Source: Oscillospiraceae bacterium (GTDB lineage: Bacteria; Bacillota; Clostridia; Oscillospirales; CAG-272). Taken from it: DNA of 62,669 nt. Position numbers and translations under genes: made by a program. The notes beneath the pieces are model-generated. The model was not told the origin of the DNA. It was given only the letters and a program-made list of their open reading frames with translations, and searched no databases. This document shows positions 1 to 62,669 of the stretch, piece by piece (positions within the stretch are counted from its first letter, which is position 1; the number at the start of each line of letters is the position of its first letter). Where the stretch lies: assembly GCA_015063585.1 (NCBI GenBank), contig SVTW01000006.1, forward strand, positions 1 through 62,669, given 5' to 3'.

Positions 1-519
1 ATCGGTGACGTTGGGAGAAAGCTTGATGAGCACCGGCTTTTTGGTCACTTTCTTGACCGCCGCCGTAACCTCTGCCGCTGCTTCGGGTGAGGTTCCAAAG
101 CTCATACCGCCGCCATGTACGTTGGGGCAGCTGACGTTCACCTCAAGCCAACCAACCTGCTCACATGCATCCAGCTTTTCGCAGGTCGCGGCATAATCGG
201 CAACCGAAAAACCGCTCACGTTTGCCATTACGGGCTTGTGAAAACATGTTGCAAGCTTGGGGAGCTCCTCCGAGATCACCTTCTCCACCCCGGGGTTTTG
301 AAGTCCAACGGCATTGATCATGCCGGCAGTGCACTCCGCAATACGGGGCGTGGGGTTTCCAAAGCGAGGCTCGAGGGTGGTTCCCTTAAAGGAGAAGGAG
401 CCGAGGCAGTTAATATCATACAGCTCTGCAAATTCATAGCCATAGCCAAACGTACCGCTTGCGGGAATGATGGGATTATCCATCTCAATGCCGCAAAGAT
501 TCACCTTCATTTCTGCCAT
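1..519 (-). CDS. pyrD: Dihydroorotate dehydrogenase B, catalytic subunit (partial)
   Basis: Oxidises dihydroorotate to orotate in pyrimidine synthesis, using FMN and passing electrons to PyrK. Reading in from position 519 gives 173 codons of an open frame that leaves the window at base 1, so only the N-terminal half is present. Recognisable class 1B features are the N-terminal MAEMKVNLCGIEMDNPIIPA, the ASGTFGYG segment, an SFKGTT segment, NAVGLQNPG (substrate/FMN region) and NVSCPN. The ATG at 519 overlaps the end of pyrK by 13 nt, which implies translational coupling. The ATG at 510 is a possible internal alternative. It is the last gene of the pyr operon seen here. Identity is seen in sequence; the class 1B assignment follows from the PyrK partner. 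Confidence 0.95.
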   Translation of the reverse strand, partial: MAEMKVNLCGIEMDNPIIPASGTFGYGYEFAELYDINCLGSFSFKGTTLEPRFGNPTPRIAECTAGMINAVGLQNPGVEKVISEELPKLATCFHKPVMANVSGFSVADYAATCEKLDACEQVGWLEVNVSCPNVHGGGMSFGTSPEAAAEVTAAVKKVTKKPVLIKLSPNVTD

Positions 520-1244
520 AAGATTTCCTCCTTTCGCATCACGGGGCCGTCCTTACAGATGCGCTTATAGCCCGTCAGCGTTTTACAGGAGCAACCCATG
601 CATGCTCCAAAGCCGCAACCCATACGTTCCTCAAAGCTCATTTGACCGCTCGTTACCGAGGTATTCCAAACAGCCTTGAGCATCGGCTCGGGACCGCAAG
701 TATAGAAATACGTATAGTTGAGATGTTTCATCACGTCGGTCACAAAGCCCTTTGTGCCGTACGAGCCGTCGACAGTCGTCACGGTCACCTCGGCACCAAG
801 CGCGCGGAATTCCTGCTCATAAAAGACCTCGTCCTTCGTATTAAAGCCCAGAATCACCGACACCTGCTTGCCTTGCCGGATCAGCTCCTTCGCAAGCAGA
901 TACAGGGGCGGAACACCCACGCCGCCACCAAGCAACAGAGGTCTCTCCCCTGCCGTTGTCAGATCGTAGCCGTTTCCAAGCCCTGTGAGAATATCAAGCT
1001 GCTCCCCCGCATCCAGAGTACTCATCTTTTCAGTACCCTTTCCAACGACCTTATACACAAGCGTCAGAAGCTTCTCCGACCTGTCACAGACCGAGATCGG
1101 TCTGCGCAGGTAAAAGCCATCGAGCAGAAGATTGACAAACTGCCCCGATGCGGTGATATCCGAGGTGTCACCCTCCAGCACCATGCGGAAAACGGTTGCC
1201 GTTAACGCTACGTTTTCCCGGATTGTAAAAATACTCTGTTTCAT
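507..1244 (-). CDS. pyrK: Dihydroorotate dehydrogenase B, electron transfer subunit
   Basis: FAD and [2Fe-2S] protein that takes electrons from PyrD to NAD+. 245 aa, normal family length. The N-terminal half is a ferredoxin-reductase-like FAD domain, followed by an NAD-binding segment with LLGGGVGVPPL. The C-terminal cysteine cluster (C210, C215, C218, C230, in CGFGACMGCSC...RICKDGPV) is the iron-sulfur ligand set of the family. It lies between carB (9 nt upstream) and pyrD (13-nt overlap), so the dehydrogenase complex is made from adjacent cistrons. Confidence 0.96.
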   Translation of the reverse strand: MKQSIFTIRENVALTATVFRMVLEGDTSDITASGQFVNLLLDGFYLRRPISVCDRSEKLLTLVYKVVGKGTEKMSTLDAGEQLDILTGLGNGYDLTTAGERPLLLGGGVGVPPLYLLAKELIRQGKQVSVILGFNTKDEVFYEQEFRALGAEVTVTTVDGSYGTKGFVTDVMKHLNYTYFYTCGPEPMLKAVWNTSVTSGQMSFEERMGCGFGACMGCSCKTLTGYKRICKDGPVMRKEEILWQK

Positions 1245-1253
1245 GTTGTCTCC

Positions 1254-4200
1254 TTATGCGTCGATCGTGGAGATACAAAGTGTCGTCTCCTCCAAAACGT
1301 CAAGCAGAACGCGCACGGTATCAAGAGACGTAAACATGGTAACGTTGCTCTCGATCGCGAACTTACGGATCTTCACGCCGTCATGCGAGGTTCCGATGTG
1401 ACTGACGTCGCTGGTGTTGATTACGTACGCAATGTGACCTTGACGGATCGAATCCCAGATCTCGTCAGCATCCTCCTCGATCTTCTTCAGGATATGCGTG
1501 CGGATACCGTTCTCCTTGAGGAACTTTGCGGTTCCCGAGGTTGCCTCGATATTGAAGCCGAGGTTGTAGAAACGGCGGATCAGCGGCAGCGCCTCCTCTT
1601 TATCCTTGTCTGCGATCGTTACAAACACCGTACCGTAGTTTTGCAGGTGCATGCCGGACGCCTGAAGGGCTTTATAGAGCGCACGGTTGAGCTTATCGTC
1701 ATAACCGATCGCCTCACCCGTGGATTTCATTTCGGGAGAGAGATATGCGTCAAGTCCGCGGATCTTATTGAACGAGAATACGGGAACCTTTACGTACCAA
1801 CGCTTCTTTTCCTCGGGATAGAGGTCAAAGATGCCCTGCTCCTTAAGGCTCTTGCCAAGAATGACCTCGGTAGCAATATCGGCGAGGCTGTAGCCCGTTG
1901 CCTTGGAAAGGAAGGGGACGGTACGAGACGAACGCGGATTGACCTCAATGATAAACACCTGCTCATTTTGGTCCACAATAAATTGAATGTTATAAAGTCC
2001 GATAATACCGATGCCGAGTCCGAGCTTCTTTGCGTATTGCAGGATCGTTCCCTTCACCTTATCGGAAATGCTGAACGCGGGATAAACGCTGATCGAGTCA
2101 CCCGAGTGAATACCCGTGCGCTCTACAAGCTCCATGATACCCGGAATAAAGACGTCGCGTCCATCGCAGATTGCGTCGACCTCAACCTCTTTACCGATGA
2201 TATATTTATCGACCAGAACCGGCTTGTCCTCATCGATCTCAACCGCGGTTTTCAGATAATGGCGGAGCTGTGTCTCATTTGCAACGATCTGCATCGCTCT
2301 GCCGCCAAGCACAAAGCTGGGACGAACCAGAACGGGATAACCGATGCGTTCTGCTGCCCTCAAGCCGTCCTCGATCTTGGTAACAGCCTGTCCCTCGGGC
2401 TGAGGAATGTTGAGCTCGCGCAGAACCTTTTCAAAGAGATCGCGGTTTTCAGCTCGATCGATCGCCGCACAGTCGGTACCGATGATCTTCACGCCGCGCT
2501 TCATCAGCGGCTCGGCAAGATTGATCGCGGTTTGTCCGCCAAGCGACGCTACCACACCCTCGGGCTGCTCGAAATCAATAATGTTCATTACGTCCTCAGG
2601 CGTGAGCGGCTCAAAATAGAGCTTATCCGCGGTGGTATAGTCGGTGGAAACCGTTTCGGGGTTGTTATTGATAATAATTGCCTCGTATTCCGCCTTCTTG
2701 ATGGTTTGAACGGCATGGACCGTGGAATAGTCGAACTCCACACCCTGGCCGATACGGATCGGGCCCGCGCCGAGCACCACGATCTTTTTCTTGTCGGTGA
2801 GTCTGGAGGCGTTCTCACCCGTATAGGAGGAATAGAGATATGCGATATATTTACCCGTATGCAGGGTATCTACCATCTTAAAGATCGGCTTGATCCCAAG
2901 TGCCTTGCGCATCTCGTAGATCTTGATTTCGTCACAGCCCCAGAGCTTTGCGATGAATTTATCCGAAAAGCCCATGATCTTTGCGGCGCGAAGCGTTTCC
3001 GCGTCTTGCGTATTTGCCGCAAGTGCCTTTTCCATATTGGCAATTCTCTTGAGCGATTCGAGGAAGATCGCGGTGATCTTGGTGATCTCATGCAGCTTCT
3101 CAAGGCTCATGCCGCGGCGGATCAACTCGGTAACGGCATAAATGTTGTCGTCCTTCGATTCGGCAAGATAATCAACCAACGCCTGCTCGGTCATGGTGTC
3201 AAACTTGGCATGGTGGAAATGGCACACACCGGTTTCAAGCGAACGAACCGACTTGAGGAAGCATTCATCAAGCGTAGAACCAATTCCCATGACCTCGCCC
3301 GTTGCCTTCATCTGCGTACCGAGCGTGTTGGGAGCGGAGGTAAACTTATCAAACGGGAAGCGTGGGAATTTTGCAACGATATAGTCGAGGTTCGGCTCCA
3401 TTGCGGCAGTTCCGCCCGCAACGGGGATATCCTCCAAAGCCATACCAACCGCGATCTTTGCGGTCACGCGCGCGATCGGATATCCGCTCGCCTTAGATGC
3501 CAATGCCGAGGAACGCGACACGCGGGGGTTTACCTCGATGAGGAAATATTCGCTGGATTCGGGATTGAGCGCAAACTGAACGTTACAGCCGCCTTCGATC
3601 TTAAGCTCCTTAATGATCTTGATCGCGCTGTCATTGAGCATTTTGAGATCGTGATCATTGAGAGAAAGAATGGGAGCAACCACGATCGAGTCGCCCGTAT
3701 GCACGCCAACGGGATCCACGTTTTCCATGCCGCAGATCGTGATGGCATGGTCGTTGGAATCGCGCATAACCTCAAATTCGATCTCCTTGTAGCCCTTTAC
3801 GCTCTTTTCAATGAGAACCTGGTGCACGGGAGAGAGCTTGAACGCGTTTCTTCCGATGTCAACCAATTCCGCCTCATTATTGGCAAAGCCGCCGCCCGTA
3901 CCGCCGAGGGTGAACGCGGGGCGCAAAACAACGGGATATCCGATGCGCGCTGCCGCCGCCTTTGCCTGATCCAGATCATAGGTGATCTCGGACGGGATCG
4001 TGGGCTCTCCGATCGACTCACAAAGCTCCTTGAAAAGCTCGCGGTCCTCTGCGCGTTCGATCGATTCGCTGCTCGTTCCAAGCAGTTCTACGCGGCATTC
4101 CTTCAAAATCCCCTTCTTTTCCAATTGCATTGCAAGGTTGAGTCCCGTCTGTCCGCCAATGCCGGGCAGGATCGCGTCCGGACGCTCATAGCGCAGGATC

Positions 4201-4427
4201 TTCGCGATATACTCGAGCGTCAGGGGCTCCATATATACCTTGTCCGCAATCGTGGTATCGGTCATGATGGTTGCGGGGTTGGAGTTTACGAGCACGACCT
4301 CGTAGCCCTCCTCCTTGAGTGCAAGACACGCCTGCGTGCCCGCATAGTCGAATTCCGCTGCCTGACCGATGATGATCGGACCCGATCCGATGATCAGGAT
4401 TTTCTTCAAGTCTGTTCTCTTTGCCAT
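1254..4427 (-). CDS. carB: Carbamoyl-phosphate synthase large subunit
   Basis: Makes carbamoyl phosphate from bicarbonate, ammonia and two ATP; feeds pyrimidine and arginine synthesis. 1057 aa, full length. Two tandem ATP-grasp halves are visible. The first starts KKILIIGSGPIIIGQAAEFD and the second KKIVVLGAGPIRIGQGVEFD (near residue 550). Both contain the GGTGGG/GGRAMQ nucleotide loops and the EVNPR(V/S)SR metal/ATP site. A C-terminal MGS-like domain (about residues 930-1057) carries effector binding. The small subunit carA is not adjacent here, which is unusual for a pyr operon and means it must be encoded elsewhere. Confidence 0.97.
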   Translation of the reverse strand: MAKRTDLKKILIIGSGPIIIGQAAEFDYAGTQACLALKEEGYEVVLVNSNPATIMTDTTIADKVYMEPLTLEYIAKILRYERPDAILPGIGGQTGLNLAMQLEKKGILKECRVELLGTSSESIERAEDRELFKELCESIGEPTIPSEITYDLDQAKAAAARIGYPVVLRPAFTLGGTGGGFANNEAELVDIGRNAFKLSPVHQVLIEKSVKGYKEIEFEVMRDSNDHAITICGMENVDPVGVHTGDSIVVAPILSLNDHDLKMLNDSAIKIIKELKIEGGCNVQFALNPESSEYFLIEVNPRVSRSSALASKASGYPIARVTAKIAVGMALEDIPVAGGTAAMEPNLDYIVAKFPRFPFDKFTSAPNTLGTQMKATGEVMGIGSTLDECFLKSVRSLETGVCHFHHAKFDTMTEQALVDYLAESKDDNIYAVTELIRRGMSLEKLHEITKITAIFLESLKRIANMEKALAANTQDAETLRAAKIMGFSDKFIAKLWGCDEIKIYEMRKALGIKPIFKMVDTLHTGKYIAYLYSSYTGENASRLTDKKKIVVLGAGPIRIGQGVEFDYSTVHAVQTIKKAEYEAIIINNNPETVSTDYTTADKLYFEPLTPEDVMNIIDFEQPEGVVASLGGQTAINLAEPLMKRGVKIIGTDCAAIDRAENRDLFEKVLRELNIPQPEGQAVTKIEDGLRAAERIGYPVLVRPSFVLGGRAMQIVANETQLRHYLKTAVEIDEDKPVLVDKYIIGKEVEVDAICDGRDVFIPGIMELVERTGIHSGDSISVYPAFSISDKVKGTILQYAKKLGLGIGIIGLYNIQFIVDQNEQVFIIEVNPRSSRTVPFLSKATGYSLADIATEVILGKSLKEQGIFDLYPEEKKRWYVKVPVFSFNKIRGLDAYLSPEMKSTGEAIGYDDKLNRALYKALQASGMHLQNYGTVFVTIADKDKEEALPLIRRFYNLGFNIEATSGTAKFLKENGIRTHILKKIEEDADEIWDSIRQGHIAYVINTSDVSHIGTSHDGVKIRKFAIESNVTMFTSLDTVRVLLDVLEETTLCISTIDA

Positions 4428-4484
4428 TTTGTTTGCCTCCCGAATTTATATGAAAGTTGTTATTACCGAACGATTTGCCGTTTT

Positions 4485-5687
4485 TCAGCGGCTGTAAACG
4501 ATCTTGCCGTTTGAGACCGTGATCTGATTTCTGCCAAACAGGCGCATGCCCGCCAAAGGTGTGGCGCGCCCCATGGTCAGAAATTCGTTGGGATCAACCG
4601 TAAATGCCTCCTCCAGATCCCAAAGAGAGAAGCTCTCGCCAAGCGGGATCCCAAAGCGCCGACGCGGGTTATAGACCATCAGGTCGATCAAGCGATCAAG
4701 CGAGAGGATCCCCGCCTTGACAAGTTTGGTGTAAAGCAACGGAAACGCGGTTTCAAGACCCACGATCCCAAATGCACTGTTTTCAAGTCCGCGTGATTTT
4801 TCCTCGGCAGAATGCGGCGCGTGGTCGGTTGCGATCATATCGATCGTTCCGTCAAGCACACCTGCCACCAACGCTTCGCGGTCGCTCCTGTCACGCAGGG
4901 GCGGATTCATCTTGAAACGGCCGTCCTCCTGCAGGTCCGAATCGTCCATCACAAGATAGTGTGGTGCGGTCTCACAGGTAACGTCGAGGCCCTCCGCTTT
5001 CGCGTGGCGGATCAGATCCACACTCTCCTTTGCCGAAATGTGGCATACGTGATATGCGCATTGGGTTTCACGCACCAATGCAAGGTCGCGCTCGATCTGC
5101 GCGTATTCACTCTCCGAGCAAATGCCGCGATGTCCGTGCGTGCGCGCATACGATCCGTCATGGATATATCCGCCGTGCAACAACGCATTGACCTCGCAAT
5201 GCGCCACGATCATCTTGCCGAGCGACTTTGCCGTGCGCATTGCCTCACGCATCAGCGCGTCACTCTGCACACCGCGCCCGTCATCCGAAAACGCGATCGC
5301 ATCCTCTGCCATCTCTGCCATATCCGAAAGCCGTTCGCCCTTTTGCCCCACTGTGATCGACGCATAGGGGTAGACCGAGACCGCGGCATCGCGCGCAATG
5401 ATGGCAAGCTGCTCCTGCAGGTTTGCCTTGGTATCCGGAACGGGGTTTAGATTGGGCATGGTACAAACCGCCGTATAGCCTCCCCTTGCCGCCGCGCGCG
5501 ATCCGGAAGCGATGGTTTCCTTATAAGAAAAGCCCGGCTCACGAAAATGCACATGCACATCGCAAAAACCGGGCAAAATCACAAAATGGTCAAGCTGAGA
5601 GGAAAGAATGGAACGGTCAGCCAAAAAAGCCTTTGCGAAAGACTTTACTTCGGCGGTATTCATCATGCTTTGCATTGTTTTTTTCAT
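4485..5687 (-). CDS. pyrC: Dihydroorotase
   Basis: Zinc amidohydrolase that cyclises carbamoyl aspartate to dihydroorotate. 400 aa from the ATG at 5687, which sits 5 nt after AAGGAGAA; an upstream in-frame start at 5771 has no comparable site and would lie inside pyrR. Metal motif DVHVHFREPG (H45, H47) lies near the N-terminus and the conserved ATDHAPH motif in the C-terminal third. Type I (PyrC of Gram-positive type) by size and motifs. The start codon overlaps nothing but its ribosome site lies just inside the pyrR stop region (26 nt apart). pyrB, its usual neighbour, is absent. Confidence 0.94.
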   Translation of the reverse strand: MKKTMQSMMNTAEVKSFAKAFLADRSILSSQLDHFVILPGFCDVHVHFREPGFSYKETIASGSRAAARGGYTAVCTMPNLNPVPDTKANLQEQLAIIARDAAVSVYPYASITVGQKGERLSDMAEMAEDAIAFSDDGRGVQSDALMREAMRTAKSLGKMIVAHCEVNALLHGGYIHDGSYARTHGHRGICSESEYAQIERDLALVRETQCAYHVCHISAKESVDLIRHAKAEGLDVTCETAPHYLVMDDSDLQEDGRFKMNPPLRDRSDREALVAGVLDGTIDMIATDHAPHSAEEKSRGLENSAFGIVGLETAFPLLYTKLVKAGILSLDRLIDLMVYNPRRRFGIPLGESFSLWDLEEAFTVDPNEFLTMGRATPLAGMRLFGRNQITVSNGKIVYSR

Positions 5688-5712
5688 GACGGTTCTCCTT
5701 TTCGACTCAATC

Positions 5713-6261
5713 TTATTCTTCATCTGCGCTGTCGCAGATATACACACCCGTGCTGTCGTCAATCTGTTCAAGCATCACGGCAACCTGCTCGCTGCGGGCG
5801 GTTGGAACGTTCTTGCCCACGTAGTCGGGGCGGATCGGCAACTCCCGATGCCCTCTGTCAATCAAAACCGCGAGCTGAACCGCAAGCGGACGGTCGTGCG
5901 CAAAGACCGCCTCAAGCGCGGCTCTTGCGGTACGCCCCGTATAAAGCACGTCATCTACAATGATCACGGTCTTTTTGCGGATATCGCAGGGAATGTGGCA
6001 TTCCGCGGCGGCGTGTTGTTTTTCCTGTTCGGTCATATCGTCCCGATGCCGGGTGATATCAAGGTAGCCGAGCGGGACGTCAATGCCCTCAAAGCGCTTG
6101 ATGTTTTCGGCAAGCATTGCCGCAAGCGGAATTCCGCGGCGCTTTACGCCAAGCAAGCAGATATCCGCCGCGCCTCGGTTGCGTTCAATGATCTCATGCG
6201 TAATGCGCGCCATCGCACGGGATAGCGCGGTGGCATCCATAACCTGTGCCTTTGGGTTCAT
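5713..6261 (-). CDS. pyrR: Bifunctional pyr operon attenuation protein / uracil phosphoribosyltransferase
   Basis: RNA-binding regulator that, with UMP or UTP bound, stabilises the anti-antiterminator in pyr leader RNA and so causes termination; it also has uracil phosphoribosyltransferase activity. 182 aa. The PRPP-binding loop is visible as IVDDVLYTGRTAR at residues 101-113, and the N-terminal ...MDATALSRAMARITHEI segment is typical. First gene of the operon, with the leader attenuator directly upstream (see 6334-6363 and 6418-6435), so it should regulate itself together with pyrC, carB, pyrK and pyrD. Confidence 0.96.
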   Translation of the reverse strand: MNPKAQVMDATALSRAMARITHEIIERNRGAADICLLGVKRRGIPLAAMLAENIKRFEGIDVPLGYLDITRHRDDMTEQEKQHAAAECHIPCDIRKKTVIIVDDVLYTGRTARAALEAVFAHDRPLAVQLAVLIDRGHRELPIRPDYVGKNVPTARSEQVAVMLEQIDDSTGVYICDSADEE

Positions 6262-6333
6262 TTGTAAACCTCCTTATCCACCGTCCCGAGGAGCGTTCCC
6301 CCACGGTACGGCTTCTTTCCGACACTTCGGCAA

Positions 6334-6363
6334 CAAAAAAATCTTGCCGAGCCGGCAAGATTT
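6334..6363 (-). terminator. pyr leader attenuator (intrinsic terminator)
   Basis: On the minus strand, an 11-bp perfect stem AAATCTTGCCG / CGGCAAGATTT with a GCT loop is followed by a run of U. It lies in the pyrR leader between the promoter and the pyrR start. This is the expected terminator half of a PyrR-controlled attenuator. Confidence 0.9.
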
Positions 6364-6417
6364 ACACATGCAAACAGTCCTCCGGCTATGGCGAAGGCTT
6401 TGACTATGATCATCTTC

Positions 6418-6435
6418 CCGACATCTCTGTATCGG
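6418..6435 (-). promoter_or_regulatory. PyrR-binding anti-antiterminator hairpin
   Basis: The minus-strand RNA reads CCGAUA-CAGAGA-UGUCGG: a 6-bp stem (one G-U pair) with a CAGAGA loop. This resembles the CCAGAGAGG-type loop recognised by PyrR. It lies about 20 nt downstream of the -10 box and upstream of the leader terminator, the expected order for PyrR attenuation. Match to the family loop is from memory and not computed. Confidence 0.75.
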
Positions 6436-6455
6436 CTTAAAGATTCATTTTTCAT

Positions 6456-6484
6456 ATTATAACATAATCATATCCATTTGTCAA
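6456..6484 (-). promoter_or_regulatory. Promoter of the pyr operon
   Basis: Perfect sigma-A type boxes on the minus strand: TTGACA (6484-6479), 17-nt spacer, TATAAT (6461-6456). The transcript would begin about 190 nt before pyrR, leaving room for the attenuator. Confidence 0.88.
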
Positions 6485-6570
6485 GAGGCATCTCTTATTT
6501 TTCGCGTTTTTTCGGGGAACAAATTTTATTTTTTTGAACTTCTTTTTTATGGCAAAAATAAAGATATGAA

Positions 6571-6599
6571 TTGACAAGAGTCCGAAAACATGTTATAAT
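6571..6599 (+). promoter_or_regulatory. Promoter of the TerB_N/BrxD-like/helicase cassette
   Basis: TTGACA (6571-6576), 17-nt spacer, TATAAT (6594-6599): consensus sigma-A promoter about 40 nt before the first gene. It is divergent from the pyr promoter, with about 85 nt between the two -35 boxes. Confidence 0.88.
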
Positions 6600-6639
6600 G
6601 AAATATTCCAGAAAATAAAAAAAGAGAGGGGATGAGCAC

Positions 6640-8358
6640 ATGCGTGATGAAAAAAAGAAACGAAACGAGGAGCTTGACAGCTTTTGGGATATCGACGAGC
6701 TGATTCCGCGCCGTCGAGCCGTGCATCATGCCGCAAACACCGAAGCCGCCGAGATCATCGTGCCGCCCCCTGCCTCACAGCAACCGCCCGCCAATGCAGA
6801 GGCGCAAACGATCCCCCCACGCGGCGAGGTAAAGCCACGCTTCATTCCGCCGCATACTGCCGAGGAGGAGGCAAACCGTCCCGCGCCTCTGCTTGAATAC
6901 ACCCCCGAAAACGCGCTGATCCGACATGTGAGAGTCTATTCTTGGAAAAGCAACTACCGTTATTACGAGGGTTTTACGCGAGATGCCGAGCGACTGATGA
7001 ACGCCAAGGGCGCGGAATGCCCGCGGACTCCCTTTTTCTCCTACGTCCCGCAGTACGGGCAGATGAGTCGCGCACAGCTTGAGTGGTATCTTTGGTGGCG
7101 TTCGCACGTGCGTCAAGGAATCTACCTTGACACCGATTACAGCTATGTTCTGCTCTACGTTTACGAGCTGATCAATCTTTCCGACCGCATGGACGCACGC
7201 GAGGTGCGTGATACGCTCTGTCGGGTATGGGCACACTACCGCGATACCTTTTATCAGCTTGACACCTATCTGCCCGAGTGGATCTGCGATTGCAGCCTGC
7301 TTCACCGCCTGCCGCCACCCGATTTTGAGAGCAATACGCTCCTGTCCGCGGCAATGTCACACAGCACACTCAAGGAATTTTTCATTCCCTCACAAGGCGA
7401 CGACGGATACCTCAGCGCGCTTCTCGCGTTTTGCTGTAATTACGACTACCGTAAAAGTAAATTCTACGTAGGTGAGCACGTTGCTCTTTTTGACAAGGCG
7501 ATCCTGAGCGCACTTCGCGAGGTGGTGGCACACACCAGCAAAAACGGTCATTTGTTTGTTTCGGCAAAGCTGGACGACAGCCGCTTGAAGCGTGACGCTT
7601 ATATGGGCGCGCTTTGCTCTTACCGCATCAAGAAAAAAATTGAGGTGGAGTATTGCTCTTTTTCACGTTCGCATGAGCTGCGCTATTTTCTCACCGACGT
7701 CATTAAATATACCGAAAATAAGATACGCGGCGCGCTGGGAATCCGCTCACGGCTGAGCATTTATGCCCTTCCAACCGCAATTCGGGAGTTGCTTGATAAC
7801 CACTTGGACGCAATTCTCCCACAAAAGCGAGCGGTAGGCAAGCCCAAGGAGCCCGTTTCCGCAGACTACGAAAAGCTCTATGAGCTCCCGCAAAAGCCGC
7901 TTTCCCTGCAAAATGCCGCCGCGATCGAGCGAAGCTCGTGGGATACCACCGAACGCCTGATCGAAGCATTGTGTGACGAACCGGAAAAGGAAGATGCTCC
8001 CATCGAAAAAGCCGTTGTGTCGGAGCCGACGACAACCGCGTCACCCCTCTCCCCCGCTTTCGAACGATTGCCCCTCCCCCCATCAGCCGCAAATGAGAAC
8101 GATTCCCTCCCAACCGCCGCCTTTTCGGCATATCACGCGTTTCTTTGCGCGGTACGGGAGCGCAATCCCGCGGCACAAAAAAAAGCCGCTTCCGCACACG
8201 GAATGCCGCTTGAGGTCTTGGCAGACGAGATCAACGCGCTTGCCGCCGACCTATTAGGAGATATTTTATTGGAGGAATCCGATTACGGCTTTGCTGTGAT
8301 CGAGGATTACGAATCGCTTCTCCTGCAATTGACGCAGGAGACCGAACAGAAAGGATGA
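6640..8358 (+). CDS. TerB_N domain protein
   Basis: 572 aa, first gene of a three-gene cassette. Residues 1-90 are charged and proline-rich, likely disordered. Residues about 90-300 show the TerB_N signature: PFFSYVPQYGQMSRAQLEWY followed by LWWRSHVRQG at 132-160, then a helical block. The last 70 residues (DEINALAADLLGDILLEESD near 535-555) resemble the TerB_C region. A second low-complexity Pro/Ser/Glu linker (about 430-500) joins the two. TerB_N proteins are associated with tellurium-resistance-type stress and phage-defence operons; the molecular role is unknown. Start chosen at the ATG after AGAGAGGGG. The downstream gene overlaps its stop (ATGA), so the products are probably made together. 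Domain call is from motif recognition; function is inference. Confidence 0.8.
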   Translation: MRDEKKKRNEELDSFWDIDELIPRRRAVHHAANTEAAEIIVPPPASQQPPANAEAQTIPPRGEVKPRFIPPHTAEEEANRPAPLLEYTPENALIRHVRVYSWKSNYRYYEGFTRDAERLMNAKGAECPRTPFFSYVPQYGQMSRAQLEWYLWWRSHVRQGIYLDTDYSYVLLYVYELINLSDRMDAREVRDTLCRVWAHYRDTFYQLDTYLPEWICDCSLLHRLPPPDFESNTLLSAAMSHSTLKEFFIPSQGDDGYLSALLAFCCNYDYRKSKFYVGEHVALFDKAILSALREVVAHTSKNGHLFVSAKLDDSRLKRDAYMGALCSYRIKKKIEVEYCSFSRSHELRYFLTDVIKYTENKIRGALGIRSRLSIYALPTAIRELLDNHLDAILPQKRAVGKPKEPVSADYEKLYELPQKPLSLQNAAAIERSSWDTTERLIEALCDEPEKEDAPIEKAVVSEPTTTASPLSPAFERLPLPPSAANENDSLPTAAFSAYHAFLCAVRERNPAAQKKAASAHGMPLEVLADEINALAADLLGDILLEESDYGFAVIEDYESLLLQLTQETEQKG

Positions 8359-9755
8359 GACAGAACCTTATGGAACAGATAGAACAAAATGTCACTCCGA
8401 AAGTACCCAAGCGCATATTGACCTCCCTGCTTTCCTCTGTGTCGGCGGGTGTTGTGCCGCGTACGGGTGCACCTTATATTGCCATTGGCCGCCGCGATGA
8501 AATTACCGCAATGCTCTCGGATCTGGAAGCCGTAAACGAGGGCGGCGGATCGATGCGCTTTTTGATCGGGCGTTACGGAAGCGGAAAAAGCTTTTTGATG
8601 CAACTGATCCGCGGCTATGCAATCGAACGCGACTTTTTGACGGCAGATGCCGATCTTTCCCCCGAACGCCGACTCTACGGCACGGGCGGCAGCGGTGTTG
8701 CAACCTATCGGGAATTGATGAAAAATCTGGCTTCCAAAGCCTCTCCCGACGGCGGAGCTCTGCCTCGGATCCTGGCGCGATGGGTCAACGACCTGCAAGC
8801 GCAGGTGACGCAAAGCGGAATCTCCCCCGATTCTCCCGCCTTCGGTGATGCGCTCGGAAAGCGCGTGCTGGACACCATGCGCGAGGTGGAGTGCTTGGTT
8901 GGCGGATTTGATTTTGCGCGCGTGATCACGGCATATTACCATGCCTATACAAACGGTGAAGACGACCGCAAGAGTGCCTGCCTGCGCTGGCTTCGCGGAG
9001 AGTTTTCCACAAAAACAGAGGCACGTAACGAGCTGAAATTTGCGGTCTCCACGATCATTGACGACGATAACTGGTATGATTTTCTCAAGCTTTGGGCGGC
9101 ACTCTCGCGCACGATCGGATACCGCGGGCTTGTGGTGTTCATCGACGAGTGCGTGAACCTTTACAAGATCTCACACCGCGTCAGCCGCGAAAACAACTAC
9201 GAAAAGATCCTTTCCATGTTCAACGATACCCTGCAAGGGAGGGCATCCGGACTTGCGCTGATCCTCGGCGGAACGCCGCAGTTTTTGGAGGATACGCGAC
9301 GCGGACTGTTCAGCTATGAGGCACTTCGCAGCCGCCTTTGCGACAGCCGCTTCGCGCTGGAGGGCTTCAAAAATCTGATCGGACCCGTGATTCGTTTGCG
9401 ACGCCTGTCCGACGACGAGCTCTTTGCTCTGATCAGCCGCGTGACAAAGCTCTATGCGCAAAACTACGGGCAGGAGCCGCGCATCACGCAAGAGCAGATG
9501 ATCCAATTTTTGCAGATCTGCCTCGGGCGCGCGGGAGCTGACAGCATGATCACACCGCGTGAGATGCTGCGCGATTATATGACGGTGCTCAATATTCTCA
9601 TGCAAAACCCCGACGCCACGTTTGAGCAGGTGGTTGGCAGTGCCGTCACGCTCAAAACCGATGCCGACGATGGGGATACACCGCCCGACGACGGTAACTC
9701 CCCTGCCCCGAACAACTCGGATCCAAAATTTCGAATTGAGGATATTGAATTTTAA
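8355..9755 (+). CDS. BrxD-like ATP-binding protein (DUF2791 family)
   Basis: 466 aa P-loop ATPase of the family named ATP-binding protein BrxD in some BREX phage-defence loci. Seen: Walker A GRYGSGKS at residues 72-79, Walker B-like VVFIDEC at 260-266, an N-terminal LTSLLSSVSAGVVPR segment before the P-loop, and a late arginine-rich GPVIRLRRLSDDELFALI segment typical of the family. The C-terminal 35 residues are Asp/Pro-rich. The start ATG overlaps the previous stop by 4 nt; an alternative ATG lies at 8370. Predicted partner of the helicase downstream (44-nt gap). No methylase, PglZ, BrxC or BrxL gene is near, so this is not a BREX locus. Confidence 0.82.
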   Translation: MRQNLMEQIEQNVTPKVPKRILTSLLSSVSAGVVPRTGAPYIAIGRRDEITAMLSDLEAVNEGGGSMRFLIGRYGSGKSFLMQLIRGYAIERDFLTADADLSPERRLYGTGGSGVATYRELMKNLASKASPDGGALPRILARWVNDLQAQVTQSGISPDSPAFGDALGKRVLDTMREVECLVGGFDFARVITAYYHAYTNGEDDRKSACLRWLRGEFSTKTEARNELKFAVSTIIDDDNWYDFLKLWAALSRTIGYRGLVVFIDECVNLYKISHRVSRENNYEKILSMFNDTLQGRASGLALILGGTPQFLEDTRRGLFSYEALRSRLCDSRFALEGFKNLIGPVIRLRRLSDDELFALISRVTKLYAQNYGQEPRITQEQMIQFLQICLGRAGADSMITPREMLRDYMTVLNILMQNPDATFEQVVGSAVTLKTDADDGDTPPDDGNSPAPNNSDPKFRIEDIEF

Positions 9756-9799
9756 ATTTTGCGTATAAAGTGACACTTTTCCGAAAAAGGAGGTCTCAT

Positions 9800-12025
9800 A
9801 TGAGCCAAATTTTCGAACGCTTTCCCGATTTTATTCAGGAATATATCTACGCGCACGGTTGGGAAAACCTGCGTGAGGTGCAGGTGGCGGCGGCGGAAAC
9901 GATTTTTGAAACCGACAAGAACCTGCTCCTCACCTCGTCCACCGCGAGCGGCAAAACCGAGGCGGCATTCTTTCCGATTCTTGCCGAGCTTTGCGAAAAT
10001 CCCTCGGCTACCGTTGCCGTCCTTTATATCGCGCCCCTCAAAAGCCTGATCAACGACCAATTCTACCGCATGGAGGAGCTGCTTGATCAGAGCGGTGTCC
10101 GTGTGACGCATTGGCACGGGGACGTGGCGCAATCGCACAAGAAAAAACTGCTGGACCGTCCCGACGGTATTTTGCAGGTCACGCCCGAATCGCTTGAATC
10201 CATGCTGATCAATCGCTCCAACGACATTGTACGGCTGTTTGGCGACCTGCGTTTCATTGTGATCGACGAGATCCACACGCTCACGGGAAGTGACCGCGGC
10301 AATCAAATTCTCTGCCAGCTCGCTCGCATCGGGCATCTGATTGGGCATCACCCGCGCCGCATCGGACTCTCGGCAACCATTGGCGACCCGCAAAAGGCGG
10401 CGGATTGGCTTGGGGCGGGCAGTGGGAGAGACACTGCGGTTCCCACGTTTGATGCGGGAAAGATCCGTTGGCGGCTCGGCATGGAGCATTTTTATATTCA
10501 AAACGCCAAAACCGAGCAGGCAACCGATCCAAAGGATCAAACCGACGGTCCCGCGCAGGGGCTTGCCTACGACGCGGGCTACTCCTTTATGTATGATTGC
10601 GTTTGTGACCGCAAGTCGCTTGTTTTCTCGAACTCACGTGAGGAGACTGAATATCTGTGCGCCACTTTTCGGCAGATTGCGAAAAATCGCGGCGACCCCG
10701 ACGTATTTTTGATCCATCACGGCAATCTTTCGGCATCGATCCGAGAGGAAGCCGAAATGAAAATGAAGGACACCGACGCAATGGCGGTGACCTGCGCGAC
10801 CGTGACAATGGAGCTCGGAATTGACATTGGGCGGTTGGAGCGGGTCCTTCAGAATCAGTCGCCCAATTCGGTAACCAGCTTTTTGCAACGGCTCGGCAGA
10901 TCGGGCAGACGCGGTCAGCCGCCTGAAATGATGATGGTCTTTCGCGAGGAGGATCCTCTGCCCAACACGCCCTTGCCGCAATTGATCCCATGGGAGCTGC
11001 TCCGAGCAATCGCCATCGTTCAACTCTACATTGAGGAACGCTTTATCGAACCGCCCAACGTCCGTAAGCTCCCTTACAGCCTGCTCTTTCACCAAACGCT
11101 GAGCGTGCTTGCGTCCTCGGGCGAGCTCACGCTCCGTCGCCTTGCCGAGCGCGTGCTTTCCCTGCCCCCCTTTGAAAACGTACCGAAAGAGGACTACAAG
11201 GCACTGATCCTTTCGATGCTCAACAACGATTTTCTCGAAATGACCGAAGAAAAAACGCTGATCGTAGGGCTTGGCGGCGAGCGACTGTTGCGATCCTTCA
11301 AATTCTACGCGGTGTTCAAGGATAGCGAGGACTACACGGTACGCTGCGGCTCGGACGAGATCGGTACCATCACGACCCCGCCTCCCGTGGGCGACCGTTT
11401 TGCCCTGGCGGGACGCGTGTGGGAGGTCGAGGAGCTCGACATTCAGCACAAGCTGATCTACGTCAAAAGCGTGGAAGGAAAGATGGAGGTCTCCTGGCCG
11501 GGTGACTTTGGAGAGGTCCATACGCGGATCCTACAAAGAATGCGCCGTGTGCTGAGCGAGGATACCGTTTATCCTTATCTCAAAGAAAACGCGCAAAAGC
11601 GGCTTGACGTCGCGCGACACGTGGCACGGAACACGGGCATGCTGGAGCATTCGCTCGTGCATTTGGGCGGTTACTCTTGGTGTCTCTTTCCGTGGCTCGG
11701 AACGCGCGCGTTCCGAACGGTCCGCCGCCTGCTTGCTCGCCACGCTACCGAATTCGGCATGAACGGCATTGAATATGAGGGCTGTTATTTCATCACCTTT
11801 AAAATGTCACGCGGAAACGATTATGAACTGATTTCCCGACTTGCCGAGGAGCTCCGCGAGCAGGCGCTGGATCCCGAAACACTTGTTTCGGGTAGCGAGA
11901 TCCCAATTTTTGAAAAATACGACCACTATATCCCAGCCGATCTCTTACGCCATGCCTATGCCACCGACAAGCTCGCGCCCGACGAGGCAACCGCGCGCAT
12001 CTGGGAGATCGAGGAGGAGTTTTGA
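9800..12025 (+). CDS. Lhr-like DEAD/DEAH-box helicase
   Basis: 741 aa superfamily-2 helicase. Motif I SSTASGKTE at residues 46-54, motif Ia APLKSLINDQ, motif II DEIH at 156-159, motif III SAT at 191-193, and motif VI QRLGRSGRRG at 363-372 are all seen. The region after about residue 400 is like the winged-helix and extra C-terminal domains of Lhr/BrxHI-type helicases. Start at ATG 9800, 6 nt after AAAAGGAGG; the in-frame start at 9770 has no such site. Third gene of the cassette; the ATPase and helicase pair matches the brxD-brxHI pair of some BREX loci. Activity on DNA or RNA is inferred from family. Confidence 0.85.
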   Translation: MSQIFERFPDFIQEYIYAHGWENLREVQVAAAETIFETDKNLLLTSSTASGKTEAAFFPILAELCENPSATVAVLYIAPLKSLINDQFYRMEELLDQSGVRVTHWHGDVAQSHKKKLLDRPDGILQVTPESLESMLINRSNDIVRLFGDLRFIVIDEIHTLTGSDRGNQILCQLARIGHLIGHHPRRIGLSATIGDPQKAADWLGAGSGRDTAVPTFDAGKIRWRLGMEHFYIQNAKTEQATDPKDQTDGPAQGLAYDAGYSFMYDCVCDRKSLVFSNSREETEYLCATFRQIAKNRGDPDVFLIHHGNLSASIREEAEMKMKDTDAMAVTCATVTMELGIDIGRLERVLQNQSPNSVTSFLQRLGRSGRRGQPPEMMMVFREEDPLPNTPLPQLIPWELLRAIAIVQLYIEERFIEPPNVRKLPYSLLFHQTLSVLASSGELTLRRLAERVLSLPPFENVPKEDYKALILSMLNNDFLEMTEEKTLIVGLGGERLLRSFKFYAVFKDSEDYTVRCGSDEIGTITTPPPVGDRFALAGRVWEVEELDIQHKLIYVKSVEGKMEVSWPGDFGEVHTRILQRMRRVLSEDTVYPYLKENAQKRLDVARHVARNTGMLEHSLVHLGGYSWCLFPWLGTRAFRTVRRLLARHATEFGMNGIEYEGCYFITFKMSRGNDYELISRLAEELREQALDPETLVSGSEIPIFEKYDHYIPADLLRHAYATDKLAPDEATARIWEIEEEF

Positions 12026-12187
12026 GTCGAACACCGCCCCTTCCAACACGTGTCAATTGGTTATAAAGGATCAGAAAAGCACGAAATTCTCGCATTTCGG
12101 GAGTAATTCCTTCCCTTCGGGGTGGTATTCTTTCTGACGGAATGATAGAATGATATCACAGAAAAAGAAATGCGAGGAGGCATTGCT

Positions 12188-13501
12188 ATGGAAAAGAAAA
12201 CGATCGGTAAATTTATTTCAGCTTTGCGGAAAGCAAACGGTATGACCCAGAAAGAGCTTGGTGAAAAGCTTTTTGTTTCGGATAAAACGGTAAGCCGATG
12301 GGAATGCGACGAATGCACGCCTGAGCTCTCACTGATCCCTTCAATCGCCGAAATTTTTAACATCACCACCGACGAGCTTCTGCGCGGAGAACGAAATAAT
12401 CCCGACAGAAAGGTTGCGGATTTTGAGGAGACCGCAAGTAAGCAAAAAGCACGAAGTGAAAAACAATTCAAGCTGATGCTTCACAATCGAAAAAAGCAGT
12501 TTACCAACCTCTCCTTTATTTCGATCGGTCTTATGATCGTAGGACTGATTGCTGCTATGATATGCAACCTCGGTTTTTCAAAGGGACTACTCGGCTTCTG
12601 TCTTGCCGGCGTATTTCTGGTAGCGGCAACAATCTGCCAGATCTGTTTTACCGTAAGCGTTCGATTACTTGTGGATGAAGAAGATACAGAACACGCGGAG
12701 AACATTAAAAAGGCGAACACGGAGATGGTGTTCGCCTCGGTCAAGATATTCTTTGGAATACTTTTGATGTTTGCATTTTGCCTACCGATCGCGGTACTCA
12801 CGCTGGAATATTACAACAGTCATTATGGGTTGGTTTTAAATTCTTGGCTTTTATTTGGTATGCTGTTTCTTTCCGCAGCGTTTCTGGTTGGCTTTTGTAT
12901 TTATAGAATTTTCATTTTAAAGTTTTTGATAGATCGCAAGATCATTTGGCTTAATGAGACAGACATTGGTCAGGTAAATACAAAAAGATGCCTTTTGAAA
13001 AGGATCTGCGCGGTCTTTTTGATGGTATCAGCGATTATTATGCTGATAACGTATGTTGTAACCGAAAATATCAGTGAATCCGACTTTGTTCAAAAGCAAA
13101 CGTTTGACAATCCCAATGATTTTATTACGTACATGCAAAATCAATACGACAAATGGTATCAGGAAGGCTACGGACCGTTAAATGATGGTACGGTCATAGT
13201 GAATCCCGATGAAGAACCGGAGGTGGATCCGGATTTTAGCGTTCCCTCCTATCCTTCGCAATCATGGGGCAAAATAGATGGGAAAGAATATTATTATTGC
13301 GCCCATTTGTATGAATCGGTTACCATTCTGCGACATAAGTATGGAAACTGGGAAATAATTGTAATAACGAAAGATGCTTACCAAAACGGTCAAGCTATGT
13401 ATTCCGCATTGAACACAGGGTTACTCGCCCTACATATCATCAACCTTCTTACCTGCGTCTTGTGGTATTTTATAGCGACCAAAAAGCAAAAACCGGCGTA
13501 A
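12188..13501 (+). CDS. XRE-family HTH protein with membrane domain
   Basis: 437 aa. Residues 1-65 form an XRE helix-turn-helix: ISALRKANGMTQKELGEKLF then VSDKTVSRWE. A basic linker follows, then five or six hydrophobic segments (about residues 105-290 and one near the C-terminus), with a polar, probably extracytoplasmic stretch of about 110 residues between the last two (SESDFVQKQTFDNPND onward). This layout suggests a membrane-bound transcription regulator that senses something outside the cell. ATG 12188 chosen because it follows GCGAGGAGG. It lies 162 nt after the helicase stop with no terminator seen between, but whether it belongs to the cassette is unclear. AT-richer than the upstream genes. 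Confidence 0.72.
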   Translation: MEKKTIGKFISALRKANGMTQKELGEKLFVSDKTVSRWECDECTPELSLIPSIAEIFNITTDELLRGERNNPDRKVADFEETASKQKARSEKQFKLMLHNRKKQFTNLSFISIGLMIVGLIAAMICNLGFSKGLLGFCLAGVFLVAATICQICFTVSVRLLVDEEDTEHAENIKKANTEMVFASVKIFFGILLMFAFCLPIAVLTLEYYNSHYGLVLNSWLLFGMLFLSAAFLVGFCIYRIFILKFLIDRKIIWLNETDIGQVNTKRCLLKRICAVFLMVSAIIMLITYVVTENISESDFVQKQTFDNPNDFITYMQNQYDKWYQEGYGPLNDGTVIVNPDEEPEVDPDFSVPSYPSQSWGKIDGKEYYYCAHLYESVTILRHKYGNWEIIVITKDAYQNGQAMYSALNTGLLALHIINLLTCVLWYFIATKKQKPA

Positions 13502-13791
13502 TATTTGCAGTTACCCATATAACGCTATAGAAGGGTAAGACTGCATGCTCCCCTTTCCATCGAAAGAACGCTTCGCGCGAACGCAACTGTTGCAAGCAAA
13601 ATTGGACCGAACAGTCGCTATGCGGCAATCGGTTTTGCATAGCCAATTTCCCGCGCCAAAAAAGAACAGGCACACTGCGGGAAACGGGACTTGAACTCCG
13701 TACATAGCGCCTGCGGCGCAGAGAAGTCTTCTTGCGACTGTTCCACTCGCAAGAAACATTCGGTAGACTTCTCGCAACCATCCGCTCACAA

Positions 13792-13832
13792 AAAAACAAA
13801 ACAGACACCCTGTAGGTGTCTGTTTTGTTTTT
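13792..13832 (-). terminator. Duplicated terminator in tRNA-Leu array
   Basis: Perfect 18-bp stem AAAAACAAAACAGACACC with a 5-nt loop (CTGTA on the plus strand), followed by further As on the plus strand (U-run on minus). Same sequence as the hairpin at 13950-13990, so the terminator was duplicated together with the tRNA end. Confidence 0.85.
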
Positions 13833-13949
13833 GGTGCGGGAAACGGGACTTGAACTCCGTACATAGCGCCTGCGGCGCAGAGAAGTCTTCTTGCGACTGT
13901 TCCACTCGCAAGAAACATTCGGTAGACCTCTCGCAACCATACTCTCGCA

Positions 13950-13990
13950 AAAAACAAAACAGACACCCTGTAGGTGTCTGTTTTGTTTTT
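13950..13990 (-). terminator. Terminator of tRNA-Leu
   Basis: Perfect 18-bp stem starting at the CCA end of tRNA-Leu, 5-nt loop, A/U-rich flanks. It abuts the tRNA directly, so the mature 3' end lies at the foot of the hairpin. Confidence 0.88.
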
Positions 13991-14074
13991 GGTGCGGGAA
14001 ACGGGACTTGAACCCGTACGGTGTGAACCACACGCCCCTCAAACGTGCGCGTCTGCCAGTTCCGCCACTCCCGC
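13990..14074 (-). tRNA. tRNA-Leu(GAG)
   Basis: 85 nt including encoded CCA. Acceptor GCGGGAG pairs with TTCCCGC (G-U allowed), D-arm has the TGGCAGACGC segment, anticodon loop TTGAGGG gives GAG, the long variable arm marks class II, and the T-loop is GTTCAAGTC. It is the parent of the array on its left. Confidence 0.93.
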
Positions 14075-14104
14075 GTATCGCGCCTTGTCATGCGCAACAG
14101 GTAT

Positions 14105-14132
14105 ATTATACACCTTTTTTGAAAAATGTCAA
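14105..14132 (-). promoter_or_regulatory. Promoter of tRNA-Leu
   Basis: Minus strand TTGACA (14132-14127), 16-nt spacer, TATAAT (14110-14105), about 30 nt before the tRNA. Confidence 0.85.
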
Positions 14133-14284
14133 GTCTTTTTTCGAAAAAAATTTGGTTTTTTTGATTTTTTTATTTTTTCATTCAATATTCTAATCAAAGA
14201 CGGCATTCCCCCGCGTTTTTTTACATTCGAATTTCTAAAAACGCAAAAAAGATTTGAAAAAAACATTTTTTTTAAAAAATCCTC

Positions 14285-14313
14285 TTGACAAAAAAAGAAG
14301 TGTATGGTATAAT
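14285..14313 (+). promoter_or_regulatory. Promoter of the tRNA-Gly/Arg/His operon
   Basis: TTGACA (14285-14290), 17-nt spacer, TATAAT (14308-14313), 28 nt upstream of tRNA-Gly. The 120 nt before it are very AT-rich. Confidence 0.88.
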
Positions 14314-14341
14314 AGCAAGGTACTTGTGAAACAGGACATAT

Positions 14342-14415
<74 letters not shown>

Positions 14416-14454
14416 AAGGATTTGCTTCCCGTATCACGGGAAGCTTTCCTTGAT

Positions 14455-14531
<77 letters not shown>

Positions 14532-14542
14532 TTTTATAATAT

Positions 14543-14620
14543 GGTGGGATTAGCACAGTTGGTTAGCGCGTCAGGTTGTGGCCCTGAAGGTCGTGGGTTC
14601 GAATCCCATATCTCACCCCA
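14543..14620 (+). tRNA. tRNA-His(GTG)
   Basis: 78 nt with encoded CCA and the extra G at position -1 that pairs with C73, a hallmark of bacterial tRNA-His. Anticodon loop TTGTGGC gives GTG. Last tRNA of the operon and parent of the array on its right. Confidence 0.94.
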
Positions 14621-15045
14621 GAACAAGATACCTCTACGCTACGCGTAGAGGTATCTTGTTTTCGTGTCAGCCTATCATTCGTGCCCCGCGAATCTTTGAT
14701 TCGCCGGAACGTGCGCCACATAGCACATACACCTACACGTGAACGTATGCGCACGTTTGGGTTCAGAATCCCATCTTCCCCCCCTTTTTTACGCGTAGTT
14801 TTTTACGCTACGCGTAGAGGTATCTTGTTTTCGTGTCAGCCTATCGTTCGTGCCCCGCGAATCCTTGATTCGCCGGAACGTGCGCACATAGCACATACAC
14901 CTACACGTGAACGTATGCGCACGTTTGGGTTCAGAATCCCATCTTTCCCCCTTTTTTACGCTACGCGTAGAGGTATCTTGTTTTCGCGTCAGCCTATCGT
15001 TCGTGCCCCGCGAATCTTTGATTCGCCGGAACGTGCGCGCGATCC
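14621..15045 (+). repeat. Tandem array of decayed tRNA-His 3' ends plus terminators
   Basis: The 3' half of the tRNA-His terminator recurs at 14811 and 14964 (periods 169 and 153 bp). Each recurrence is preceded by a copy of the T-arm region, GGGTTCAGAATCCCATCTT instead of GGGTTCGAATCCCATATCT, followed by a C-run in place of CACCCCA. The spacer includes a GCGAATC-TTT-GATTCGC hairpin and the motif CGCCGGAACGTGCGC. The third unit is cut off before the T-arm, 50 nt before the EamA gene. Same plan as the tRNA-Leu array, but from a different tRNA and with different spacer. Confidence 0.83.
14622..14664 (+). terminator. Terminator of the tRNA operon
   Basis: Perfect 17-bp stem AACAAGATACCTCTACG with a 5-nt loop, then TTTTC. 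It starts one base after the CCA of tRNA-His. Confidence 0.9.
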
Positions 15046-15093
15046 CCTTCTTGACCGCTTCATCAATAAATAACATTTGATCAGGTGATTTTT

Positions 15094-16035
15094 ATGAAAC
15101 ATAAATTACACGTCTTTCTAATTCTGATAAGCGGTGCTTTTTGGGCAACCTCTTGCTTATTCATTCATGAGATCAATCTGCACACCTCCCTTTCATCCGT
15201 TCAGATCACAGCGATCCGCATCTGCGTTGCCGCTTTGATCCTCAATATCCTGCTGATTATAAAAGGGCGCGGATTTTCATTATACCGCGTTTCCCTGCGC
15301 TCACTCTTGATCACGGCAGGATCGGGTGTGTTCTCTGTATTTGCCATGTGCATGTTTTATTATCGTTGCATCACCGAAACCTCGGCAGCCGTTGCCGTAA
15401 TTTTGCTCTATACAGCTCCCATATTTGTAATGTTTCTGTCCAGAATTCTCTTTCGGGAACGCCTCACCCTCAAAAAGATCATTGCTTTTCTGTTTGCCAT
15501 TGTTGGTTGCGCGCTGGTCTCGGGAGTTGCATCCGGCGTTAAGATGAATCCAATCGGTGTCCTTTTCGGCTTGCTGGGCGCATTCACCTACTCTCTGTAC
15601 GGTATTCTGACAGCGCTTTTTATGAAGTCGAACCGTGAACCGCTCACCTTTACCGCACTCAACTTCATATTTGCCGCAATTGCTGCGCTTATTGTTTCCA
15701 ATCCCGCACAAATTGTTCAAATTACGCTGCAATCCCCCGTCGCTCCCCGATTGATTGTTATTTACACTGCACTCGCGCTTTGCACCGCCGTAATCCCTTT
15801 CCTTCTTTATGCCGTTGGTATCAAGGGTGTAAAGCCCGACACCGCCTCGATTCTTGCTTTTACCGAGCCCATCACAGCCTGCCTGCTGGGAACCTTTGTG
15901 CTCAAAGAGCCTATGGATCTGCTCGGTGTGCTCGGCATTTTCTGCGTTTGTGCCGCTATCCTTATTTTGAACGTTCAATTCCCAAGCATTCAAAAAAGAA
16001 GATCCCACTCTGAAAATTCTGCGGCTCTAAAGTAA
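15094..16035 (+). CDS. EamA/DMT-superfamily transporter
   Basis: 313 aa membrane protein with about ten hydrophobic helices arranged as two EamA repeats, the drug/metabolite transporter fold. The first repeat begins LILISGAFWATSCLFIHEIN; the second shows the glycine-rich GVLFGLLGAFTYSLYGIL and ends with the FTEPITACLLGTFVLKEP segment typical of the family. Substrate cannot be told from sequence; such proteins export amino acids or metabolites. ATG 15094 follows AGGTGA; a GTG at 15085 is inside that site. Monocistronic, between the tRNA-His array and a bidirectional terminator. Confidence 0.88.
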   Translation: MKHKLHVFLILISGAFWATSCLFIHEINLHTSLSSVQITAIRICVAALILNILLIIKGRGFSLYRVSLRSLLITAGSGVFSVFAMCMFYYRCITETSAAVAVILLYTAPIFVMFLSRILFRERLTLKKIIAFLFAIVGCALVSGVASGVKMNPIGVLFGLLGAFTYSLYGILTALFMKSNREPLTFTALNFIFAAIAALIVSNPAQIVQITLQSPVAPRLIVIYTALALCTAVIPFLLYAVGIKGVKPDTASILAFTEPITACLLGTFVLKEPMDLLGVLGIFCVCAAILILNVQFPSIQKRRSHSENSAALK

Positions 16036-16057
16036 ACTGAAAAGCTCCCAAATATAA

Positions 16058-16112
16058 GAACGGGAGGTACGTGTAGCATGCTTTCGCATCCACTTACCTC
16101 CCGTTCGTCTTT
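16058..16112. terminator. Bidirectional terminator between EamA and GDPD genes
   Basis: 12-bp stem GAACGGGAGGTA / TACCTCCCGTTC with an inner region that can pair further, followed by a T-run on the plus strand. It sits between convergent genes. Confidence 0.82.
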
Positions 16113-16118
16113 TTCGGG

Positions 16119-16838
16119 TTATTCCAAAATATTTGTGGTGATATAATCCACACCCCAAGACACAAGCGTTTCGGCAACCTGCGGATCGTCTACCGTCCAA
16201 CAGTTGACCTCAAAGCCATCGGCATGCAGGTCTCGCACCAGATCTTCGGTCAGGGATTTATAATAAACGTCGATATCCATTCCGTACGCCTTCATATTCC
16301 GCAAAAGATCTTCCGTAAAGTTTTTAAACAAAAACTGCACGCGTTGCTCTTTTCGATGGTTCTTTACATACACAAGATTGTCAAAGCAGAAGGAAATAAA
16401 GATGACCTCCTGCAAATACCCCATTGCCTCGATCCGATCCATCACCTGCCGAACCATATCCTCGCACATTGGATTTTTCAGTTCCAATATGCAGGTCTTT
16501 TCATATTTTTTACAAATTCCGATATATTCCTCAAGCGACGGCATGCGCAGATCCTCGCGCGTGTTGGTTCCGTCCAGATCAAACAGCTTGATCGCGCGCA
16601 GATCGGCAAAGCACTGTTGCTCCACCACAAGCTCCACACCCGACACACGCGTGGTCGTGTCGTCATGGATCACGATCAGGTTTTGATCCGCCGTTACGTG
16701 AATATCGGTCTCCACACCAAAATAAGAACGGTTTCCGGCAGCAACGAAGGCAAGATTGGTATTTTCCCGCTCCAACCCGCTCACACCTCTGTGCGCGATC
16801 ATTTTTGTTGCGCCACGATTAATTTTAATAGTGTTCAT
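16119..16838 (-). CDS. Glycerophosphodiester phosphodiesterase
   Basis: Hydrolyses glycerophosphodiesters to glycerol-3-phosphate and an alcohol. 239 aa single GDPD domain. Catalytic features: IAHRGVSG (H16, R17), GVETDIHVT (metal-binding E and D) and VIHDDTTTR (second catalytic His). No signal peptide, so cytoplasmic. Last gene of a minus-strand run M3 peptidase-lgt-CPBP-GDPD, overlapping the CPBP gene by 14 nt. A second, different GDPD lies at 36305-37141. Confidence 0.92.
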   Translation of the reverse strand: MNTIKINRGATKMIAHRGVSGLERENTNLAFVAAGNRSYFGVETDIHVTADQNLIVIHDDTTTRVSGVELVVEQQCFADLRAIKLFDLDGTNTREDLRMPSLEEYIGICKKYEKTCILELKNPMCEDMVRQVMDRIEAMGYLQEVIFISFCFDNLVYVKNHRKEQRVQFLFKNFTEDLLRNMKAYGMDIDVYYKSLTEDLVRDLHADGFEVNCWTVDDPQVAETLVSWGVDYITTNILE

Positions 16839-17619
16839 TTGAAGGATCCTCCCCCTTTTTTGAAAAGAAACGTTTTGCGTCCTCTGGCGTGGTCCGAAGC
16901 AGCATCCACAGCATCCAAACCGATACCAGAATGGAGAGCACTACGGTCAACGAAACCGTAACCGAGTCCCATCTCGCACCCTCTCCGATCAGAAGAATTC
17001 GGCCGCCGAAATCATAAACCGCGTGCAGGATCACACAATAGAAAAGATTTCCCGTGCGAAGCAGAACAATGGAGCACATTCCGCCAATAAGGAAGGAATA
17101 ACCAACCTGCAAAAGCGTTGCGCCAAAGCCTGCATTCTCTAAAAGATTTGCAAAATGCACCAAACCGAATACAGCCGAGCAGATAACCGTAGTCAAAAGG
17201 ATCTGCCGTCGTGTTTTGCAATGCTTGGAAAGAATTCCGAGAAAGAGGGTGCCGCGAAAAGCAAATTCCTCAAAAATACCGATCAGCAAACAATCAAGGA
17301 TCAAAAGAGGAAGAAGCTCGCCTCTTGTAAGGACTGCCGAACCGCTTATCAGGGCGATAAACGGGAAATTATTGACCGCGATCAGAAGCGCGGGCAGAAA
17401 AACAGCAAGATGCCGCCACCGAATACGGCTCCAAACACGGTTTCCGACAAACAAAAGCAAGGCACCGAAAATGATGCTTCCAAGAATACGTGAGATCATG
17501 GGGCGCAGAAGATCCTGCACCAAAGGGTCCTTGGAGAGCGTAGGATTCCAGAACCACAGCACCAAAAACAGAATTCCGCAAACACAAACAACGGTCCGGC
17601 AAGCTCTTTCACGAAGCAT
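16825..17619 (-). CDS. CPBP-family intramembrane metalloprotease
   Basis: 264 aa from the ATG at 17619, which follows GGAGG within the end of lgt. Six to eight hydrophobic segments; ABI/CPBP motifs are visible as FEEFAFRGTLFLG (EExxxR), then LVHFANLLENAG (second motif, His) and NLFYCVILHAVYDF (third motif, His). These proteases cleave or process membrane-bound substrates; in Gram-positives some are linked to bacteriocin immunity. Substrate unknown. Coupled to lgt (11-nt overlap) and to GDPD. Confidence 0.88.
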   Translation of the reverse strand: MLRERACRTVVCVCGILFLVLWFWNPTLSKDPLVQDLLRPMISRILGSIIFGALLLFVGNRVWSRIRWRHLAVFLPALLIAVNNFPFIALISGSAVLTRGELLPLLILDCLLIGIFEEFAFRGTLFLGILSKHCKTRRQILLTTVICSAVFGLVHFANLLENAGFGATLLQVGYSFLIGGMCSIVLLRTGNLFYCVILHAVYDFGGRILLIGEGARWDSVTVSLTVVLSILVSVWMLWMLLRTTPEDAKRFFSKKGEDPSNEHY

Positions 17620-18400
17620 CGGAATCCGCCTCCTTGCGTGCCGCGCGACTGTTGAGCGCGTAATCAAGGATCCAGAAGCCTATTCCCACAAGGGCAAGCA
17701 CGATCGCCATCAGCTGCGAGGGCGAGAGATTGGAAATAAAGGTCTGTCCGCGATCATCCGCACGGAAAAACTCGATGTAAAAACGCCATACCCCATATAA
17801 AATCAGATACAAGCCAAAATTTCCGCGCTTGTTCTGATGCAGGCGGTAGGTCATCCAGGCAAAGAGGATAAAGAGGAAAATCGCTTCCAGGAGCTGCACG
17901 GGAACGGTCTTCGCGTCCAGATGTGCGTTATAAATACCGAACCATTTGGTTGTGACCTGTCCGTAGCAGCAACCCGCAAACAGGCAACCGATGCGTCCGA
18001 TTCCGTGCGCAAGCGTAATGGAAGCCGCCGCGATCTCGGTCAAGGTAAAGAAATGCTTTGCGGCAACACCCTTTCCAAGCAGAAAATATCCACCCTCAAA
18101 ATAGATCACAAGAAAGACGAGCACGCCGCCAATCAGGCCACCGTAAAAGGTTGCGCCGGTAGAGGACGTAATGGCAAATTCCTCTCCGTCAAGAAAATTA
18201 TAAAGCGCTTGGAATAAGACAGCCGACGCGTATCCGCCCACAAGTGCACCAAGCGCGCCGCCGATGCAAAGATTTTGCAGCTTTGCGGGGAGCTTTCGCG
18301 CATCTGCCCAATAACGAAAGATCAACAGCGCGGCGAAAAACCCGAGTACAAGCAGGATATCATACAGGTCAAGCCCTAAAAATATCTCCTTTGGATACAT
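17609..18400 (-). CDS. lgt: Prolipoprotein diacylglyceryl transferase
   Basis: Transfers diacylglycerol to the lipobox cysteine of prelipoproteins, the first step of lipoprotein maturation at the membrane. 263 aa, multi-pass. The Lgt signature HGIGRIGCLFAGCCYG is clear, as are the N-terminal LGLDLYDIL segment and late EFFRADDRG and SPSQLMA motifs. Follows the M3 peptidase lipoprotein by 13 nt. The window encodes at least seven probable lipoproteins that would be its substrates. Confidence 0.95.
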   Translation of the reverse strand: MYPKEIFLGLDLYDILLVLGFFAALLIFRYWADARKLPAKLQNLCIGGALGALVGGYASAVLFQALYNFLDGEEFAITSSTGATFYGGLIGGVLVFLVIYFEGGYFLLGKGVAAKHFFTLTEIAAASITLAHGIGRIGCLFAGCCYGQVTTKWFGIYNAHLDAKTVPVQLLEAIFLFILFAWMTYRLHQNKRGNFGLYLILYGVWRFYIEFFRADDRGQTFISNLSPSQLMAIVLALVGIGFWILDYALNSRAARKEADSDAS

Positions 18401-18413
18401 TCAAACGCCTCCT

Positions 18414-20081
18414 TTATGAAAAGCAATCCCGAATCGCAATCATGGTGGATTCCGCATAAGGGTCAGGCAAGCCCGCAACCTCAAGCATCTCGCGGAAGGA
18501 AAGATCAATGTCAAGGTCCTCTGCGAGCGACAGGAAGGTTTCGCGCGCCGAATCCACGTCTCTTGTCGAAATGTCGTAAAGCGAAAGTGCCGCCGTTGCG
18601 GAAAGCGCATAGCTGATATAGTAAACGGGAGAATCGATTACAACGTATTTCCAATAGAGGCTCATATCGCCTACGTTTTCGTAAACGGTATCCTTGCCTC
18701 CGTAGTTCTCACAGATATCCTCCATGATCTGATCAAGAGAGGTGCCCTTTGTCTTGATGCTGTCGTAATTGGTATAAACGTACTCCTCAAACTCATCAAT
18801 GATGGTGCCGAGAATGATATTACCGAGAATGGTAAGCACCTGATAGAGCTCCAGCACACGGAAGACGTTCTCAGGGGTGTTATCCTTCATATAGCGCAAG
18901 AACAAAAGCTCGTTTGCCTGCGAATGAACCTCTGCCAGGTCAAGCTGGATATCTGAGAGCGCGTTGAAATTACCCGCATAGAAGTGTCCCATCTCATGAA
19001 CAATGGTAAAGCAGCCTTGATACTCCGGACCAAAATAGCAGAAGGGGCGCCCCTCGTCGTACAAATAAGTGGTATAAGCACCCTCGTATGCATTCTTTCC
19101 ATCGGTAAAGAGCGAGGAGGAGATATCAAACATACGGTTGAAGCTATCCTGAACGTCGGTCGGATAGGTGGCGATATAATTCGCAACGTAGTCCTTGGAC
19201 TGCTGATTATAGGGTTTAAACAGAAGATTGCTGATCTTGAGCTGATTTCCGGGAGACAGCGCCGAGAACAGCGGCTCGAAATCTGCGCTCAGATCGACGT
19301 ACAGGGGAACGATATACTCGGCAACGTAATCACGGAACGCCTCTCGCTCTGCCTTGCTTGCGTCACGCAGATACATCGACTCGTTTGCATATTCATAGTA
19401 GTTTGCGCTTCCCATGATCTTTGCCTGCTTCTGGTTGTTTTCCAAAAAATCAAGATAAAACGCAGCTACCTTTTTCAGATCGTCCTCAGATTCCAGATCC
19501 AGCTCATGATACTCCGCACTGATCTCATCGTTTGCCTGCATGAGCGCCGTAACCTCATCGGTGTAGCTCCTCATGCTCATCAGATCCGCTTCGGACCACG
19601 TGCTGAAGAACTCCTCACGGTAAGGAGAATTTGATTCATCAACCGCTTGACAGAACTCGATGTAAATTCCGTAAGCATCGCTCTGCATGCCCGATGCGAA
19701 GAGCTGATCGTCGGTCAACTGCTGATCCTGCATATCCTTGCAGTACAGGAGGTACGCAATTTGCGCCTGCGAAACGATATGATAGTAAAAATCCTCCATC
19801 TCGATCATTGCCGCCTCAATCGCGTCGGTGTCGGTTCCCGCAAGCACCAGCTCGCGGCACTCGTTTACAAGATCGGTAAAATGCGTAAGATCGGCCTCGG
19901 TAAGCGTATAAACAAGAGGCGACTTACCAAGCCCGTCATCCGGGTCATCTCCGTTTTGGTCAATCTCCAACATCATGTCTCCCACAACGCCAAACACACG
20001 TCCCATATACATACAGGACGACATGGAAAGCATCATGCAAAAGCACAGCAAAGCAGCGATCAAACGAAAGCGAATTTTCAT
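18414..20081 (-). CDS. M3-family metallopeptidase lipoprotein
   Basis: 555 aa. Signal peptide with lipobox at the N-terminus (MKIRFRLIAALLCFCM..., LSMSSC, Cys 23). The zinc site HEMGHF (HExxH) with the downstream Glu-containing segment is that of oligoendopeptidase F-type M3 enzymes, surrounded by long helical regions. It is shorter than most PepF proteins (about 600 aa). As a lipoprotein it would act on peptides outside the membrane, unlike cytoplasmic PepF. ATG 20081 follows TTGGAGGT. First gene of the run that includes lgt. Confidence 0.87.
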   Translation of the reverse strand: MKIRFRLIAALLCFCMMLSMSSCMYMGRVFGVVGDMMLEIDQNGDDPDDGLGKSPLVYTLTEADLTHFTDLVNECRELVLAGTDTDAIEAAMIEMEDFYYHIVSQAQIAYLLYCKDMQDQQLTDDQLFASGMQSDAYGIYIEFCQAVDESNSPYREEFFSTWSEADLMSMRSYTDEVTALMQANDEISAEYHELDLESEDDLKKVAAFYLDFLENNQKQAKIMGSANYYEYANESMYLRDASKAEREAFRDYVAEYIVPLYVDLSADFEPLFSALSPGNQLKISNLLFKPYNQQSKDYVANYIATYPTDVQDSFNRMFDISSSLFTDGKNAYEGAYTTYLYDEGRPFCYFGPEYQGCFTIVHEMGHFYAGNFNALSDIQLDLAEVHSQANELLFLRYMKDNTPENVFRVLELYQVLTILGNIILGTIIDEFEEYVYTNYDSIKTKGTSLDQIMEDICENYGGKDTVYENVGDMSLYWKYVVIDSPVYYISYALSATAALSLYDISTRDVDSARETFLSLAEDLDIDLSFREMLEVAGLPDPYAESTMIAIRDCFS

Positions 20082-20133
20082 ATTTATTACCTCCAAAAAA
20101 GAATGCCTTGCAAAACTATATATTGCTATCTTT

Positions 20134-20162
20134 ATTATAGCATGCTTTCTGCTAAAAATCAA
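20134..20162 (-). promoter_or_regulatory. Promoter of the M3 peptidase-lgt run
   Basis: Minus strand TTGATT (20162-20157), 17-nt spacer, TATAAT (20139-20134). It lies just past the stop of the upstream glycosyltransferase gene. Confidence 0.75.
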
Positions 20163-20168
20163 CCCGAA

Positions 20169-21134
20169 TCAAATAAAATCCGTAATGAAATGTCGAATTT
20201 TGATCAACAAAAACGCGGTCATCATGCAAGAAATGCTTGCAAACAGAAAAAAACGGCCTCTTAACAACAGCACGCCAATTCCCCCAAGCATTGCACAGAT
20301 CAAATGCAACACCCGAACACTCTGCGGCTTGGAGAGTCCCGCGTCGCACAAACGGTGGTGCAGATGCGCACGGTCCGCGGAAAAAGGACTCCGCCCACGC
20401 AACAGGCGGCGCGCCACCGCCACAAAAAGATCGGTCAGGGGATAGGCAAAGATAAAGAAGGGAGAGAGCAAAGAAAGGCCGGTTCCCGCAAATTCAAACA
20501 GACCGAGTGAAAAGATCCCCAGCAGAAATCCGATGGAGAGCGAACCGCAATCCCCCGCAAAAATACGGGCGGGCGAATGATTAAAGTGAAGAAATGCCAA
20601 GCAGGCGGCGGCAAGAAACAAGGGAAAGCAGGCATCCTGCTCCCGCTCCGTTAAAAGCAGGGCAACCGACAGCAGGCCACCCTCGCAGGCAGCGCATCCG
20701 CAAAGCAGGCCGTCCAATCCGTCAATAAAATTGTGCGCGTTACAAAGCGTGAGCACCCAAAAGATCGCAAAAAAAGCCTGCAGGGGCGTAAATGTTTCCA
20801 AGCTTAACACGCTTGCGGTCACAATCGAAATTTGAAACAGTAGCTTTGTGCGAGCATCGAAGCAATAGATATCATCTGCAAGTCCCAAAGCCATCATCAA
20901 AAATCCGCCACCGATCGCACAGAGCGCGGTGTGCGATCCTGCTCCAAAAGCAAGCGCGGCAATGGAAAACGCAAGACAGATCGCAATTCCGCCCGCGCGC
21001 GGTGTTTTTTTTACGTGCATGCGACGGAAATCCTTCGGAACGTCTACCGCGCCGATGATCCACGATAGGCTTTGAACCGTTGGAACAAGCACAAAACAGA
21101 TTGAGAAAGAGAGCGCGACATAAAATAACCACAT
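20169..21134 (-). CDS. MraY/WecA-family undecaprenyl-phosphate sugar-1-phosphate transferase
   Basis: About 321 aa from the ATG at 21134 (after GGGGGA); an upstream in-frame start at 21173 falls inside the trpS terminator. Multi-pass membrane GT4 enzyme that loads a sugar-1-phosphate onto undecaprenyl phosphate. Family motifs seen: RMHVKKTPRAGGI, LGLADDIYCFDARTKL (aspartate pair), NAHNFIDGLDG, FAGDCGSLSIGF and a late DRAHLHHRL. The HLHHRL end motif fits the WecA/TagO group rather than MraY, so it probably starts wall teichoic acid or another surface glycan. Confidence 0.88.
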   Translation of the reverse strand: MWLFYVALSFSICFVLVPTVQSLSWIIGAVDVPKDFRRMHVKKTPRAGGIAICLAFSIAALAFGAGSHTALCAIGGGFLMMALGLADDIYCFDARTKLLFQISIVTASVLSLETFTPLQAFFAIFWVLTLCNAHNFIDGLDGLLCGCAACEGGLLSVALLLTEREQDACFPLFLAAACLAFLHFNHSPARIFAGDCGSLSIGFLLGIFSLGLFEFAGTGLSLLSPFFIFAYPLTDLFVAVARRLLRGRSPFSADRAHLHHRLCDAGLSKPQSVRVLHLICAMLGGIGVLLLRGRFFLFASISCMMTAFLLIKIRHFITDFI

Positions 21135-21158
21135 TGAAAAATCCCCCGCATAACAAAA

Positions 21159-21188
21159 ACAGAGCCTCCTCAAAAAAGAAAGCTCTGT
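21159..21188 (-). terminator. Terminator of trpS
   Basis: Minus-strand stem ACAGAGC / GCTCTGT with a 16-nt loop, followed by TTTTTGTT. Confidence 0.75.
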
Positions 21189-21254
21189 CTCGCGTCCGTC
21201 CTACCCTTCCCCTTCTTGAGGATATGTAAAACGGCAGTTTCCTATGACGTCGGC

Positions 21255-22253
21255 TCAAAGCTGAACGAAGCCGAGTTTTTTCTTTACCTTGTAGAGCGTA
21301 CGGCGCGCGCATCTTGACGCTTCCTCCGCGCCCTTCTTCATCTGCTCCTCCAAGGCTGCCTTATCGATTAAAAGCGCATGGTAGCGTTCTTGAACGGGAG
21401 CAAGTGCGTCCGCAGTGACCTCACCAACCGCCAATTTAAAATCGCCATAACCGCGACCGTCGAATTCACGCTCGATCTCCTCCATCGTCTTGCCCGTAAA
21501 GCAGGAGTAGATCGTCATCAAGTTGCTCACACCGGGCTTATCGGGAGCATATCGAATTTCCGATCCCGAATCGGTAACCGCGCGCTTGAACTTTCTGATA
21601 ATTGTATCCCGATCATCGAGAATATATACCACGGCATTTGCATTTTCGTCGGATTTGCTCATTTTCTTTGTGGGATCCGCAAGCGACATAATACGCATAC
21701 CGTGCTTGGAAATGATCGGTTCGGGAATGGTAAAGGTTCCGGGATGGATCTGGTTGAATCGCTCCGCAATATCGCGGCAGAGCTCCACGTGCTGCTTTTG
21801 GTCGCTTCCAACGGGCACCACATCGGTTTGATAGAGCAGAATATCGGCTGCCATCAGGGCAGGATAGGTAAACAGCCCCGCGTTGATATTATCGGAGTGG
21901 CGCGCGCTCTTATCCTTGAACTGTGTCATACGTGAAAGCTCGCCAAACATCGTAAAGCAATTCAGAATCCATGCAAGCTCCGCGTGCTCGTGAACCATGG
22001 ATTGTACGTAAAGCGTATTTTTTTCGGGATCCAAGCCGCATGCCATATAAAGCGCGAGCGTTTCATAGGTACGGCGGCGAAGCTCAGCGGGCACCTGTCT
22101 TACGGTGATCGCGTGCTGATCCACCACGCAATAAAAGGTTTTATATTGTTCGGAGTATTCGGAGAAATTTCGAATCGCGCCCAAATAATTTCCAATTGTC
22201 AAATTTCCGCTGGGCTGCACGCCCGAATACGATACCTTCTGTTCTCCTAACAT
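21255..22253 (-). CDS. trpS: Tryptophanyl-tRNA synthetase
   Basis: Charges tRNA-Trp. 332 aa, normal class Ic length. Signature elements: SGVQPSGNLTIGNYLG near the N-terminus (the HIGH-equivalent TIGN at 19-22) and KMSKS about residue 198. The segment DQHAITVRQ and the QKQHVEL helix are also typical. Leader from the predicted start site is only about 35 nt, so there is no room for the T-box riboswitch that often controls trpS in Bacillota. Confidence 0.96.
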   Translation of the reverse strand: MLGEQKVSYSGVQPSGNLTIGNYLGAIRNFSEYSEQYKTFYCVVDQHAITVRQVPAELRRRTYETLALYMACGLDPEKNTLYVQSMVHEHAELAWILNCFTMFGELSRMTQFKDKSARHSDNINAGLFTYPALMAADILLYQTDVVPVGSDQKQHVELCRDIAERFNQIHPGTFTIPEPIISKHGMRIMSLADPTKKMSKSDENANAVVYILDDRDTIIRKFKRAVTDSGSEIRYAPDKPGVSNLMTIYSCFTGKTMEEIEREFDGRGYGDFKLAVGEVTADALAPVQERYHALLIDKAALEEQMKKGAEEASRCARRTLYKVKKKLGFVQL

Positions 22254-22295
22254 GATTTATTTAAATCCTTTCTAACGGTTTTCGCTATCTCTAAT

Positions 22296-22324
22296 ATTTT
22301 AACACAGATACCGTCGCTTTTCAA
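22296..22324 (-). promoter_or_regulatory. Promoter of trpS
   Basis: Minus strand TTGAAA (22324-22319), 17-nt spacer, TAAAAT (22301-22296). Confidence 0.75.
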
Positions 22325-22407
22325 GACCTCTTTTCAAAAAAATTTCAATATCCATGCTTTTTTGGGATCAAAGAGCCGCTTTTTTCGATTCGGGCAAAAA
22401 AAACGTA

Positions 22408-22432
22408 GGGGCTGCGCCTTTGGCACAGCCCC
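22408..22432 (-). terminator. Terminator of the solute-binding lipoprotein gene
   Basis: GGGGCTGTGCC-AAA-GGCGCAGCCCC on the minus strand with one mismatch, followed shortly by eight U. The same GGGGCTGCGCC stem recurs at 54626-54658. Confidence 0.85.
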
Positions 22433-22448
22433 AAATTGATTTGATTTC

Positions 22449-25367
22449 TTATTTCGGCAGGAAGCCGTAGGTCTGCATCCAAGAACGGTAGATGGCATAA
22501 GGCGAATCGTAGTAAATGTACGATTCCTTATTTCCGTTTACGTCCTCGTAGGTCGCGGGAATCTCCTTCTGGGGATTCTCGGGATCCTGCTCGGTCAACT
22601 CAACAACCGTATATCCGGTGATGCAAAGAATATCGCGGTAGAAGTTCTTGAGCGAAGAGTCCACTGCATATTTCTCAGCGAGGTCCTTCAAAATCGTGAA
22701 GGAGCTGAGCAAAGGCGCATTCTCGCCCGTGGTCAGGAGCTTTTTCATTTCTCCAACGAGAGCGGTCAGCTCATCGATATTCTTGCAAGCTTCCAGCTTT
22801 GCAACCAATTCCTGATTGAGCGTGTACATGATCTTTACAAGCTCGGTATCCAGGTTGCCAAGCATTACAAAGTCGGGCTTTGCGTCGCCTGCTGCCTCGG
22901 TGCGCTCATCCTTGTTGGCACCAAACAGACGAACCTCCTCGCCGTTGCTTGTAATGGTGTAGGAGAAGTCAACGTCCTCATCGGTGATGATGCGGAGGTA
23001 GTAGATCTGATAGTTTACGTCACCGTCGTGCGTATCGAGCTGGTTATCCTCGGAGTGCGAGTAGTTCAGGAGGAGGTTGAGTTCCCCCATCTCACCCGTG
23101 GGCAGGATCTCAAGATCGGTTACGTACTTCAAGCCGGTGCGGTAGAATGCGAAAATACGCTCCACCTTGCCGTCCTTAGGCTCGGAAACGTAGCTGAGCA
23201 CGTAGGACGCGGGGTTCTTATCCTTATTCTTATCGCATGCGTTGATCCAATTCATCAACTCCGCGTTGCGATAGAAGGTAGGTTTGCGAACGTTGTCGTA
23301 AATCTCGATGCTATACTCCTCGGTATTCATAATATCGAATACGAGCAGCTTATCTTTTTCGGTGGTGGGAATGTCTTCTGCCTTGATATCGGTTCCGTTG
23401 ATATTTCCGAGGATCTCAAACGAGTTGTTCTTTCTGGTGTAAAGCGAAACCATAGAAAGCTCGTAGCCGGTCTCGGAATCTTCCTCGGTATCCTCATAGG
23501 TAAGGATAAAGTCGAGGTTGGTCTGGGTTACAATCTCCTTGCCCTTATCGTTGACTGTAATTTCAACGTCACGGACATCCTTCACCGAGAAGTTGGTCTT
23601 CTTGGTGAGATTGTTGTTATAAACATAGTAATTGATGGTCAGGTCGGAACCGTCAATCATGTAGGTCTTGTAAACGTACAGACCCTTACCTGCCTCATCG
23701 GAATCCTGAATCCATTTTGCAAGGTCTGCGTTCTGAGAAAGAACGGTTTTGGAGTATCCGGTGGAATAAAGAACCGTGTAGCCAACCTTGGTGTTGATCG
23801 TAACGCCCGATTCCTCCTCTACAGCACCTGCTGCGTGTCCTGCGAAGTCGAATCCGAGAAGCGGATCCACCATGGAGTAGCGGTTTTGAACCTTACCGTT
23901 CTCCCAGATATCAGCCGACATATGGGGCTGCGGATGTGCCATGAAAACGTTACCGGTGGAATAAATATCCATCTTATAATCGTTTACAAGATACTTCAGG
24001 GTGGTGGTGCCGTTGCCGTTATCGATCATCTCGTAGTGCGTGCCCTCAACACCGTATTGCAGAATGTTACGGAACTCGGCATTGGTGTTCATGTAGGTAA
24101 TGATCTCCATACTTCTGCCAACGTCTCTGGTGTAGGTGCAAACACCGAACATGTTGCCGAAGATATCTTCGGTGGATGCTGTGGGATATACAACGGGAAC
24201 GGGGTAATACTCCTCGCCCTCATATACACAGTAGCCGTTGGAATAGAAAGCATCAAGGAAGGTATAGTCACCGTCAACGAATTTCAGTGCGGCGGTCTTA
24301 CCGGTTGCATCACCGAAGTAGCCGTCGTAACGGAACTTATTGAGCTGGAGGTACTCAGCGGTAAATTCTTCGTCCTCAAACAGGCTGTTAAAGCCAAGCT
24401 CTACGCTGCCGCGCGTCAGGTCCTCGATGGACTGATAGTGGTAGCCGAAGATCGAGAATTCGTCGAGCATGCTGTAATTGTAGGGGTCAATCGACCAATA
24501 GTGTGCCAGAAGATCCAGGCAGTAATCATAAGCGTCCACCTTTTCGTCGGGGTTGGGCAGATAGGTGTTATCAATTGCAACCACGGAATCGTCCTCAAAC
24601 TTATCGATCAGGTTGAGGAAGGTGTACAGATAGGTGTTATAAAAGCCGTCGATCTTGCCCGTTGTTACGTAACCCTGCTGTGCGTACTTATCCATGAGCT
24701 CCTTGTTGAGAAGCATGTAGGTGTACTCACCGATGACACGGTTATTCGGAACGGCATAGGTTACGCCGTTCTGCTTTACAGCGGAAAGAAGGGTTTGCGA
24801 TACGTATTCCTTGATCTTCTTGGACGCGCTTCCAAGCTCGGTATCGAGCTCGTTGAGCCAGCCCTTATCGATGAAATCAAGATACATATCCTCGCCGGCG
24901 ATATAGATGATATCAACCTGATTCTTGACAGCCTCGGGATACTTGATAACCGACATACCCCACTCGTTCGTTTCGGTTTCGTCGGTAATAATGGTATCCG
25001 CGCCGGTGCCGGATTCGGATTCGGTCTCAGGCTCCAGCGTGATCACGCCGTTTGCAATATCCTCCTCATACGCGCTGATCGTTTCTTCGAGCTTTGCGCG
25101 GTACTCATCCTCAGTGAAATAATGAAGAATGAGCTGAGTTTTGAATTTTGCCTTCGTCAGCACGTTCAGTGCTTCACTGACAGCCGATGCGGTTTGGGGA
25201 GAGACCTTCTCCTCAGACACGATCCACATTGTCAGTGTGATCGCCTGCTCGGATGCCGTGTCGGAAATTTTGTTCTTCGTTTGTTCATTGGTCGCCGAGG
25301 AACAGCTCGCAAGAGCTCCGAGAACCATGATCAAGCAAAGAAACAGGCACATCAATCTTTTTTTCAT
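22449..25367 (-). CDS. Very large extracellular solute-binding-like lipoprotein
   Basis: 972 aa, about twice the usual size of a carbohydrate ABC solute-binding protein. N-terminal signal peptide with lipobox LASC (Cys 22) and a Ser/Thr/Asn linker. Residues about 45-480 look like an SBP family 1 domain (ITLTMWIVSEEK..., later DIIYIAGEDMYLD and GNMFGVCTYTRD). The C-terminal half is beta-rich with several Glu/Asp-rich linkers and is not recognised. No permease or ATPase gene is next to it, so it cannot be tied to a transporter. ATG 25367 follows TCGGAGGA. Acidic repeats near residue 110 (EPETESESG) are low-complexity. SBP assignment is by general pattern only. Confidence 0.65.
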   Translation of the reverse strand: MKKRLMCLFLCLIMVLGALASCSSATNEQTKNKISDTASEQAITLTMWIVSEEKVSPQTASAVSEALNVLTKAKFKTQLILHYFTEDEYRAKLEETISAYEEDIANGVITLEPETESESGTGADTIITDETETNEWGMSVIKYPEAVKNQVDIIYIAGEDMYLDFIDKGWLNELDTELGSASKKIKEYVSQTLLSAVKQNGVTYAVPNNRVIGEYTYMLLNKELMDKYAQQGYVTTGKIDGFYNTYLYTFLNLIDKFEDDSVVAIDNTYLPNPDEKVDAYDYCLDLLAHYWSIDPYNYSMLDEFSIFGYHYQSIEDLTRGSVELGFNSLFEDEEFTAEYLQLNKFRYDGYFGDATGKTAALKFVDGDYTFLDAFYSNGYCVYEGEEYYPVPVVYPTASTEDIFGNMFGVCTYTRDVGRSMEIITYMNTNAEFRNILQYGVEGTHYEMIDNGNGTTTLKYLVNDYKMDIYSTGNVFMAHPQPHMSADIWENGKVQNRYSMVDPLLGFDFAGHAAGAVEEESGVTINTKVGYTVLYSTGYSKTVLSQNADLAKWIQDSDEAGKGLYVYKTYMIDGSDLTINYYVYNNNLTKKTNFSVKDVRDVEITVNDKGKEIVTQTNLDFILTYEDTEEDSETGYELSMVSLYTRKNNSFEILGNINGTDIKAEDIPTTEKDKLLVFDIMNTEEYSIEIYDNVRKPTFYRNAELMNWINACDKNKDKNPASYVLSYVSEPKDGKVERIFAFYRTGLKYVTDLEILPTGEMGELNLLLNYSHSEDNQLDTHDGDVNYQIYYLRIITDEDVDFSYTITSNGEEVRLFGANKDERTEAAGDAKPDFVMLGNLDTELVKIMYTLNQELVAKLEACKNIDELTALVGEMKKLLTTGENAPLLSSFTILKDLAEKYAVDSSLKNFYRDILCITGYTVVELTEQDPENPQKEIPATYEDVNGNKESYIYYDSPYAIYRSWMQTYGFLPK

Positions 25368-25442
25368 GTCGATTCCTCCGAAAATTACATGCCGCCGCAT
25401 CGCGGAAATGCCCACGCGCATCGGCTATATTTTTACTACTAC

Positions 25443-25471
25443 ATTTTACATCATTTTCGGATTTCTGTCAA
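25443..25471 (-). promoter_or_regulatory. Promoter of the large lipoprotein gene
   Basis: Minus strand TTGACA (25471-25466), 17-nt spacer, TAAAAT (25448-25443). The stretch 25472-25604 to its right is AT-rich and holds nothing else that I recognise. Confidence 0.85.
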
Positions 25472-25604
25472 GTTAATTTTTTGTGACTAAAAAATGCACA
25501 AATTAAGACGTTTTCATTTCTGTCATGCTTAGTTCACAAATGAATGTCAATATTCACAATTTTAAAAGCAATATTTCGTCATTATAACCATGTTTCAAAA
25601 AAAT

Positions 25605-25642
25605 GTGCCAAACAGACCGAATTTATTTTGTCTGTTTGGCAC
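25605..25642 (-). terminator. Terminator of the dgt-dnaG-rpoD operon
   Basis: Perfect 13-bp stem GTGCCAAACAGAC / GTCTGTTTGGCAC with a 12-nt loop; U-run on the minus strand. 25 nt after the rpoD stop. Confidence 0.9.
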
Positions 25643-25667
25643 AAAAAATTGTATCTTTTCTTCTCTG

Positions 25668-26825
25668 TTATTCCATAAAGCCCTTCAAATGTCTCGCACG
25701 GCTGGGATGGCGCAGCTTACGGAGCGCTTTTGCCTCGATTTGGCGGATTCGCTCACGCGTGATGTCAAATTCCTTGCCAACCTCCTCAAGCGTACGGGTT
25801 CTGCCGTCATACAATCCGAAGCGCAGCTTGATCACGTGCTCCTCACGGGGCGTGAGGGTGTGAAGCTGCTTTTCAAGCTCCTCGCGAAGAATATTGGTGG
25901 AGGTTGCCTCTGCGGGCGACGGGGTATCGTCATCGGGAATAAAATCGCCGAGGTGGCTGTCCTCTTCCTCACCGATCGGTGTCTCAAGCGATACGGGATC
26001 CTGCGCGATCTTCATGATCTCGCGCACCTTTTCGGCACTCATGCCCATCTTTTCACCGATCTCCTCAGCGGTTGCCTCTCTGCCCAATTCCTGAAGCATC
26101 TGACGCGAATAACGCGAGACCTTATGAATGGTTTCCACCATATGCACGGGAATACGAATGGTTCTTGCCTGATCGGCAATGGCACGTGTGATCGCCTGAC
26201 GGATCCACCAGGTTGCGTAGGTCGAGAATTTATAGCCCTTGGTATAGTCGAATTTATCCACCGCCTTCATCAAGCCGAGGTTTCCCTCCTGAATGAGATC
26301 CAAGAAGAACATACCGCGTCCCACGTAACGCTTCGCGATGCTGACAACCAGACGCAGGTTGGCTTCCACAAGCTCGGTCTTGGCGCTTTCATCGCCCGCC
26401 ATCATGCGCTCCGCAAGGATTTTTTCACGCTCGGTGGTCAGCAGCGGAACCTTACCGATCTCTTTCAGATACAGGCGCACGGGGTCATCAATTGCAAGAC
26501 CCTCCTGCTCCAGAATCCGTTCCATATTCTCGCCCGCGCCGAACTTCTCAACCTCGCTCTCGATCTCGCTCATTTCCTCATTGGAAAGCTCGCTCTCAAA
26601 CGCGATGCCGTTATCCTCCAGCGTTTCATAGAGCTTGTCGATGCTTTCGGCGTCGAAATCCATTTCTTCGATCGCCTCGTCAAGATCGTTGGCAGAAAGC
26701 TTGCCCTTCTTGCCCTTTTCGATCAGCGAATCCATGCTCTTCTTTTTTTCTTCTTCGGTTTTGGGGGCAGGTTCGTTTGCCTGATCCAGCTCCTCATCCA
26801 ATTCGTTCAATTCGCTCTTTTTCAT
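25668..26825 (-). CDS. rpoD: RNA polymerase primary sigma factor
   Basis: Housekeeping sigma-70/sigma-A. 385 aa. A short acidic N-terminal region is followed by region 1.2 ([18 protein letters not shown]), region 2 with [20 protein letters not shown] and [16 protein letters not shown], region 3, and region 4.2 with [19 protein letters not shown]. The start overlaps the dnaG stop by 4 nt (ATGA), the classical macromolecular-synthesis operon order dgt-dnaG-rpoD of many Clostridia. The numerous TTGACA-N17-TATAAT promoters in the window agree with its expected specificity. Confidence 0.97.
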
Positions 26826-28624
26826 GTGTTATCAGCCTTTCCTTTATGTATTTTCGATTTTTTATCTCGCAGATACGCCAAACGCTCATTCAGGTCTCCG
26901 CCCTGCGTGTTTTCCTTCTTTTTTGCGTCCTGTAATACCGACACAGCCGAACGGAACACCTCCGGACCGTTTTGTGTCAGTTGTCGCCGTGTCATTTCCG
27001 CACGCTCAATCCGCCCCATTTCGTCGGGATCAAACTCCATTCCGAGCAGCTCGGGGTGCAAGCCGCCCTCCGCGGCATGTCCGCGCATCAGTGCCTCGAA
27101 TACGCGGCGATTGAATTCGGTTACGAAATCATCGGCAGAAAGCGCGATCTCCCCACGCTCCACGGCATTTCGGTATTCCTCAAACATAAGGAGCAATCCG
27201 ATCACAGCCTCCTCGGCTGACGCCGCACGCGGATCCTTTGCCGCCTCGGGATTGACACGGTCACCGAAATTCTTGACCGTTGCAACCGCCTCGCGGCTCT
27301 CTCGCTCGGCATGCGCGCGCTTTTGCCGCCGCCGCATTTGTTCCACCGAGTTTTTCAGCACGTCACTCGGTAAATCGAGCTGTTTCGACACCTGCGCGAT
27401 ATATACCTCCCGCTCAACCGCCGACCAATATTCGGCGATCAGAGCACAGATCTCATTGGACGCCTTGATCTTTTCGGCGCCCACCGAAAGATCGTACCGC
27501 GCGAGGATCTGCTCGGATTTATGATCGAATCCCGTACGGCTTTGATCCAGCGCACGGCGGAAACGGTCGGCACCGAGCTTTTTGATAAATTCATCGGGGT
27601 CCTTTGCTCCGTTGAGCTTGAGCACGCGGACCTCCATTCCAACCTCCCCGAGGATCCGCATTGCCTTATTCGCGGCATTTTGTCCTGCCTCATCGGAGTC
27701 ATAGGAAATGATCACCTTTTGCGTATATTTGGAGAAAATACGCGCATGGTCGGATGTAATTGCCGTGCCGAGCGTTGCCACCGCATTGGGAAAGCCTGCG
27801 GCATGCAGCGCGATCACATCCATATAGCCCTCACAAAGGATCATGCGCTCGGAGCAGTGATTCTTTGCGAAATTGAGTGCAAAGAGCTGACGGCTCTTTT
27901 TGAATGCGGGGGTGTCCGATGAGTTCAGGTATTTGGGTTTGCTGTCGTCCATCACTCTGCCGCCGAACGCGACCACACTCCCCGAGGGATCAATGATCGG
28001 AAAGATCACACGGTTGCGAAAATAATCGTAGGCTCGTCCCGTTTTTTGGCTTTTGCCGCAAAGGCACGCCGCAATCAGCTCCTCGTCGCGGTAACCGAGA
28101 CGGTGCATATGATCGGTAAGCAGATTGAAGCTGTTCGGCGCAAAGCCAAGCCCAAAATGCTTGATCGTGGCAGGACTCAATGCACGGTCGCCCTGCAAAT
28201 AACGCATCCCCTCGCCGCCGATCGCGGGATCAAAGAGGCAGGCACGGAAAAATTTTGCCGCCTCAAGGTTCATCTCCAGCACGCGTTTCCGCGTGACCCC
28301 GCCCGATGCCATCGCATTTTCACTTTCCTTTGGGAGCGGCAGACCCGCACGGTTCGCAAGATATTCCACCGCGTCCGTAAAGTCCAGATTCTCGGCTTTT
28401 TGCACGAAGGTGATCACACTGCCGCCTGCGTGACAGCCGAAGCAGAAGAACATCTTCTTTGTGGGGCTGACCGAGAAGGACGGCGTTCGCTCACTGTGAA
28501 AGGGACATCGCCCCATCATGTTTGAGCCGCCGCGCCGAAGCTCGGTATAGCGGCTGATCAGCTCCACGATGTCGGTGCGATCCACAACCTCCTGTATAAA
28601 ATGATCGGGAAATCTCAAATTCAT
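26822..28624 (-). CDS. dnaG: DNA primase
   Basis: Makes RNA primers for replication. 600 aa. CHC2 zinc-binding domain with C40, H43, C61 and C64 ([13 protein letters not shown]...CFGCHAGG), RNA polymerase core domain about residues 120-250, TOPRIM motif [27 protein letters not shown] metal site, and a C-terminal helicase-binding region. Overlaps rpoD by 4 nt; 14 nt after dgt. Confidence 0.97.
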
Positions 28625-28638
28625 TCAACCATCCTTTT

Positions 28639-29643
28639 TTAATTGCTCCACACACGCGGGATAAAGAGATCCTTATAGGTTTCGATCGCGTAGCGGTCGG
28701 TCATACCCGATATAAAATCGCAAACGCAACGCTTCACACCGTCGCGCGCGATGTTGTTGCGGTAAAGCTCGGGCATTTCCTCGGGGCGGTTTTCAAAATG
28801 CACAAAAAGCTGTGCCAAAAGCTCCTTTGCTCTGCCGTCCTGCGCCTTTGCAACAGAATTGGTATAAACGGCTTCAAACATAAACGCGCGCAAACGGTCG
28901 GTAGCGTCCTGAATTTCGGGCGTCATACGGATCTCGCCCCGATCGGCGCTTGCCGCGATCACGGCGTTTACCATCGTGTTGATACGGCGGCTGTGCGATT
29001 CACCGAGGATCTCGCGCAGATCCTGCGGAATATCCTCCTTTTGGAGAATTCCCGCACGGCAGGCATCGTCAATATCATGATTGATGTAAGCGATACGGTC
29101 TGCGAACTTTACGATCACGCCCTCCAAGGTGGATGCCATACACTTACCGGTGTGATTCACGATTCCGTCGCGAACCTCCCACGTAAGATTGAGCCCCTGC
29201 CCGTCATTCTCCAGCTTTTCCACCACACGCAAGCTCTGCTTATAGTGGCTGAAATCGGGGGAATACAGCTCCCGCATCGCATCCTCTCCCGAATGCCCGA
29301 AGGGGGTGTGTCCCAAATCGTGTCCGAGCGCGGCGGCTTCGGTCAGGTCCTCGTTGAGACGCAGCGCACGCGCGATGATCCGCGCGATCTGCGTGACCTC
29401 AAGCGTGTGGGTCAGGCGGGTGCGGTAGTGATCTCCCGTGGGAGCTAAAAAGACCTGCGTTTTGTTCATCAGGCGGCGGAAGGACTGCGAATGAATGATG
29501 CGGTCACGGTCACGCTGAAATTCGGTGCGCATGTCGCAGGGGGTGTATGGAAAATCGCGTCCCCGTGTGTTAGCGGTCAGAAAAGCGTAGGGAGAAAGCG
29601 TGCTTTTTTCACGCTCCAGAAACAACTCACGAACAGTTGCCAT
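28639..29643 (-). CDS. dgt: Deoxyguanosinetriphosphate triphosphohydrolase-like protein
   Basis: HD-superfamily dNTP triphosphohydrolase, hydrolysing dNTP to deoxynucleoside and triphosphate. 334 aa from ATG 29643, which follows GGAGGTGGATTTG; the in-frame GTG at 29652 is part of the ribosome site. HD motif residues are in RLTHTLEVTQ and AALGHDLGHTPFGHSGE; conserved RDRDRIIHSQSFRRL precedes them. First gene of the dgt-dnaG-rpoD operon. Confidence 0.93.
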   Translation of the reverse strand: MATVRELFLEREKSTLSPYAFLTANTRGRDFPYTPCDMRTEFQRDRDRIIHSQSFRRLMNKTQVFLAPTGDHYRTRLTHTLEVTQIARIIARALRLNEDLTEAAALGHDLGHTPFGHSGEDAMRELYSPDFSHYKQSLRVVEKLENDGQGLNLTWEVRDGIVNHTGKCMASTLEGVIVKFADRIAYINHDIDDACRAGILQKEDIPQDLREILGESHSRRINTMVNAVIAASADRGEIRMTPEIQDATDRLRAFMFEAVYTNSVAKAQDGRAKELLAQLFVHFENRPEEMPELYRNNIARDGVKRCVCDFISGMTDRYAIETYKDLFIPRVWSN

Positions 29644-29770
29644 CAAATCCACCTCCGTTTCATTTTCTTAACTGCTTATAATATACGCATTTTTTCAAAA
29701 AAATACTTTTTTTCGATCAATATTTTTCAAATAATATATTTTTTATTGTTTTTTCTCAACCGTCGCAAAA

Positions 29771-29817
29771 AAAAGAGGTCGAACAAACGCATTTCTGCAT
29801 TTGCGGCGACCTCTTTT
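29771..29817 (-). terminator. Terminator of hflX-yigZ
   Basis: 11-bp stem AAAAGAGGTCG / CGACCTCTTTT with a partly paired 25-nt loop and A/U runs on both sides, 18 nt after the yigZ stop. The stretch 29653-29770 is AT-rich with no gene seen. Confidence 0.85.
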
Positions 29818-29834
29818 TGATTCGATCTCATCTG

Positions 29835-30461
29835 TCAACGGTAATCAAACCGTGTTCCTCTTACCGTGGGGGCGTCCTTGCCGCCGCTCATCTCGCGCAC
29901 ACGGCGCGTCAGATCGTCCACCACAGTGCTTTTCACGGCAAACAGAAGGGTAACGCGATCGGTAAATTGGGTATCGTCAACAACAGCGCCAAATCGCGGC
30001 AGTTCCGCCTGATAGCGTTGATAATCGGAATAGGTGCAGACCAGCTCCAGCTCGGTATATTGCTCATAGGTGATGATATGCGCCGCTTCAAGCGCGAGCT
30101 TTGCGGTGTGTGAATAAGCACGCACAAGCCCTCCCGCGCCAAGCAGAATGCCGCCGAAATAACGCGTTACCACAACCACCGCATCGGTCACACCCGATTT
30201 GCGAATGGTGTCGAGCACGGGAACACCCGCGGTTCCCTGCGGCTCACCGTCGTCGGAATAGCGCGCCACGATCTCACCCTGCATCATATATGCCCATACG
30301 TTATGCCGCGCGTCCATATACGCACTCTTTTGTTTTTTGATATACGCCTGCGCTTCCTCCTCGCTTTCAACGGGACGCGCGTGTCCGATAAAAACCGATC
30401 TTTTTTCGGTAAATTCCGCCTCGCCCTCACCTTCAAGCGTCGTATAAAAAACCGCGTCTGC
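29835..30461 (-). CDS. YigZ/IMPACT-family protein
   Basis: 208 aa. UPF0029/IMPACT N-terminal domain with the typical KRSVFIGHARPV, SDDGEPQGTAG and VVVTRYFGGILLGAGGLVRAYS motifs, then the smaller C-terminal DUF1949-like domain. Cellular role is uncertain; eukaryotic IMPACT regulates translation. ATG 30461 follows AAGGAGA and overlaps the hflX end by none (13-nt gap), so the two are cotranscribed. Confidence 0.9.
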   Translation of the reverse strand, partial: ADAVFYTTLEGEGEAEFTEKRSVFIGHARPVESEEEAQAYIKKQKSAYMDARHNVWAYMMQGEIVARYSDDGEPQGTAGVPVLDTIRKSGVTDAVVVVTRYFGGILLGAGGLVRAYSHTAKLALEAAHIITYEQYTELELVCTYSDYQRYQAELPRFGAVVDDTQFTDRVTLLFAVKSTVVDDLTRRVREMSGGKDAPTVRGTRFDYR

Positions 30462-30474
30462 CATGTTTATCTCC

Positions 30475-31758
30475 TTAACTCTCCCCGGGTTCCACCCAAT
30501 CGGGGTCAAACCGTTTCATCATACCGTGAACCTTTTTATCCACAACCGCCGTTACAAGGATCTCCTCGGGACCGTATTCCACGTCCTCCACCGTGGCACT
30601 CTGATACAACGTGTTCAGCGCGCCCGCTCCGGCGTTTGGAATATGAAATACCACCCGATATTTGCCATCATGAATGATCTGTTGCAGCTTTTCGTTCAAA
30701 AGCTCGATCCCCTGCCCCGTGCGTGCCGAAACAAACACGGTCCGGTCATGCTCGGCGGGTGCGCCTACCGCGGGCAGTGCCGCTGCACCGAGATCACATT
30801 TGTTGAACACGTAAAGCGTTGGCTTTCCCGCCGCGCCCAATTCCTCGAGCAGACGCTCGGTTACGTCAAGCTGCGCACGGTATTCGGGATCGGACACGTC
30901 GATCACGATCATCAGCGCGTCCGCGTAAACGGCTTCATCCAACGTGGAACGAAATGCCTTGATCAAGTGGTGCGGAAGCTTGCGGATAAAGCCGACCGTA
31001 TCGGTAAGAAGCACCTGATCGCCCGACGGCAGTTCAAACTTGCGCGTGGTGGGGTCAAGCGTTGCAAAGAGCTTGTCCTCGGCAAGGATCCCCGCATCGG
31101 TCAAGCGGTTGAGAAGCGTGGATTTTCCCGCATTGGTATAGCCTACGATCGCGATCTTCGGAATGCCGCTCCGATCGCGTGAGACGCGCATGGTCTGGCG
31201 GTTCTTCTCGATCCCGCGAAGCTCTTCCTCCAGTGCCACAATGCGATGCTTCATGTGGCGGCGGTCGGATTCCAGCTTGCTCTCACCCGGTCCGCGCGTA
31301 CCAATCCCGCCGCCGAGACGCGACATTTCCTTGCCGTGTCCGCTCAATCGCGGCGCGGTGTATTTGAGCTGTGCCAATTCAACCTGCAATTTTCCCTCAC
31401 GCGTAACTGCGTGAAGCGCAAAAATATCGAGAATCAGCATCGAACGGTCGATCACACGGACGCCTCCGATCTCGTCCTCCAAATTGCGGATCTGCGAGGG
31501 GGACAGCTCCTCGTCAAAAATAACGAGTTCGACGTTATAGTCAATACACATGCAGGATATCTCACATACCTTGCCAAGACCGATCAGGGTTCTCGGGTCG
31601 GGCTTTTCACGGTTCTGAATTGCCTTTGCAACGCATCTGCCGCCTGCCGTATCAAGCAGACGCTCCAACTCATCCAGACTTTTTTCGAGCTCCGCAAGCT
31701 CGCGATCATCGGTGCAAACCCCGACCAGGATCGCTTTTGTAGCATTATAATTTGTCAT
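30475..31758 (-). CDS. hflX: Ribosome-associated GTPase HflX
   Basis: 427 aa. The N-terminal HflX domain has GLGKVCEI and ELSPSQIRNLE; then a glycine-rich RLGGGIGTRGPGESKLE linker; then the G domain with GYTNAGKSTLLNRLT (G1), DTVGF (G3) and NKCD (G4). It rescues or splits stalled ribosomes in stress. ATG 31758 chosen because it follows AAAGGAGGT. Upstream of yigZ in a two-gene operon. Confidence 0.95.
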   Translation of the reverse strand: MTNYNATKAILVGVCTDDRELAELEKSLDELERLLDTAGGRCVAKAIQNREKPDPRTLIGLGKVCEISCMCIDYNVELVIFDEELSPSQIRNLEDEIGGVRVIDRSMLILDIFALHAVTREGKLQVELAQLKYTAPRLSGHGKEMSRLGGGIGTRGPGESKLESDRRHMKHRIVALEEELRGIEKNRQTMRVSRDRSGIPKIAIVGYTNAGKSTLLNRLTDAGILAEDKLFATLDPTTRKFELPSGDQVLLTDTVGFIRKLPHHLIKAFRSTLDEAVYADALMIVIDVSDPEYRAQLDVTERLLEELGAAGKPTLYVFNKCDLGAAALPAVGAPAEHDRTVFVSARTGQGIELLNEKLQQIIHDGKYRVVFHIPNAGAGALNTLYQSATVEDVEYGPEEILVTAVVDKKVHGMMKRFDPDWVEPGES

Positions 31759-31815
31759 AAACAGGACCTCCTTTTTCTCGGCGCAACCGCTCTCAGTTGC
31801 CCCCGCAAAAACGAA

Positions 31816-31846
31816 AAACGGGCATGCCTTTGCGGCTTGCCCGTTT
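31816..31846 (-). terminator. Terminator of rpmE
   Basis: Minus-strand stem AAACGGGCA / TGCCCGTTT followed by U-rich sequence, 22 nt after the rpmE stop. Confidence 0.85.
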
Positions 31847-31868
31847 ATCATGGAACCAAGATCCGAAA

Positions 31869-32078
31869 TTACTTCTGCGTGGATGCAAGTCTCTTCTTGA
31901 ACTTGTCAACACGTCCGCCGGCATCAACAAACTTCTGCTTGCCGGTGAAGAAGGGGTGGCACTTGGAGCAAATTTCAACTCTTACTTCGCCGCCCTTGGT
32001 GGATTTGGTTTCAACAACCTCGCCGCATGCACAACGAATGGTGCATTTCTCGTAGCTGGGATGGATTCCGTCTTTCAT
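31869..32078 (-). CDS. rpmE: 50S ribosomal protein L31
   Basis: 69 aa, full length from ATG 32078 (start MKDGIHPSY, site AGAGGT). Zinc-binding (C+) form: C16, C18, C37 and C40 are present, so it can act as a zinc store. A short hairpin, GTGCC-N6-GGCAC, lies in the leader around 32128-32145. Confidence 0.96.
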
Positions 32079-32152
32079 TTTTTTGTACCTCTTTTTCGTA
32101 AATTTGATGTTCTTTGACATCGGGTGCCGCGTCCGGCACGGCAAACATTGAT

Positions 32153-32181
32153 ATTATATCATGTCTTGCTTTGAATTGCAA
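32153..32181 (-). promoter_or_regulatory. Promoter of rpmE
   Basis: Minus strand TTGCAA (32181-32176), 17-nt spacer, TATAAT (32158-32153). Confidence 0.8.
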
Positions 32182-32247
32182 GTGTTTTTTTTAATTTTTT
32201 TCAAAAAATTGTTTTTGGAGACCAAAAAAAGCGGTTTCCGAGGCGTG

Positions 32248-33009
32248 TTAAGCGTTCTCCTGCTCGGTCAACGCGGCATTTCCCGCATTTTCACCCTTCT
32301 GCTCTGCGGCACGTGTTTGCGCAAGGTATGACTTTGTCCAATGAACGGACGCCTCGATAATGCGGAGCAGATTATATACGGAAATAATGATGTAGTTGAA
32401 ATTTTTGGGGTCGTGAATCGTCAGCAGAATCCAGAGGGCAAGGCTGATGGTCGACGCTATGATATTGAGATACTGCGATTCCACAAAACAAAACGCCGCC
32501 AGAAGCGAAACCGTGATGCCCGTTGCAAAGAGGAAACTGTCAAGGAGCGGATAGCTCGCGCTTGCGAAAAAGGGCGACAGCGCGAAATGACAGCCCAGCC
32601 AACCTGCCACCGTTGCAAATAAAGCCAACAAAAGCCGAGGAACGGAAAGCCGACGAAGAACACGCGCCGTCTTGTTCTGCTTTTTGGACCAATGGAAAAA
32701 GGAAAAATACTGGATCGGCGCGGAGATCAGCACCGCGCTGATCAGCGAAAAATAAAGTCCCTCCGAGAAATAGGAGATTCCGTAAATGAGCGCATTTGTT
32801 CCGCCGAGCAGGAACGCGTAACGGTTGACACGCACCAAAAGGAGCTGAACCACGAGTGTTATAAGAGTGGGAAGTGTTTTGATAAAGCTTTGCTCACGCG
32901 CAACTGCAAAATAAATAATAAAACATGCGGTCAGAAGCATAGGGAGATAATCCACCCATAGCTTTCGGGGGGGAAACGTGTGCAAAAAATGCGGGCGGTG
33001 AAAATGCAT
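32248..33009 (-). CDS. PnuC-like membrane transporter
   Basis: 253 aa with about seven hydrophobic helices. The order of segments (LVRVNRYAFLLGGTNALIYG, SLISAVLISAPIQYFSFFHW, then SQYLNIIASTISLALWILL and a final YNLL helix) resembles PnuC, which takes up nicotinamide riboside or related vitamins. YgjV-type membrane proteins are an alternative. The C-terminal 35 residues are charged. A hairpin at 33037-33064 lies at the 5' end of its mRNA. No NAD gene is next to it, so the substrate is open. Confidence 0.6.
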   Translation of the reverse strand: MHFHRPHFLHTFPPRKLWVDYLPMLLTACFIIYFAVAREQSFIKTLPTLITLVVQLLLVRVNRYAFLLGGTNALIYGISYFSEGLYFSLISAVLISAPIQYFSFFHWSKKQNKTARVLRRLSVPRLLLALFATVAGWLGCHFALSPFFASASYPLLDSFLFATGITVSLLAAFCFVESQYLNIIASTISLALWILLTIHDPKNFNYIIISVYNLLRIIEASVHWTKSYLAQTRAAEQKGENAGNAALTEQENA

Positions 33010-33036
33010 GATACAAGCCTCCGTTTCGGAAAAATT

Positions 33037-33064
33037 GCCTTTCGATACCGCGGTTTCGAAAGCC
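33037..33064 (-). promoter_or_regulatory. 5' leader hairpin of the PnuC-like gene
   Basis: The predicted transcript begins near 33063 with CTTTCGA-AACCGCGGTA-TCGAAAG: a 7-bp stem and an inner ACCGCGGT palindrome. It may stabilise the mRNA or be part of a small regulatory fold. It does not match a riboswitch class I know. Confidence 0.4.
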
Positions 33065-33069
33065 TACCT

Positions 33070-33099
33070 ATTATAATTCTTTTTCCCCCCCCATTACAA
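33070..33099 (-). promoter_or_regulatory. Promoter of the PnuC-like gene
   Basis: Minus strand TTGTAA (33099-33094), 18-nt spacer, TATAAT (33075-33070). Confidence 0.65.
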
Positions 33100-33226
33100 G
33101 ACGAATTACGGACAATAATGTCTTTTTCATGTCCTTTTTTTATAGTTTTCGAAAAATCGCCCCCCGTAAAGAATAAATTACAAATTCCAAATTCCCTTTT
33201 CACCTTTTAAAAAGGCACGCCCCTGC

Positions 33227-33255
33227 TTGACAAGTTGGCATACTTATGATAAAAT
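33227..33255 (+). promoter_or_regulatory. Promoter of the cysteine desulfidase gene
   Basis: TTGACA (33227-33232), 17-nt spacer, TAAAAT (33250-33255), about 37 nt before the start codon. Confidence 0.85.
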
Positions 33256-33291
33256 GGGAAAAAAGATCTTGACCGAAAGGATTTTACTGCC

Positions 33292-34575
33292 ATGCTCTCA
33301 CCCGAACTTTGCGCGATCTATGAGTCGATCCTGATCGAGGAGCTTCAATCCGCTATGGGATGCACCGAACCGATCGCCATTGCCTATGCCGGCGCGATCC
33401 TGCGCGATCTTTTAGGGGCTCTTCCCGAACGGATCGACGTAAAACTGAGCGGCAACATCATAAAAAACGTGAAAAGCGTAATCGTTCCCGCAACAGGCGG
33501 TATGCACGGAATTGAAGCGGCGGTGGCGGCAGGCATCATTTCGGGCAGATATGACAAGCGCTTAGATCTGCTCTCCTGCCTCACCCCTGCCCAACAAAAG
33601 GAGATCTCCGCGTTGCTTGAAAGCTGTTTGATCGGTGTCTCCGAGCTGAAATCCGACTGCACATTTGACCTGCTTCTCATAGGCGAAGGGGGCGGACATC
33701 GCGCACGTGTGCAGATCACGGGCTACCATACCAATCTCCGCCTTGCAGAGCGCGACGGTGAGGATCGGCTTGCGTTTTATGCGGACGACACGGCAACAGG
33801 TGCGAAAAACGCCACCGACCGTTCAGCTTTAACGGTTAAAAGCATTGTGGAATTTGCGGAGCATGCCGACCTTACGCGCCTGCTCCCCTACCTTTCACGG
33901 CAGATCGAGCTAAACATGGCAATTGCGGAGGAGGGCTTGAAAAACCGCTACGGCGCGTCGATCGGTCAGCTTTTGTACCGCAACGGGACCGCCTCCGTAA
34001 AGGATTCCGCACGGGCATATGCCGCGGCGGGATCGGATGCCCGTATGAGCGGCTGTGAGTTGCCCGTTTGCATCCTGTCCGGCAGCGGAAACCAAGGCAT
34101 TACCGCGTCGGTTCCCGTCATTGTTTACGCACGTGCAAACAACATGGACGAGGATACTCTGATGCGCGCATTGATCGTTTCGGATCTGATCACCGTACAT
34201 CAAAAAACAGGTATTGGTTGCCTCTCGGCATACTGCGGCGCGATCAGCGCGGGCTGTGGCTGCGGCGCGGGAATCAGCTACCTGTCCGGCGGACGCTACC
34301 ACGAAATTGCTCACACGGTGGTCAACGCCGTTGCCATTCTCTCGGGCACGATCTGTGACGGTGCCAAGCCATCGTGTGCTGCAAAGATCGCAATGGCGGT
34401 GGAGGCAGGCTTCATGGGCTTTGAAATGGCACAGTCCGGCCGCCAATTCTACGGCGGTGACGGCATTGTAACGAAAGGAGTGGAAAACACGATCCGCAAC
34501 GTGGGACAGCTTGCACGTGACGGCATGGGTGAAACCGACCGCGAGATCATTCGCATCATGTTGGAAACAAACTGA
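33292..34575 (+). CDS. L-cysteine desulfidase / UPF0597 (YhaM, CyuA-like)
   Basis: 427 aa. Family features: N-terminal MGCTEPIAIAYAGA (C24), NVKSVIVPATGG, GEGGGHRARV, and the cysteine-rich GIGCLSAYCGAISAGCGCGAG that would hold an iron-sulfur cluster, with GTICDGAKPSCAAKIA near the end. The family degrades L-cysteine to pyruvate, ammonia and sulfide, or is serine-dehydratase-like. Cytoplasmic, monocistronic. Its iron-sulfur cluster would be oxygen-sensitive, consistent with an anaerobe. Confidence 0.9.
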   Translation: MLSPELCAIYESILIEELQSAMGCTEPIAIAYAGAILRDLLGALPERIDVKLSGNIIKNVKSVIVPATGGMHGIEAAVAAGIISGRYDKRLDLLSCLTPAQQKEISALLESCLIGVSELKSDCTFDLLLIGEGGGHRARVQITGYHTNLRLAERDGEDRLAFYADDTATGAKNATDRSALTVKSIVEFAEHADLTRLLPYLSRQIELNMAIAEEGLKNRYGASIGQLLYRNGTASVKDSARAYAAAGSDARMSGCELPVCILSGSGNQGITASVPVIVYARANNMDEDTLMRALIVSDLITVHQKTGIGCLSAYCGAISAGCGCGAGISYLSGGRYHEIAHTVVNAVAILSGTICDGAKPSCAAKIAMAVEAGFMGFEMAQSGRQFYGGDGIVTKGVENTIRNVGQLARDGMGETDREIIRIMLETN

Positions 34576-34653
34576 ATAAAACCCGAACATAAAATGGGAT
34601 ACGCTCTCGGATTGCGGTTCACCGCATACCAAAAGCATATCCCGTTTTCTTTT

Positions 34654-35709
34654 TCATTTTTTATTCTTTTCGTTTTCTTTTCTTTGAACAAACGCGATCA
34701 AACGGTGCCAATCGTGCCGTGAGAAATAATGCAAGCCCCGTCGCAGGTGATATCCGATCTGCCCTTCAAAAAAGGACTCTCCCTCAACCGCAAAAGCGTT
34801 CCCGCCAACAAAGCCCTGTCTACCGAGCCGCTCGTATGCCTCGCTTGCCGCCAAGCACGAAAGCTGTTCGGCGTGCGGATCTGCCCAACGATCCTCCGTA
34901 GCGCTTCCTACACAAACGGAACGCGGCGCGATCGCTCCGATCAACCAATGCTGATCAAACGGCATTTCGTCCTCACGGTCAATATATTTTTGGTAATTCT
35001 CGCAAAACCAATACGGAAACCGTTGGCAAATGTCACGCACACGCTCGCCTTCTTTTCCGCGCGTGATCGCCGCACCGGAGCAGCCCGAATCGTTGGAATA
35101 CGCATAAGCAAAGCGTTCATCGGTTGCGGCGGCAAGCAATGCCGTCTTACCGAGGCGCGAATGACCACAGACAACAGAACAGCTCAAATCAAGGCAATCC
35201 AGTGTCTCGGCATAGTCCATCACGCGCTGTGCCGCCCATGCCCACATGGCGATCTTCCCCGCATCGCGGCTGCCGCGCACACCGTCGGGATAAAGCACAC
35301 CCGCAAGACCGTTTGTAAAGTCTCCGTCGTCACTTGTAACGTCGGTATAGGAAAAGGACAGGACCGCAAAGCCGCTGTCAATCAACTCCTCGCTCGGCAT
35401 ATATCGGTCGGGAACGTCGCGGCGAAAATTGATCATCACGAAAAATGGGTGTTTTCCCTCTTTTGTTGGAAGCGTGACGTAAAAAGGAAAGGAAAAAGAC
35501 GTTTCTCCGATCACGCAGCTCGCTGTGATCCGATCAACGGTCGCCGCCCCCGCGCAAAAGGAACGAATCACGTTTCTTTCAACCGCAAAGGAAATTGCAT
35601 CGGGAGTGGGTGGCAGATATCCGTATTCCTCTCGGCAAAGCAGGTCGATCGCCTCGTCCCGCGCGGGAATCGGAGGCAAATTTCGTTTTTTTAATTCGGT
35701 TACAAGCAT
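34654..35709 (-). CDS. CE15-like glucuronoyl esterase (alpha/beta hydrolase)
   Basis: 351 aa. Catalytic elements of the CE15 family: nucleophile elbow VVCGHSRLGKTALLAAATD, the SNDSGCSGAA strand, an FPYWFCENY segment, and catalytic-His-region FDQHWLIGAIAPRSV. Bacterial CE15 enzymes cut ester bonds between glucuronate on xylan and lignin alcohols. There is no signal peptide, so it would work in the cytoplasm on imported oligosaccharides, or on other esters. Last gene of a four-gene minus-strand run with a DUF-type membrane protein, GDPD and YwaF-like protein; start ATG follows AGAGGAA. Confidence 0.82.
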   Translation of the reverse strand: MLVTELKKRNLPPIPARDEAIDLLCREEYGYLPPTPDAISFAVERNVIRSFCAGAATVDRITASCVIGETSFSFPFYVTLPTKEGKHPFFVMINFRRDVPDRYMPSEELIDSGFAVLSFSYTDVTSDDGDFTNGLAGVLYPDGVRGSRDAGKIAMWAWAAQRVMDYAETLDCLDLSCSVVCGHSRLGKTALLAAATDERFAYAYSNDSGCSGAAITRGKEGERVRDICQRFPYWFCENYQKYIDREDEMPFDQHWLIGAIAPRSVCVGSATEDRWADPHAEQLSCLAASEAYERLGRQGFVGGNAFAVEGESFFEGQIGYHLRRGLHYFSRHDWHRLIAFVQRKENEKNKK

Positions 35710-35746
35710 CGTATTCCTCTTTTCTTAAACACGATGAATTGACGGT

Positions 35747-36289
35747 TCATTCCGCGTCCGCGGGGTCGTCCGTCTCGGTGTCTGACAATGCCGTTTTGCC
35801 TGCAAGCAGGTTGCAGCCGAAGATCACCCCGAGATGCGCCGCCATGGTCATTGCCACAGAGCGGAACGTGTAAAGAAGCAGATATTCAAAATATTGGTAA
35901 AAATAATATCCGTCACGCTGATAAGTCTCGCCGTAATAAGGCTCGCTGTATGAGCGAATCAGAATTCCGTACACAAACGGCAACACAATCAGCACAAGAG
36001 CACCGACCGCGATCCAAAGATCTTTTTTCAGGACCGTTGGCAGCTTATCGGGAATCCACATGCGCATAACCAGAACCGCAGAGAAAAACAGACCGATTAC
36101 AAGCAGGAGCAGATAGAACAGGAACGTTTCCCAAAAATCGGAGCCTTTCAAGGTATAGGTGTTGGTGATTGTTATATCGTGGATTTGCAAAATTTGGAAA
36201 ATCTCATTGAGAACAGAAAAGCATGAAACGATCAGACCGATCAGCGAAAAGGCGTATACGGTGTTGAGAATCATCTTGCGGTTGAGCAT
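35747..36289 (-). CDS. Small membrane protein of unknown function
   Basis: 180 aa, not recognised. Four hydrophobic helices (near residues 10-32, 55-76, 90-112 and 138-163), with a Tyr-rich loop (EPYYGETYQRDGYYFYQYF) before the last and an acidic tail. 15 nt downstream of GDPD and 37 nt upstream of the CE15-like gene, so in the same transcript. Confidence 0.7.
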   Translation of the reverse strand: MLNRKMILNTVYAFSLIGLIVSCFSVLNEIFQILQIHDITITNTYTLKGSDFWETFLFYLLLLVIGLFFSAVLVMRMWIPDKLPTVLKKDLWIAVGALVLIVLPFVYGILIRSYSEPYYGETYQRDGYYFYQYFEYLLLYTFRSVAMTMAAHLGVIFGCNLLAGKTALSDTETDDPADAE

Positions 36290-36304
36290 AGCGTGTTCCT
36301 CCGA

Positions 36305-37141
36305 TCAGCGCTTGAGCGGTCTCGCACCGATTTTGTCAAGGATCTCGCCGCAGATATCGGGATCGTCGGAAGTAAACCCAAGCGCACCGTTCTCAAACGC
36401 CTGGCGATGCACCTCAACGTCGGTGTTGAATCGGTAGTATACACAGGGCTTGATTCCCATGAGCGCAAATTCGGTAAAGCGGTCCGGATCGGCAACCGGG
36501 CTCTCATGCACGATCGGCATGCCCTGCGGATCCTTCTCGCCACTGTTAAAAAGGCAGACCTCGTCGTAATATTTGTAGGGGTCGTCGCTTTGATAGCCGC
36601 GCATCTTGGACTTGGGATAAAAACCGTGAATCAGGAAATCGTCGCGGGTGTAGCGCGTGCGAAGCCATGCGCAGATGCCCGTTGAAAAGGTGATCACGGT
36701 GAGGCGATCCTTGCCGAAAATGCCGTACTGCTTGCAAAGAGAGAGCGTCCGCTCGGCAGAAGCATAGGCAAAATCTCCGATGTCCTCGGGATAGTCCTTG
36801 AGCTCAAGCAGAAGCTTGATATCGGGGCGGGTTGCCATCAGCTCGAGAAATTCCTCCATCGTGGGAACCTTTTCCCCTTTGAATTCTTCTCCGAACTTAA
36901 TGCCCGCGTCGGCACGTCGTACCTCCTCCAGCGTCATGCAACAGATTTTCCCCTCCGTATCGGTCGTACGGCTGAGATCCGCGTCATGACAGATCACGAT
37001 GTGGTAGTCCTTTGTCATGTGAACGTCCATTTCAATCGCGTCAATATCAAGCTTGAGAGCCTCGCGGAAGCCCCGCATGGTATTTTCGGGGTATTTCGCG
37101 CGCCAGCCACGGTGGGCGGCAAGTGTTACCTGTTGTTTCAT
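36305..37141 (-). CDS. Glycerophosphodiester phosphodiesterase (second)
   Basis: 278 aa GDPD domain. Catalytic motifs LAAHRGWRAKYPENT (H and R), AIEMDVHMTKD (metal ligands) and IVICHDADLSRTTD (second His). Longer than the GDPD at 16119 (239 aa) and only distantly similar. No signal peptide. Probably releases glycerol-3-phosphate from deacylated phospholipids. Between the YwaF-like and the small membrane protein genes. Confidence 0.92.
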   Translation of the reverse strand: MKQQVTLAAHRGWRAKYPENTMRGFREALKLDIDAIEMDVHMTKDYHIVICHDADLSRTTDTEGKICCMTLEEVRRADAGIKFGEEFKGEKVPTMEEFLELMATRPDIKLLLELKDYPEDIGDFAYASAERTLSLCKQYGIFGKDRLTVITFSTGICAWLRTRYTRDDFLIHGFYPKSKMRGYQSDDPYKYYDEVCLFNSGEKDPQGMPIVHESPVADPDRFTEFALMGIKPCVYYRFNTDVEVHRQAFENGALGFTSDDPDICGEILDKIGARPLKR

Positions 37142-37159
37142 AAAATCATATTCTCCTTT

Positions 37160-37969
37160 TCATTTTATTTTCATTTTGAATCCGTTTGCCGACGCCGATT
37201 TTGGGGTCCTCCGACGCAGACAGAAGAAATGGTATCCCGCATAAAAGGCGGTTATGTAGAGTAAAAACAAGATCACAACGCCGAGCGGATACAGGATCGG
37301 ATTGCCGCCGACAAGACTGTAAAGCAGCTCGTAGGGGGTTCCGTCTCCACGCATCAAAAACATGTAATTATATGAAATCAAGTGGTTCGCGACGTATGCT
37401 GCAACACAGAAGAACGTCAAGATCAAATAGGTGATCGGAATATTGTGCCGCTTCATGGAGGAGAGTCCCGAAATGGCAATGTAGAGCGATGCAAAGCCCG
37501 AAATTGAGTGCGTGATGCCTGAAACAACGTTATCAAAGCAAAGGACAGGATAAACCGCATAGTTATTTCCCGCGGCGTACGTTCCGAGCACAGCCCCCAG
37601 GATACCGAAAATCAGCACGAAATCCAATGCGGCATCACGCACGCGCCCTTTGGAAAAAGCCGCGAGCGGAACCGTAATGAGCTGAATACTGCAAAGGAAA
37701 AGCGGAAGCTCGTAGATCCACGTCATGGGATCTGCGCTTCGAAAGCAAAGAAACACAATTTTGAAAAGCTCGATCGAATCGATCAGAATTGCCGCGACCA
37801 TTAAAACGTGCAGTTTTTTCTCAAACGGCTTACTTCTGTTTTTTCGTCCGAGAAGCACGGCAAGCGTTATCATGACCGCCATCAAGAAAGATACGAAAAG
37901 CAGGTGCTGCCAGGATAAATAGCCCTCCGCCGGGCGTGTATAACCTCCGATTCCAAAAAACTCTCTCAT
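37160..37969 (-). CDS. YwaF-family integral membrane protein
   Basis: 269 aa with six or seven hydrophobic helices. Pattern of the YwaF/TP0381 family: N-terminal WQHLLFVSFLMAVMITL, ELPLFLCSIQLITVPL in the centre, and the ISGFASLYIAISGL and YPLGVVILFLLYITAFYAG helices. Function unknown. First gene of the run that ends with the CE15-like esterase; start after GGGAGGA. Confidence 0.8.
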   Translation of the reverse strand: MREFFGIGGYTRPAEGYLSWQHLLFVSFLMAVMITLAVLLGRKNRSKPFEKKLHVLMVAAILIDSIELFKIVFLCFRSADPMTWIYELPLFLCSIQLITVPLAAFSKGRVRDAALDFVLIFGILGAVLGTYAAGNNYAVYPVLCFDNVVSGITHSISGFASLYIAISGLSSMKRHNIPITYLILTFFCVAAYVANHLISYNYMFLMRGDGTPYELLYSLVGGNPILYPLGVVILFLLYITAFYAGYHFFCLRRRTPKSASANGFKMKIK

Positions 37970-38055
37970 AAAGTCCTCCCATTTCAGCGTTTCGTGATTC
38001 AGGATCCAAGGAAATCATTTATATTCGCTACGGTTTATGTCCAATATTCGATACC

Positions 38056-38084
38056 ATTATATCACACCCTTTTTAATTTGTATA
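38056..38084 (-). promoter_or_regulatory. Promoter of the YwaF/GDPD/CE15 run
   Basis: Minus strand TATACA (38084-38079), 17-nt spacer, TATAAT (38061-38056). -35 box is weak, -10 perfect. Confidence 0.6.
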
Positions 38085-38142
38085 TAAATAAAGACAAAAT
38101 TTTATTTTTTTTTTACATTTTTTCTCAAACAGAAAAAAAGAC

Positions 38143-38171
38143 TTGCACAAGTCCAAAATATATGGTAAAAT
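38143..38171 (+). promoter_or_regulatory. Promoter of the propeller-GH36 operon
   Basis: TTGCAC (38143-38148), 17-nt spacer, TAAAAT (38166-38171). A GGT-TGGC-ACC dyad just downstream (around 38179-38188) could be part of an operator. Confidence 0.75.
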
Positions 38172-38226
38172 GATACCGGTTGGCACCGACCTACCACGTA
38201 AAACCAAGATAAAAGGAGTCTCTTTC

Positions 38227-39600
38227 GTGAAAGCAAAGCTTTGTTTTTTTGATGACTATTACGTAGCCGCGCGTCCAAAAACCGTTCGGCGGACCTTTGC
38301 GCCGCAAAAATTGGGCGAATTTCATGACGCGGCGGCATTACTCCAACTCTATACATCTTTTTTTTATGATCCGTCGGTAAACCGCTTCCGACTCTATTAT
38401 GAAGCCCCCATTCCCGGAAAAGGGACCGAGGTGCGCCGTCTGTTTTTGGCAGAAGCTGCGCAGGTATCGGATTTTCTTTCGGGAAACGTTATCATTTCCG
38501 CCGTTTGCGGTCTTGATGAGGAACACGGGATCCACGGTTGCTCTGTAATCCGCAATCCCGAGGCACCGGACGCGAACCACCGCTATCTTCTGCTCGGAAA
38601 CGCGTATGCCGACGATCGCGATAAGCGCTATTTCATGCGTGCCTTCTCGGCGGACGGCATTGCCTTCTCGGAAATGGCACCCGTTTATCCGGCGGGACAG
38701 GATTATAAGGACACCTACAACAGCGTTTGCTACAACCCCTACCGTCATGAATATTTCGCGACCACACGCGTGGCAACGATGGACCGCCGAATTGCCTATA
38801 TCCGATCCCGGGACGGTGTGCATTGGACCGATCCCGAATTGCTCCTACACCCCCTCTCAACCGCGAACATCGGAACGCAACACTATGCGCTCGGCGTTTC
38901 GCATCTGAACGGCATTTTCTACGGTCTTTTGTGGCGTTTTCTGACCGATCTCGATCAACCCGATTTTACCGACATGGGTGGGTTTATGGAAAACGATCTG
39001 CTCTACAGCTACGATGGGCATTGCTTCATTTCAACCGATTGCGCGCCCGTGTGTAAAAGACCGCCCGAGCCCGAATACGGCTGCAAGCAATTGTGGCTGA
39101 TGAACATGGAGGAAGCGGGTGACCGCTATATTCTATGCGGAGGTGCCAGCAGAATTGCGCACGGAAGCTCTTACGCGGAAAACGATAAATTCGCCACAAC
39201 GGTATTTTATGACATTCGGCGGGACGGTTTTTGTGCACTGGAGGGTACGGGGAAAGACAGCGTGGTCTACACCAAGCCCATCTACTTTGAAGGCGGCGAG
39301 ATCGCCTTGAATTGCGACGCCTCCCAAGGATCCGTTTCCGTGGCGCTCATCGCGGCAAACGGAAACGGCATCGACGGCTTTGGATTTGACGACTGCATCG
39401 CTTTTTCGGGCAAGGACTGTGTGAACGGCAAGCTTTCGTTCCGTTCCGCCTCCCTCGATTCGCTTGTTGGAAAAAGACTCCGCTTTGCCATTCGATTGGA
39501 AAACGCGCGCCTCTATTCGATCACCTTTGAAGGCAGACCCTTCATTCACCGTGATCCGCAGTACAGCTTCAATGATCCCCGCCCGATGAAAATCAACTGA
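38227..39600 (+). CDS. Five-bladed beta-propeller glycosidase-like protein
   Basis: 457 aa, starting with GTG 38227 after AAAGGAG (an in-frame ATG upstream lies within the promoter). No signal peptide. Blocks such as SFFYDPSVNRFRLYYEA, RDGVHWTDPELLL, NSVCYNPYRHEYFATTR and FSADGIAFSEM recur with the Asp-box-like spacing of GH32/GH43/GH62-type propellers. C-terminal 110 residues look like the beta-sandwich of GH32 enzymes. Specific substrate and catalytic acids cannot be named. 47 nt ahead of the GH36 gene, so likely used with it on the same oligosaccharide. Confidence 0.7.
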   Translation: MKAKLCFFDDYYVAARPKTVRRTFAPQKLGEFHDAAALLQLYTSFFYDPSVNRFRLYYEAPIPGKGTEVRRLFLAEAAQVSDFLSGNVIISAVCGLDEEHGIHGCSVIRNPEAPDANHRYLLLGNAYADDRDKRYFMRAFSADGIAFSEMAPVYPAGQDYKDTYNSVCYNPYRHEYFATTRVATMDRRIAYIRSRDGVHWTDPELLLHPLSTANIGTQHYALGVSHLNGIFYGLLWRFLTDLDQPDFTDMGGFMENDLLYSYDGHCFISTDCAPVCKRPPEPEYGCKQLWLMNMEEAGDRYILCGGASRIAHGSSYAENDKFATTVFYDIRRDGFCALEGTGKDSVVYTKPIYFEGGEIALNCDASQGSVSVALIAANGNGIDGFGFDDCIAFSGKDCVNGKLSFRSASLDSLVGKRLRFAIRLENARLYSITFEGRPFIHRDPQYSFNDPRPMKIN

Positions 39601-39647
39601 CACCGTAATTATAAACCGACACCGCAAGAATAAAAGGAGATTATCAC

Positions 39648-41351
39648 ATGAATCAAACAAACTTATCCAATTGTTTTTATTCATTGGAGAACAACGTGCT
39701 AACGCTTGGCAACAGCCTGTTTTCCACCACCTTTTCAAACATCCGCTCGGCAACGTCGAAAATAGCCGACGGCGAAGGACTCTCCGAGCCCTATCTCGAA
39801 ATTACGGTAACCAAGGAGGACGGCTCGCTCTGCCAATATTGCATTTGGGCGGACCTGCCGTTGGTAGAGATCCCCTCCTACCGCGATCCCACGCTCTTTC
39901 AGCTCAAGGGTGAGCATTGGATCATTCGCAACGTGAAGCTGCGTGCCTTTACCGACGACAACGACACGCTGACAGAGGAAAACGAAGTCACTTTCTTCCG
40001 CGGCATGCTGCAGGGTGAACGGCACGGCGAACTGTTTTTCTTTGAGGACGTTGAAACCGATGCAGCCATTGTTCTGATCTCCGAGACCGCCGACTATACC
40101 ACCACCACCCTGCGCATCAACGACTACACCGTGTCGCTCGAAAACGGCGGAAACGGTTTGGTGCTGGGCTTCTGCCGCCGCGGTGAGTGCGAAAAGCTTT
40201 GCCGTGATTATCAGCGCCGCGCACGCCGTTATAACCGCTTGGTCAGCATGTCAAACACGTGGGGCGACCGCAACGGAAGCACGCGCGTGTGCCAAGACTT
40301 TATTTTGCGTGAGATCGATACGGCGGAGGAACTGGGTGTTGATATCGTGCAGATCGACGACGGTTGGCAAATGGGAGATACCGCTTGGAAATGTCAAAGA
40401 GATGAACAGCATCGCCGTATGTTTGACGGAGATTATTGGGCTTGCAACCATGAGCGTTTCCCCGACGAATTGGCACCCGTCGTACAGTATGCCGCCGAGA
40501 AAGGCATTCGAACCGGCATGTGGTTTGCACCCTACAGCCGCGATCATTTTTCTCATTTTGACCGTGACCTCGCGGTATTGCGCCGCGCGTACACCGAATG
40601 GGGAATCCGCTTTTTCAAGCTCGACATGTACTGGGTTTCAAACGACATCGAACGCGATTGCATGCTTCGCTTGCTCCGTGAGATCCACCGTTTCGGAAAG
40701 GACGTAACCGTTCAGATGGACGTGACACGAAATGAACGCCTGAATTATCTTTGCGGCAGACAGTACGGCACGGTTTTTGTGGAGAACCGCTACTCGTGGA
40801 CGGCAAACTCCTTCCCGCACCGTATCCTGCGCAATCTCTGGATGATCAGCCGCTATCTGCCCGCTTCGCGCTTCCAATTTGAGCTGCTCAATCCCGATCT
40901 CAACGCCGACAAATACGCGCCGAACGATCCTTTCGCGCCGCATCTGTACAGCATGGACTACCTCTTTGCATCCGTCATGCTCTCCAATCCTCTGTTCTGG
41001 ATGGAAATGCAGTTCCTACCCGAACGGCGCCGCGCTGAATTAAAGGGCATCATGTCGGTTTGGAAGGGTCTGCAGGAGGAGCTTGCGCAGGCTGACGTTT
41101 GCCCCATCGGTGAAAAGCCGAGCGGCAGAAGTATGACGGGATTCTGCGTCACCTCCAACGGTGTGCCCGCTTACCTTCTCCTGTTCCGTGAGGCGACCGA
41201 TCGGACAGATGCGGTCCTCTCCGCCCCCGTTCAAAAAGCGCAGACAAAGATCCTTGCATCCAACGGCAACTGTGCGGTGCGGGTTGAAAACGGCAGTGTT
41301 TCGGTTCATTTCGACGCCCCCCGTTCCTATGCTCTTGTTCAATTGATTTAA
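39648..41351 (+). CDS. GH36/GH27-type alpha-galactosidase-like enzyme
   Basis: 567 aa. TIM-barrel with VDIVQIDDGWQMGD, GIRTGMWFAPYSRD, FFKLDMYW (probable nucleophile Asp within the KxD motif) and a later VQMDVTRNERLNYLCGRQYG segment. N-terminal 170 residues form a beta-sandwich and the last 70 a small beta domain, as in melibiase/GH36 proteins; shorter than typical GH36 (about 720 aa). Would cut terminal alpha-galactose from oligosaccharides in the cytoplasm. Operon partner of the propeller gene. Confidence 0.82.
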   Translation: MNQTNLSNCFYSLENNVLTLGNSLFSTTFSNIRSATSKIADGEGLSEPYLEITVTKEDGSLCQYCIWADLPLVEIPSYRDPTLFQLKGEHWIIRNVKLRAFTDDNDTLTEENEVTFFRGMLQGERHGELFFFEDVETDAAIVLISETADYTTTTLRINDYTVSLENGGNGLVLGFCRRGECEKLCRDYQRRARRYNRLVSMSNTWGDRNGSTRVCQDFILREIDTAEELGVDIVQIDDGWQMGDTAWKCQRDEQHRRMFDGDYWACNHERFPDELAPVVQYAAEKGIRTGMWFAPYSRDHFSHFDRDLAVLRRAYTEWGIRFFKLDMYWVSNDIERDCMLRLLREIHRFGKDVTVQMDVTRNERLNYLCGRQYGTVFVENRYSWTANSFPHRILRNLWMISRYLPASRFQFELLNPDLNADKYAPNDPFAPHLYSMDYLFASVMLSNPLFWMEMQFLPERRRAELKGIMSVWKGLQEELAQADVCPIGEKPSGRSMTGFCVTSNGVPAYLLLFREATDRTDAVLSAPVQKAQTKILASNGNCAVRVENGSVSVHFDAPRSYALVQLI

Positions 41352-41375
41352 AATTACAAAATACCGTATCCGAAT

Positions 41376-41429
41376 CCAAAAGAGAAGGTTCCAAGCGCAC
41401 TTTCATGCGTTTGGAACCTTCTCTTTTGG
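41376..41429. terminator. Bidirectional terminator
   Basis: Perfect 19-bp stem CCAAAAGAGAAGGTTCCAA between the converging GH36 and TIM-barrel genes. Confidence 0.92.
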
Positions 41430-41432
41430 GTA

Positions 41433-43394
41433 TTAAAAATGAAATGATCGGTCAAAATCCGATCCATTGATCTCCAACCCTGCAAATTCATAGGGGTAAA
41501 GCCGTGAATCAAGCACCACGCAGTTGCCTTCCACATGCCCGTTGCAATGGAGGTACCGTACGCGTTCAATCGGTAGATTCACACAAACCCGAACCGCGTC
41601 GGCACGGTCATCAAAGAGATTCCATATGCCAACACGGAGCGTATCACCTTCCCTTTTAACAAGCAGATAAAGCAGGGGATCGTTCCCCTCAAGATACGCG
41701 TCCAATGGTCTGCCGCCCAGCCATTCAATTGCCTGCACAAGCATACGTCGACGCACATAGCTTTTGAAATATCCACTGCGTAACCTTGCCTCACGCGCGG
41801 AAAACGGAAGCACCAAAAAGCGTTCACCCTCCGCATTTTCATATTGAAAAACAAAATCACGCGTCTGTCCGTCCTCTGACAACCGCGAAAGAATACGTGC
41901 CGTCGGTTTTACACACACGTGCGGCAAGAACATCGGATCAAGACGAATCTTCTCATTTCTCATCCATTCATGCTCTGTGGGAAGAACGTAAAAGCCCTCC
42001 CGCGCATCGGGTGCTTCATACGTGACCTTCTCCAGCCCCACGTCAATTCCGCGCGCTGTCAGCAGCTCTGCCGCTTGCAGGTCAAGAATCGTGCCGCTTG
42101 CAAGCTCCTCGCGCGGGATGTGTCTGCCCGCCTCTCCAAAAACGATCGAAACAGAGCCATGCTCGTCGGTTCTCGGGAGTGAACACGCTGCGATCAAGGT
42201 ATAGGCAGAGCTTTCATCGATCATAAGCGCTTCCGAACGGGTCAGAAGATCGGAAGCGTGCGGATCTAAAACTGCGTCACGGATCACGTTTTTGGAATGA
42301 TAAGGGCGAACCCCCATCGTTTTCCCTTTTGAAAAAAGATCCTCAATTTCACAGCAAAGATCGCGATTGCGCGCGGCAAAATCAATATATCCGCGCTCAT
42401 ATGACGGTGAGGAAACATAATCCATCATATATTTCATGATCCCGTTGGGGCGCCCGTCAGCTCGCAGAATCATATCAAAGCATTCCAGATGCGAGGCAGG
42501 GCAGGCAAAGCGCGGACGCGGATAGGTATCTCCCTCCACCAACACCTCAACGTTGCTGTTTTCACACCACGTAAGCTGGGTGCGCTCCTTTTCAATCACA
42601 TTTGCAAGAAACGGCTCACGCTCGATTTCATTCAATGCGGAAAGATGATAGGGCGCGCCAAACAAGCGCATCAAGGGCTTCGTGTTCCCCGCCAGAACGT
42701 TTGCAAGCACAATTGGATCGACCCCATCGGTATCCCAACACGCCATCGTAATGCAAGCTCCGAGCCGAACAGAGGGGTCGACCGCATCCACGGAGCGGCG
42801 CAAGCGCTCGGCAAAAAGCAGCTTTCCCTCCCCCTGTACGGCAAGCCATGCATCACGGTATTCGTTACGGCCGCCGCACAGCATCCTTTCTCGCAATTCC
42901 TCGCGCGAGACCGCTCTCCCGAGCCGTTTGGTAAGTGCAGCCATGTGAAGATCACAGCAGCACCCAAACCCCTGCCCCATGCGAAAATCATCATCTAGGA
43001 GAAGCGTACGAGCGCCACACGCGATCAGCTCCTGAATCCATGAAGCAATCCAATCGGCATGACGCATATCCATCGGACAGAATGCCGCGACCTCTCCAAG
43101 ATCCAATCTGCGAATGTGCGTTGCGTGAGCGGGCTTTTTTCGGGACGGCGGTGATACACGGTCATGCCCCAGCGTTTCCCCCAACCAAACAAGCGTTTCC
43201 ATTCGGTTCGCTTCAAAGAAGCGCAGAAGCTCGCCCAGCTCCTTTAATGTTTCGGGGGAAGATCCGCCGTATTCCATTTCGCGGTAGAGCGCGATTGCAA
43301 CACGGTTCGCTCCCGCTTCTTTCAGACATTTCAGAGTCTCCTCCCGATGAAGATATGCTGTATGACAAATGACAGGCACTGTTACGGAATACAT
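41433..43394 (-). CDS. Unassigned TIM-barrel glycoside-hydrolase-like protein
   Basis: 653 aa from ATG 43394 (after GGCGGTG); a TTG at 43409 is an alternative. No signal peptide. First 290 residues read as a (beta/alpha)8 barrel (TYLHREETLKCLKEAGANRV, TLLLDDDFRMGQ, SVRLGACITMACWDTDG, LTWCENSNVEVLVEGDTYPRP); residues 330-520 hold a Rossmann-like part (ALMIDESSAYTLIAACSLPR, GTILDLQAAELLTARGID), and the last 80 a beta-sandwich. This is the layout of GH42-like and related enzymes with a trimerisation-type domain, but no CAZy family motif is certain. Follows the beta-helix gene by 15 nt. Confidence 0.6.
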   Translation of the reverse strand: MYSVTVPVICHTAYLHREETLKCLKEAGANRVAIALYREMEYGGSSPETLKELGELLRFFEANRMETLVWLGETLGHDRVSPPSRKKPAHATHIRRLDLGEVAAFCPMDMRHADWIASWIQELIACGARTLLLDDDFRMGQGFGCCCDLHMAALTKRLGRAVSREELRERMLCGGRNEYRDAWLAVQGEGKLLFAERLRRSVDAVDPSVRLGACITMACWDTDGVDPIVLANVLAGNTKPLMRLFGAPYHLSALNEIEREPFLANVIEKERTQLTWCENSNVEVLVEGDTYPRPRFACPASHLECFDMILRADGRPNGIMKYMMDYVSSPSYERGYIDFAARNRDLCCEIEDLFSKGKTMGVRPYHSKNVIRDAVLDPHASDLLTRSEALMIDESSAYTLIAACSLPRTDEHGSVSIVFGEAGRHIPREELASGTILDLQAAELLTARGIDVGLEKVTYEAPDAREGFYVLPTEHEWMRNEKIRLDPMFLPHVCVKPTARILSRLSEDGQTRDFVFQYENAEGERFLVLPFSAREARLRSGYFKSYVRRRMLVQAIEWLGGRPLDAYLEGNDPLLYLLVKREGDTLRVGIWNLFDDRADAVRVCVNLPIERVRYLHCNGHVEGNCVVLDSRLYPYEFAGLEINGSDFDRSFHF

Positions 43395-43409
43395 AGACAG
43401 CACCGCCAA

Positions 43410-44402
43410 TCAAGCAAGCAGTTCCTGCTTGGAAAGCAGATGTCCGCCCACTGTTACGTCGCGCACAACCGCATCCGAGGTGCAAGCAAGATGCTCGGCA
43501 AAGCAGTTTTCATTTCCGCATGCCGGACGGCCGCCCACTGTCATGCCGTTGATGCGTCCCCAAAACGGAGCCGTACTTTCAAATGCCACGTGGCGGGCTT
43601 CACGGTCCGAATACCAATATGCAAAGCATTCACGGAAGGATCCTCCGCCCGTTACGGTACGGAAACCGGTTGCAAAATGGTCACTGTAACAGAAATCATA
43701 CCAATTGTTTTTACCGAAATCGTCCAGAAAACCAACCGTTTCCGCATAATCAGAATAGGATTCCGAGGTGATGTAGTACAAAGGATGAATGTTGCGAAGC
43801 ATATTTCCGCCACGCTTGATGTGAACACCGGTGAACACGTTTCCGATTCGCATATTGGTAAGCGTATTGTCAAGGCCCTCGATCAACACGCCAACCGAAT
43901 CGCGCCGACCCGTTCCCGTAATATTCACTCCAAAAATATCGGCATCTGAGGAGCCGCTGTTTGCGCCGTATTGGATATGCAAGCCGATAAGTGCGTTTTT
44001 GATCGACGTGTTTCGAACATAGGTCTCCCTTCCCCCGTCAATCGAAATGCCGTTGGCAAGTCCGCGGCAGTCGATAATTCCGCCGTCCAAGCCATAGTTA
44101 CTGCCGGGCGTAAAAATATCGTTTTCGGGATCCTTACCGCCCAAGCGGATCATCGCGCCCTCGTCCGACCATCCGTCCATCGCACGGATCACCGCAAAAT
44201 CCGCGAGCTTGAGAGAAACACTTCTCGCAGGCGCGGCAGGTGTGAAAACAGGCTTACCAATCAGATATTCGCCGTCCGGAAAAAAGAGTGTACGGTTTGG
44301 ATTTTCATCGATCACGCGTTGCAGAATCTCCGAAACATCCTCGCCGCACCCCACGTTCAGATAATCGGTTACCACTACGTAGCTTTTCAAAAATTCATTC
44401 AT
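43410..44402 (-). CDS. Right-handed beta-helix protein, pectate-lyase superfamily
   Basis: 330 aa from ATG 44402 (after GGAAAGGAAGC). Begins like glycosyl hydrolase family 28/pectate lyase 3 proteins: VVVTDYLNVGCGEDVSEILQ then FFPDGEYLIGKPV. Later short parallel strands repeat (NGISIDGGRETYVRNTSIKN, SGSSDADIFGVNITGTG, TLTNMRIGNVFTGVHI), as expected for a helix. No signal peptide. Could act on pectin-like or other surface polysaccharide; no catalytic triad assigned. First gene of the operon with the TIM-barrel gene. Confidence 0.72.
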   Translation of the reverse strand: MNEFLKSYVVVTDYLNVGCGEDVSEILQRVIDENPNRTLFFPDGEYLIGKPVFTPAAPARSVSLKLADFAVIRAMDGWSDEGAMIRLGGKDPENDIFTPGSNYGLDGGIIDCRGLANGISIDGGRETYVRNTSIKNALIGLHIQYGANSGSSDADIFGVNITGTGRRDSVGVLIEGLDNTLTNMRIGNVFTGVHIKRGGNMLRNIHPLYYITSESYSDYAETVGFLDDFGKNNWYDFCYSDHFATGFRTVTGGGSFRECFAYWYSDREARHVAFESTAPFWGRINGMTVGGRPACGNENCFAEHLACTSDAVVRDVTVGGHLLSKQELLA

Positions 44403-44445
44403 TTTCTCGCTTCCTTTCCAAGTCGGTATCCAAAGTCTTTCCCCT

Positions 44446-44474
44446 ATTATAGCACGCCCCTCCACCGTTGACAA
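44446..44474 (-). promoter_or_regulatory. Promoter of the beta-helix/TIM-barrel operon
   Basis: Minus strand TTGTCA (44474-44469), 17-nt spacer, TATAAT (44451-44446). Confidence 0.8.
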
Positions 44475-44573
44475 GCCCCTCACTCCAAAAAAACGCTCCC
44501 AACCTGCATTTTGGCAAAAAAGCGTTAAGACTGTCAAATAAGTGAAGCCTTGGAGCGGATTAGATTAAAAATC

Positions 44574-44622
44574 GAAACAGGAGATGCGGTAACGCGTTTT
44601 CGCGTTTGGCATCTCCTGTTTC
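44574..44622 (-). terminator. Terminator of dgoK
   Basis: 14-bp stem GAAACAGGAGATGC / GCATCTCCTGTTTC with further pairing in the loop (AACGCG/CGCGTT) and a U-run on the minus strand. Confidence 0.88.
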
Positions 44623-44632
44623 TGTTTTGCGG

Positions 44633-45559
44633 TTACTCCGCCTCGTAAATTTTGACCGCGCCAAGTGTGACCGAGCAATTTACGATCGCATCTGAGAGCG
44701 CCTCAACGTGTTGGCTGCCATATACCGTGAGCAAATGCGCCAACGCGTGCTTGAACTGCGCCTGTCCGCCGATCACAACGTTTTGCGCGCCACTGTTCAA
44801 AATGGCTTGCACCTCATCGCACAAAATAACGCCGAGCAAAAAGCTATAGCAGGCTTCGGGCGATGCGCCAAACCGCGTTTGCAGAATGCGGGTTTTAAAA
44901 AGCGCCTCGTTGATCCCATTCGCACGGCAAAACGTGTAGCCTTGCTCAAGATCCGCATTCAAAATCGTATTATGCGTAAAATCCGCCGCGTCGCGCAGGA
45001 TCGTATGTTGCATCACCGCGGCAAAGAGCTCGCCGCTCATCATGGTGCGCAGACCCGTGATCCGCCCCTCCGCGTCAACCGTAATATGCTTGGAATGCGA
45101 GCCGGGCAGAATATAAAGTGCCTCTTTTCCGATCTGCTCGAAAAGGCCGACGACCTCGGTCTCCTCCCCGCGCATCATATCGGTGTCAGCAAAGGATTCC
45201 GCATCGACTCTCGCACCGCGAATGAAGGACCACGGAATCTCGGAAATATCGGCAAACACCTCGCGGTGCATAGAGGCGTGCAATTCACGCTTTCCGGTCG
45301 GAAGGGTCACATGTGGCAAATGACACAGACCGTATTCCGATGTGATCATACCCGATGCCAGAATTTGTGCAATATCCCCCGCCGTAACACCTTGCTTTTT
45401 GAGCAGCTCCGCAATCGCGTTTCGGATCGCCGCGCGGTATTCCGCCTTCTCGGCGCGAATTCCAATTGAGAGCTTGCAGGTATCGGTAACTTTTCCGTCA
45501 CGGACAAAATAGAGGCGTGTATTGGTCGTTCCGCCGTCAACCGTAATATAGAGTGCCAT
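44633..45559 (-). CDS. dgoK: 2-dehydro-3-deoxygalactonokinase
   Basis: 308 aa sugar kinase of the DgoK family: N-terminal YITVDGGTTNTRLYFVRDGKV phosphate motif, GMITSEYGLCHLPH, LYILPGSHSKHI and QNVVIGGQAQFKHAL. It phosphorylates 2-keto-3-deoxygalactonate in galactonate catabolism. The aldolase (dgoA) and dehydratase (dgoD) that normally flank it are not in the window. Its promoter lies at 45666-45694, and it ends at its own terminator, so it is monocistronic. Confidence 0.9.
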   Translation of the reverse strand: MALYITVDGGTTNTRLYFVRDGKVTDTCKLSIGIRAEKAEYRAAIRNAIAELLKKQGVTAGDIAQILASGMITSEYGLCHLPHVTLPTGKRELHASMHREVFADISEIPWSFIRGARVDAESFADTDMMRGEETEVVGLFEQIGKEALYILPGSHSKHITVDAEGRITGLRTMMSGELFAAVMQHTILRDAADFTHNTILNADLEQGYTFCRANGINEALFKTRILQTRFGASPEACYSFLLGVILCDEVQAILNSGAQNVVIGGQAQFKHALAHLLTVYGSQHVEALSDAIVNCSVTLGAVKIYEAE

Positions 45560-45665
45560 GTCCTCTCCTTATTTCATGTTTGATTGCTCCCCGATTTCCG
45601 CGGCACTCGGTTCGGCTTGCAACCGCGACGCGCGCATCGGGATCATTTTTGAATCTTTCCCTTAT

Positions 45666-45694
45666 ATGATACACGAAAAAGTGAAAAATGTCAA
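45666..45694 (-). promoter_or_regulatory. Promoter of dgoK
   Basis: Minus strand TTGACA (45694-45689), 17-nt spacer, TATCAT (45671-45666). It abuts the GH13 terminator hairpin. Confidence 0.78.
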
Positions 45695-45695
45695 G

Positions 45696-45738
45696 AAAAA
45701 AGAGCGATCTCAACTGTACGAAGTGATTGCTCTTTTTT
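45696..45738 (-). terminator. Terminator of the GH13 gene
   Basis: AAAAAAGAGCGATC / GATTGCTCTTTTTT stem with a mismatch and an 11-nt loop; U-run on the minus strand. Confidence 0.8.
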
Positions 45739-45776
45739 CGTTGGAATCGACGTGTCCTTTCGCGGCATGAAAAGGT

Positions 45777-47465
45777 TTATCTTGCCAGCTCGTAGATCTC
45801 TACCTCCCACGGCAGAAGCGCGCGAGTGCCGTTCAAGGCAGGCTCGGTATTCTTTTTATTCGAAATGCGTCTGGTCCATTGATTTTCGCGCAGCTCGCTC
45901 GGGATCTCAAAAGCGGTGTTTTCCCCGCAATAGTTTGCAATCACAAGCAGCGTTTGGCGCGCGCATCGGCGCATATACATCAAAATCCGATCATGATCCT
46001 CCATCAAAAAGGTCAGATCCCCGTCCAAAATTGCGGGATCCTCGCGGCGCATACGCGTCAGCTCACGGTAGAAGGCAAAAATCGAATCCTCACTTGCAAG
46101 ATCACGCTCCAGATTGATCTCGGAATAGCGCGGGTTGACCTTGATCCACGGTGTGCCCGTGGTAAAGCCCGCATTCGCGTCGGAATTCCATTGATAGGGC
46201 GTGCGTGCGTTATCACGGCTTCTCGGCGCAACGGTGTTGAGTGCCTCCTCGGAGCCGATGCCCCTTGCTACCATGGCATGATAGTCGCCAAGGGTGTAGC
46301 GACAGTTATAGTCCTCAATGCTGTCGTACCGAACGTTCACCATGCCGATCTCCTCCCCCTGATAAATAAAGGGAGTGCCCGGAGTGGTGTGAACCAACAC
46401 CGCCAGCAGCTTGGCGGAATCGGCGCGGTATTCCGCGCTGTCACAGCCATAGCAGGAGACCTGCCGCGCGGAATCGTGGTTGGAGAGATACTGCACCGGC
46501 CATGCGTTGTGATGCATCACCTCTGCCCAGCCCTTTTGCACTTTGCGGAACAGCTCGTTGGAAATGACGTATCTGCCGCGGTATGCCAGATCGAAATGGT
46601 AGACCATATCCACCTCGCCGCGGCTTGCACAGCAATAGTCGAGCGCGTTATGATGCGATACGCCCGCACCCTCCCCAACCGTCATGCTCTCACGCGGGCC
46701 GAACACCTCGGTGTAAAGCTCGTGCAGGATCTCGTGAATGCCCTCCACGTTTGTGCACATGGCGCCGTCCACCACAAAACCGTTTCGGTCCAGCTTGGGG
46801 TCGGGCGTCTTTTGGGTATCGGGAAAGCCTGCGGGCTTTTTAAAGCGGGTGAATACGTCGAGACGGAAGCCGTCAACACCAAGGTCGATCCACCAATGCA
46901 GCATGTCATAGATCTCGCGGCGCAGAGGCTCGTATTCCCAGTTGAGATCGGGCATCTTGATCGAATACTGATGCAGATAATACTCTCCCGTCGTCTCGTC
47001 AAACTCCCAGGCAGAACCGTTTCCCTCGCGGAAATAGCTGCCCCAGTTATTCGGCGCGGAGCCGTCTGCCTTCGGAGGCTGCCAGATGTAGTAATTACGG
47101 TAGGGATTATCCTTGGATTTTCTCGATTCGATAAACCACGGATGCTCGTCGGAGGAATGGTTGAGCACCATATCCATAATCACACGGATTCCCATTGCGT
47201 GTGCCATTTCGAGCAGCTCCTTGAAATCCTCGATCGTGCCGTATGCGGGGTCGATATTCCGATAATCGGCAACGTCGTAACCATTGTCCACCTGCGGTGA
47301 GGTATAGATCGGCGTAAACCAAATACAATTGACGCCGAGATCGCGAAGCACCGAAAGCTTTGACATCACGCCGCGCAGATCTCCGATCCCGTCTCCGTTG
47401 GAATCGCAAAAGCTTTTACAGTAAATTTCGTAAACAACGGCTTCCTGCCACCATTTCTTTTTCAT
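45777..47465 (-). CDS. GH13 alpha-glucosidase (oligo-1,6-glucosidase type)
   Basis: 562 aa, normal length for the GH13_31 group. Conserved regions: I MDMVLNHSSDEHPWF, II GVDGFRLDVFTRF (nucleophile Asp), III TVGEGAGVS (acid Glu) and IV YLSNHDSARQVSCYG (transition-state Asp). The early GDLRGVMSKL...DYRNIDPAYGT segment is also typical. No signal peptide: it would hydrolyse imported isomaltose, panose or short alpha-glucans. Region IV has HDSAR where HDQPR is usual. Single gene with terminator; a -10-like TATAAT at 47496-47501 lacks a well-spaced -35. Confidence 0.9.
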   Translation of the reverse strand: MKKKWWQEAVVYEIYCKSFCDSNGDGIGDLRGVMSKLSVLRDLGVNCIWFTPIYTSPQVDNGYDVADYRNIDPAYGTIEDFKELLEMAHAMGIRVIMDMVLNHSSDEHPWFIESRKSKDNPYRNYYIWQPPKADGSAPNNWGSYFREGNGSAWEFDETTGEYYLHQYSIKMPDLNWEYEPLRREIYDMLHWWIDLGVDGFRLDVFTRFKKPAGFPDTQKTPDPKLDRNGFVVDGAMCTNVEGIHEILHELYTEVFGPRESMTVGEGAGVSHHNALDYCCASRGEVDMVYHFDLAYRGRYVISNELFRKVQKGWAEVMHHNAWPVQYLSNHDSARQVSCYGCDSAEYRADSAKLLAVLVHTTPGTPFIYQGEEIGMVNVRYDSIEDYNCRYTLGDYHAMVARGIGSEEALNTVAPRSRDNARTPYQWNSDANAGFTTGTPWIKVNPRYSEINLERDLASEDSIFAFYRELTRMRREDPAILDGDLTFLMEDHDRILMYMRRCARQTLLVIANYCGENTAFEIPSELRENQWTRRISNKKNTEPALNGTRALLPWEVEIYELAR

Positions 47466-47576
47466 GTTTGAGCCCCTCTGTTTAAAATTTAGATTATTAT
47501 ATCACAGAGCGGATAGAAACTTCCTGTCAAAACGAAACGAATTTCTGCCATATTTTTACTTTCCGAAATTTATGCG

Positions 47577-48767
47577 TTACCCCTTGCCAATCATTTCCGC
47601 GGGTATGCGGTCGATCGGATCCGTTCCATCGCTTTGCGCGTTCGGCAGATAGACAATTTGATACGAATAGAGGCTGGTTACCGCACATTCTTCCGAATCG
47701 TCATACAAAACGCTGACCTTGGTGTTGTTGCCAAAGCAATCGTACTCGTAATAGTAGGTTCGAACCGCGCCCTCCCGATCGTAGGTCTGCTCGATCATCT
47801 GCCCGTTCGCGTTGTAACGGTAGGTGATTTTCTGATAGGCATTGGTGGTGTACAAATATCGCCGTATCTCCGTCAGGGTTCCGTTTTCATCGTATTTCCA
47901 TTCGGTGTCAACGATATCGCCATCGCCGTTGAAATAACGGATCTTGTTTCCGTGCTCGTCGTACTCGTATCGACGTTCCATCTGAACAAACTCGGCGCCT
48001 CCGTTTTCAATATCGGTCATTTTGATCAGATCGCCTTGCTCGTTGTATTCATAGATACTCGTTTCAAGATAAAATCCACTGTCGGTCTTCAAAACCTCCT
48101 CGATCATATGTCCTGCCGCATCGTAGCTTCGTTCTCTGAGGTATCCGTTCCCAAGCACCTTTATAATGTTGCCCTGCGCGTCATATTCCAAAAGCGTGAT
48201 GTTCCCGCGTGGATCGTACTGCTTAATGGGATTTCCCGCCGCGTCGTACTCATATATCCAGGTCTCCGCACAGCTCTTACCGGGGTCTCGGGTCCATTGG
48301 GTCAAATTCCCAGCCGCATCATATTGATAGGATCTGGAGGTTGAGAACCCGGTTCCCGAATCGGGAAGGGAATGAAAGGAAACCATTCTGCCAAATTCAT
48401 CGTATTCATACAGTCTCGTATAGCCGCCCTCGTCCTCATAGGCATGCCAAGAGGATGTACGCAGAGACACAAAATCCTCCAGATAGTCCGCCGCATCGGC
48501 ATAGCCGGAAACATGCAAAAAACGCGCGTATGCGCCCTCATCGTCTCCCGCATCAAGCAGAGCAAGCGCCTCTTGGTAGATCTCCGCATCGGTTTTGCCT
48601 TCTGCCCAATCGCTTTCATCGGTTGTGCCGGTTGTGTCGTTGCTCTGATCAGAGCCTGACGCCGTGTTGCTTTCGGTATCCTGCACGGGGCGGTCCGCCG
48701 CGTTACACGCGCCTAAATTCGCCAACAACAAGGCGGATAATAAAATGGCTAAAAGTCTTTTTTTCAA
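47577..48767 (-). CDS. YD/RHS-repeat lipoprotein
   Basis: 396 aa. TTG start at 48767 chosen: AAGGAGAA lies 6 nt upstream and it gives a clean signal peptide with lipobox LANLGAC; upstream in-frame ATGs (48791, 48830) lack a site. An Asp/Thr/Ser linker is followed by a helical part with a SEL1-like look and then about ten YD repeats (YEYDEFGRMVSF, YQYDAAGNLTQW, YEYDEHGNKIRYF and so on, about every 20-25 residues). YD repeats bind carbohydrate or form shells in larger Rhs proteins; here there is no toxin tail, so it is probably a surface binding protein. 23 nt after the FG-GAP-like lipoprotein. Confidence 0.8.
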   Translation of the reverse strand: MKKRLLAILLSALLLANLGACNAADRPVQDTESNTASGSDQSNDTTGTTDESDWAEGKTDAEIYQEALALLDAGDDEGAYARFLHVSGYADAADYLEDFVSLRTSSWHAYEDEGGYTRLYEYDEFGRMVSFHSLPDSGTGFSTSRSYQYDAAGNLTQWTRDPGKSCAETWIYEYDAAGNPIKQYDPRGNITLLEYDAQGNIIKVLGNGYLRERSYDAAGHMIEEVLKTDSGFYLETSIYEYNEQGDLIKMTDIENGGAEFVQMERRYEYDEHGNKIRYFNGDGDIVDTEWKYDENGTLTEIRRYLYTTNAYQKITYRYNANGQMIEQTYDREGAVRTYYYEYDCFGNNTKVSVLYDDSEECAVTSLYSYQIVYLPNAQSDGTDPIDRIPAEMIGKG

Positions 48768-48790
48768 ATTCTGTTCTCCTTTCCGGAACA

Positions 48791-50926
48791 TTATTTCCCG
48801 AAAATATCGGATTCCACATATGGAATACATTCACCTGTTTGCGCATTTACGAGCACTGCCCGCTCGTAATCCACACCGTAAACGTCTCCGCCATCGTCAT
48901 ACCCCGCCCAATGGTGACGGCGTTCGGTCACCATGATCACGCGATAGTAGCCGAAATCGTCATACGGGTCCTCCCGCAGGATCACACGGGTTGTAAGCCT
49001 TGTGCCGGCCGCGCCGGTCGAATCCCCCTCCGCGTCTCGCCAATATGCGTTTGCAAGCTGCCACGCCTCCGCGCCGGAAAGCGTTCGTTCCATCGGCAAC
49101 GCCAAGGGAGCGTATGGAATGGCGGTTTTGGGATGATGTTCAAAATGATGCAATGCATCGCCAAGGGGAAAGGCGCGGTTTTCCCGATAATACTGAACCT
49201 CCATGCCCCCCTTGTTCTCGATCCGCTCCAACTCGCGGGAGGTGAGCTTGAGCCCGTCAAAGGCGATGCGGGATACCCCATAGGTCAGCGTTTTATCCGC
49301 GCGAATCCATGCATAGGAACCGTCGGTATTGAAATGACTGACCACTTGATGCGGGATCGCATAGAGATATACAACGCCCTCATAATAGCGCAAAAGCAAC
49401 GTATCGTGGCAATGGATGACCAGCTCGGTAATGCCGTCCCGGTCCATATCCGTGAGTGTATAGCCCAAATTTTCAATCTCTGCGAGCGCGAGCCCCGAGG
49501 TGGGAGCTTTATACTCCTTCAGATAGCAGAAATTTCCCGTTTTCATATCCAGGATCGGAACGCGATTCCCCACCACGCCAAGAAAGGTTTGCCTTGCGTC
49601 GGCTTGGCAGGCGTAGATCGTATTGTTTACCCCATAGAGCGTAAACTCTGCACAGTTTTCGGTTGTAAACCGATCCGGGGAGGAATACGGCTCTGCAAAT
49701 TCGTCGTATTCATCCTTCGAAATCAGAATTTTTTCGCCGTTCACAAAATAATAATACTGATAATCCCGCTCTCCCGTATCCAATCGCAATGCCTCGTATC
49801 CAAATGCGGCAATCAGTTCCAAGGATCTGCCGTCCGCGGCGATCTGATAGATCTGATGGAGCCGGTTTCCGCCGGAAGCCCCTCCATTGATGTAGATTCG
49901 CCCCTTGTGGTCGATCGCGCAGGTGCGCCCAACGCGGAAATGATCCACCAGATAAGGCTTTCCGTCCACCTTGGTAAAGATCGCAAGCACCTCATGCGAG
50001 CCGTTCAGCAGGATCAGCTCCATGATCCCATCATTGTTGAGATCGCGCACGGTATACTGATACGATGTGCCGGTTGTGCCCTCCCTCACAAACGTGCGGA
50101 TCGATTGGAGCAGCTTTTCAAACCACGTGATCTGTTGCGGGTCGGTAATTCCGAAATGCGTGGGTATATTCGTGCTGTTATCAAGGGTGCCTACCCCCTT
50201 CACCATTTCGCGGTAAAGTACCACGACCGCGGCATAGTCGCTAAAACAGCCGTAAGTGGGCAGAGGAAGCGGGCTCGTTGCCCACTCCAGATCCCGAAAG
50301 ATATCCTTGCTTGTTGCGAAAACCGTTCCGTCGGGGATCTGCGCCAAGTGGACCGATTCGGGGTCTCCCGTATAATTGAGCAGATATTCCTTGTAAAACG
50401 CGCGCTCGTCGAAAAAATCCTGCACAATCAAAATAGGCTGCTCACGCGAAAAATCGCGGTAAGCGATCAGAAATTCATTCACCGACACAACGTTGGAAAA
50501 CACCTTGGATATGCGGTTGTTTTGGACATCGCAGAAGATGCGGTCCTCAAGATCTCCTTTTTGCTGTCGAACCGTGACCACATAGGTATCGTGCATCGAA
50601 AGCGTTACGGGCGAATCGGTTTCCTGCGAGAAAATCGTCTTGCCCGTCAGGTCATAGATGCAGTAGCGGTAACGATTCTCGGCAAGCTGATCCACGCGAT
50701 AATAGGGGGAGCGATTCACAGAGCCCGAATCCTCGGGAATCTGCACGTTCTGATCTGAGGATTGGCTGTCGGTTGTATGTTCCGTACTCTCTGTGCCCGT
50801 GGATTCTCCTGTGCCCGATTCGGTAGCAGACTCCTCGCTGCCCTCCTCCTTCGGCTCAAGCGAAAAGCAGGACGCAAGCGAGAAAAGCAGACAGATGCAA
50901 AGCAAAAATGCGATTCTTTTTTTCAC
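48791..50926 (-). CDS. FG-GAP/VCBS-like lipoprotein, paralog B
   Basis: 711 aa. GTG start at 50926 with AAGGAGA 5 nt upstream. Signal peptide and lipobox LFSLASC, then a Glu/Ser/Thr-rich linker of about 40 residues. Calcium-binding-like DxDxDG loops: VRDLNNDGIMELILLNG and LTDMDRDGITELVIHCH, each with the following strand. The C-terminal 100 residues (SGAEAWQLANAYW, TRLTTRVILRE, VLVNAQTGECIPYV) resemble a PepSY-type module. Strongly similar to paralog A at 50985-53015 (LGVV.NR.P segment, LGYTLTD, LRY..GVVY). Function unknown; surface exposed. Confidence 0.78.
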   Translation of the reverse strand: MKKRIAFLLCICLLFSLASCFSLEPKEEGSEESATESGTGESTGTESTEHTTDSQSSDQNVQIPEDSGSVNRSPYYRVDQLAENRYRYCIYDLTGKTIFSQETDSPVTLSMHDTYVVTVRQQKGDLEDRIFCDVQNNRISKVFSNVVSVNEFLIAYRDFSREQPILIVQDFFDERAFYKEYLLNYTGDPESVHLAQIPDGTVFATSKDIFRDLEWATSPLPLPTYGCFSDYAAVVVLYREMVKGVGTLDNSTNIPTHFGITDPQQITWFEKLLQSIRTFVREGTTGTSYQYTVRDLNNDGIMELILLNGSHEVLAIFTKVDGKPYLVDHFRVGRTCAIDHKGRIYINGGASGGNRLHQIYQIAADGRSLELIAAFGYEALRLDTGERDYQYYYFVNGEKILISKDEYDEFAEPYSSPDRFTTENCAEFTLYGVNNTIYACQADARQTFLGVVGNRVPILDMKTGNFCYLKEYKAPTSGLALAEIENLGYTLTDMDRDGITELVIHCHDTLLLRYYEGVVYLYAIPHQVVSHFNTDGSYAWIRADKTLTYGVSRIAFDGLKLTSRELERIENKGGMEVQYYRENRAFPLGDALHHFEHHPKTAIPYAPLALPMERTLSGAEAWQLANAYWRDAEGDSTGAAGTRLTTRVILREDPYDDFGYYRVIMVTERRHHWAGYDDGGDVYGVDYERAVLVNAQTGECIPYVESDIFGK

Positions 50927-50984
50927 GAAAATCTCCTTTTTATCATTTGTATAAAACACGTTCTCAAATATAAAACATTTTGAT

Positions 50985-53015
50985 TCAATAAGGGTACTGT
51001 TCGTACACATCGGGCTGACACGTTCCCGTTTGAACATGGATCAGCACGCAAGGCTGTTGATGAAAGACTACGTATTCAACGTTGCCGCCAACTCCGTAAT
51101 CCTCATCCGCGGGGCTATACTCGCACACCAGAATCACGCGATAGCAACAAAACGAATCGTCGGGATCCTCAAACAGAAGCACGCGGCTCGTTAGCCGCGT
51201 TCCGGCGACAACGTCGCTTTTCAGGTGCGCATTGCCCCAATAAGCATTGGCAAGCTCCCAAGCTTCCTCGCGGGAGATCGTTCGGTTCAGCGGCAAGGTC
51301 AAGGGTTGATAGGAAAGCTCTCCGGATTGGAGGAGATTGTCGCTTTGGATCCACTCATAGGAATCATTGGTATCGAGGCGATGCATTGTTTGGTCTGAGA
51401 GCGGGTAAAAATACACCACGCCTGCATGATAACGCAGAATGACCGTATCCTGACAATCGATGATCAACTCGGGAACGTAGTCCCAATTGAGGTCTGTGAG
51501 CGTATAGCCCAAATTCTGCACCTCGGTGATCGGACGCCCCGAGGTGAGTGTCTTGCAAGCCGACAAATCGCAAAATTCACCTGTTTCCACATTGAAAACC
51601 GGAATTCGGTTTTCCACGACACCGAGAAAGGCTTGTCTCGCATCAGCTCGGCGGGCTTGATAGAGGCTACCCTTTGCATCAAAAGTTTCTATTCCTGCAA
51701 CCGACTCATTCATGGTGCGATTCGGGAACAGATAGCGCCCCGCGATCGCTTGGTATTCGGATTTGGATACCGAGATCTTTTGTTCGTTCTCGATTTTGAA
51801 ATAATCCGCTGCCATAACATCGTTGATCACTTCGCAATTCTCATATCCAACCGCATCCAGCCACTTCAGTGACTTGCCGTCCTCGGAAATTTGGTAAACG
51901 CGCCACAAAAGATTGTTTTTCCAATCGCCCTCCACCACGTAAATGCGTCCTCTGTGGTCAATCAGGCACTGACGCCCCTCCCAATAATGATCCAATAGGA
52001 CGGGCTTGCCGTCAACCTTGGTAAAGATCGCAACCACCTCGCAATCATTGCGGAGCAGAATCAGCTCAAAGATACCGTCAAAATTCAGATCCTTTACGGC
52101 GTATTGGCATGCCAATTTCGTTTGTTCAGAGGGAAAGAGCGAGCATACCGAATCGGTCAGCCGATCCGCCCACTCAAGCTGCTGTGCATCGATGATTCCG
52201 AACAGCTCGGTATAATCAAGGAGGGCTCCGTAACGGCGGGTTGCTGTATGTATTTGGGAGTAGAGCTCCACAATGGCGGCATAATCGCTAAAAAAACCAT
52301 AATCGGTTTCTTTGAATGTAAATACGGACCAATGCGTTTGTTGCAACGCATTCGACGCATCGAAATAGGTCATAAAGATCCGCCCGTTGAAGAGTTTAAT
52401 GGATTTGATCTGGCTGGTTGTGTAGAGATCACACTCGAGTGAAAATTCTTTGTATAGCTTGGTTTCGTCAAATATATCCTGCGCAACCAGGGTACGCTTG
52501 CCTTTCGTTTCGTCACGGTAGGCAACCACGCCCTCATCCGCCACCACAACATTGGAAAAGCTTTTGGACATGCGCTTGTTTTTGAAATCATAGAATTTGA
52601 TGATATTGGAACCAAAATCATCGGAATAGCTCGTGATGCCAACCACGTACGAACTCTCCATATAAAGGTGTACGGAAACGTCGGTTATTTCCGAAAAAAC
52701 AACTTTGCCGGAAAGACCGTAGATCTGATAGTGCGTTTTGCCACTGGAATACCGATCCACCCGATAATATTTATCGCTGTAGCTATATGCCGGAATGATC
52801 GTGCCCTCCGGCTTTTGCACCTGCGAGGGATCTTTCGTATCCTCGGTCTTTTCCATGCTCTCCGTGCGCTCCGTACTCTCTGTGCCCATGGATCCCCCTG
52901 TTCCCGATTCGGTAGCGGAATCCTCGGGGGTCCCTTTCGTAGGCTCATGCGAAAAGCAGGACGCAAGCGAGAAAAGCAAGCAAAAACAGAGCAAAAGTAC
53001 GGACAGCTTTTTCAT
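50985..53015 (-). CDS. FG-GAP/VCBS-like lipoprotein, paralog A
   Basis: 676 aa from ATG 53015 (AGGGGA, 6 nt). Signal peptide with lipobox LFSLASC. Same order as paralog B: Glu/Ser/Thr linker, beta-rich N-terminal part, loops VKDLNFDGIFELILLRN and LTDLNWDYVPELIIDCQ (the second has lost the canonical DxDxDG), then the PepSY-like C-terminal module (REEAWELANAYWGN, TRLTSRVLLFED, VLIHVQTGTC). Head of a run with paralog B and the YD-repeat gene (gaps 58 and 23 nt). It is the copy with its own promoter. Confidence 0.78.
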   Translation of the reverse strand: MKKLSVLLLCFCLLFSLASCFSHEPTKGTPEDSATESGTGGSMGTESTERTESMEKTEDTKDPSQVQKPEGTIIPAYSYSDKYYRVDRYSSGKTHYQIYGLSGKVVFSEITDVSVHLYMESSYVVGITSYSDDFGSNIIKFYDFKNKRMSKSFSNVVVADEGVVAYRDETKGKRTLVAQDIFDETKLYKEFSLECDLYTTSQIKSIKLFNGRIFMTYFDASNALQQTHWSVFTFKETDYGFFSDYAAIVELYSQIHTATRRYGALLDYTELFGIIDAQQLEWADRLTDSVCSLFPSEQTKLACQYAVKDLNFDGIFELILLRNDCEVVAIFTKVDGKPVLLDHYWEGRQCLIDHRGRIYVVEGDWKNNLLWRVYQISEDGKSLKWLDAVGYENCEVINDVMAADYFKIENEQKISVSKSEYQAIAGRYLFPNRTMNESVAGIETFDAKGSLYQARRADARQAFLGVVENRIPVFNVETGEFCDLSACKTLTSGRPITEVQNLGYTLTDLNWDYVPELIIDCQDTVILRYHAGVVYFYPLSDQTMHRLDTNDSYEWIQSDNLLQSGELSYQPLTLPLNRTISREEAWELANAYWGNAHLKSDVVAGTRLTSRVLLFEDPDDSFCCYRVILVCEYSPADEDYGVGGNVEYVVFHQQPCVLIHVQTGTCQPDVYEQYPY

Positions 53016-53049
53016 AAAAAATCCCCTTTCAAACGGTTCCATTAAGGTC

Positions 53050-53078
53050 AGTATAGCATAGGAAAAAAGGCTTGTCAA
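53050..53078 (-). promoter_or_regulatory. Promoter of the FG-GAP lipoprotein run
   Basis: Minus strand TTGACA (53078-53073), 17-nt spacer, TATACT (53055-53050). The promoter sequence is nearly the same as the one of paralog C at 58621-58649. To its right (53079-53217) there is AT-rich sequence with no feature I can support. Confidence 0.85.
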
Positions 53079-53217
53079 TAGGGTGGGGAAAAGTTTTTTT
53101 ATAGGGCGTTTTTTAGCCCCCGAGTGGAGGAAAAAGCTCATTTTTTGAGAAAAGATCGCCGATGCTCGGCAAACAGAAATGCATCCTATAAAAAACAGAA
53201 ATCGCAAGAAAATAGTA

Positions 53218-53246
53218 TTTACAACCCCAACTTTTTGTGCTATAAT
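53218..53246 (+). promoter_or_regulatory. Promoter of the Gfo/Idh/MocA gene
   Basis: TTTACA (53218-53223), 17-nt spacer, TATAAT (53241-53246), about 85 nt before the start codon. Confidence 0.78.
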
Positions 53247-53329
53247 GGTAAAAAGCCATGTTATGATAACACGGCGCATGTCTTCGGGCAGTCCATTATA
53301 AAAAACAAAAACACGCAAGGAGAAAAATT

Positions 53330-54433
53330 ATGCTGAACGTAGGAATGGTCGGAGTTGGTTGCATTAGCGGAATTTATCTTGAAAATTTCGCAAAAACCTT
53401 CAAGAACGTAAAACTTGTTGCCGTTTGTGACCTGATCCGCGAGCGCGCTGAAAATGCGCAGAAAAAGTATGACATTCCCAAGCTTTACGACACGATGCAC
53501 GAGCTGTTTGCCGATCCCGAGATCGACATCGTGCTCAACCTCACGCGCCCCTATCAGCACTTTGAGGTTTCGAAAGCAGCGCTTCTCGCCGGCAAGCACG
53601 TGTATTCCGAAAAGCCGCTGGGTGCCGATTTTGAGGAAGGCACCGCGCTTGTAAAGCTCGCAAAGGAACGCGGCCTTTGGATCGGCGGCGCGCCCGACAC
53701 CTTTATGGGCGCGGGCATTCAGACCTGCCGTAAGTTTATCGACGAGGGGCGGCTGGGCGACGTGATCGGCGGCAGATGCGTGATGGCAAACCGCGGTATG
53801 GAATCCTGGCATCCCGACCCCGACTTTTATTATCAGCGCGGCGGCGGACCTCTGCTCGATATGGGTCCCTACTACATCACGGCGTTGGTCAATCTGTTGG
53901 GCGGTGTGAAAAGTGTGTACGGCACAAGCCGCACCACATTCAAGGAACGCCTCATTACCGCAAAGCCTCATGAAAACGAGATCATTCACGTCACCGTTCC
54001 CACGCATTACGAAAGCCTGTTGACCTTTGAATCGGGTGTTACCATCTCCCTGCTTACCAGCTTTGATCTGTACAGCCTCAAACAACCGCCGATCTTCCTT
54101 TACGGAACCAAGGGAAATCTCTACGTTCCCGATCCCAACCTCTTTGACGGCCACAAGGGATTGACCTTCCTCAACGGCGAAACCAAGGAGGAGGAAACGC
54201 TTGAGCTTGCATTTGACTACAGCGAAAATTCCCGTTGTCTCGGTCTTGCCGACCTCGCAGCGGCAATTGAGCAAGGCAGACCGCCGAGAACCTCTTATCT
54301 CCAAACCTATCACGTGCTTGAGATCATGACCGGTATCATGAAGAGCGCCGAAACCGGCATGCCCTACACCATCACCACACGCTTTGAAAGAGAAGCGCCG
54401 ATGGATCCCTCCCTCCCCCACGGTGTGCTTTGA
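53330..54433 (+). CDS. Gfo/Idh/MocA-family oxidoreductase
   Basis: 367 aa NAD(P)-dependent sugar dehydrogenase-like protein. N-terminal Rossmann fold (VGMVGVGCISGIY, LVAVCDL), the SEKPLG motif at residues 93-98 with the active-site Lys, then the alpha/beta domain with GGGPLLDMGPYYITALVNLLG. Substrate is unknown; family members act on inositol, glucose-like sugars or modified sugars. ATG 53330 follows AAGGAG. Monocistronic, ending before a perfect hairpin. Confidence 0.9.
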   Translation: MLNVGMVGVGCISGIYLENFAKTFKNVKLVAVCDLIRERAENAQKKYDIPKLYDTMHELFADPEIDIVLNLTRPYQHFEVSKAALLAGKHVYSEKPLGADFEEGTALVKLAKERGLWIGGAPDTFMGAGIQTCRKFIDEGRLGDVIGGRCVMANRGMESWHPDPDFYYQRGGGPLLDMGPYYITALVNLLGGVKSVYGTSRTTFKERLITAKPHENEIIHVTVPTHYESLLTFESGVTISLLTSFDLYSLKQPPIFLYGTKGNLYVPDPNLFDGHKGLTFLNGETKEEETLELAFDYSENSRCLGLADLAAAIEQGRPPRTSYLQTYHVLEIMTGIMKSAETGMPYTITTRFEREAPMDPSLPHGVL

Positions 54434-54482
54434 TGCAATCTAACAGGTTCACCCCTTGCTGAAAATCAATCGAAAAACCCAA

Positions 54483-54526
54483 GGGGGTGAGTACCAAATG
54501 CAAAAATGCATTTGGTACTCACCCCC
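54483..54526. terminator. Perfect 20-bp hairpin after the oxidoreductase gene
   Basis: GGGGGTGAGTACCAAATGCA, loop AAAA, then the exact complement. T-runs are short on the plus strand (TTTTT four bases later, 54530 region) so it may act both ways. Confidence 0.7.
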
Positions 54527-54625
54527 AACGTTTTTGCTTTGCGGCGAAACGCCGCAATTTTCGACTGCTTTGTATTCGAAAACCGCAAATTCCGCGCTTC
54601 AAAAAAGCCTACCGTCGACTTTTTA

Positions 54626-54658
54626 CAGAGGGGCTGCGCCAATGGCGCAGCCCCTCTG
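54626..54658. repeat. Hairpin of the GGGGCTGCGCC family
   Basis: Perfect 15-bp stem CAGAGGGGCTGCGCC / GGCGCAGCCCCTCTG with an AAT loop. Related to the terminator at 22408-22432. It has no long U-run on either strand; it may end the AraC gene transcript. Confidence 0.7.
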
Positions 54659-54735
54659 TGATGCCGGTAAAAACGCGTTGCAGTCAGCCCTCGTTCCCTT
54701 ACATTGAGCCCCCACCGGAGTCCGATGGGAACGTC
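54655..54735 (-). repeat. Decayed tRNA-Leu-like 3' remnant
   Basis: Plus-strand TGATGCCGGTAAAA matches TGGTGCTGGTAAAA, and GCCCCCAC-N5-G-N-CC-N-GATGG-N-AACGT recurs at 61948-61970. Thus the same tRNA-Leu-derived piece exists here, more decayed and lacking a T-loop, beside a hairpin. It overlaps the 3' end of the AraC gene (54699). Confidence 0.6.
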
Positions 54736-55478
54736 TCTTTGATGCATGATTTTGAGGGTGCGTGTCCAAAGAATCGCTTATACGCTCGGCTGAATTGAAA
54801 TACGTCTGAATACCCGATCGCATCGGCAATCTCTTTTAGCGGGCGTTTTTCATCAACCAACATTCTTGCCTTATTCATTCGCATCTCGGTTATTTTTTGA
54901 AAAGGTGATGTATAAAGCTCCTTTTGAAAAAGCTTTCGCAAATAGACCTCACTGATACAACAGTAATCTGCTATGGCTTTTACGGTTATGTTCGGGTTTT
55001 CGTAATTTTGCGAAATAAATTGGAGTGCTTTTGTCACAAAAGGACTGTGTTTCTCGTTTTTTGCATAGCTTCCCATCAATCGACCGGCAAGTGAATACAG
55101 CGTTTCGAATATCAAAAAGCGATCGGGCAATGCCGAAGAATTGACTATGGCATTGATCCTTTCATAGTATTCCGATGCAAGGAAATCCGAAACGGCAGAC
55201 AGCTGCATCGGAGGATGATTCTGCTCAAGTGTCTGAAAATTAAAAACATAACTTTCCGCATCCTCCATACACGCGTTCAAATAGGAAAGCCCCTTCGGTA
55301 AAAAAACGGGGGTGCCCGCTTGCGCGATCAAGCTGCCGTTTTCATAAGTAAAATGAATTTTCCCCTTAACCGTGATGATAAAACACGCGGATTTCCGGTT
55401 GTTCAATCGCAATTTACGTCCTGCGGGATCGTGTGCAATGAAAATAGAGTTGAATTTCGTTATTACAAAATGATCCAT
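54699..55478 (-). CDS. AraC-family transcription regulator
   Basis: 259 aa. N-terminal cupin-like sensing domain (CFIITVKGKIHFTYENGSLI, then TPVFLPKGLSYLNA), C-terminal two-HTH AraC domain (ITVKAIADYCCISEVYLRKL, then PLKEIADAIGYSDVFQFSRA and YKRFFGHAPS). Divergent from the SDR gene at 55662, with 183 nt between, so it may control it. The last 35 nt run into the tRNA-like remnant; the C-terminal tail is thus partly repeat-derived. Confidence 0.9.
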   Translation of the reverse strand: MDHFVITKFNSIFIAHDPAGRKLRLNNRKSACFIITVKGKIHFTYENGSLIAQAGTPVFLPKGLSYLNACMEDAESYVFNFQTLEQNHPPMQLSAVSDFLASEYYERINAIVNSSALPDRFLIFETLYSLAGRLMGSYAKNEKHSPFVTKALQFISQNYENPNITVKAIADYCCISEVYLRKLFQKELYTSPFQKITEMRMNKARMLVDEKRPLKEIADAIGYSDVFQFSRAYKRFFGHAPSKSCIKETFPSDSGGGSM

Positions 55479-55661
55479 AATGCTTCCTTCTGCCTTTTTT
55501 ACCGATCATACCATACATTATAGAAAAAGTCAATAAAAATTTAAATTGAGCCTGTTTTTTCTATATTTTGTTTCGTTTCAGCTAAATAATATACTGTTTT
55601 AGCAATGGAAATCAATGTTAATATGCGGTATAATAATAAAAAAACAAAGGAGGAACATTCT

Positions 55662-56399
55662 ATGAAATTTCACAAAAAAACCGCCCTCATTACAGGAGCG
55701 GCGGTTGGAATTGGACGGGCAACGGCATTGGAGCTTGCCCGCCGCGGCGCAAGGTTGGTTTTGTTGGATATCAATTTTGAAAAATTGAAGGAGATCCAAA
55801 AAGCGCTGGACGCGGATCCCAACGACGTGCTGCTCTACTGCTGCGACGTCAGCGATGAAGCCCGTGTAAATGAGGTGGTAGCGGACGCTCTTTCACGGTT
55901 GGGAAAAATTGATATTTTGGTAAATAACGCCGCGCTTTGGCGGTGCCGCTCTGAGTTTGTGGATACCCCCATCGAGGAATGGAAAAGGTTTATCGACATT
56001 AATATTATGGGTACCGTTTATGTTACCAAAGCGGTTCTTCCATCGATGTTGGAGCAGAACTACGGCAGGATCATCAACGTGGCTTCGGTTGCGGGGATCT
56101 ACGGAAACCGTAAAATGGCGCACTACTCCGCCACCAAGGGCGCAATCATTTCCTTTACCCGAGCCTTGGCGAAGGAGGTTGTCACAAAAGGTGTTTTGGT
56201 GAATGCGGTCTCTCCGGGCTCGGTGTCTCCGTCAAGTGAGGAGGACATTGATTTTTCTCAGCCCTCCGAGCTTTCCTACATGGGCAGAACCGGAACCGAC
56301 CGAGAAAATGCCGACCTGATCTGTTTTCTCGCTTCCGATCAAGTCGGCTATATTTCAGGGCAAAACATTCAGATCGACGGTTGCAGAAAAAAGATCTGA
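55662..56399 (+). CDS. SDR-family oxidoreductase
   Basis: 245 aa short-chain dehydrogenase. Cofactor motif TGAAVGIG (11-18), NNAA (88-91), catalytic S142, Y155 and K159 (NVASVAG, YSATK). Asp near residue 36 (LLDINF) suggests NAD preference. C-terminal GQNIQIDG is typical. Substrate unknown, probably a sugar or alcohol, given the AraC neighbour. ATG 55662 follows AAAGGAGGAA. A TATAAT box around 55627 lies a suitable distance upstream, but its -35 is weak. Confidence 0.92.
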   Translation: MKFHKKTALITGAAVGIGRATALELARRGARLVLLDINFEKLKEIQKALDADPNDVLLYCCDVSDEARVNEVVADALSRLGKIDILVNNAALWRCRSEFVDTPIEEWKRFIDINIMGTVYVTKAVLPSMLEQNYGRIINVASVAGIYGNRKMAHYSATKGAIISFTRALAKEVVTKGVLVNAVSPGSVSPSSEEDIDFSQPSELSYMGRTGTDRENADLICFLASDQVGYISGQNIQIDGCRKKI

Positions 56400-56436
56400 A
56401 CCATGTAGGAACCAATTTCGTTTATCCATTTACGGT

Positions 56437-57324
56437 TTAAACGTGTCTTTTGAAATTTCCAAAGACCTCGCTCACCTTTTCAAAATTGGCAAAGGAATCC
56501 GGATGGCTTTTTATGATCTTCATCATTTCACCAATTTGGCGCTTATTGATGATGCAGACCAGCATATATTTATCTGTGTTTGAATACATTCCATGTACCC
56601 GGATGCTCGTAACACCATGATGCAACCGCTCCATCAGCTCTTTGGATAACTGTTCGGGGTCGTTTGTAACGATTTCAAACTTATAGCCGTTTTTAATTCC
56701 GCTCAATCCGTGATCCACGATGACGTTTGCAATAAACAGATTCAGTAGCGTGCAAATAACAGGCGTCACTTTCATTCCGTAAACAAAAAACGCGATCAGT
56801 ACCACGCAGGTGTCCATGATAAAAGAAACGTAGGCGATATTCATTTCGGGCTTTCTTTTTTTGATCAATGCGGATATACCGTATGTACCGCCGCTGGCAC
56901 CAAAGCGCTTGAGCATTAAAGAAAAACCGAAACCGGATATCACGCCCGTTGCGATACAGGCAAAAACGATATTGAAATCCGCTTGATTATTGGCTAAGCT
57001 ATAGGGCTTTGCACCTATCAATTCGTAAAGGTGTGGGATAAAGGATTGAACGACCATATATAGGCTTAGGATCGCGCCAAGTTTTTTATTGATAAAAACG
57101 CTGACCAAAACAAAAATGGGCAAATTAAAGGCAATCATTAAAATGGACCAACTAACCTTGTCCGCGAGCAAGTGATGCGTGATGGTTGCAAGACCGCCCA
57201 CGCCTCCGGGCGCAAATCCGTTGCTGTTCTGAAAGAAATGATAGGCGGTTCCCACAATACTGCCCGCCAAAATGACGTATAGGATGTCCAGCACGGTTTG
57301 CTTGATATTGCTCTCTTTTTTCAT
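56437..57324 (-). CDS. YitT-family membrane protein
   Basis: 295 aa from ATG 57324 (six nt after GGGGGG; ATG 57330 is too close to it). Five hydrophobic helices (first VLDILYVILAGSIVGTAYHFF, then the FAPGGVGGLATITHHLL segment typical of YitT), followed by a C-terminal DUF2179 domain (ITSIRVHGMYSNTDKYMLVC and IIKSHPDSFANF). Function unknown; widely present in Bacillota. It faces the SDR gene with only 37 nt between, no terminator seen. Confidence 0.9.
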   Translation of the reverse strand: MKKESNIKQTVLDILYVILAGSIVGTAYHFFQNSNGFAPGGVGGLATITHHLLADKVSWSILMIAFNLPIFVLVSVFINKKLGAILSLYMVVQSFIPHLYELIGAKPYSLANNQADFNIVFACIATGVISGFGFSLMLKRFGASGGTYGISALIKKRKPEMNIAYVSFIMDTCVVLIAFFVYGMKVTPVICTLLNLFIANVIVDHGLSGIKNGYKFEIVTNDPEQLSKELMERLHHGVTSIRVHGMYSNTDKYMLVCIINKRQIGEMMKIIKSHPDSFANFEKVSEVFGNFKRHV

Positions 57325-57479
57325 ATCCATCCCCCCAAAAACGTTTCGTTTTTGACATGCGTAGTTATTATACCATAAGGGATGGTCCTTGTAAAGAGCT
57401 TGCGGGAAAATAAGCAAAAATTCAGCAGATATGCAAAACCGACCAACGGCATTGCATATCTGCCAATCTTTTTCATAAA

Positions 57480-58586
57480 TTAACGGTTTTCGCCTGTTTC
57501 AGGCTCTACGTAGTCTCTGACCGTTCCCGTAAAAGCATCTACAATTAATTCCTTATATACTGTAACGGAACTCGGCGGCTGAGCGTAGCAGGAATCGATT
57601 ACGTGAGTCGAATAGCGTTCCCACTGATAACCGACACGATAGCCCTGCGTATCGCGATTCGGCTTTTCTAATATCACGATTTTGAGCAAATAAAGGCTTC
57701 CAGCAGCCCCATCTTCTGTTCCGCTTTTAAAGCCCCAATAACGGGAAGCAATCTCACAGGCTTCTTCTGAAGAGACTGGATACGCACACGAAATATCAAG
57801 CGGAGAGAAGATCGCTACTTCTTGGTCTCTGCAATTGGAGTCATAATAATCCATAAATTCTTCACGGGTAGTCAGATTGCCCTCTACAAAATACGTATGA
57901 TCCCCGTCACCGTAATCATAGGGACTTGTTTGTTTGATTCTGTATATTTCTTTGATACCGATCGAGGATCCGTCAAATACAATTTGACTGCATCCGCGCG
58001 TACAATCGCACAGATCGTAAGAATCGACCCAATAAAAAGAACCGTCGGTATTTAGATTGAAGAAACGCTTGCTGTCAAAGCAATAGCTGTAAACCTTGCC
58101 ATTATAGTAACGCAACAATATCGAATCGTTTGCTTCCGATCGGATCATATACTCGCGGATCCCGTCCCCATCCACGTCCAGGATTGCTTTGGTAAGGATC
58201 TCGCATTCCCCTAATCGGATATTGTCACTTGGAAATCGGGAGTCCTTCAATTTGATCTCGCCCAAGCGCTCATCAAAAACGCCGATTTCATCACGGATTG
58301 CCGCCTCAAACATCTGCGTGCCAATGTCGTTTAATGAGGGGGAAGGATCGCCGGGGGGAACGGGTTCTTCACACGCTTGATCGCTTGTACCGTCGCCGGG
58401 GGTAATAGTCTCTTCACACTCTTGATCGCTTGTGCCGTCGCCGGGGGTAATGGTTTCTTCACACTCTTGATCGCCTGTGCCGTCGCCGGTTGTGTCGGTT
58501 TCATTATCGTTCGGATGTTTTATGCGACAAGAAAACAGGGATAGCACCATCCACAAACACATCAAAACGGCAACCAGTTTTTTCAT
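57480..58586 (-). CDS. FG-GAP-like lipoprotein, paralog C, with tandem repeat linker
   Basis: 368 aa from ATG 58586. Lipobox LSLFSC, then an acidic linker built of 15-residue repeats (TPGDGTSDQECEETI, two full copies and two partial ones). One calcium-loop-like DVDGDGIREYMIRSE and the LLRYYNGKVYSY strand are like those in paralogs A and B; the C-terminal EEACEIASRYWGF...VDAFTGTV part matches their PepSY-like module. Half the length of A and B, so a shortened member. No close partner gene. Confidence 0.75.
   Translation of the reverse strand: MKKLVAVLMCLWMVLSLFSCRIKHPNDNETDTTGDGTGDQECEETITPGDGTSDQECEETITPGDGTSDQACEEPVPPGDPSPSLNDIGTQMFEAAIRDEIGVFDERLGEIKLKDSRFPSDNIRLGECEILTKAILDVDGDGIREYMIRSEANDSILLRYYNGKVYSYCFDSKRFFNLNTDGSFYWVDSYDLCDCTRGCSQIVFDGSSIGIKEIYRIKQTSPYDYGDGDHTYFVEGNLTTREEFMDYYDSNCRDQEVAIFSPLDISCAYPVSSEEACEIASRYWGFKSGTEDGAAGSLYLLKIVILEKPNRDTQGYRVGYQWERYSTHVIDSCYAQPPSSVTVYKELIVDAFTGTVRDYVEPETGENR
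58375..58495 (-). repeat. 45-bp tandem repeat in the linker of paralog C
   Basis: Units of 45 bp (for example around GGGGGTAATAGTCTCTTCAC) repeat about 2.7 times with few changes; each codes 15 aa, so copy-number change keeps the frame. Confidence 0.85.
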
Positions 58587-58620
58587 CAAAAATCTTCTCC
58601 AAAAGTAAAATTGTAAAGTC

Positions 58621-58649
58621 AGTATAGCAGATTCAAAAAAGCTTGTCAA
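58621..58649 (-). promoter_or_regulatory. Promoter of paralog C
   Basis: Minus strand TTGACA (58649-58644), 17-nt spacer, TATACT (58626-58621). Very similar to the promoter at 53050-53078: both have TTGACAAGC, a T-run and GCTATACTGAC. Confidence 0.85.
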
Positions 58650-58737
58650 GGGGGTTTTTTAAAGTGGAGCGAAAAAACTGAAATCGACAGCTTGCAGGTC
58701 AAAAAAAGGAGATTCGGTGGGGGAAGAAAAGCAGCAA

Positions 58738-58772
58738 GTGAAGAACCGTGAGCGATTATCCGCACCAAAAAG
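58738..58772 (-). repeat. Copy of a 35-bp tRNA-linked repeat
   Basis: GTGAAGAACCGTGAGCGATT, then ATCCGCACCAAAAAG. Differs by one base from 61841-61875. Here the second half of the hairpin (tRNA end) is missing. Confidence 0.85.
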
Positions 58773-58795
58773 CGAGGGTACGCGTTTTATTTCGG

Positions 58796-59638
58796 CTACT
58801 GAACTCGGTATTTTCCAGGCGGGACGCCCTTCATTCTTTTGAAGGTTTTTATGAAATAACTCAAATCTGAAAAGCCAGAGGAAAAGGCAATATCGGTAAC
58901 CGACATATCCGTAAGGCGTAATTTACGAGCTGCTTTTTGTATGCGGTATTCCGTCAGATATTCTATTGGCGTTTTTCCTGTCATACTCTTGAAAAACGCT
59001 CCAACATATTTGGGTGATTTTTGTATTGTATACGAAAGCATTTCGAGTGAAATTGGCTCATTATAGTTCTCTCTCAAAAAAGAAAGAATTGTTTTTAGCA
59101 TGATTATGCTTTTGTCATTGGCAATGGTGTTATTCCCGATATTAATCGTATATAATTTTTCATCATAGACAGCGGCAAAAAATTGATAGAAGGCGGAAAC
59201 AACCAAAAATTTGCATGTCTGACGATTACTTTTGATTGCCTCAAATATGGCGTTAAGTGCATCATAGCTTTTTCCCGAACCAACAGGAAAAAACTCGTTT
59301 ATCCTGTGTTCGCATTCTACGGTATTTTTTACAAACGAAAAACAATCAAAATTAACAGAATAAAGAAAGTCGGCATGAAAAACGATACATTCATACAGAC
59401 ACTCGATTGGAGTGCCATGATGTACGGTTTCACTGTTGATGAAAATGACATCTCCTTTTTTGGCGATATACTGCTTATCATTCAAAGTGATGTGGAACTC
59501 TCCGTCTACAATGCGGACAAGCTCAAATTCGGTATGCCAATGTGGGACCATATTATATCGGGAATGGTCCTTGTCAACACTGAAAAATGCGAATGGAAAA
59601 TCATCTGTTCCTCGCTGTTCAATCTCGTTATATGCCAT
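58796..59638 (-). CDS. AraC-family transcription regulator
   Basis: 280 aa from ATG 59638 (after TGAGG); an in-frame TTG at 59650 is inside that site. N-terminal cupin domain with HWHTEFELVRIVDGEFHI and GDVIFINSETVHHG (His-rich metal or sugar site), C-terminal AraC domain (ISLEMLSYTIQKSPKYVGAF, then SVTDIAFSSGFSDLSYFIKT and FKRMKGVPPGKYR). Divergent from fucI, with 129 nt between, so a probable regulator of fucose use. Confidence 0.92.
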   Translation of the reverse strand: MAYNEIEQRGTDDFPFAFFSVDKDHSRYNMVPHWHTEFELVRIVDGEFHITLNDKQYIAKKGDVIFINSETVHHGTPIECLYECIVFHADFLYSVNFDCFSFVKNTVECEHRINEFFPVGSGKSYDALNAIFEAIKSNRQTCKFLVVSAFYQFFAAVYDEKLYTINIGNNTIANDKSIIMLKTILSFLRENYNEPISLEMLSYTIQKSPKYVGAFFKSMTGKTPIEYLTEYRIQKAARKLRLTDMSVTDIAFSSGFSDLSYFIKTFKRMKGVPPGKYRVQ

Positions 59639-59676
59639 ATCAAGCCTCAAATCAGTAAATAATTATACTTTTTTCT

Positions 59677-59706
59677 ATTATAACACAAGCAAAAACAAAA
59701 AGTCAA
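59677..59706 (-). promoter_or_regulatory. Promoter of the araC gene next to fucI
   Basis: Minus strand TTGACT (59706-59701), 18-nt spacer, TATAAT (59682-59677). Confidence 0.72.
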
Positions 59707-59719
59707 GGATATAATTATA

Positions 59720-59740
59720 TATAGATCGTATTTATCTATA
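59720..59740. promoter_or_regulatory. Inverted repeat, possible AraC operator upstream of fucI
   Basis: TATAGAT-CGTATTT-ATCTATA, 7-bp arms, just before a TATAAT box at 59746-59751 that may serve fucI (no good -35, as for an activated promoter). Operator role is inference. Confidence 0.4.
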
Positions 59741-59767
59741 AAAAATATAATTTTGGAGGAAAAAAGC

Positions 59768-61567
59768 ATGTCAAAATCAAGATTGATTGGTGGCTATCCC
59801 GTAATCGGTATACGCCCAACGATCGACGGACGTAGAGGACCGCTCAAGGTTCGTGAGGAACTCGAAGACCAAACGATGAATATGGCAAAGGCTGCCGCAA
59901 AGCTCTTTGAGGAAAACTTGAAGTATGCAAGCGGCGATCCCGTAAAGGTTGTTATCGCTGACACCACGATTGGCCGTGTTGCAGAAGCTGCTGCTTGTGA
60001 AGAAAAATTCAGACGTGAGGGCGTTTCGATAACCCTTACCGTCACACCCTGCTGGTGCTACGGCTCGGAGACTATGGACATGAACCCCGAAACGATCAAA
60101 GCAGTATGGGGCTTTAACGGTACGGAAAGACCCGGCGCAGTCTATCTCGCCTCGGTTCTCGCAACCCACGCTCAAAAAGGGCTACCCGCATTCGGCATAT
60201 ACGGTCATGAGGTACAGGACCTTGACGATACATCTATCCCTGCAGACGTTGCGGAAAAGCTTCTCCGTTTTGGAAGAGCAGCGATAGCAGCTGCTTCTAT
60301 GAGAGGAAAATCCTACTTACAGATTGGTTCTATCTGTATGGGTATCGGCGGCTCTATCATAGACTCGGATTTTCTGGAGTCCTATCTTGGTCTTCGTGTA
60401 GAGTCGGTTGACGAGGTAGAAATTATCCGTCGAATGTCCGAGGGGATCTATGATGAGGCAGAATACCGGAAGGCTCTTGCTTGGGCAAAAAAGAAGTGCA
60501 TCATCGGGTTTGACAAGAACCCTGACAGCGTTCGCAAGAGTGACAAGATCAAGGATGAGCAGTTCGAATTTGTAGTAAAGATGGCAGTAATCATCAAGGA
60601 TCTGATGAACGGTAACGAGAATCTTCCCGTGGGATGTGAGGAAGAAGCAGTGGGACATAACGCAATCGCCGCAGGCTTCCAAGGACAGAGACAATGGACA
60701 GACTTCTATCCCAACGGAGATTTTGCCGAAGCAATTCTCAACACCTCTTTTGACTGGAACGGAGCAAGAGAACCCTACATACTTGCAACCGAAAATGATG
60801 TCCTTAACGGAATCGGCATGCTCTTTATGAAGCTCCTTACCAACCGCGCGCAGATGTTTGCAGACGTTCGTACGTATTGGTCGGGCGACGCAGTAAAGCG
60901 AGTAACGGGTTACGACATAGAGGGCAATGCAAAGGCATCCGACGGTATTATCCACCTTATAAACTCAGGAGCTTGCTGCCTTGATGCGAACGGCGAAGCA
61001 AAAGACGAAAACGGCAACCCCGTTATGAAGCCTTGGTACGATATAACCGAGAAGGATATGGATGCTATCATGGCAAATACCACATGGAACGCAGCCGACA
61101 ATGGCTATTTCCGTGGCGGCGGATATTCATCACGCTTTGAGACAAAGGCAGAGATGCCCGTAACTATGATACGTCTCAATCTTGTCAAGGGACTCGGTCC
61201 TGTTCTGCAAATTGCAGAGGGTTGGACAGTACGCCTCCCCGATACAGTTTCCGATGCTCTTTGGAAGAGAACGGACTACACATGGCCCTGCACTTGGTTT
61301 GCACCTCGCTGTGACGGCAAGGAGGGCAGCCCCTTCAAGACCGCATATGAAGTAATGGCAAACTGGGGAGCGAACCACGGAGCGATCTCCTACGGTCACA
61401 TTGGTGCTGATCTGATAACACTTTGTTCTGTACTTCGCATACCCGTATGTATGCACAACGTACCCGAGGAAAAGATCTTCCGTCCCGCCGCATGGAACTC
61501 TTTTGGTATGGATAAGGAAGGCGCGGATTATAGAGCTTGTCAAACTTACGGACCGCTTTATAAGTAA
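59768..61567 (+). CDS. fucI: L-fucose isomerase
   Basis: 599 aa, full length for the family. Converts L-fucose to L-fuculose, using Mn2+. N-terminal [20 protein letters not shown] is the family start; then [34 protein letters not shown], and the C-terminal [20 protein letters not shown] with the conserved metal-region His. ATG 59768 follows TTTGGAGGA. The fuculokinase and aldolase genes are not in the window. May act with glycosidases here on fucosylated host glycans. Slightly AT-richer codon use (AAG, TAC) than the genes at 39-45 kb. Confidence 0.95.
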
Positions 61568-61664
61568 TTCTGTCAAAAAAAGATAAGAAATACGCTTGGC
61601 ACCAATCCAAAATGGAAGAAAGGCGTATGGGACCTTGTCTCTTAGAAGGATAAGAAAAAACAAA

Positions 61665-61714
61665 GGCAGGCACATAACATAATCTAATAAACCGTTGTTA
61701 CGTGTCTGCCAAGA
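61665..61714 (-). terminator. Minus-strand terminator facing fucI
   Basis: GGCAG(G/A)CAC(A/G)TAACA stem of 15 bp with two G-U pairs (61665-61679 / 61696-61710), U-run on the minus strand. It would stop transcription coming from the tRNA-like remnants on its right. Confidence 0.65.
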
Positions 61715-61735
61715 AAAAGCAAAAGAGAAAAGGGG

Positions 61736-61970
61736 GTGCGAATAAAAGGACTTAAACGCTTCACAAACGCCGTGGGTTCTGTCTCCGTCTCCCTACTCTC
61801 TCCTGCGCGGCGTTCCGGGCGGCTTGCGAGCAAACCGCGCGTGAAGAACCGTGAGCGATTATCAGCACCAAAAAGAGACGGTCAAGCGCTTGCTTGACCG
61901 TCTCTTTTTGGTGCTGGTAAAAGGACTTGAACCTTCACGAAGTTGCCCCCACTAGAACCTGATGGTAACG
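61736..61970 (-). repeat. tRNA-Leu 3' remnant array with terminator
   Basis: On the minus strand: a tRNA-Leu-like 3' part (61970-61909: anticodon 3' side, variable arm, GGTTCAAGTCC T-loop, ACCAGCACCA end), a perfect hairpin, a spacer holding CGGTTTGCTCGCAAGCCG, and a second more decayed end (GCGTTTAAGTCCTTTTATTCGC at 61768-61747). No acceptor 5' half (GCTGGTA) exists near 61970-62010, so no functional tRNA. Same plan as the arrays at 13.7 and 14.8 kb. Confidence 0.75.
61865..61914 (-). terminator. 23-bp perfect hairpin that includes the tRNA CCA end
   Basis: GCACCAAAAAGAGACGGTCA... pairs exactly with its partner across the GCTT loop (61865-61887 / 61892-61914). The tRNA remnant's terminal GCACC forms the foot of the stem. 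Confidence 0.85.
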
Positions 61971-62015
61971 TACCCTCGGTGAAGGATTAGCAATTCATTT
62001 TTATTCGGTGGACAC

Positions 62016-62044
62016 TTGACTTTGGTTGCATAATATGATACAAT
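62016..62044 (+). promoter_or_regulatory. Promoter of the leucine-rich-repeat lipoprotein
   Basis: TTGACT (62016-62021), 17-nt spacer, TACAAT (62039-62044). Confidence 0.78.
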
Positions 62045-62075
62045 ATGTATGCAATGGTTTATCATGGAGGATGTT

Positions 62076-62669
62076 ATGAAGAAATTTCAATTGATCATTG
62101 GTTTGTTTTTTTTGCTTTTGATCTTAGGTTCTTGTTCAACGGATAATAGTACCGATTTGGCTCAGAGTAATGAAAACGCAGTGACGGGGCAGTCGGAGGA
62201 AAGCGTTGAAAATTGCAATCATGTGTTGACAGATACGATTATACAGCCCAGTTGTACCAAAAACGGATACACTCTTCATACTTGTGAAATATGCGGGTAC
62301 AGTTATTCCGATTCCATTGTGAAAAAAAGCGAACATAAATATGGTGATTGGAAAATTATTTCCGAAGCAACTCTGACAGTAAATGGAAAAAGAAGCGCTT
62401 CTTGTCTTTCTTGTAATGCAAGCAAGCAAGAATCGTACCAACACGAGTGGAATGCCAATGCCACAATAGACGTATTGAATTTTATCGATGATGGATTTGA
62501 ATGTACGGTAAGATTGAAAGACACTGCATATACCGGAGAAATTCGTGTTCCCGCGATTTCGCCTAAAGGAACTGTTGTAAGTATAATCGATAATTCTGGA
62601 TTTTATGCTAGTTGCGCTTCTTCAATCCAGCTTCCTGAAACAATTATAAAAATTGGAAATAATGCTTTT
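62076..62669 (+). CDS. BspA-like leucine-rich-repeat lipoprotein (partial)
   Basis: 198 codons, open at the window edge. ATG 62076 follows TGGAGG; the ATG at 62071 stops at once. Signal peptide with lipobox ILGSC (Cys 20). A Cys-rich block follows (CNHVLTDTIIQPSCTKNGYT, HTCEICGY, SCLSCNASKQ), with paired Cys like a zinc-ribbon or disulfide module common in Clostridia surface proteins. Then a beta-domain and the first LRR (SSIQLPETIIKIGNNAF) of the BspA/LRR_5 type. These proteins bind host or partner-cell surfaces. Codon use is AT-richer than neighbours. Confidence 0.82.
   Translation, partial: MKKFQLIIGLFFLLLILGSCSTDNSTDLAQSNENAVTGQSEESVENCNHVLTDTIIQPSCTKNGYTLHTCEICGYSYSDSIVKKSEHKYGDWKIISEATLTVNGKRSASCLSCNASKQESYQHEWNANATIDVLNFIDDGFECTVRLKDTAYTGEIRVPAISPKGTVVSIIDNSGFYASCASSIQLPETIIKIGNNAF

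Follow-up and report, generated by a model that had tools for sequence, protein, structure and literature searches.

Defense systems are usually gained and lost by transfer. Shango is an anti-phage system of three genes, sngA, sngB, and sngC, encoding a protein with TerB_N and TerB_C domains, an ATPase, and an SF2 helicase, respectively. The available text of PMC10250203 describes anti-phage activity for a PA14 trio with these three domains and reports such activity also for a trio of E. coli. A related pair is found in BREX type 2, where an ATPase of the PF10923 family (BrxD) and a helicase of the same kind as SngC (BrxHI) lie in one operon; according to the accessible part of PMC12839542, BrxD is an ORC-Cdc6 AAA+ protein and the proposed loader or activator of BrxHI. 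The helicases SngC, BrxHI, DruE, and DpdJ have been put in one potentially distinct clade (PMC12278908, in the sections available), and in Hachiman the partner HamA is described as a nuclease.

Here, we analyze a trio of this kind in a contig of 62,669 nucleotides from an Oscillospiraceae bacterium (hereafter, the window). The locus itself is an ordinary Shango; what is new is how its clade holds the system. In this group of gut bacteria, Shango seems to be inherited with the chromosome more than exchanged between genomes, which is unusual for an anti-phage system.

Composition of the locus

The comparison with PADLOC models identified the first protein as SngA (1.5e−54, residues 80 to 565), the second as SngB (4.5e−170, versus 1.3e−49 for BrxD), and the third as SngC (1.4e−245, versus 1e−125 for BrxHI), with matches over most of the length of each protein and a lead of 397 bits for both SngB and SngC. 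The gene order and the domains were those of Shango. Pfam revealed TerB_N (2.4e−20) and TerB_C (2e−7) in the first protein, both above the cut-off, BrxC_BrxD (PF10923, the DUF2791 of an earlier note on this DNA; 1.4e−158) in the second, and DEAD (2.6e−28) and Helicase_C (1.4e−14) in the third. The three genes are co-directional, sngA and sngB overlapping by 4 nt and sngB being followed after 44 nt by the ATG of sngC at 9800 (Table 1). The ORF of sngC is already open from a GTG at 9770 (751 aa), but its position six bases after AAGGAGG makes the ATG the likely start. The sequence upstream of sngA matches a sigma-70-type promoter at every consensus position, in a region with six promoter-like sites compared with a mean of 3.2 in shuffles.

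Judged from its sequence, the trio is thus a complete Shango anti-phage operon, with an activity on phages that is predicted by likeness to the published trios. Most of what the earlier note had read from the letters was confirmed: the reading frames with their overlap and gap, the promoter, the significance of the TerB_N and DUF2791 matches, and the P-loop, DEIH, and QRLGRSGRRG motifs, which are conserved among relatives. Its proposal of a nucleic-acid-directed defense cassette of three genes separate from BREX is likewise supported by the Shango matches. The cassette is not, however, a novel and unnamed one, since the trio already bears the name Shango and its anti-phage activity is published (PMC10250203, available text).

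Table 1. Positions of the sng genes, their promoter, and their domains and motifs in the window
Feature	Position	Strand	Evidence or conservation
Sigma-70-type promoter, TTGACA-17-TATAAT, extended −10	6571..6599	+	12/12 consensus positions
sngA, 572 aa, TerB_N ... TerB_C protein	6640..8358	+	PADLOC SngA; Pfam TerB_N, TerB_C
TerB_N domain of SngA, residues 103-224, profile positions 24-137 of 207	6946..7311	+	Pfam
TerB_C domain of SngA, residues 426-561	7915..8322	+	
sngB, 466 aa, BrxD-like AAA+ ATPase	8355..9755	+	PADLOC SngB; PF10923
SngB Walker A motif RYGSGKS	8571..8591	+	GSGKS kept in 46/46 residents, 15/15 others
sngC, SF2 helicase, likely 741 aa from ATG 9800	9800..12025	+	PADLOC SngC
SngC motif I SSTASGKTEAA	9935..9967	+	TASGKTEA in 38/38 residents
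SngC motif II VIDEIHTL	10259..10282	+	D, E, H in 38/38 residents
SngC motif VI QRLGRSGRRG	10886..10915	+	Q, R, G, R, S, G, R in 38/38 residents

Occurrence and inheritance in the host family

Shango is near-core in the host family. SngB was found in 204 of the 295 genomes, SngA in 201, and SngC in 199, and 187 genomes had all three; rpoB itself was detected in 256, and Cas1, used for comparison, in 25 of 146. Nearly all carriers had a single match. These counts used limits of 0.001 for SngB and SngA and of 1e−120 for SngC, while searches of the class and order used 1e−70, a limit at which one of the 204 SngB-positive family genomes (G043) would drop out. Outside the family, 27 of 390 genomes of the same class carried SngB at this limit. 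Relatives of SngB were also present in 692 of 72,556 plasmid records (542 on plasmids called conjugative), at least one of these matches being BREX-type. Plasmids of Paenibacillus and Klebsiella variicola showed the same gene order, with a TerB_N protein, an ATP-binding protein, and a DEAD/DEAH helicase.

Among all carriers detected, the regions around 61 SngB genes were studied, that of the window being one of them. The choice of 46 residents and of 17 genomes lacking the system was made by hand and not at random from the listed places (150 for SngB, 150 for SngA, and 149 for SngC); G645 was excluded from the later SngB trees. All 46 resident SngB fell on one side of a branch with support of 100, apart from the 15 other copies of the family and class, and two plasmid copies also fell outside it in a tree that took in 11 of the 20 order-level SngB. 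The SngB tree had 17 of 43 splits in common with that of rpoB (random mean of 0.34, maximum of 4) and the SngC tree 19 of 32, neither showing a conflicting split at support of at least 95. This near-core presence, the single branch, the agreement with rpoB, and the conserved motifs suggest a resident, mainly vertical Shango with a role in standing immunity or in a chromosome function. It is therefore very probable that the complete operon belongs to a lineage inherited mainly vertically within this family of gut Clostridia, with repeated losses. The lineage probably extends to three related families of the order. The earlier suggestion of a stable clade trait is well in line with these results. 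The listed plasmid copies of SngB were 38 to 53% identical to the window protein, one BREX-type match at 21% aside.

For sngC, the median path length was 1.07, compared with 1.24 for the rpoB core, and the identity was 66.7% compared with 74.9%. The identity table covers the 34 residents in which SngA, SngC, and rpoB were all usable, which was not the case in the other 12. SngA showed fast divergence, and its TerB_N match covered about half of the profile in the six resident proteins scanned but most of it in five others. In two genomes, a small ORF adjoining sngA was clustered with SngA; when read, it seems unrelated.

The resident lineage also differs from other Shango in the position of its helicase gene. 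Counting the window, sngC was linked to sngAB in 27 of the 46 resident loci and unlinked in 18 (one was uncalled), whereas it lay away from sngAB in just 1 of the 15 other copies. Constant scattering of the trio in relatives, which according to the earlier note would break the cassette idea, is thus not what was observed, yet the separation is frequent among residents. SngC was nevertheless kept in 191 of the 204 genomes with SngB.

Possible functions of the resident trio

A literature search, with most subscription journals beyond its reach, found no paper on the mechanism of Shango. The C-terminal residues 488 to 572 of SngA adopt a winged-helix-like fold in a structure model of moderate confidence, by which SngA may bind DNA as a sensor or adaptor. 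Nothing in these results speaks for the role of membrane adapter that the earlier note had offered for the TerB_N protein. SngB, as an ORC/Cdc6-like AAA+ ATPase similar to BrxD, would oligomerize and then load or activate SngC, and this helicase of the BrxHI kind would translocate along the marked phage DNA and halt phage replication. Since none of the three proteins showed a nuclease domain, strand remodeling is likelier than direct cutting by the trio. As a whole, this scheme of marking, loading, and blocking is possible but tentative. In the resident lineage, the trio might act as standing innate immunity. More doubtful still is the wider idea of a near-core vertical trio with a helicase working in trans in many genera and a standing role at the border between immunity and the maintenance of chromosomes or replication.

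Alternatively, the resident lineage may have been recruited to chromosome upkeep, for example the clearing of blocked forks or transcription complexes, its anti-phage role being secondary or lost. The near-core and mainly vertical presence of one match in nearly all carriers points in this direction, as do the conservation of sngC, almost equal to that of the rpoB core, its retention when unlinked, and the position of sngAB, which is immediately upstream of alaS in six genomes. Against this, losses are repeated and affect even the genus to which the window belongs (3 of 10 genomes), so the trio is not essential; SngA diverges fast, as a sensor of pathogens may; and the related Pseudomonas trio is anti-phage (PMC10250203, available text). 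We consider this recruitment rather unlikely. A lineage that is near-core, largely follows the species tree, and keeps its motifs intact despite a moved helicase gene is a natural experiment. Such a resident Shango could reveal which partners must act jointly, whether immunity can turn into housekeeping, and what the role of the fast-evolving SngA is.

Could the locus instead be an ordinary mobile cassette that arrived recently in a defense island near a tRNA cluster? Four tRNA genes lie downstream of the trio (13990 to 14620), the 3′ end of tRNA-Leu is duplicated, and relatives of SngB occur on plasmids, as shown above. The site also varies in the genus: in each of the five relatives where both PyrC and SngB were found, the two lay on separate contigs, which renders the empty-site comparison within the genus uninformative. 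The two copies of the tRNA-Leu end (13832 and 13990), however, are both downstream of the trio and none is upstream. Moreover, Pfam (1e−10) matched no integrase in 32 of the 53 listed ORFs from position 14,000 on (those of at least 200 aa), in agreement with the earlier note, and the window SngB and SngC nest in the resident clade alongside their own genus. The pyr operon which that note had placed beside the trio was also recovered, as the divergent genes upstream (minus strand) match the phosphoribosyltransferase, dihydroorotase, and carbamoyl-phosphate synthase large chain families expected of it. A recent mobile arrival is thus very unlikely.

At a limit of 1e−15, PADLOC gave 20 families among the 93 nearest neighbors of the resident loci (of 177 candidates), with few matches (DinG, dGTPase, UvrD-type helicase, and a MADS model). 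Matches were also few (MADS, UvrD-type, and PDC candidates) for 93 of the 100 neighbors of the other 15 loci at the same limit, so the two sets are without clear difference as defense islands. The neighbors of the other 15 loci included two Mutator transposases; they offer no contrast, since the list for the resident neighbors covers the 25 commonest of 78 families.

A Ter-type stress module answering chemical stress rather than phages would account for the TerB_N and TerB_C domains of SngA, and a phage role of Ter domains was formerly just a hypothesis (PMC10250203, available text). This is highly improbable, given that the trio matches Shango models and that TerD, TerC, and TerY were absent both from the window ORFs scanned with Pfam and from the 25 commonest Pfam families of neighbors in relatives (of 78 and of 107). 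The idea of a degraded type 2 BREX, a leftover brxD-brxHI pair plus an acquired TerB_N gene, accommodates the secondary matches to BrxD and BrxHI but is hardly credible in view of the lead of the Shango models, of the TerB-led architecture, which is published (PMC10250203, available text) and which plasmids from other groups also carry, and of the lack of BREX among the 20 families around resident loci, of PglX, PglZ, BrxC, and PglW near the window trio, and of the core genes BrxC, PglX, and PglZ in its direct neighbors and 32 further window ORFs (Pfam, 1e−10), where SngB itself was the sole BrxC_BrxD match.

Besides BrxHI, SngC showed weaker PADLOC matches to the helicases of Hachiman, Druantia (DruE), and Dpd (DpdJ), which work with partners other than those of SngC; no domain like the HamA nuclease of Hachiman was found in the window trio. 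SngC shares the DEAD and Helicase_C core with Lhr-type helicases and has a weak WH_Lhr match (0.0021, below the Pfam cut-off), but its best solved chain by sequence was the helicase YprA (1.5e−27).

Identity of the trio

The TerB_N/DUF2791 ATPase/helicase cassette that the earlier note placed outside a BREX locus was correctly observed, but the system is already known: judged by its sequence, the trio is Shango. PADLOC assigned the three products to SngA (1.5e-54), SngB (4.5e-170) and SngC (1.4e-245), and the best BREX models, BrxD and BrxHI, each scored 397 bits below SngB and SngC, respectively. The described layout was borne out, with three ORFs on one strand, a 4-nt overlap and then a 44-nt gap. 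In the passages available, the Shango operon of Pseudomonas aeruginosa PA14 is described as encoding TerB, helicase and ATPase domains and acting against phages, with a modest plating effect (10- to 100-fold) on many, though not all, of those tested (PMC10250203), and an earlier report is credited to Millman and others (PMC10952713). The annotated gene order recurs on Paenibacillus and Klebsiella variicola plasmids. Given this naming, the PA14 operon and the plasmid copies, the absence of BREX genes is expected. The divergent upstream neighbors are pyr-type genes, according to the families tested, and the sngC ATG at 9800 is preceded by AAGGAGG.

Features of the Shango region and its surroundings in the window
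Feature	Position	Strand	Basis or content
sngA (first ORF)	6640-8358	+	ORF listing; Pfam TerB_N and TerB_C
sngB (second ORF)	8355-9755	+	ORF listing; Pfam BrxC_BrxD
sngC (third ORF)	9800-12025, open from GTG 9770	+	ORF listing; Pfam DEAD and Helicase_C
Promoter, trio side	6571-6599	+	Consensus scan; perfect TTGACA-17-TATAAT
Promoter, divergent pyr-type genes	6456-6484	other	Consensus scan; equally perfect
443-aa protein	12170-13501	+	N-terminal Cro/CI-type helix-turn-helix (Pfam HTH_3)
Tandem duplication	13676-14013		158-159 nt, ending within tRNA-Leu gene
Repeat of tRNA-Leu 3' end	13832		25 nt, one mismatch
87-nt repeat, three copies	14630-15038		Spacing 169 and 153 nt
RHS-repeat match	47580-48830		
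RHS-repeat match and two long overlapping ORFs	47580-53318	- (ORFs)	Nearer ORF in another frame

Occurrence and inheritance in the family

The sequence comparisons indicate a known system in an unusual setting, a resident Shango lineage behaving like a chromosomal trait. In the family sample (295 genomes), SngB was found in 204, SngA in 201 and SngC (limit of 1e-120) in 199, nearly always as one match, and all three genes in 187; the universal gene rpoB was detected in 256 of the same genomes. SngB and SngC occurred together in 191 genomes, SngB without SngC in 13, SngC without SngB in 8 and neither in 83, a co-occurrence for which the Fisher test ignores kinship between genomes. As controls, SngB was present in 28 of 391 class genomes (the window's own included) and 41 of 197 genomes of the order (own family members included) at a limit of 1e-70, at which one of the 204 family genomes (G043, 3.8e-70) would drop, and Cas1 was detected in 25 of 146 genomes of the family. 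In one genus, two genomes (G020 and G127; completeness of 96 and 94) carried SngC, with no SngA or SngB match in the family searches.

The SngB tree set comprised 46 family genomes (resident copies), 6 more from the family whose copy was less similar (visitor), and 9 genomes of the class; the trees were quick, with rpoB as the single marker gene and draft genomes chosen from among the matches listed. All 46 resident copies formed one branch (support of 100), and the visitors clustered with class copies. Resident SngB shared 17 of 43 splits with rpoB (shuffled labels: mean of 0.34, maximum of 4), with a path-length correlation of 0.49 (largest of 2000 shuffles, 0.30). At support of at least 95, no SngB split conflicted with rpoB and 11 of 12 were found in its tree; at support of at least 80, 8 of 27 conflicted. 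SngC fitted rpoB better than SngB did (19 of 32 splits; correlation of 0.66; largest of 1000 shuffles, 0.28), with zero conflict at support of at least 95. SngB copies of three other families of the order formed a separate branch per family, adjoining the residents, and the residents and these relatives stayed together (support of 92) when two plasmid copies were added. Losses of resident Shango are many: in the rpoB tree, residency changed at least 11 times across 69 genomes, 17 absentees having been included on purpose.

Record titles describe the close relatives as uncultured Clostridia, Oscillospiraceae and similar bacteria, many of them from ruminant gut or rumen. A rumen genome survey lists, in a passage of its text, Shango among the systems identified by DefenseFinder (PMC13356809), which fits the resident lineage, and part of another mentions Shango outside defence islands (PMC10924106). 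No description of vertical inheritance or split loci for Shango was found in the paper listings and selected passages covered.

Linkage of sngC to sngA and sngB

Among the matches listed, SngA adjoined SngB in 107 of 118 genomes, and the starts of SngB and SngC lay at most 2.6 kb apart in 71 of 115; a further 10 had both genes on one contig at a greater distance, and 34 had them on separate contigs. In the fetched regions, where contig ends were ruled out as the cause of apparent separation, 27 of the 46 residents, the window among them, had a linked sngC, and the region contained sngC in 14 of the 15 other copies; in 18 residents, sngC was missing from the 4 kb or more that follow sngB, and 1 was scored neither way. 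SngC was carried elsewhere in the genome by 16 of these 18, and the remaining two (G039 and G192) had no SngC genome-wide at 1e-120. Neither sngA nor sngB was found within the 12.7 to 19.9 kb fetched around each of 11 unlinked sngC loci. In six genomes of five genera, alaS lay on the same strand 3 to 115 nt past sngA-sngB. In three resident loci (L115, L116 and L144), sngB and sngC stood 1375, 1580 and 1958 nt apart, with additional ORFs in between. A class-level SngA of 1201 aa (locus L130:5634-9236) had about 600 additional N-terminal residues, with no Pfam match.

Putative mechanism and other features of the window

The trio combines an AAA+ ATPase and an SF2 helicase, both with intact motifs, and a TerB-type partner. 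No nuclease domain scored above the Pfam cut-off in SngA, SngB or SngC of the window, the ResIII match being the helicase core. SngA might mark DNA, upon which SngB would load SngC, a step modeled on the loading proposed for BrxD and BrxHI in part of PMC12839542, and SngC would then translocate and block replication of the target. SngC has been placed in one group with BrxHI, DruE and DpdJ (passage of PMC12278908).

The helix-turn-helix protein encoded 144 nt past sngC lies outside Shango. The tandem duplication farther downstream may be an old att-like duplication. The 87-nt repeats lie directly past a Gly-Arg-His tRNA cluster. The two long ORFs beyond the RHS-repeat match had no Pfam match at 1e-10; together with it, they perhaps represent one disrupted large gene.
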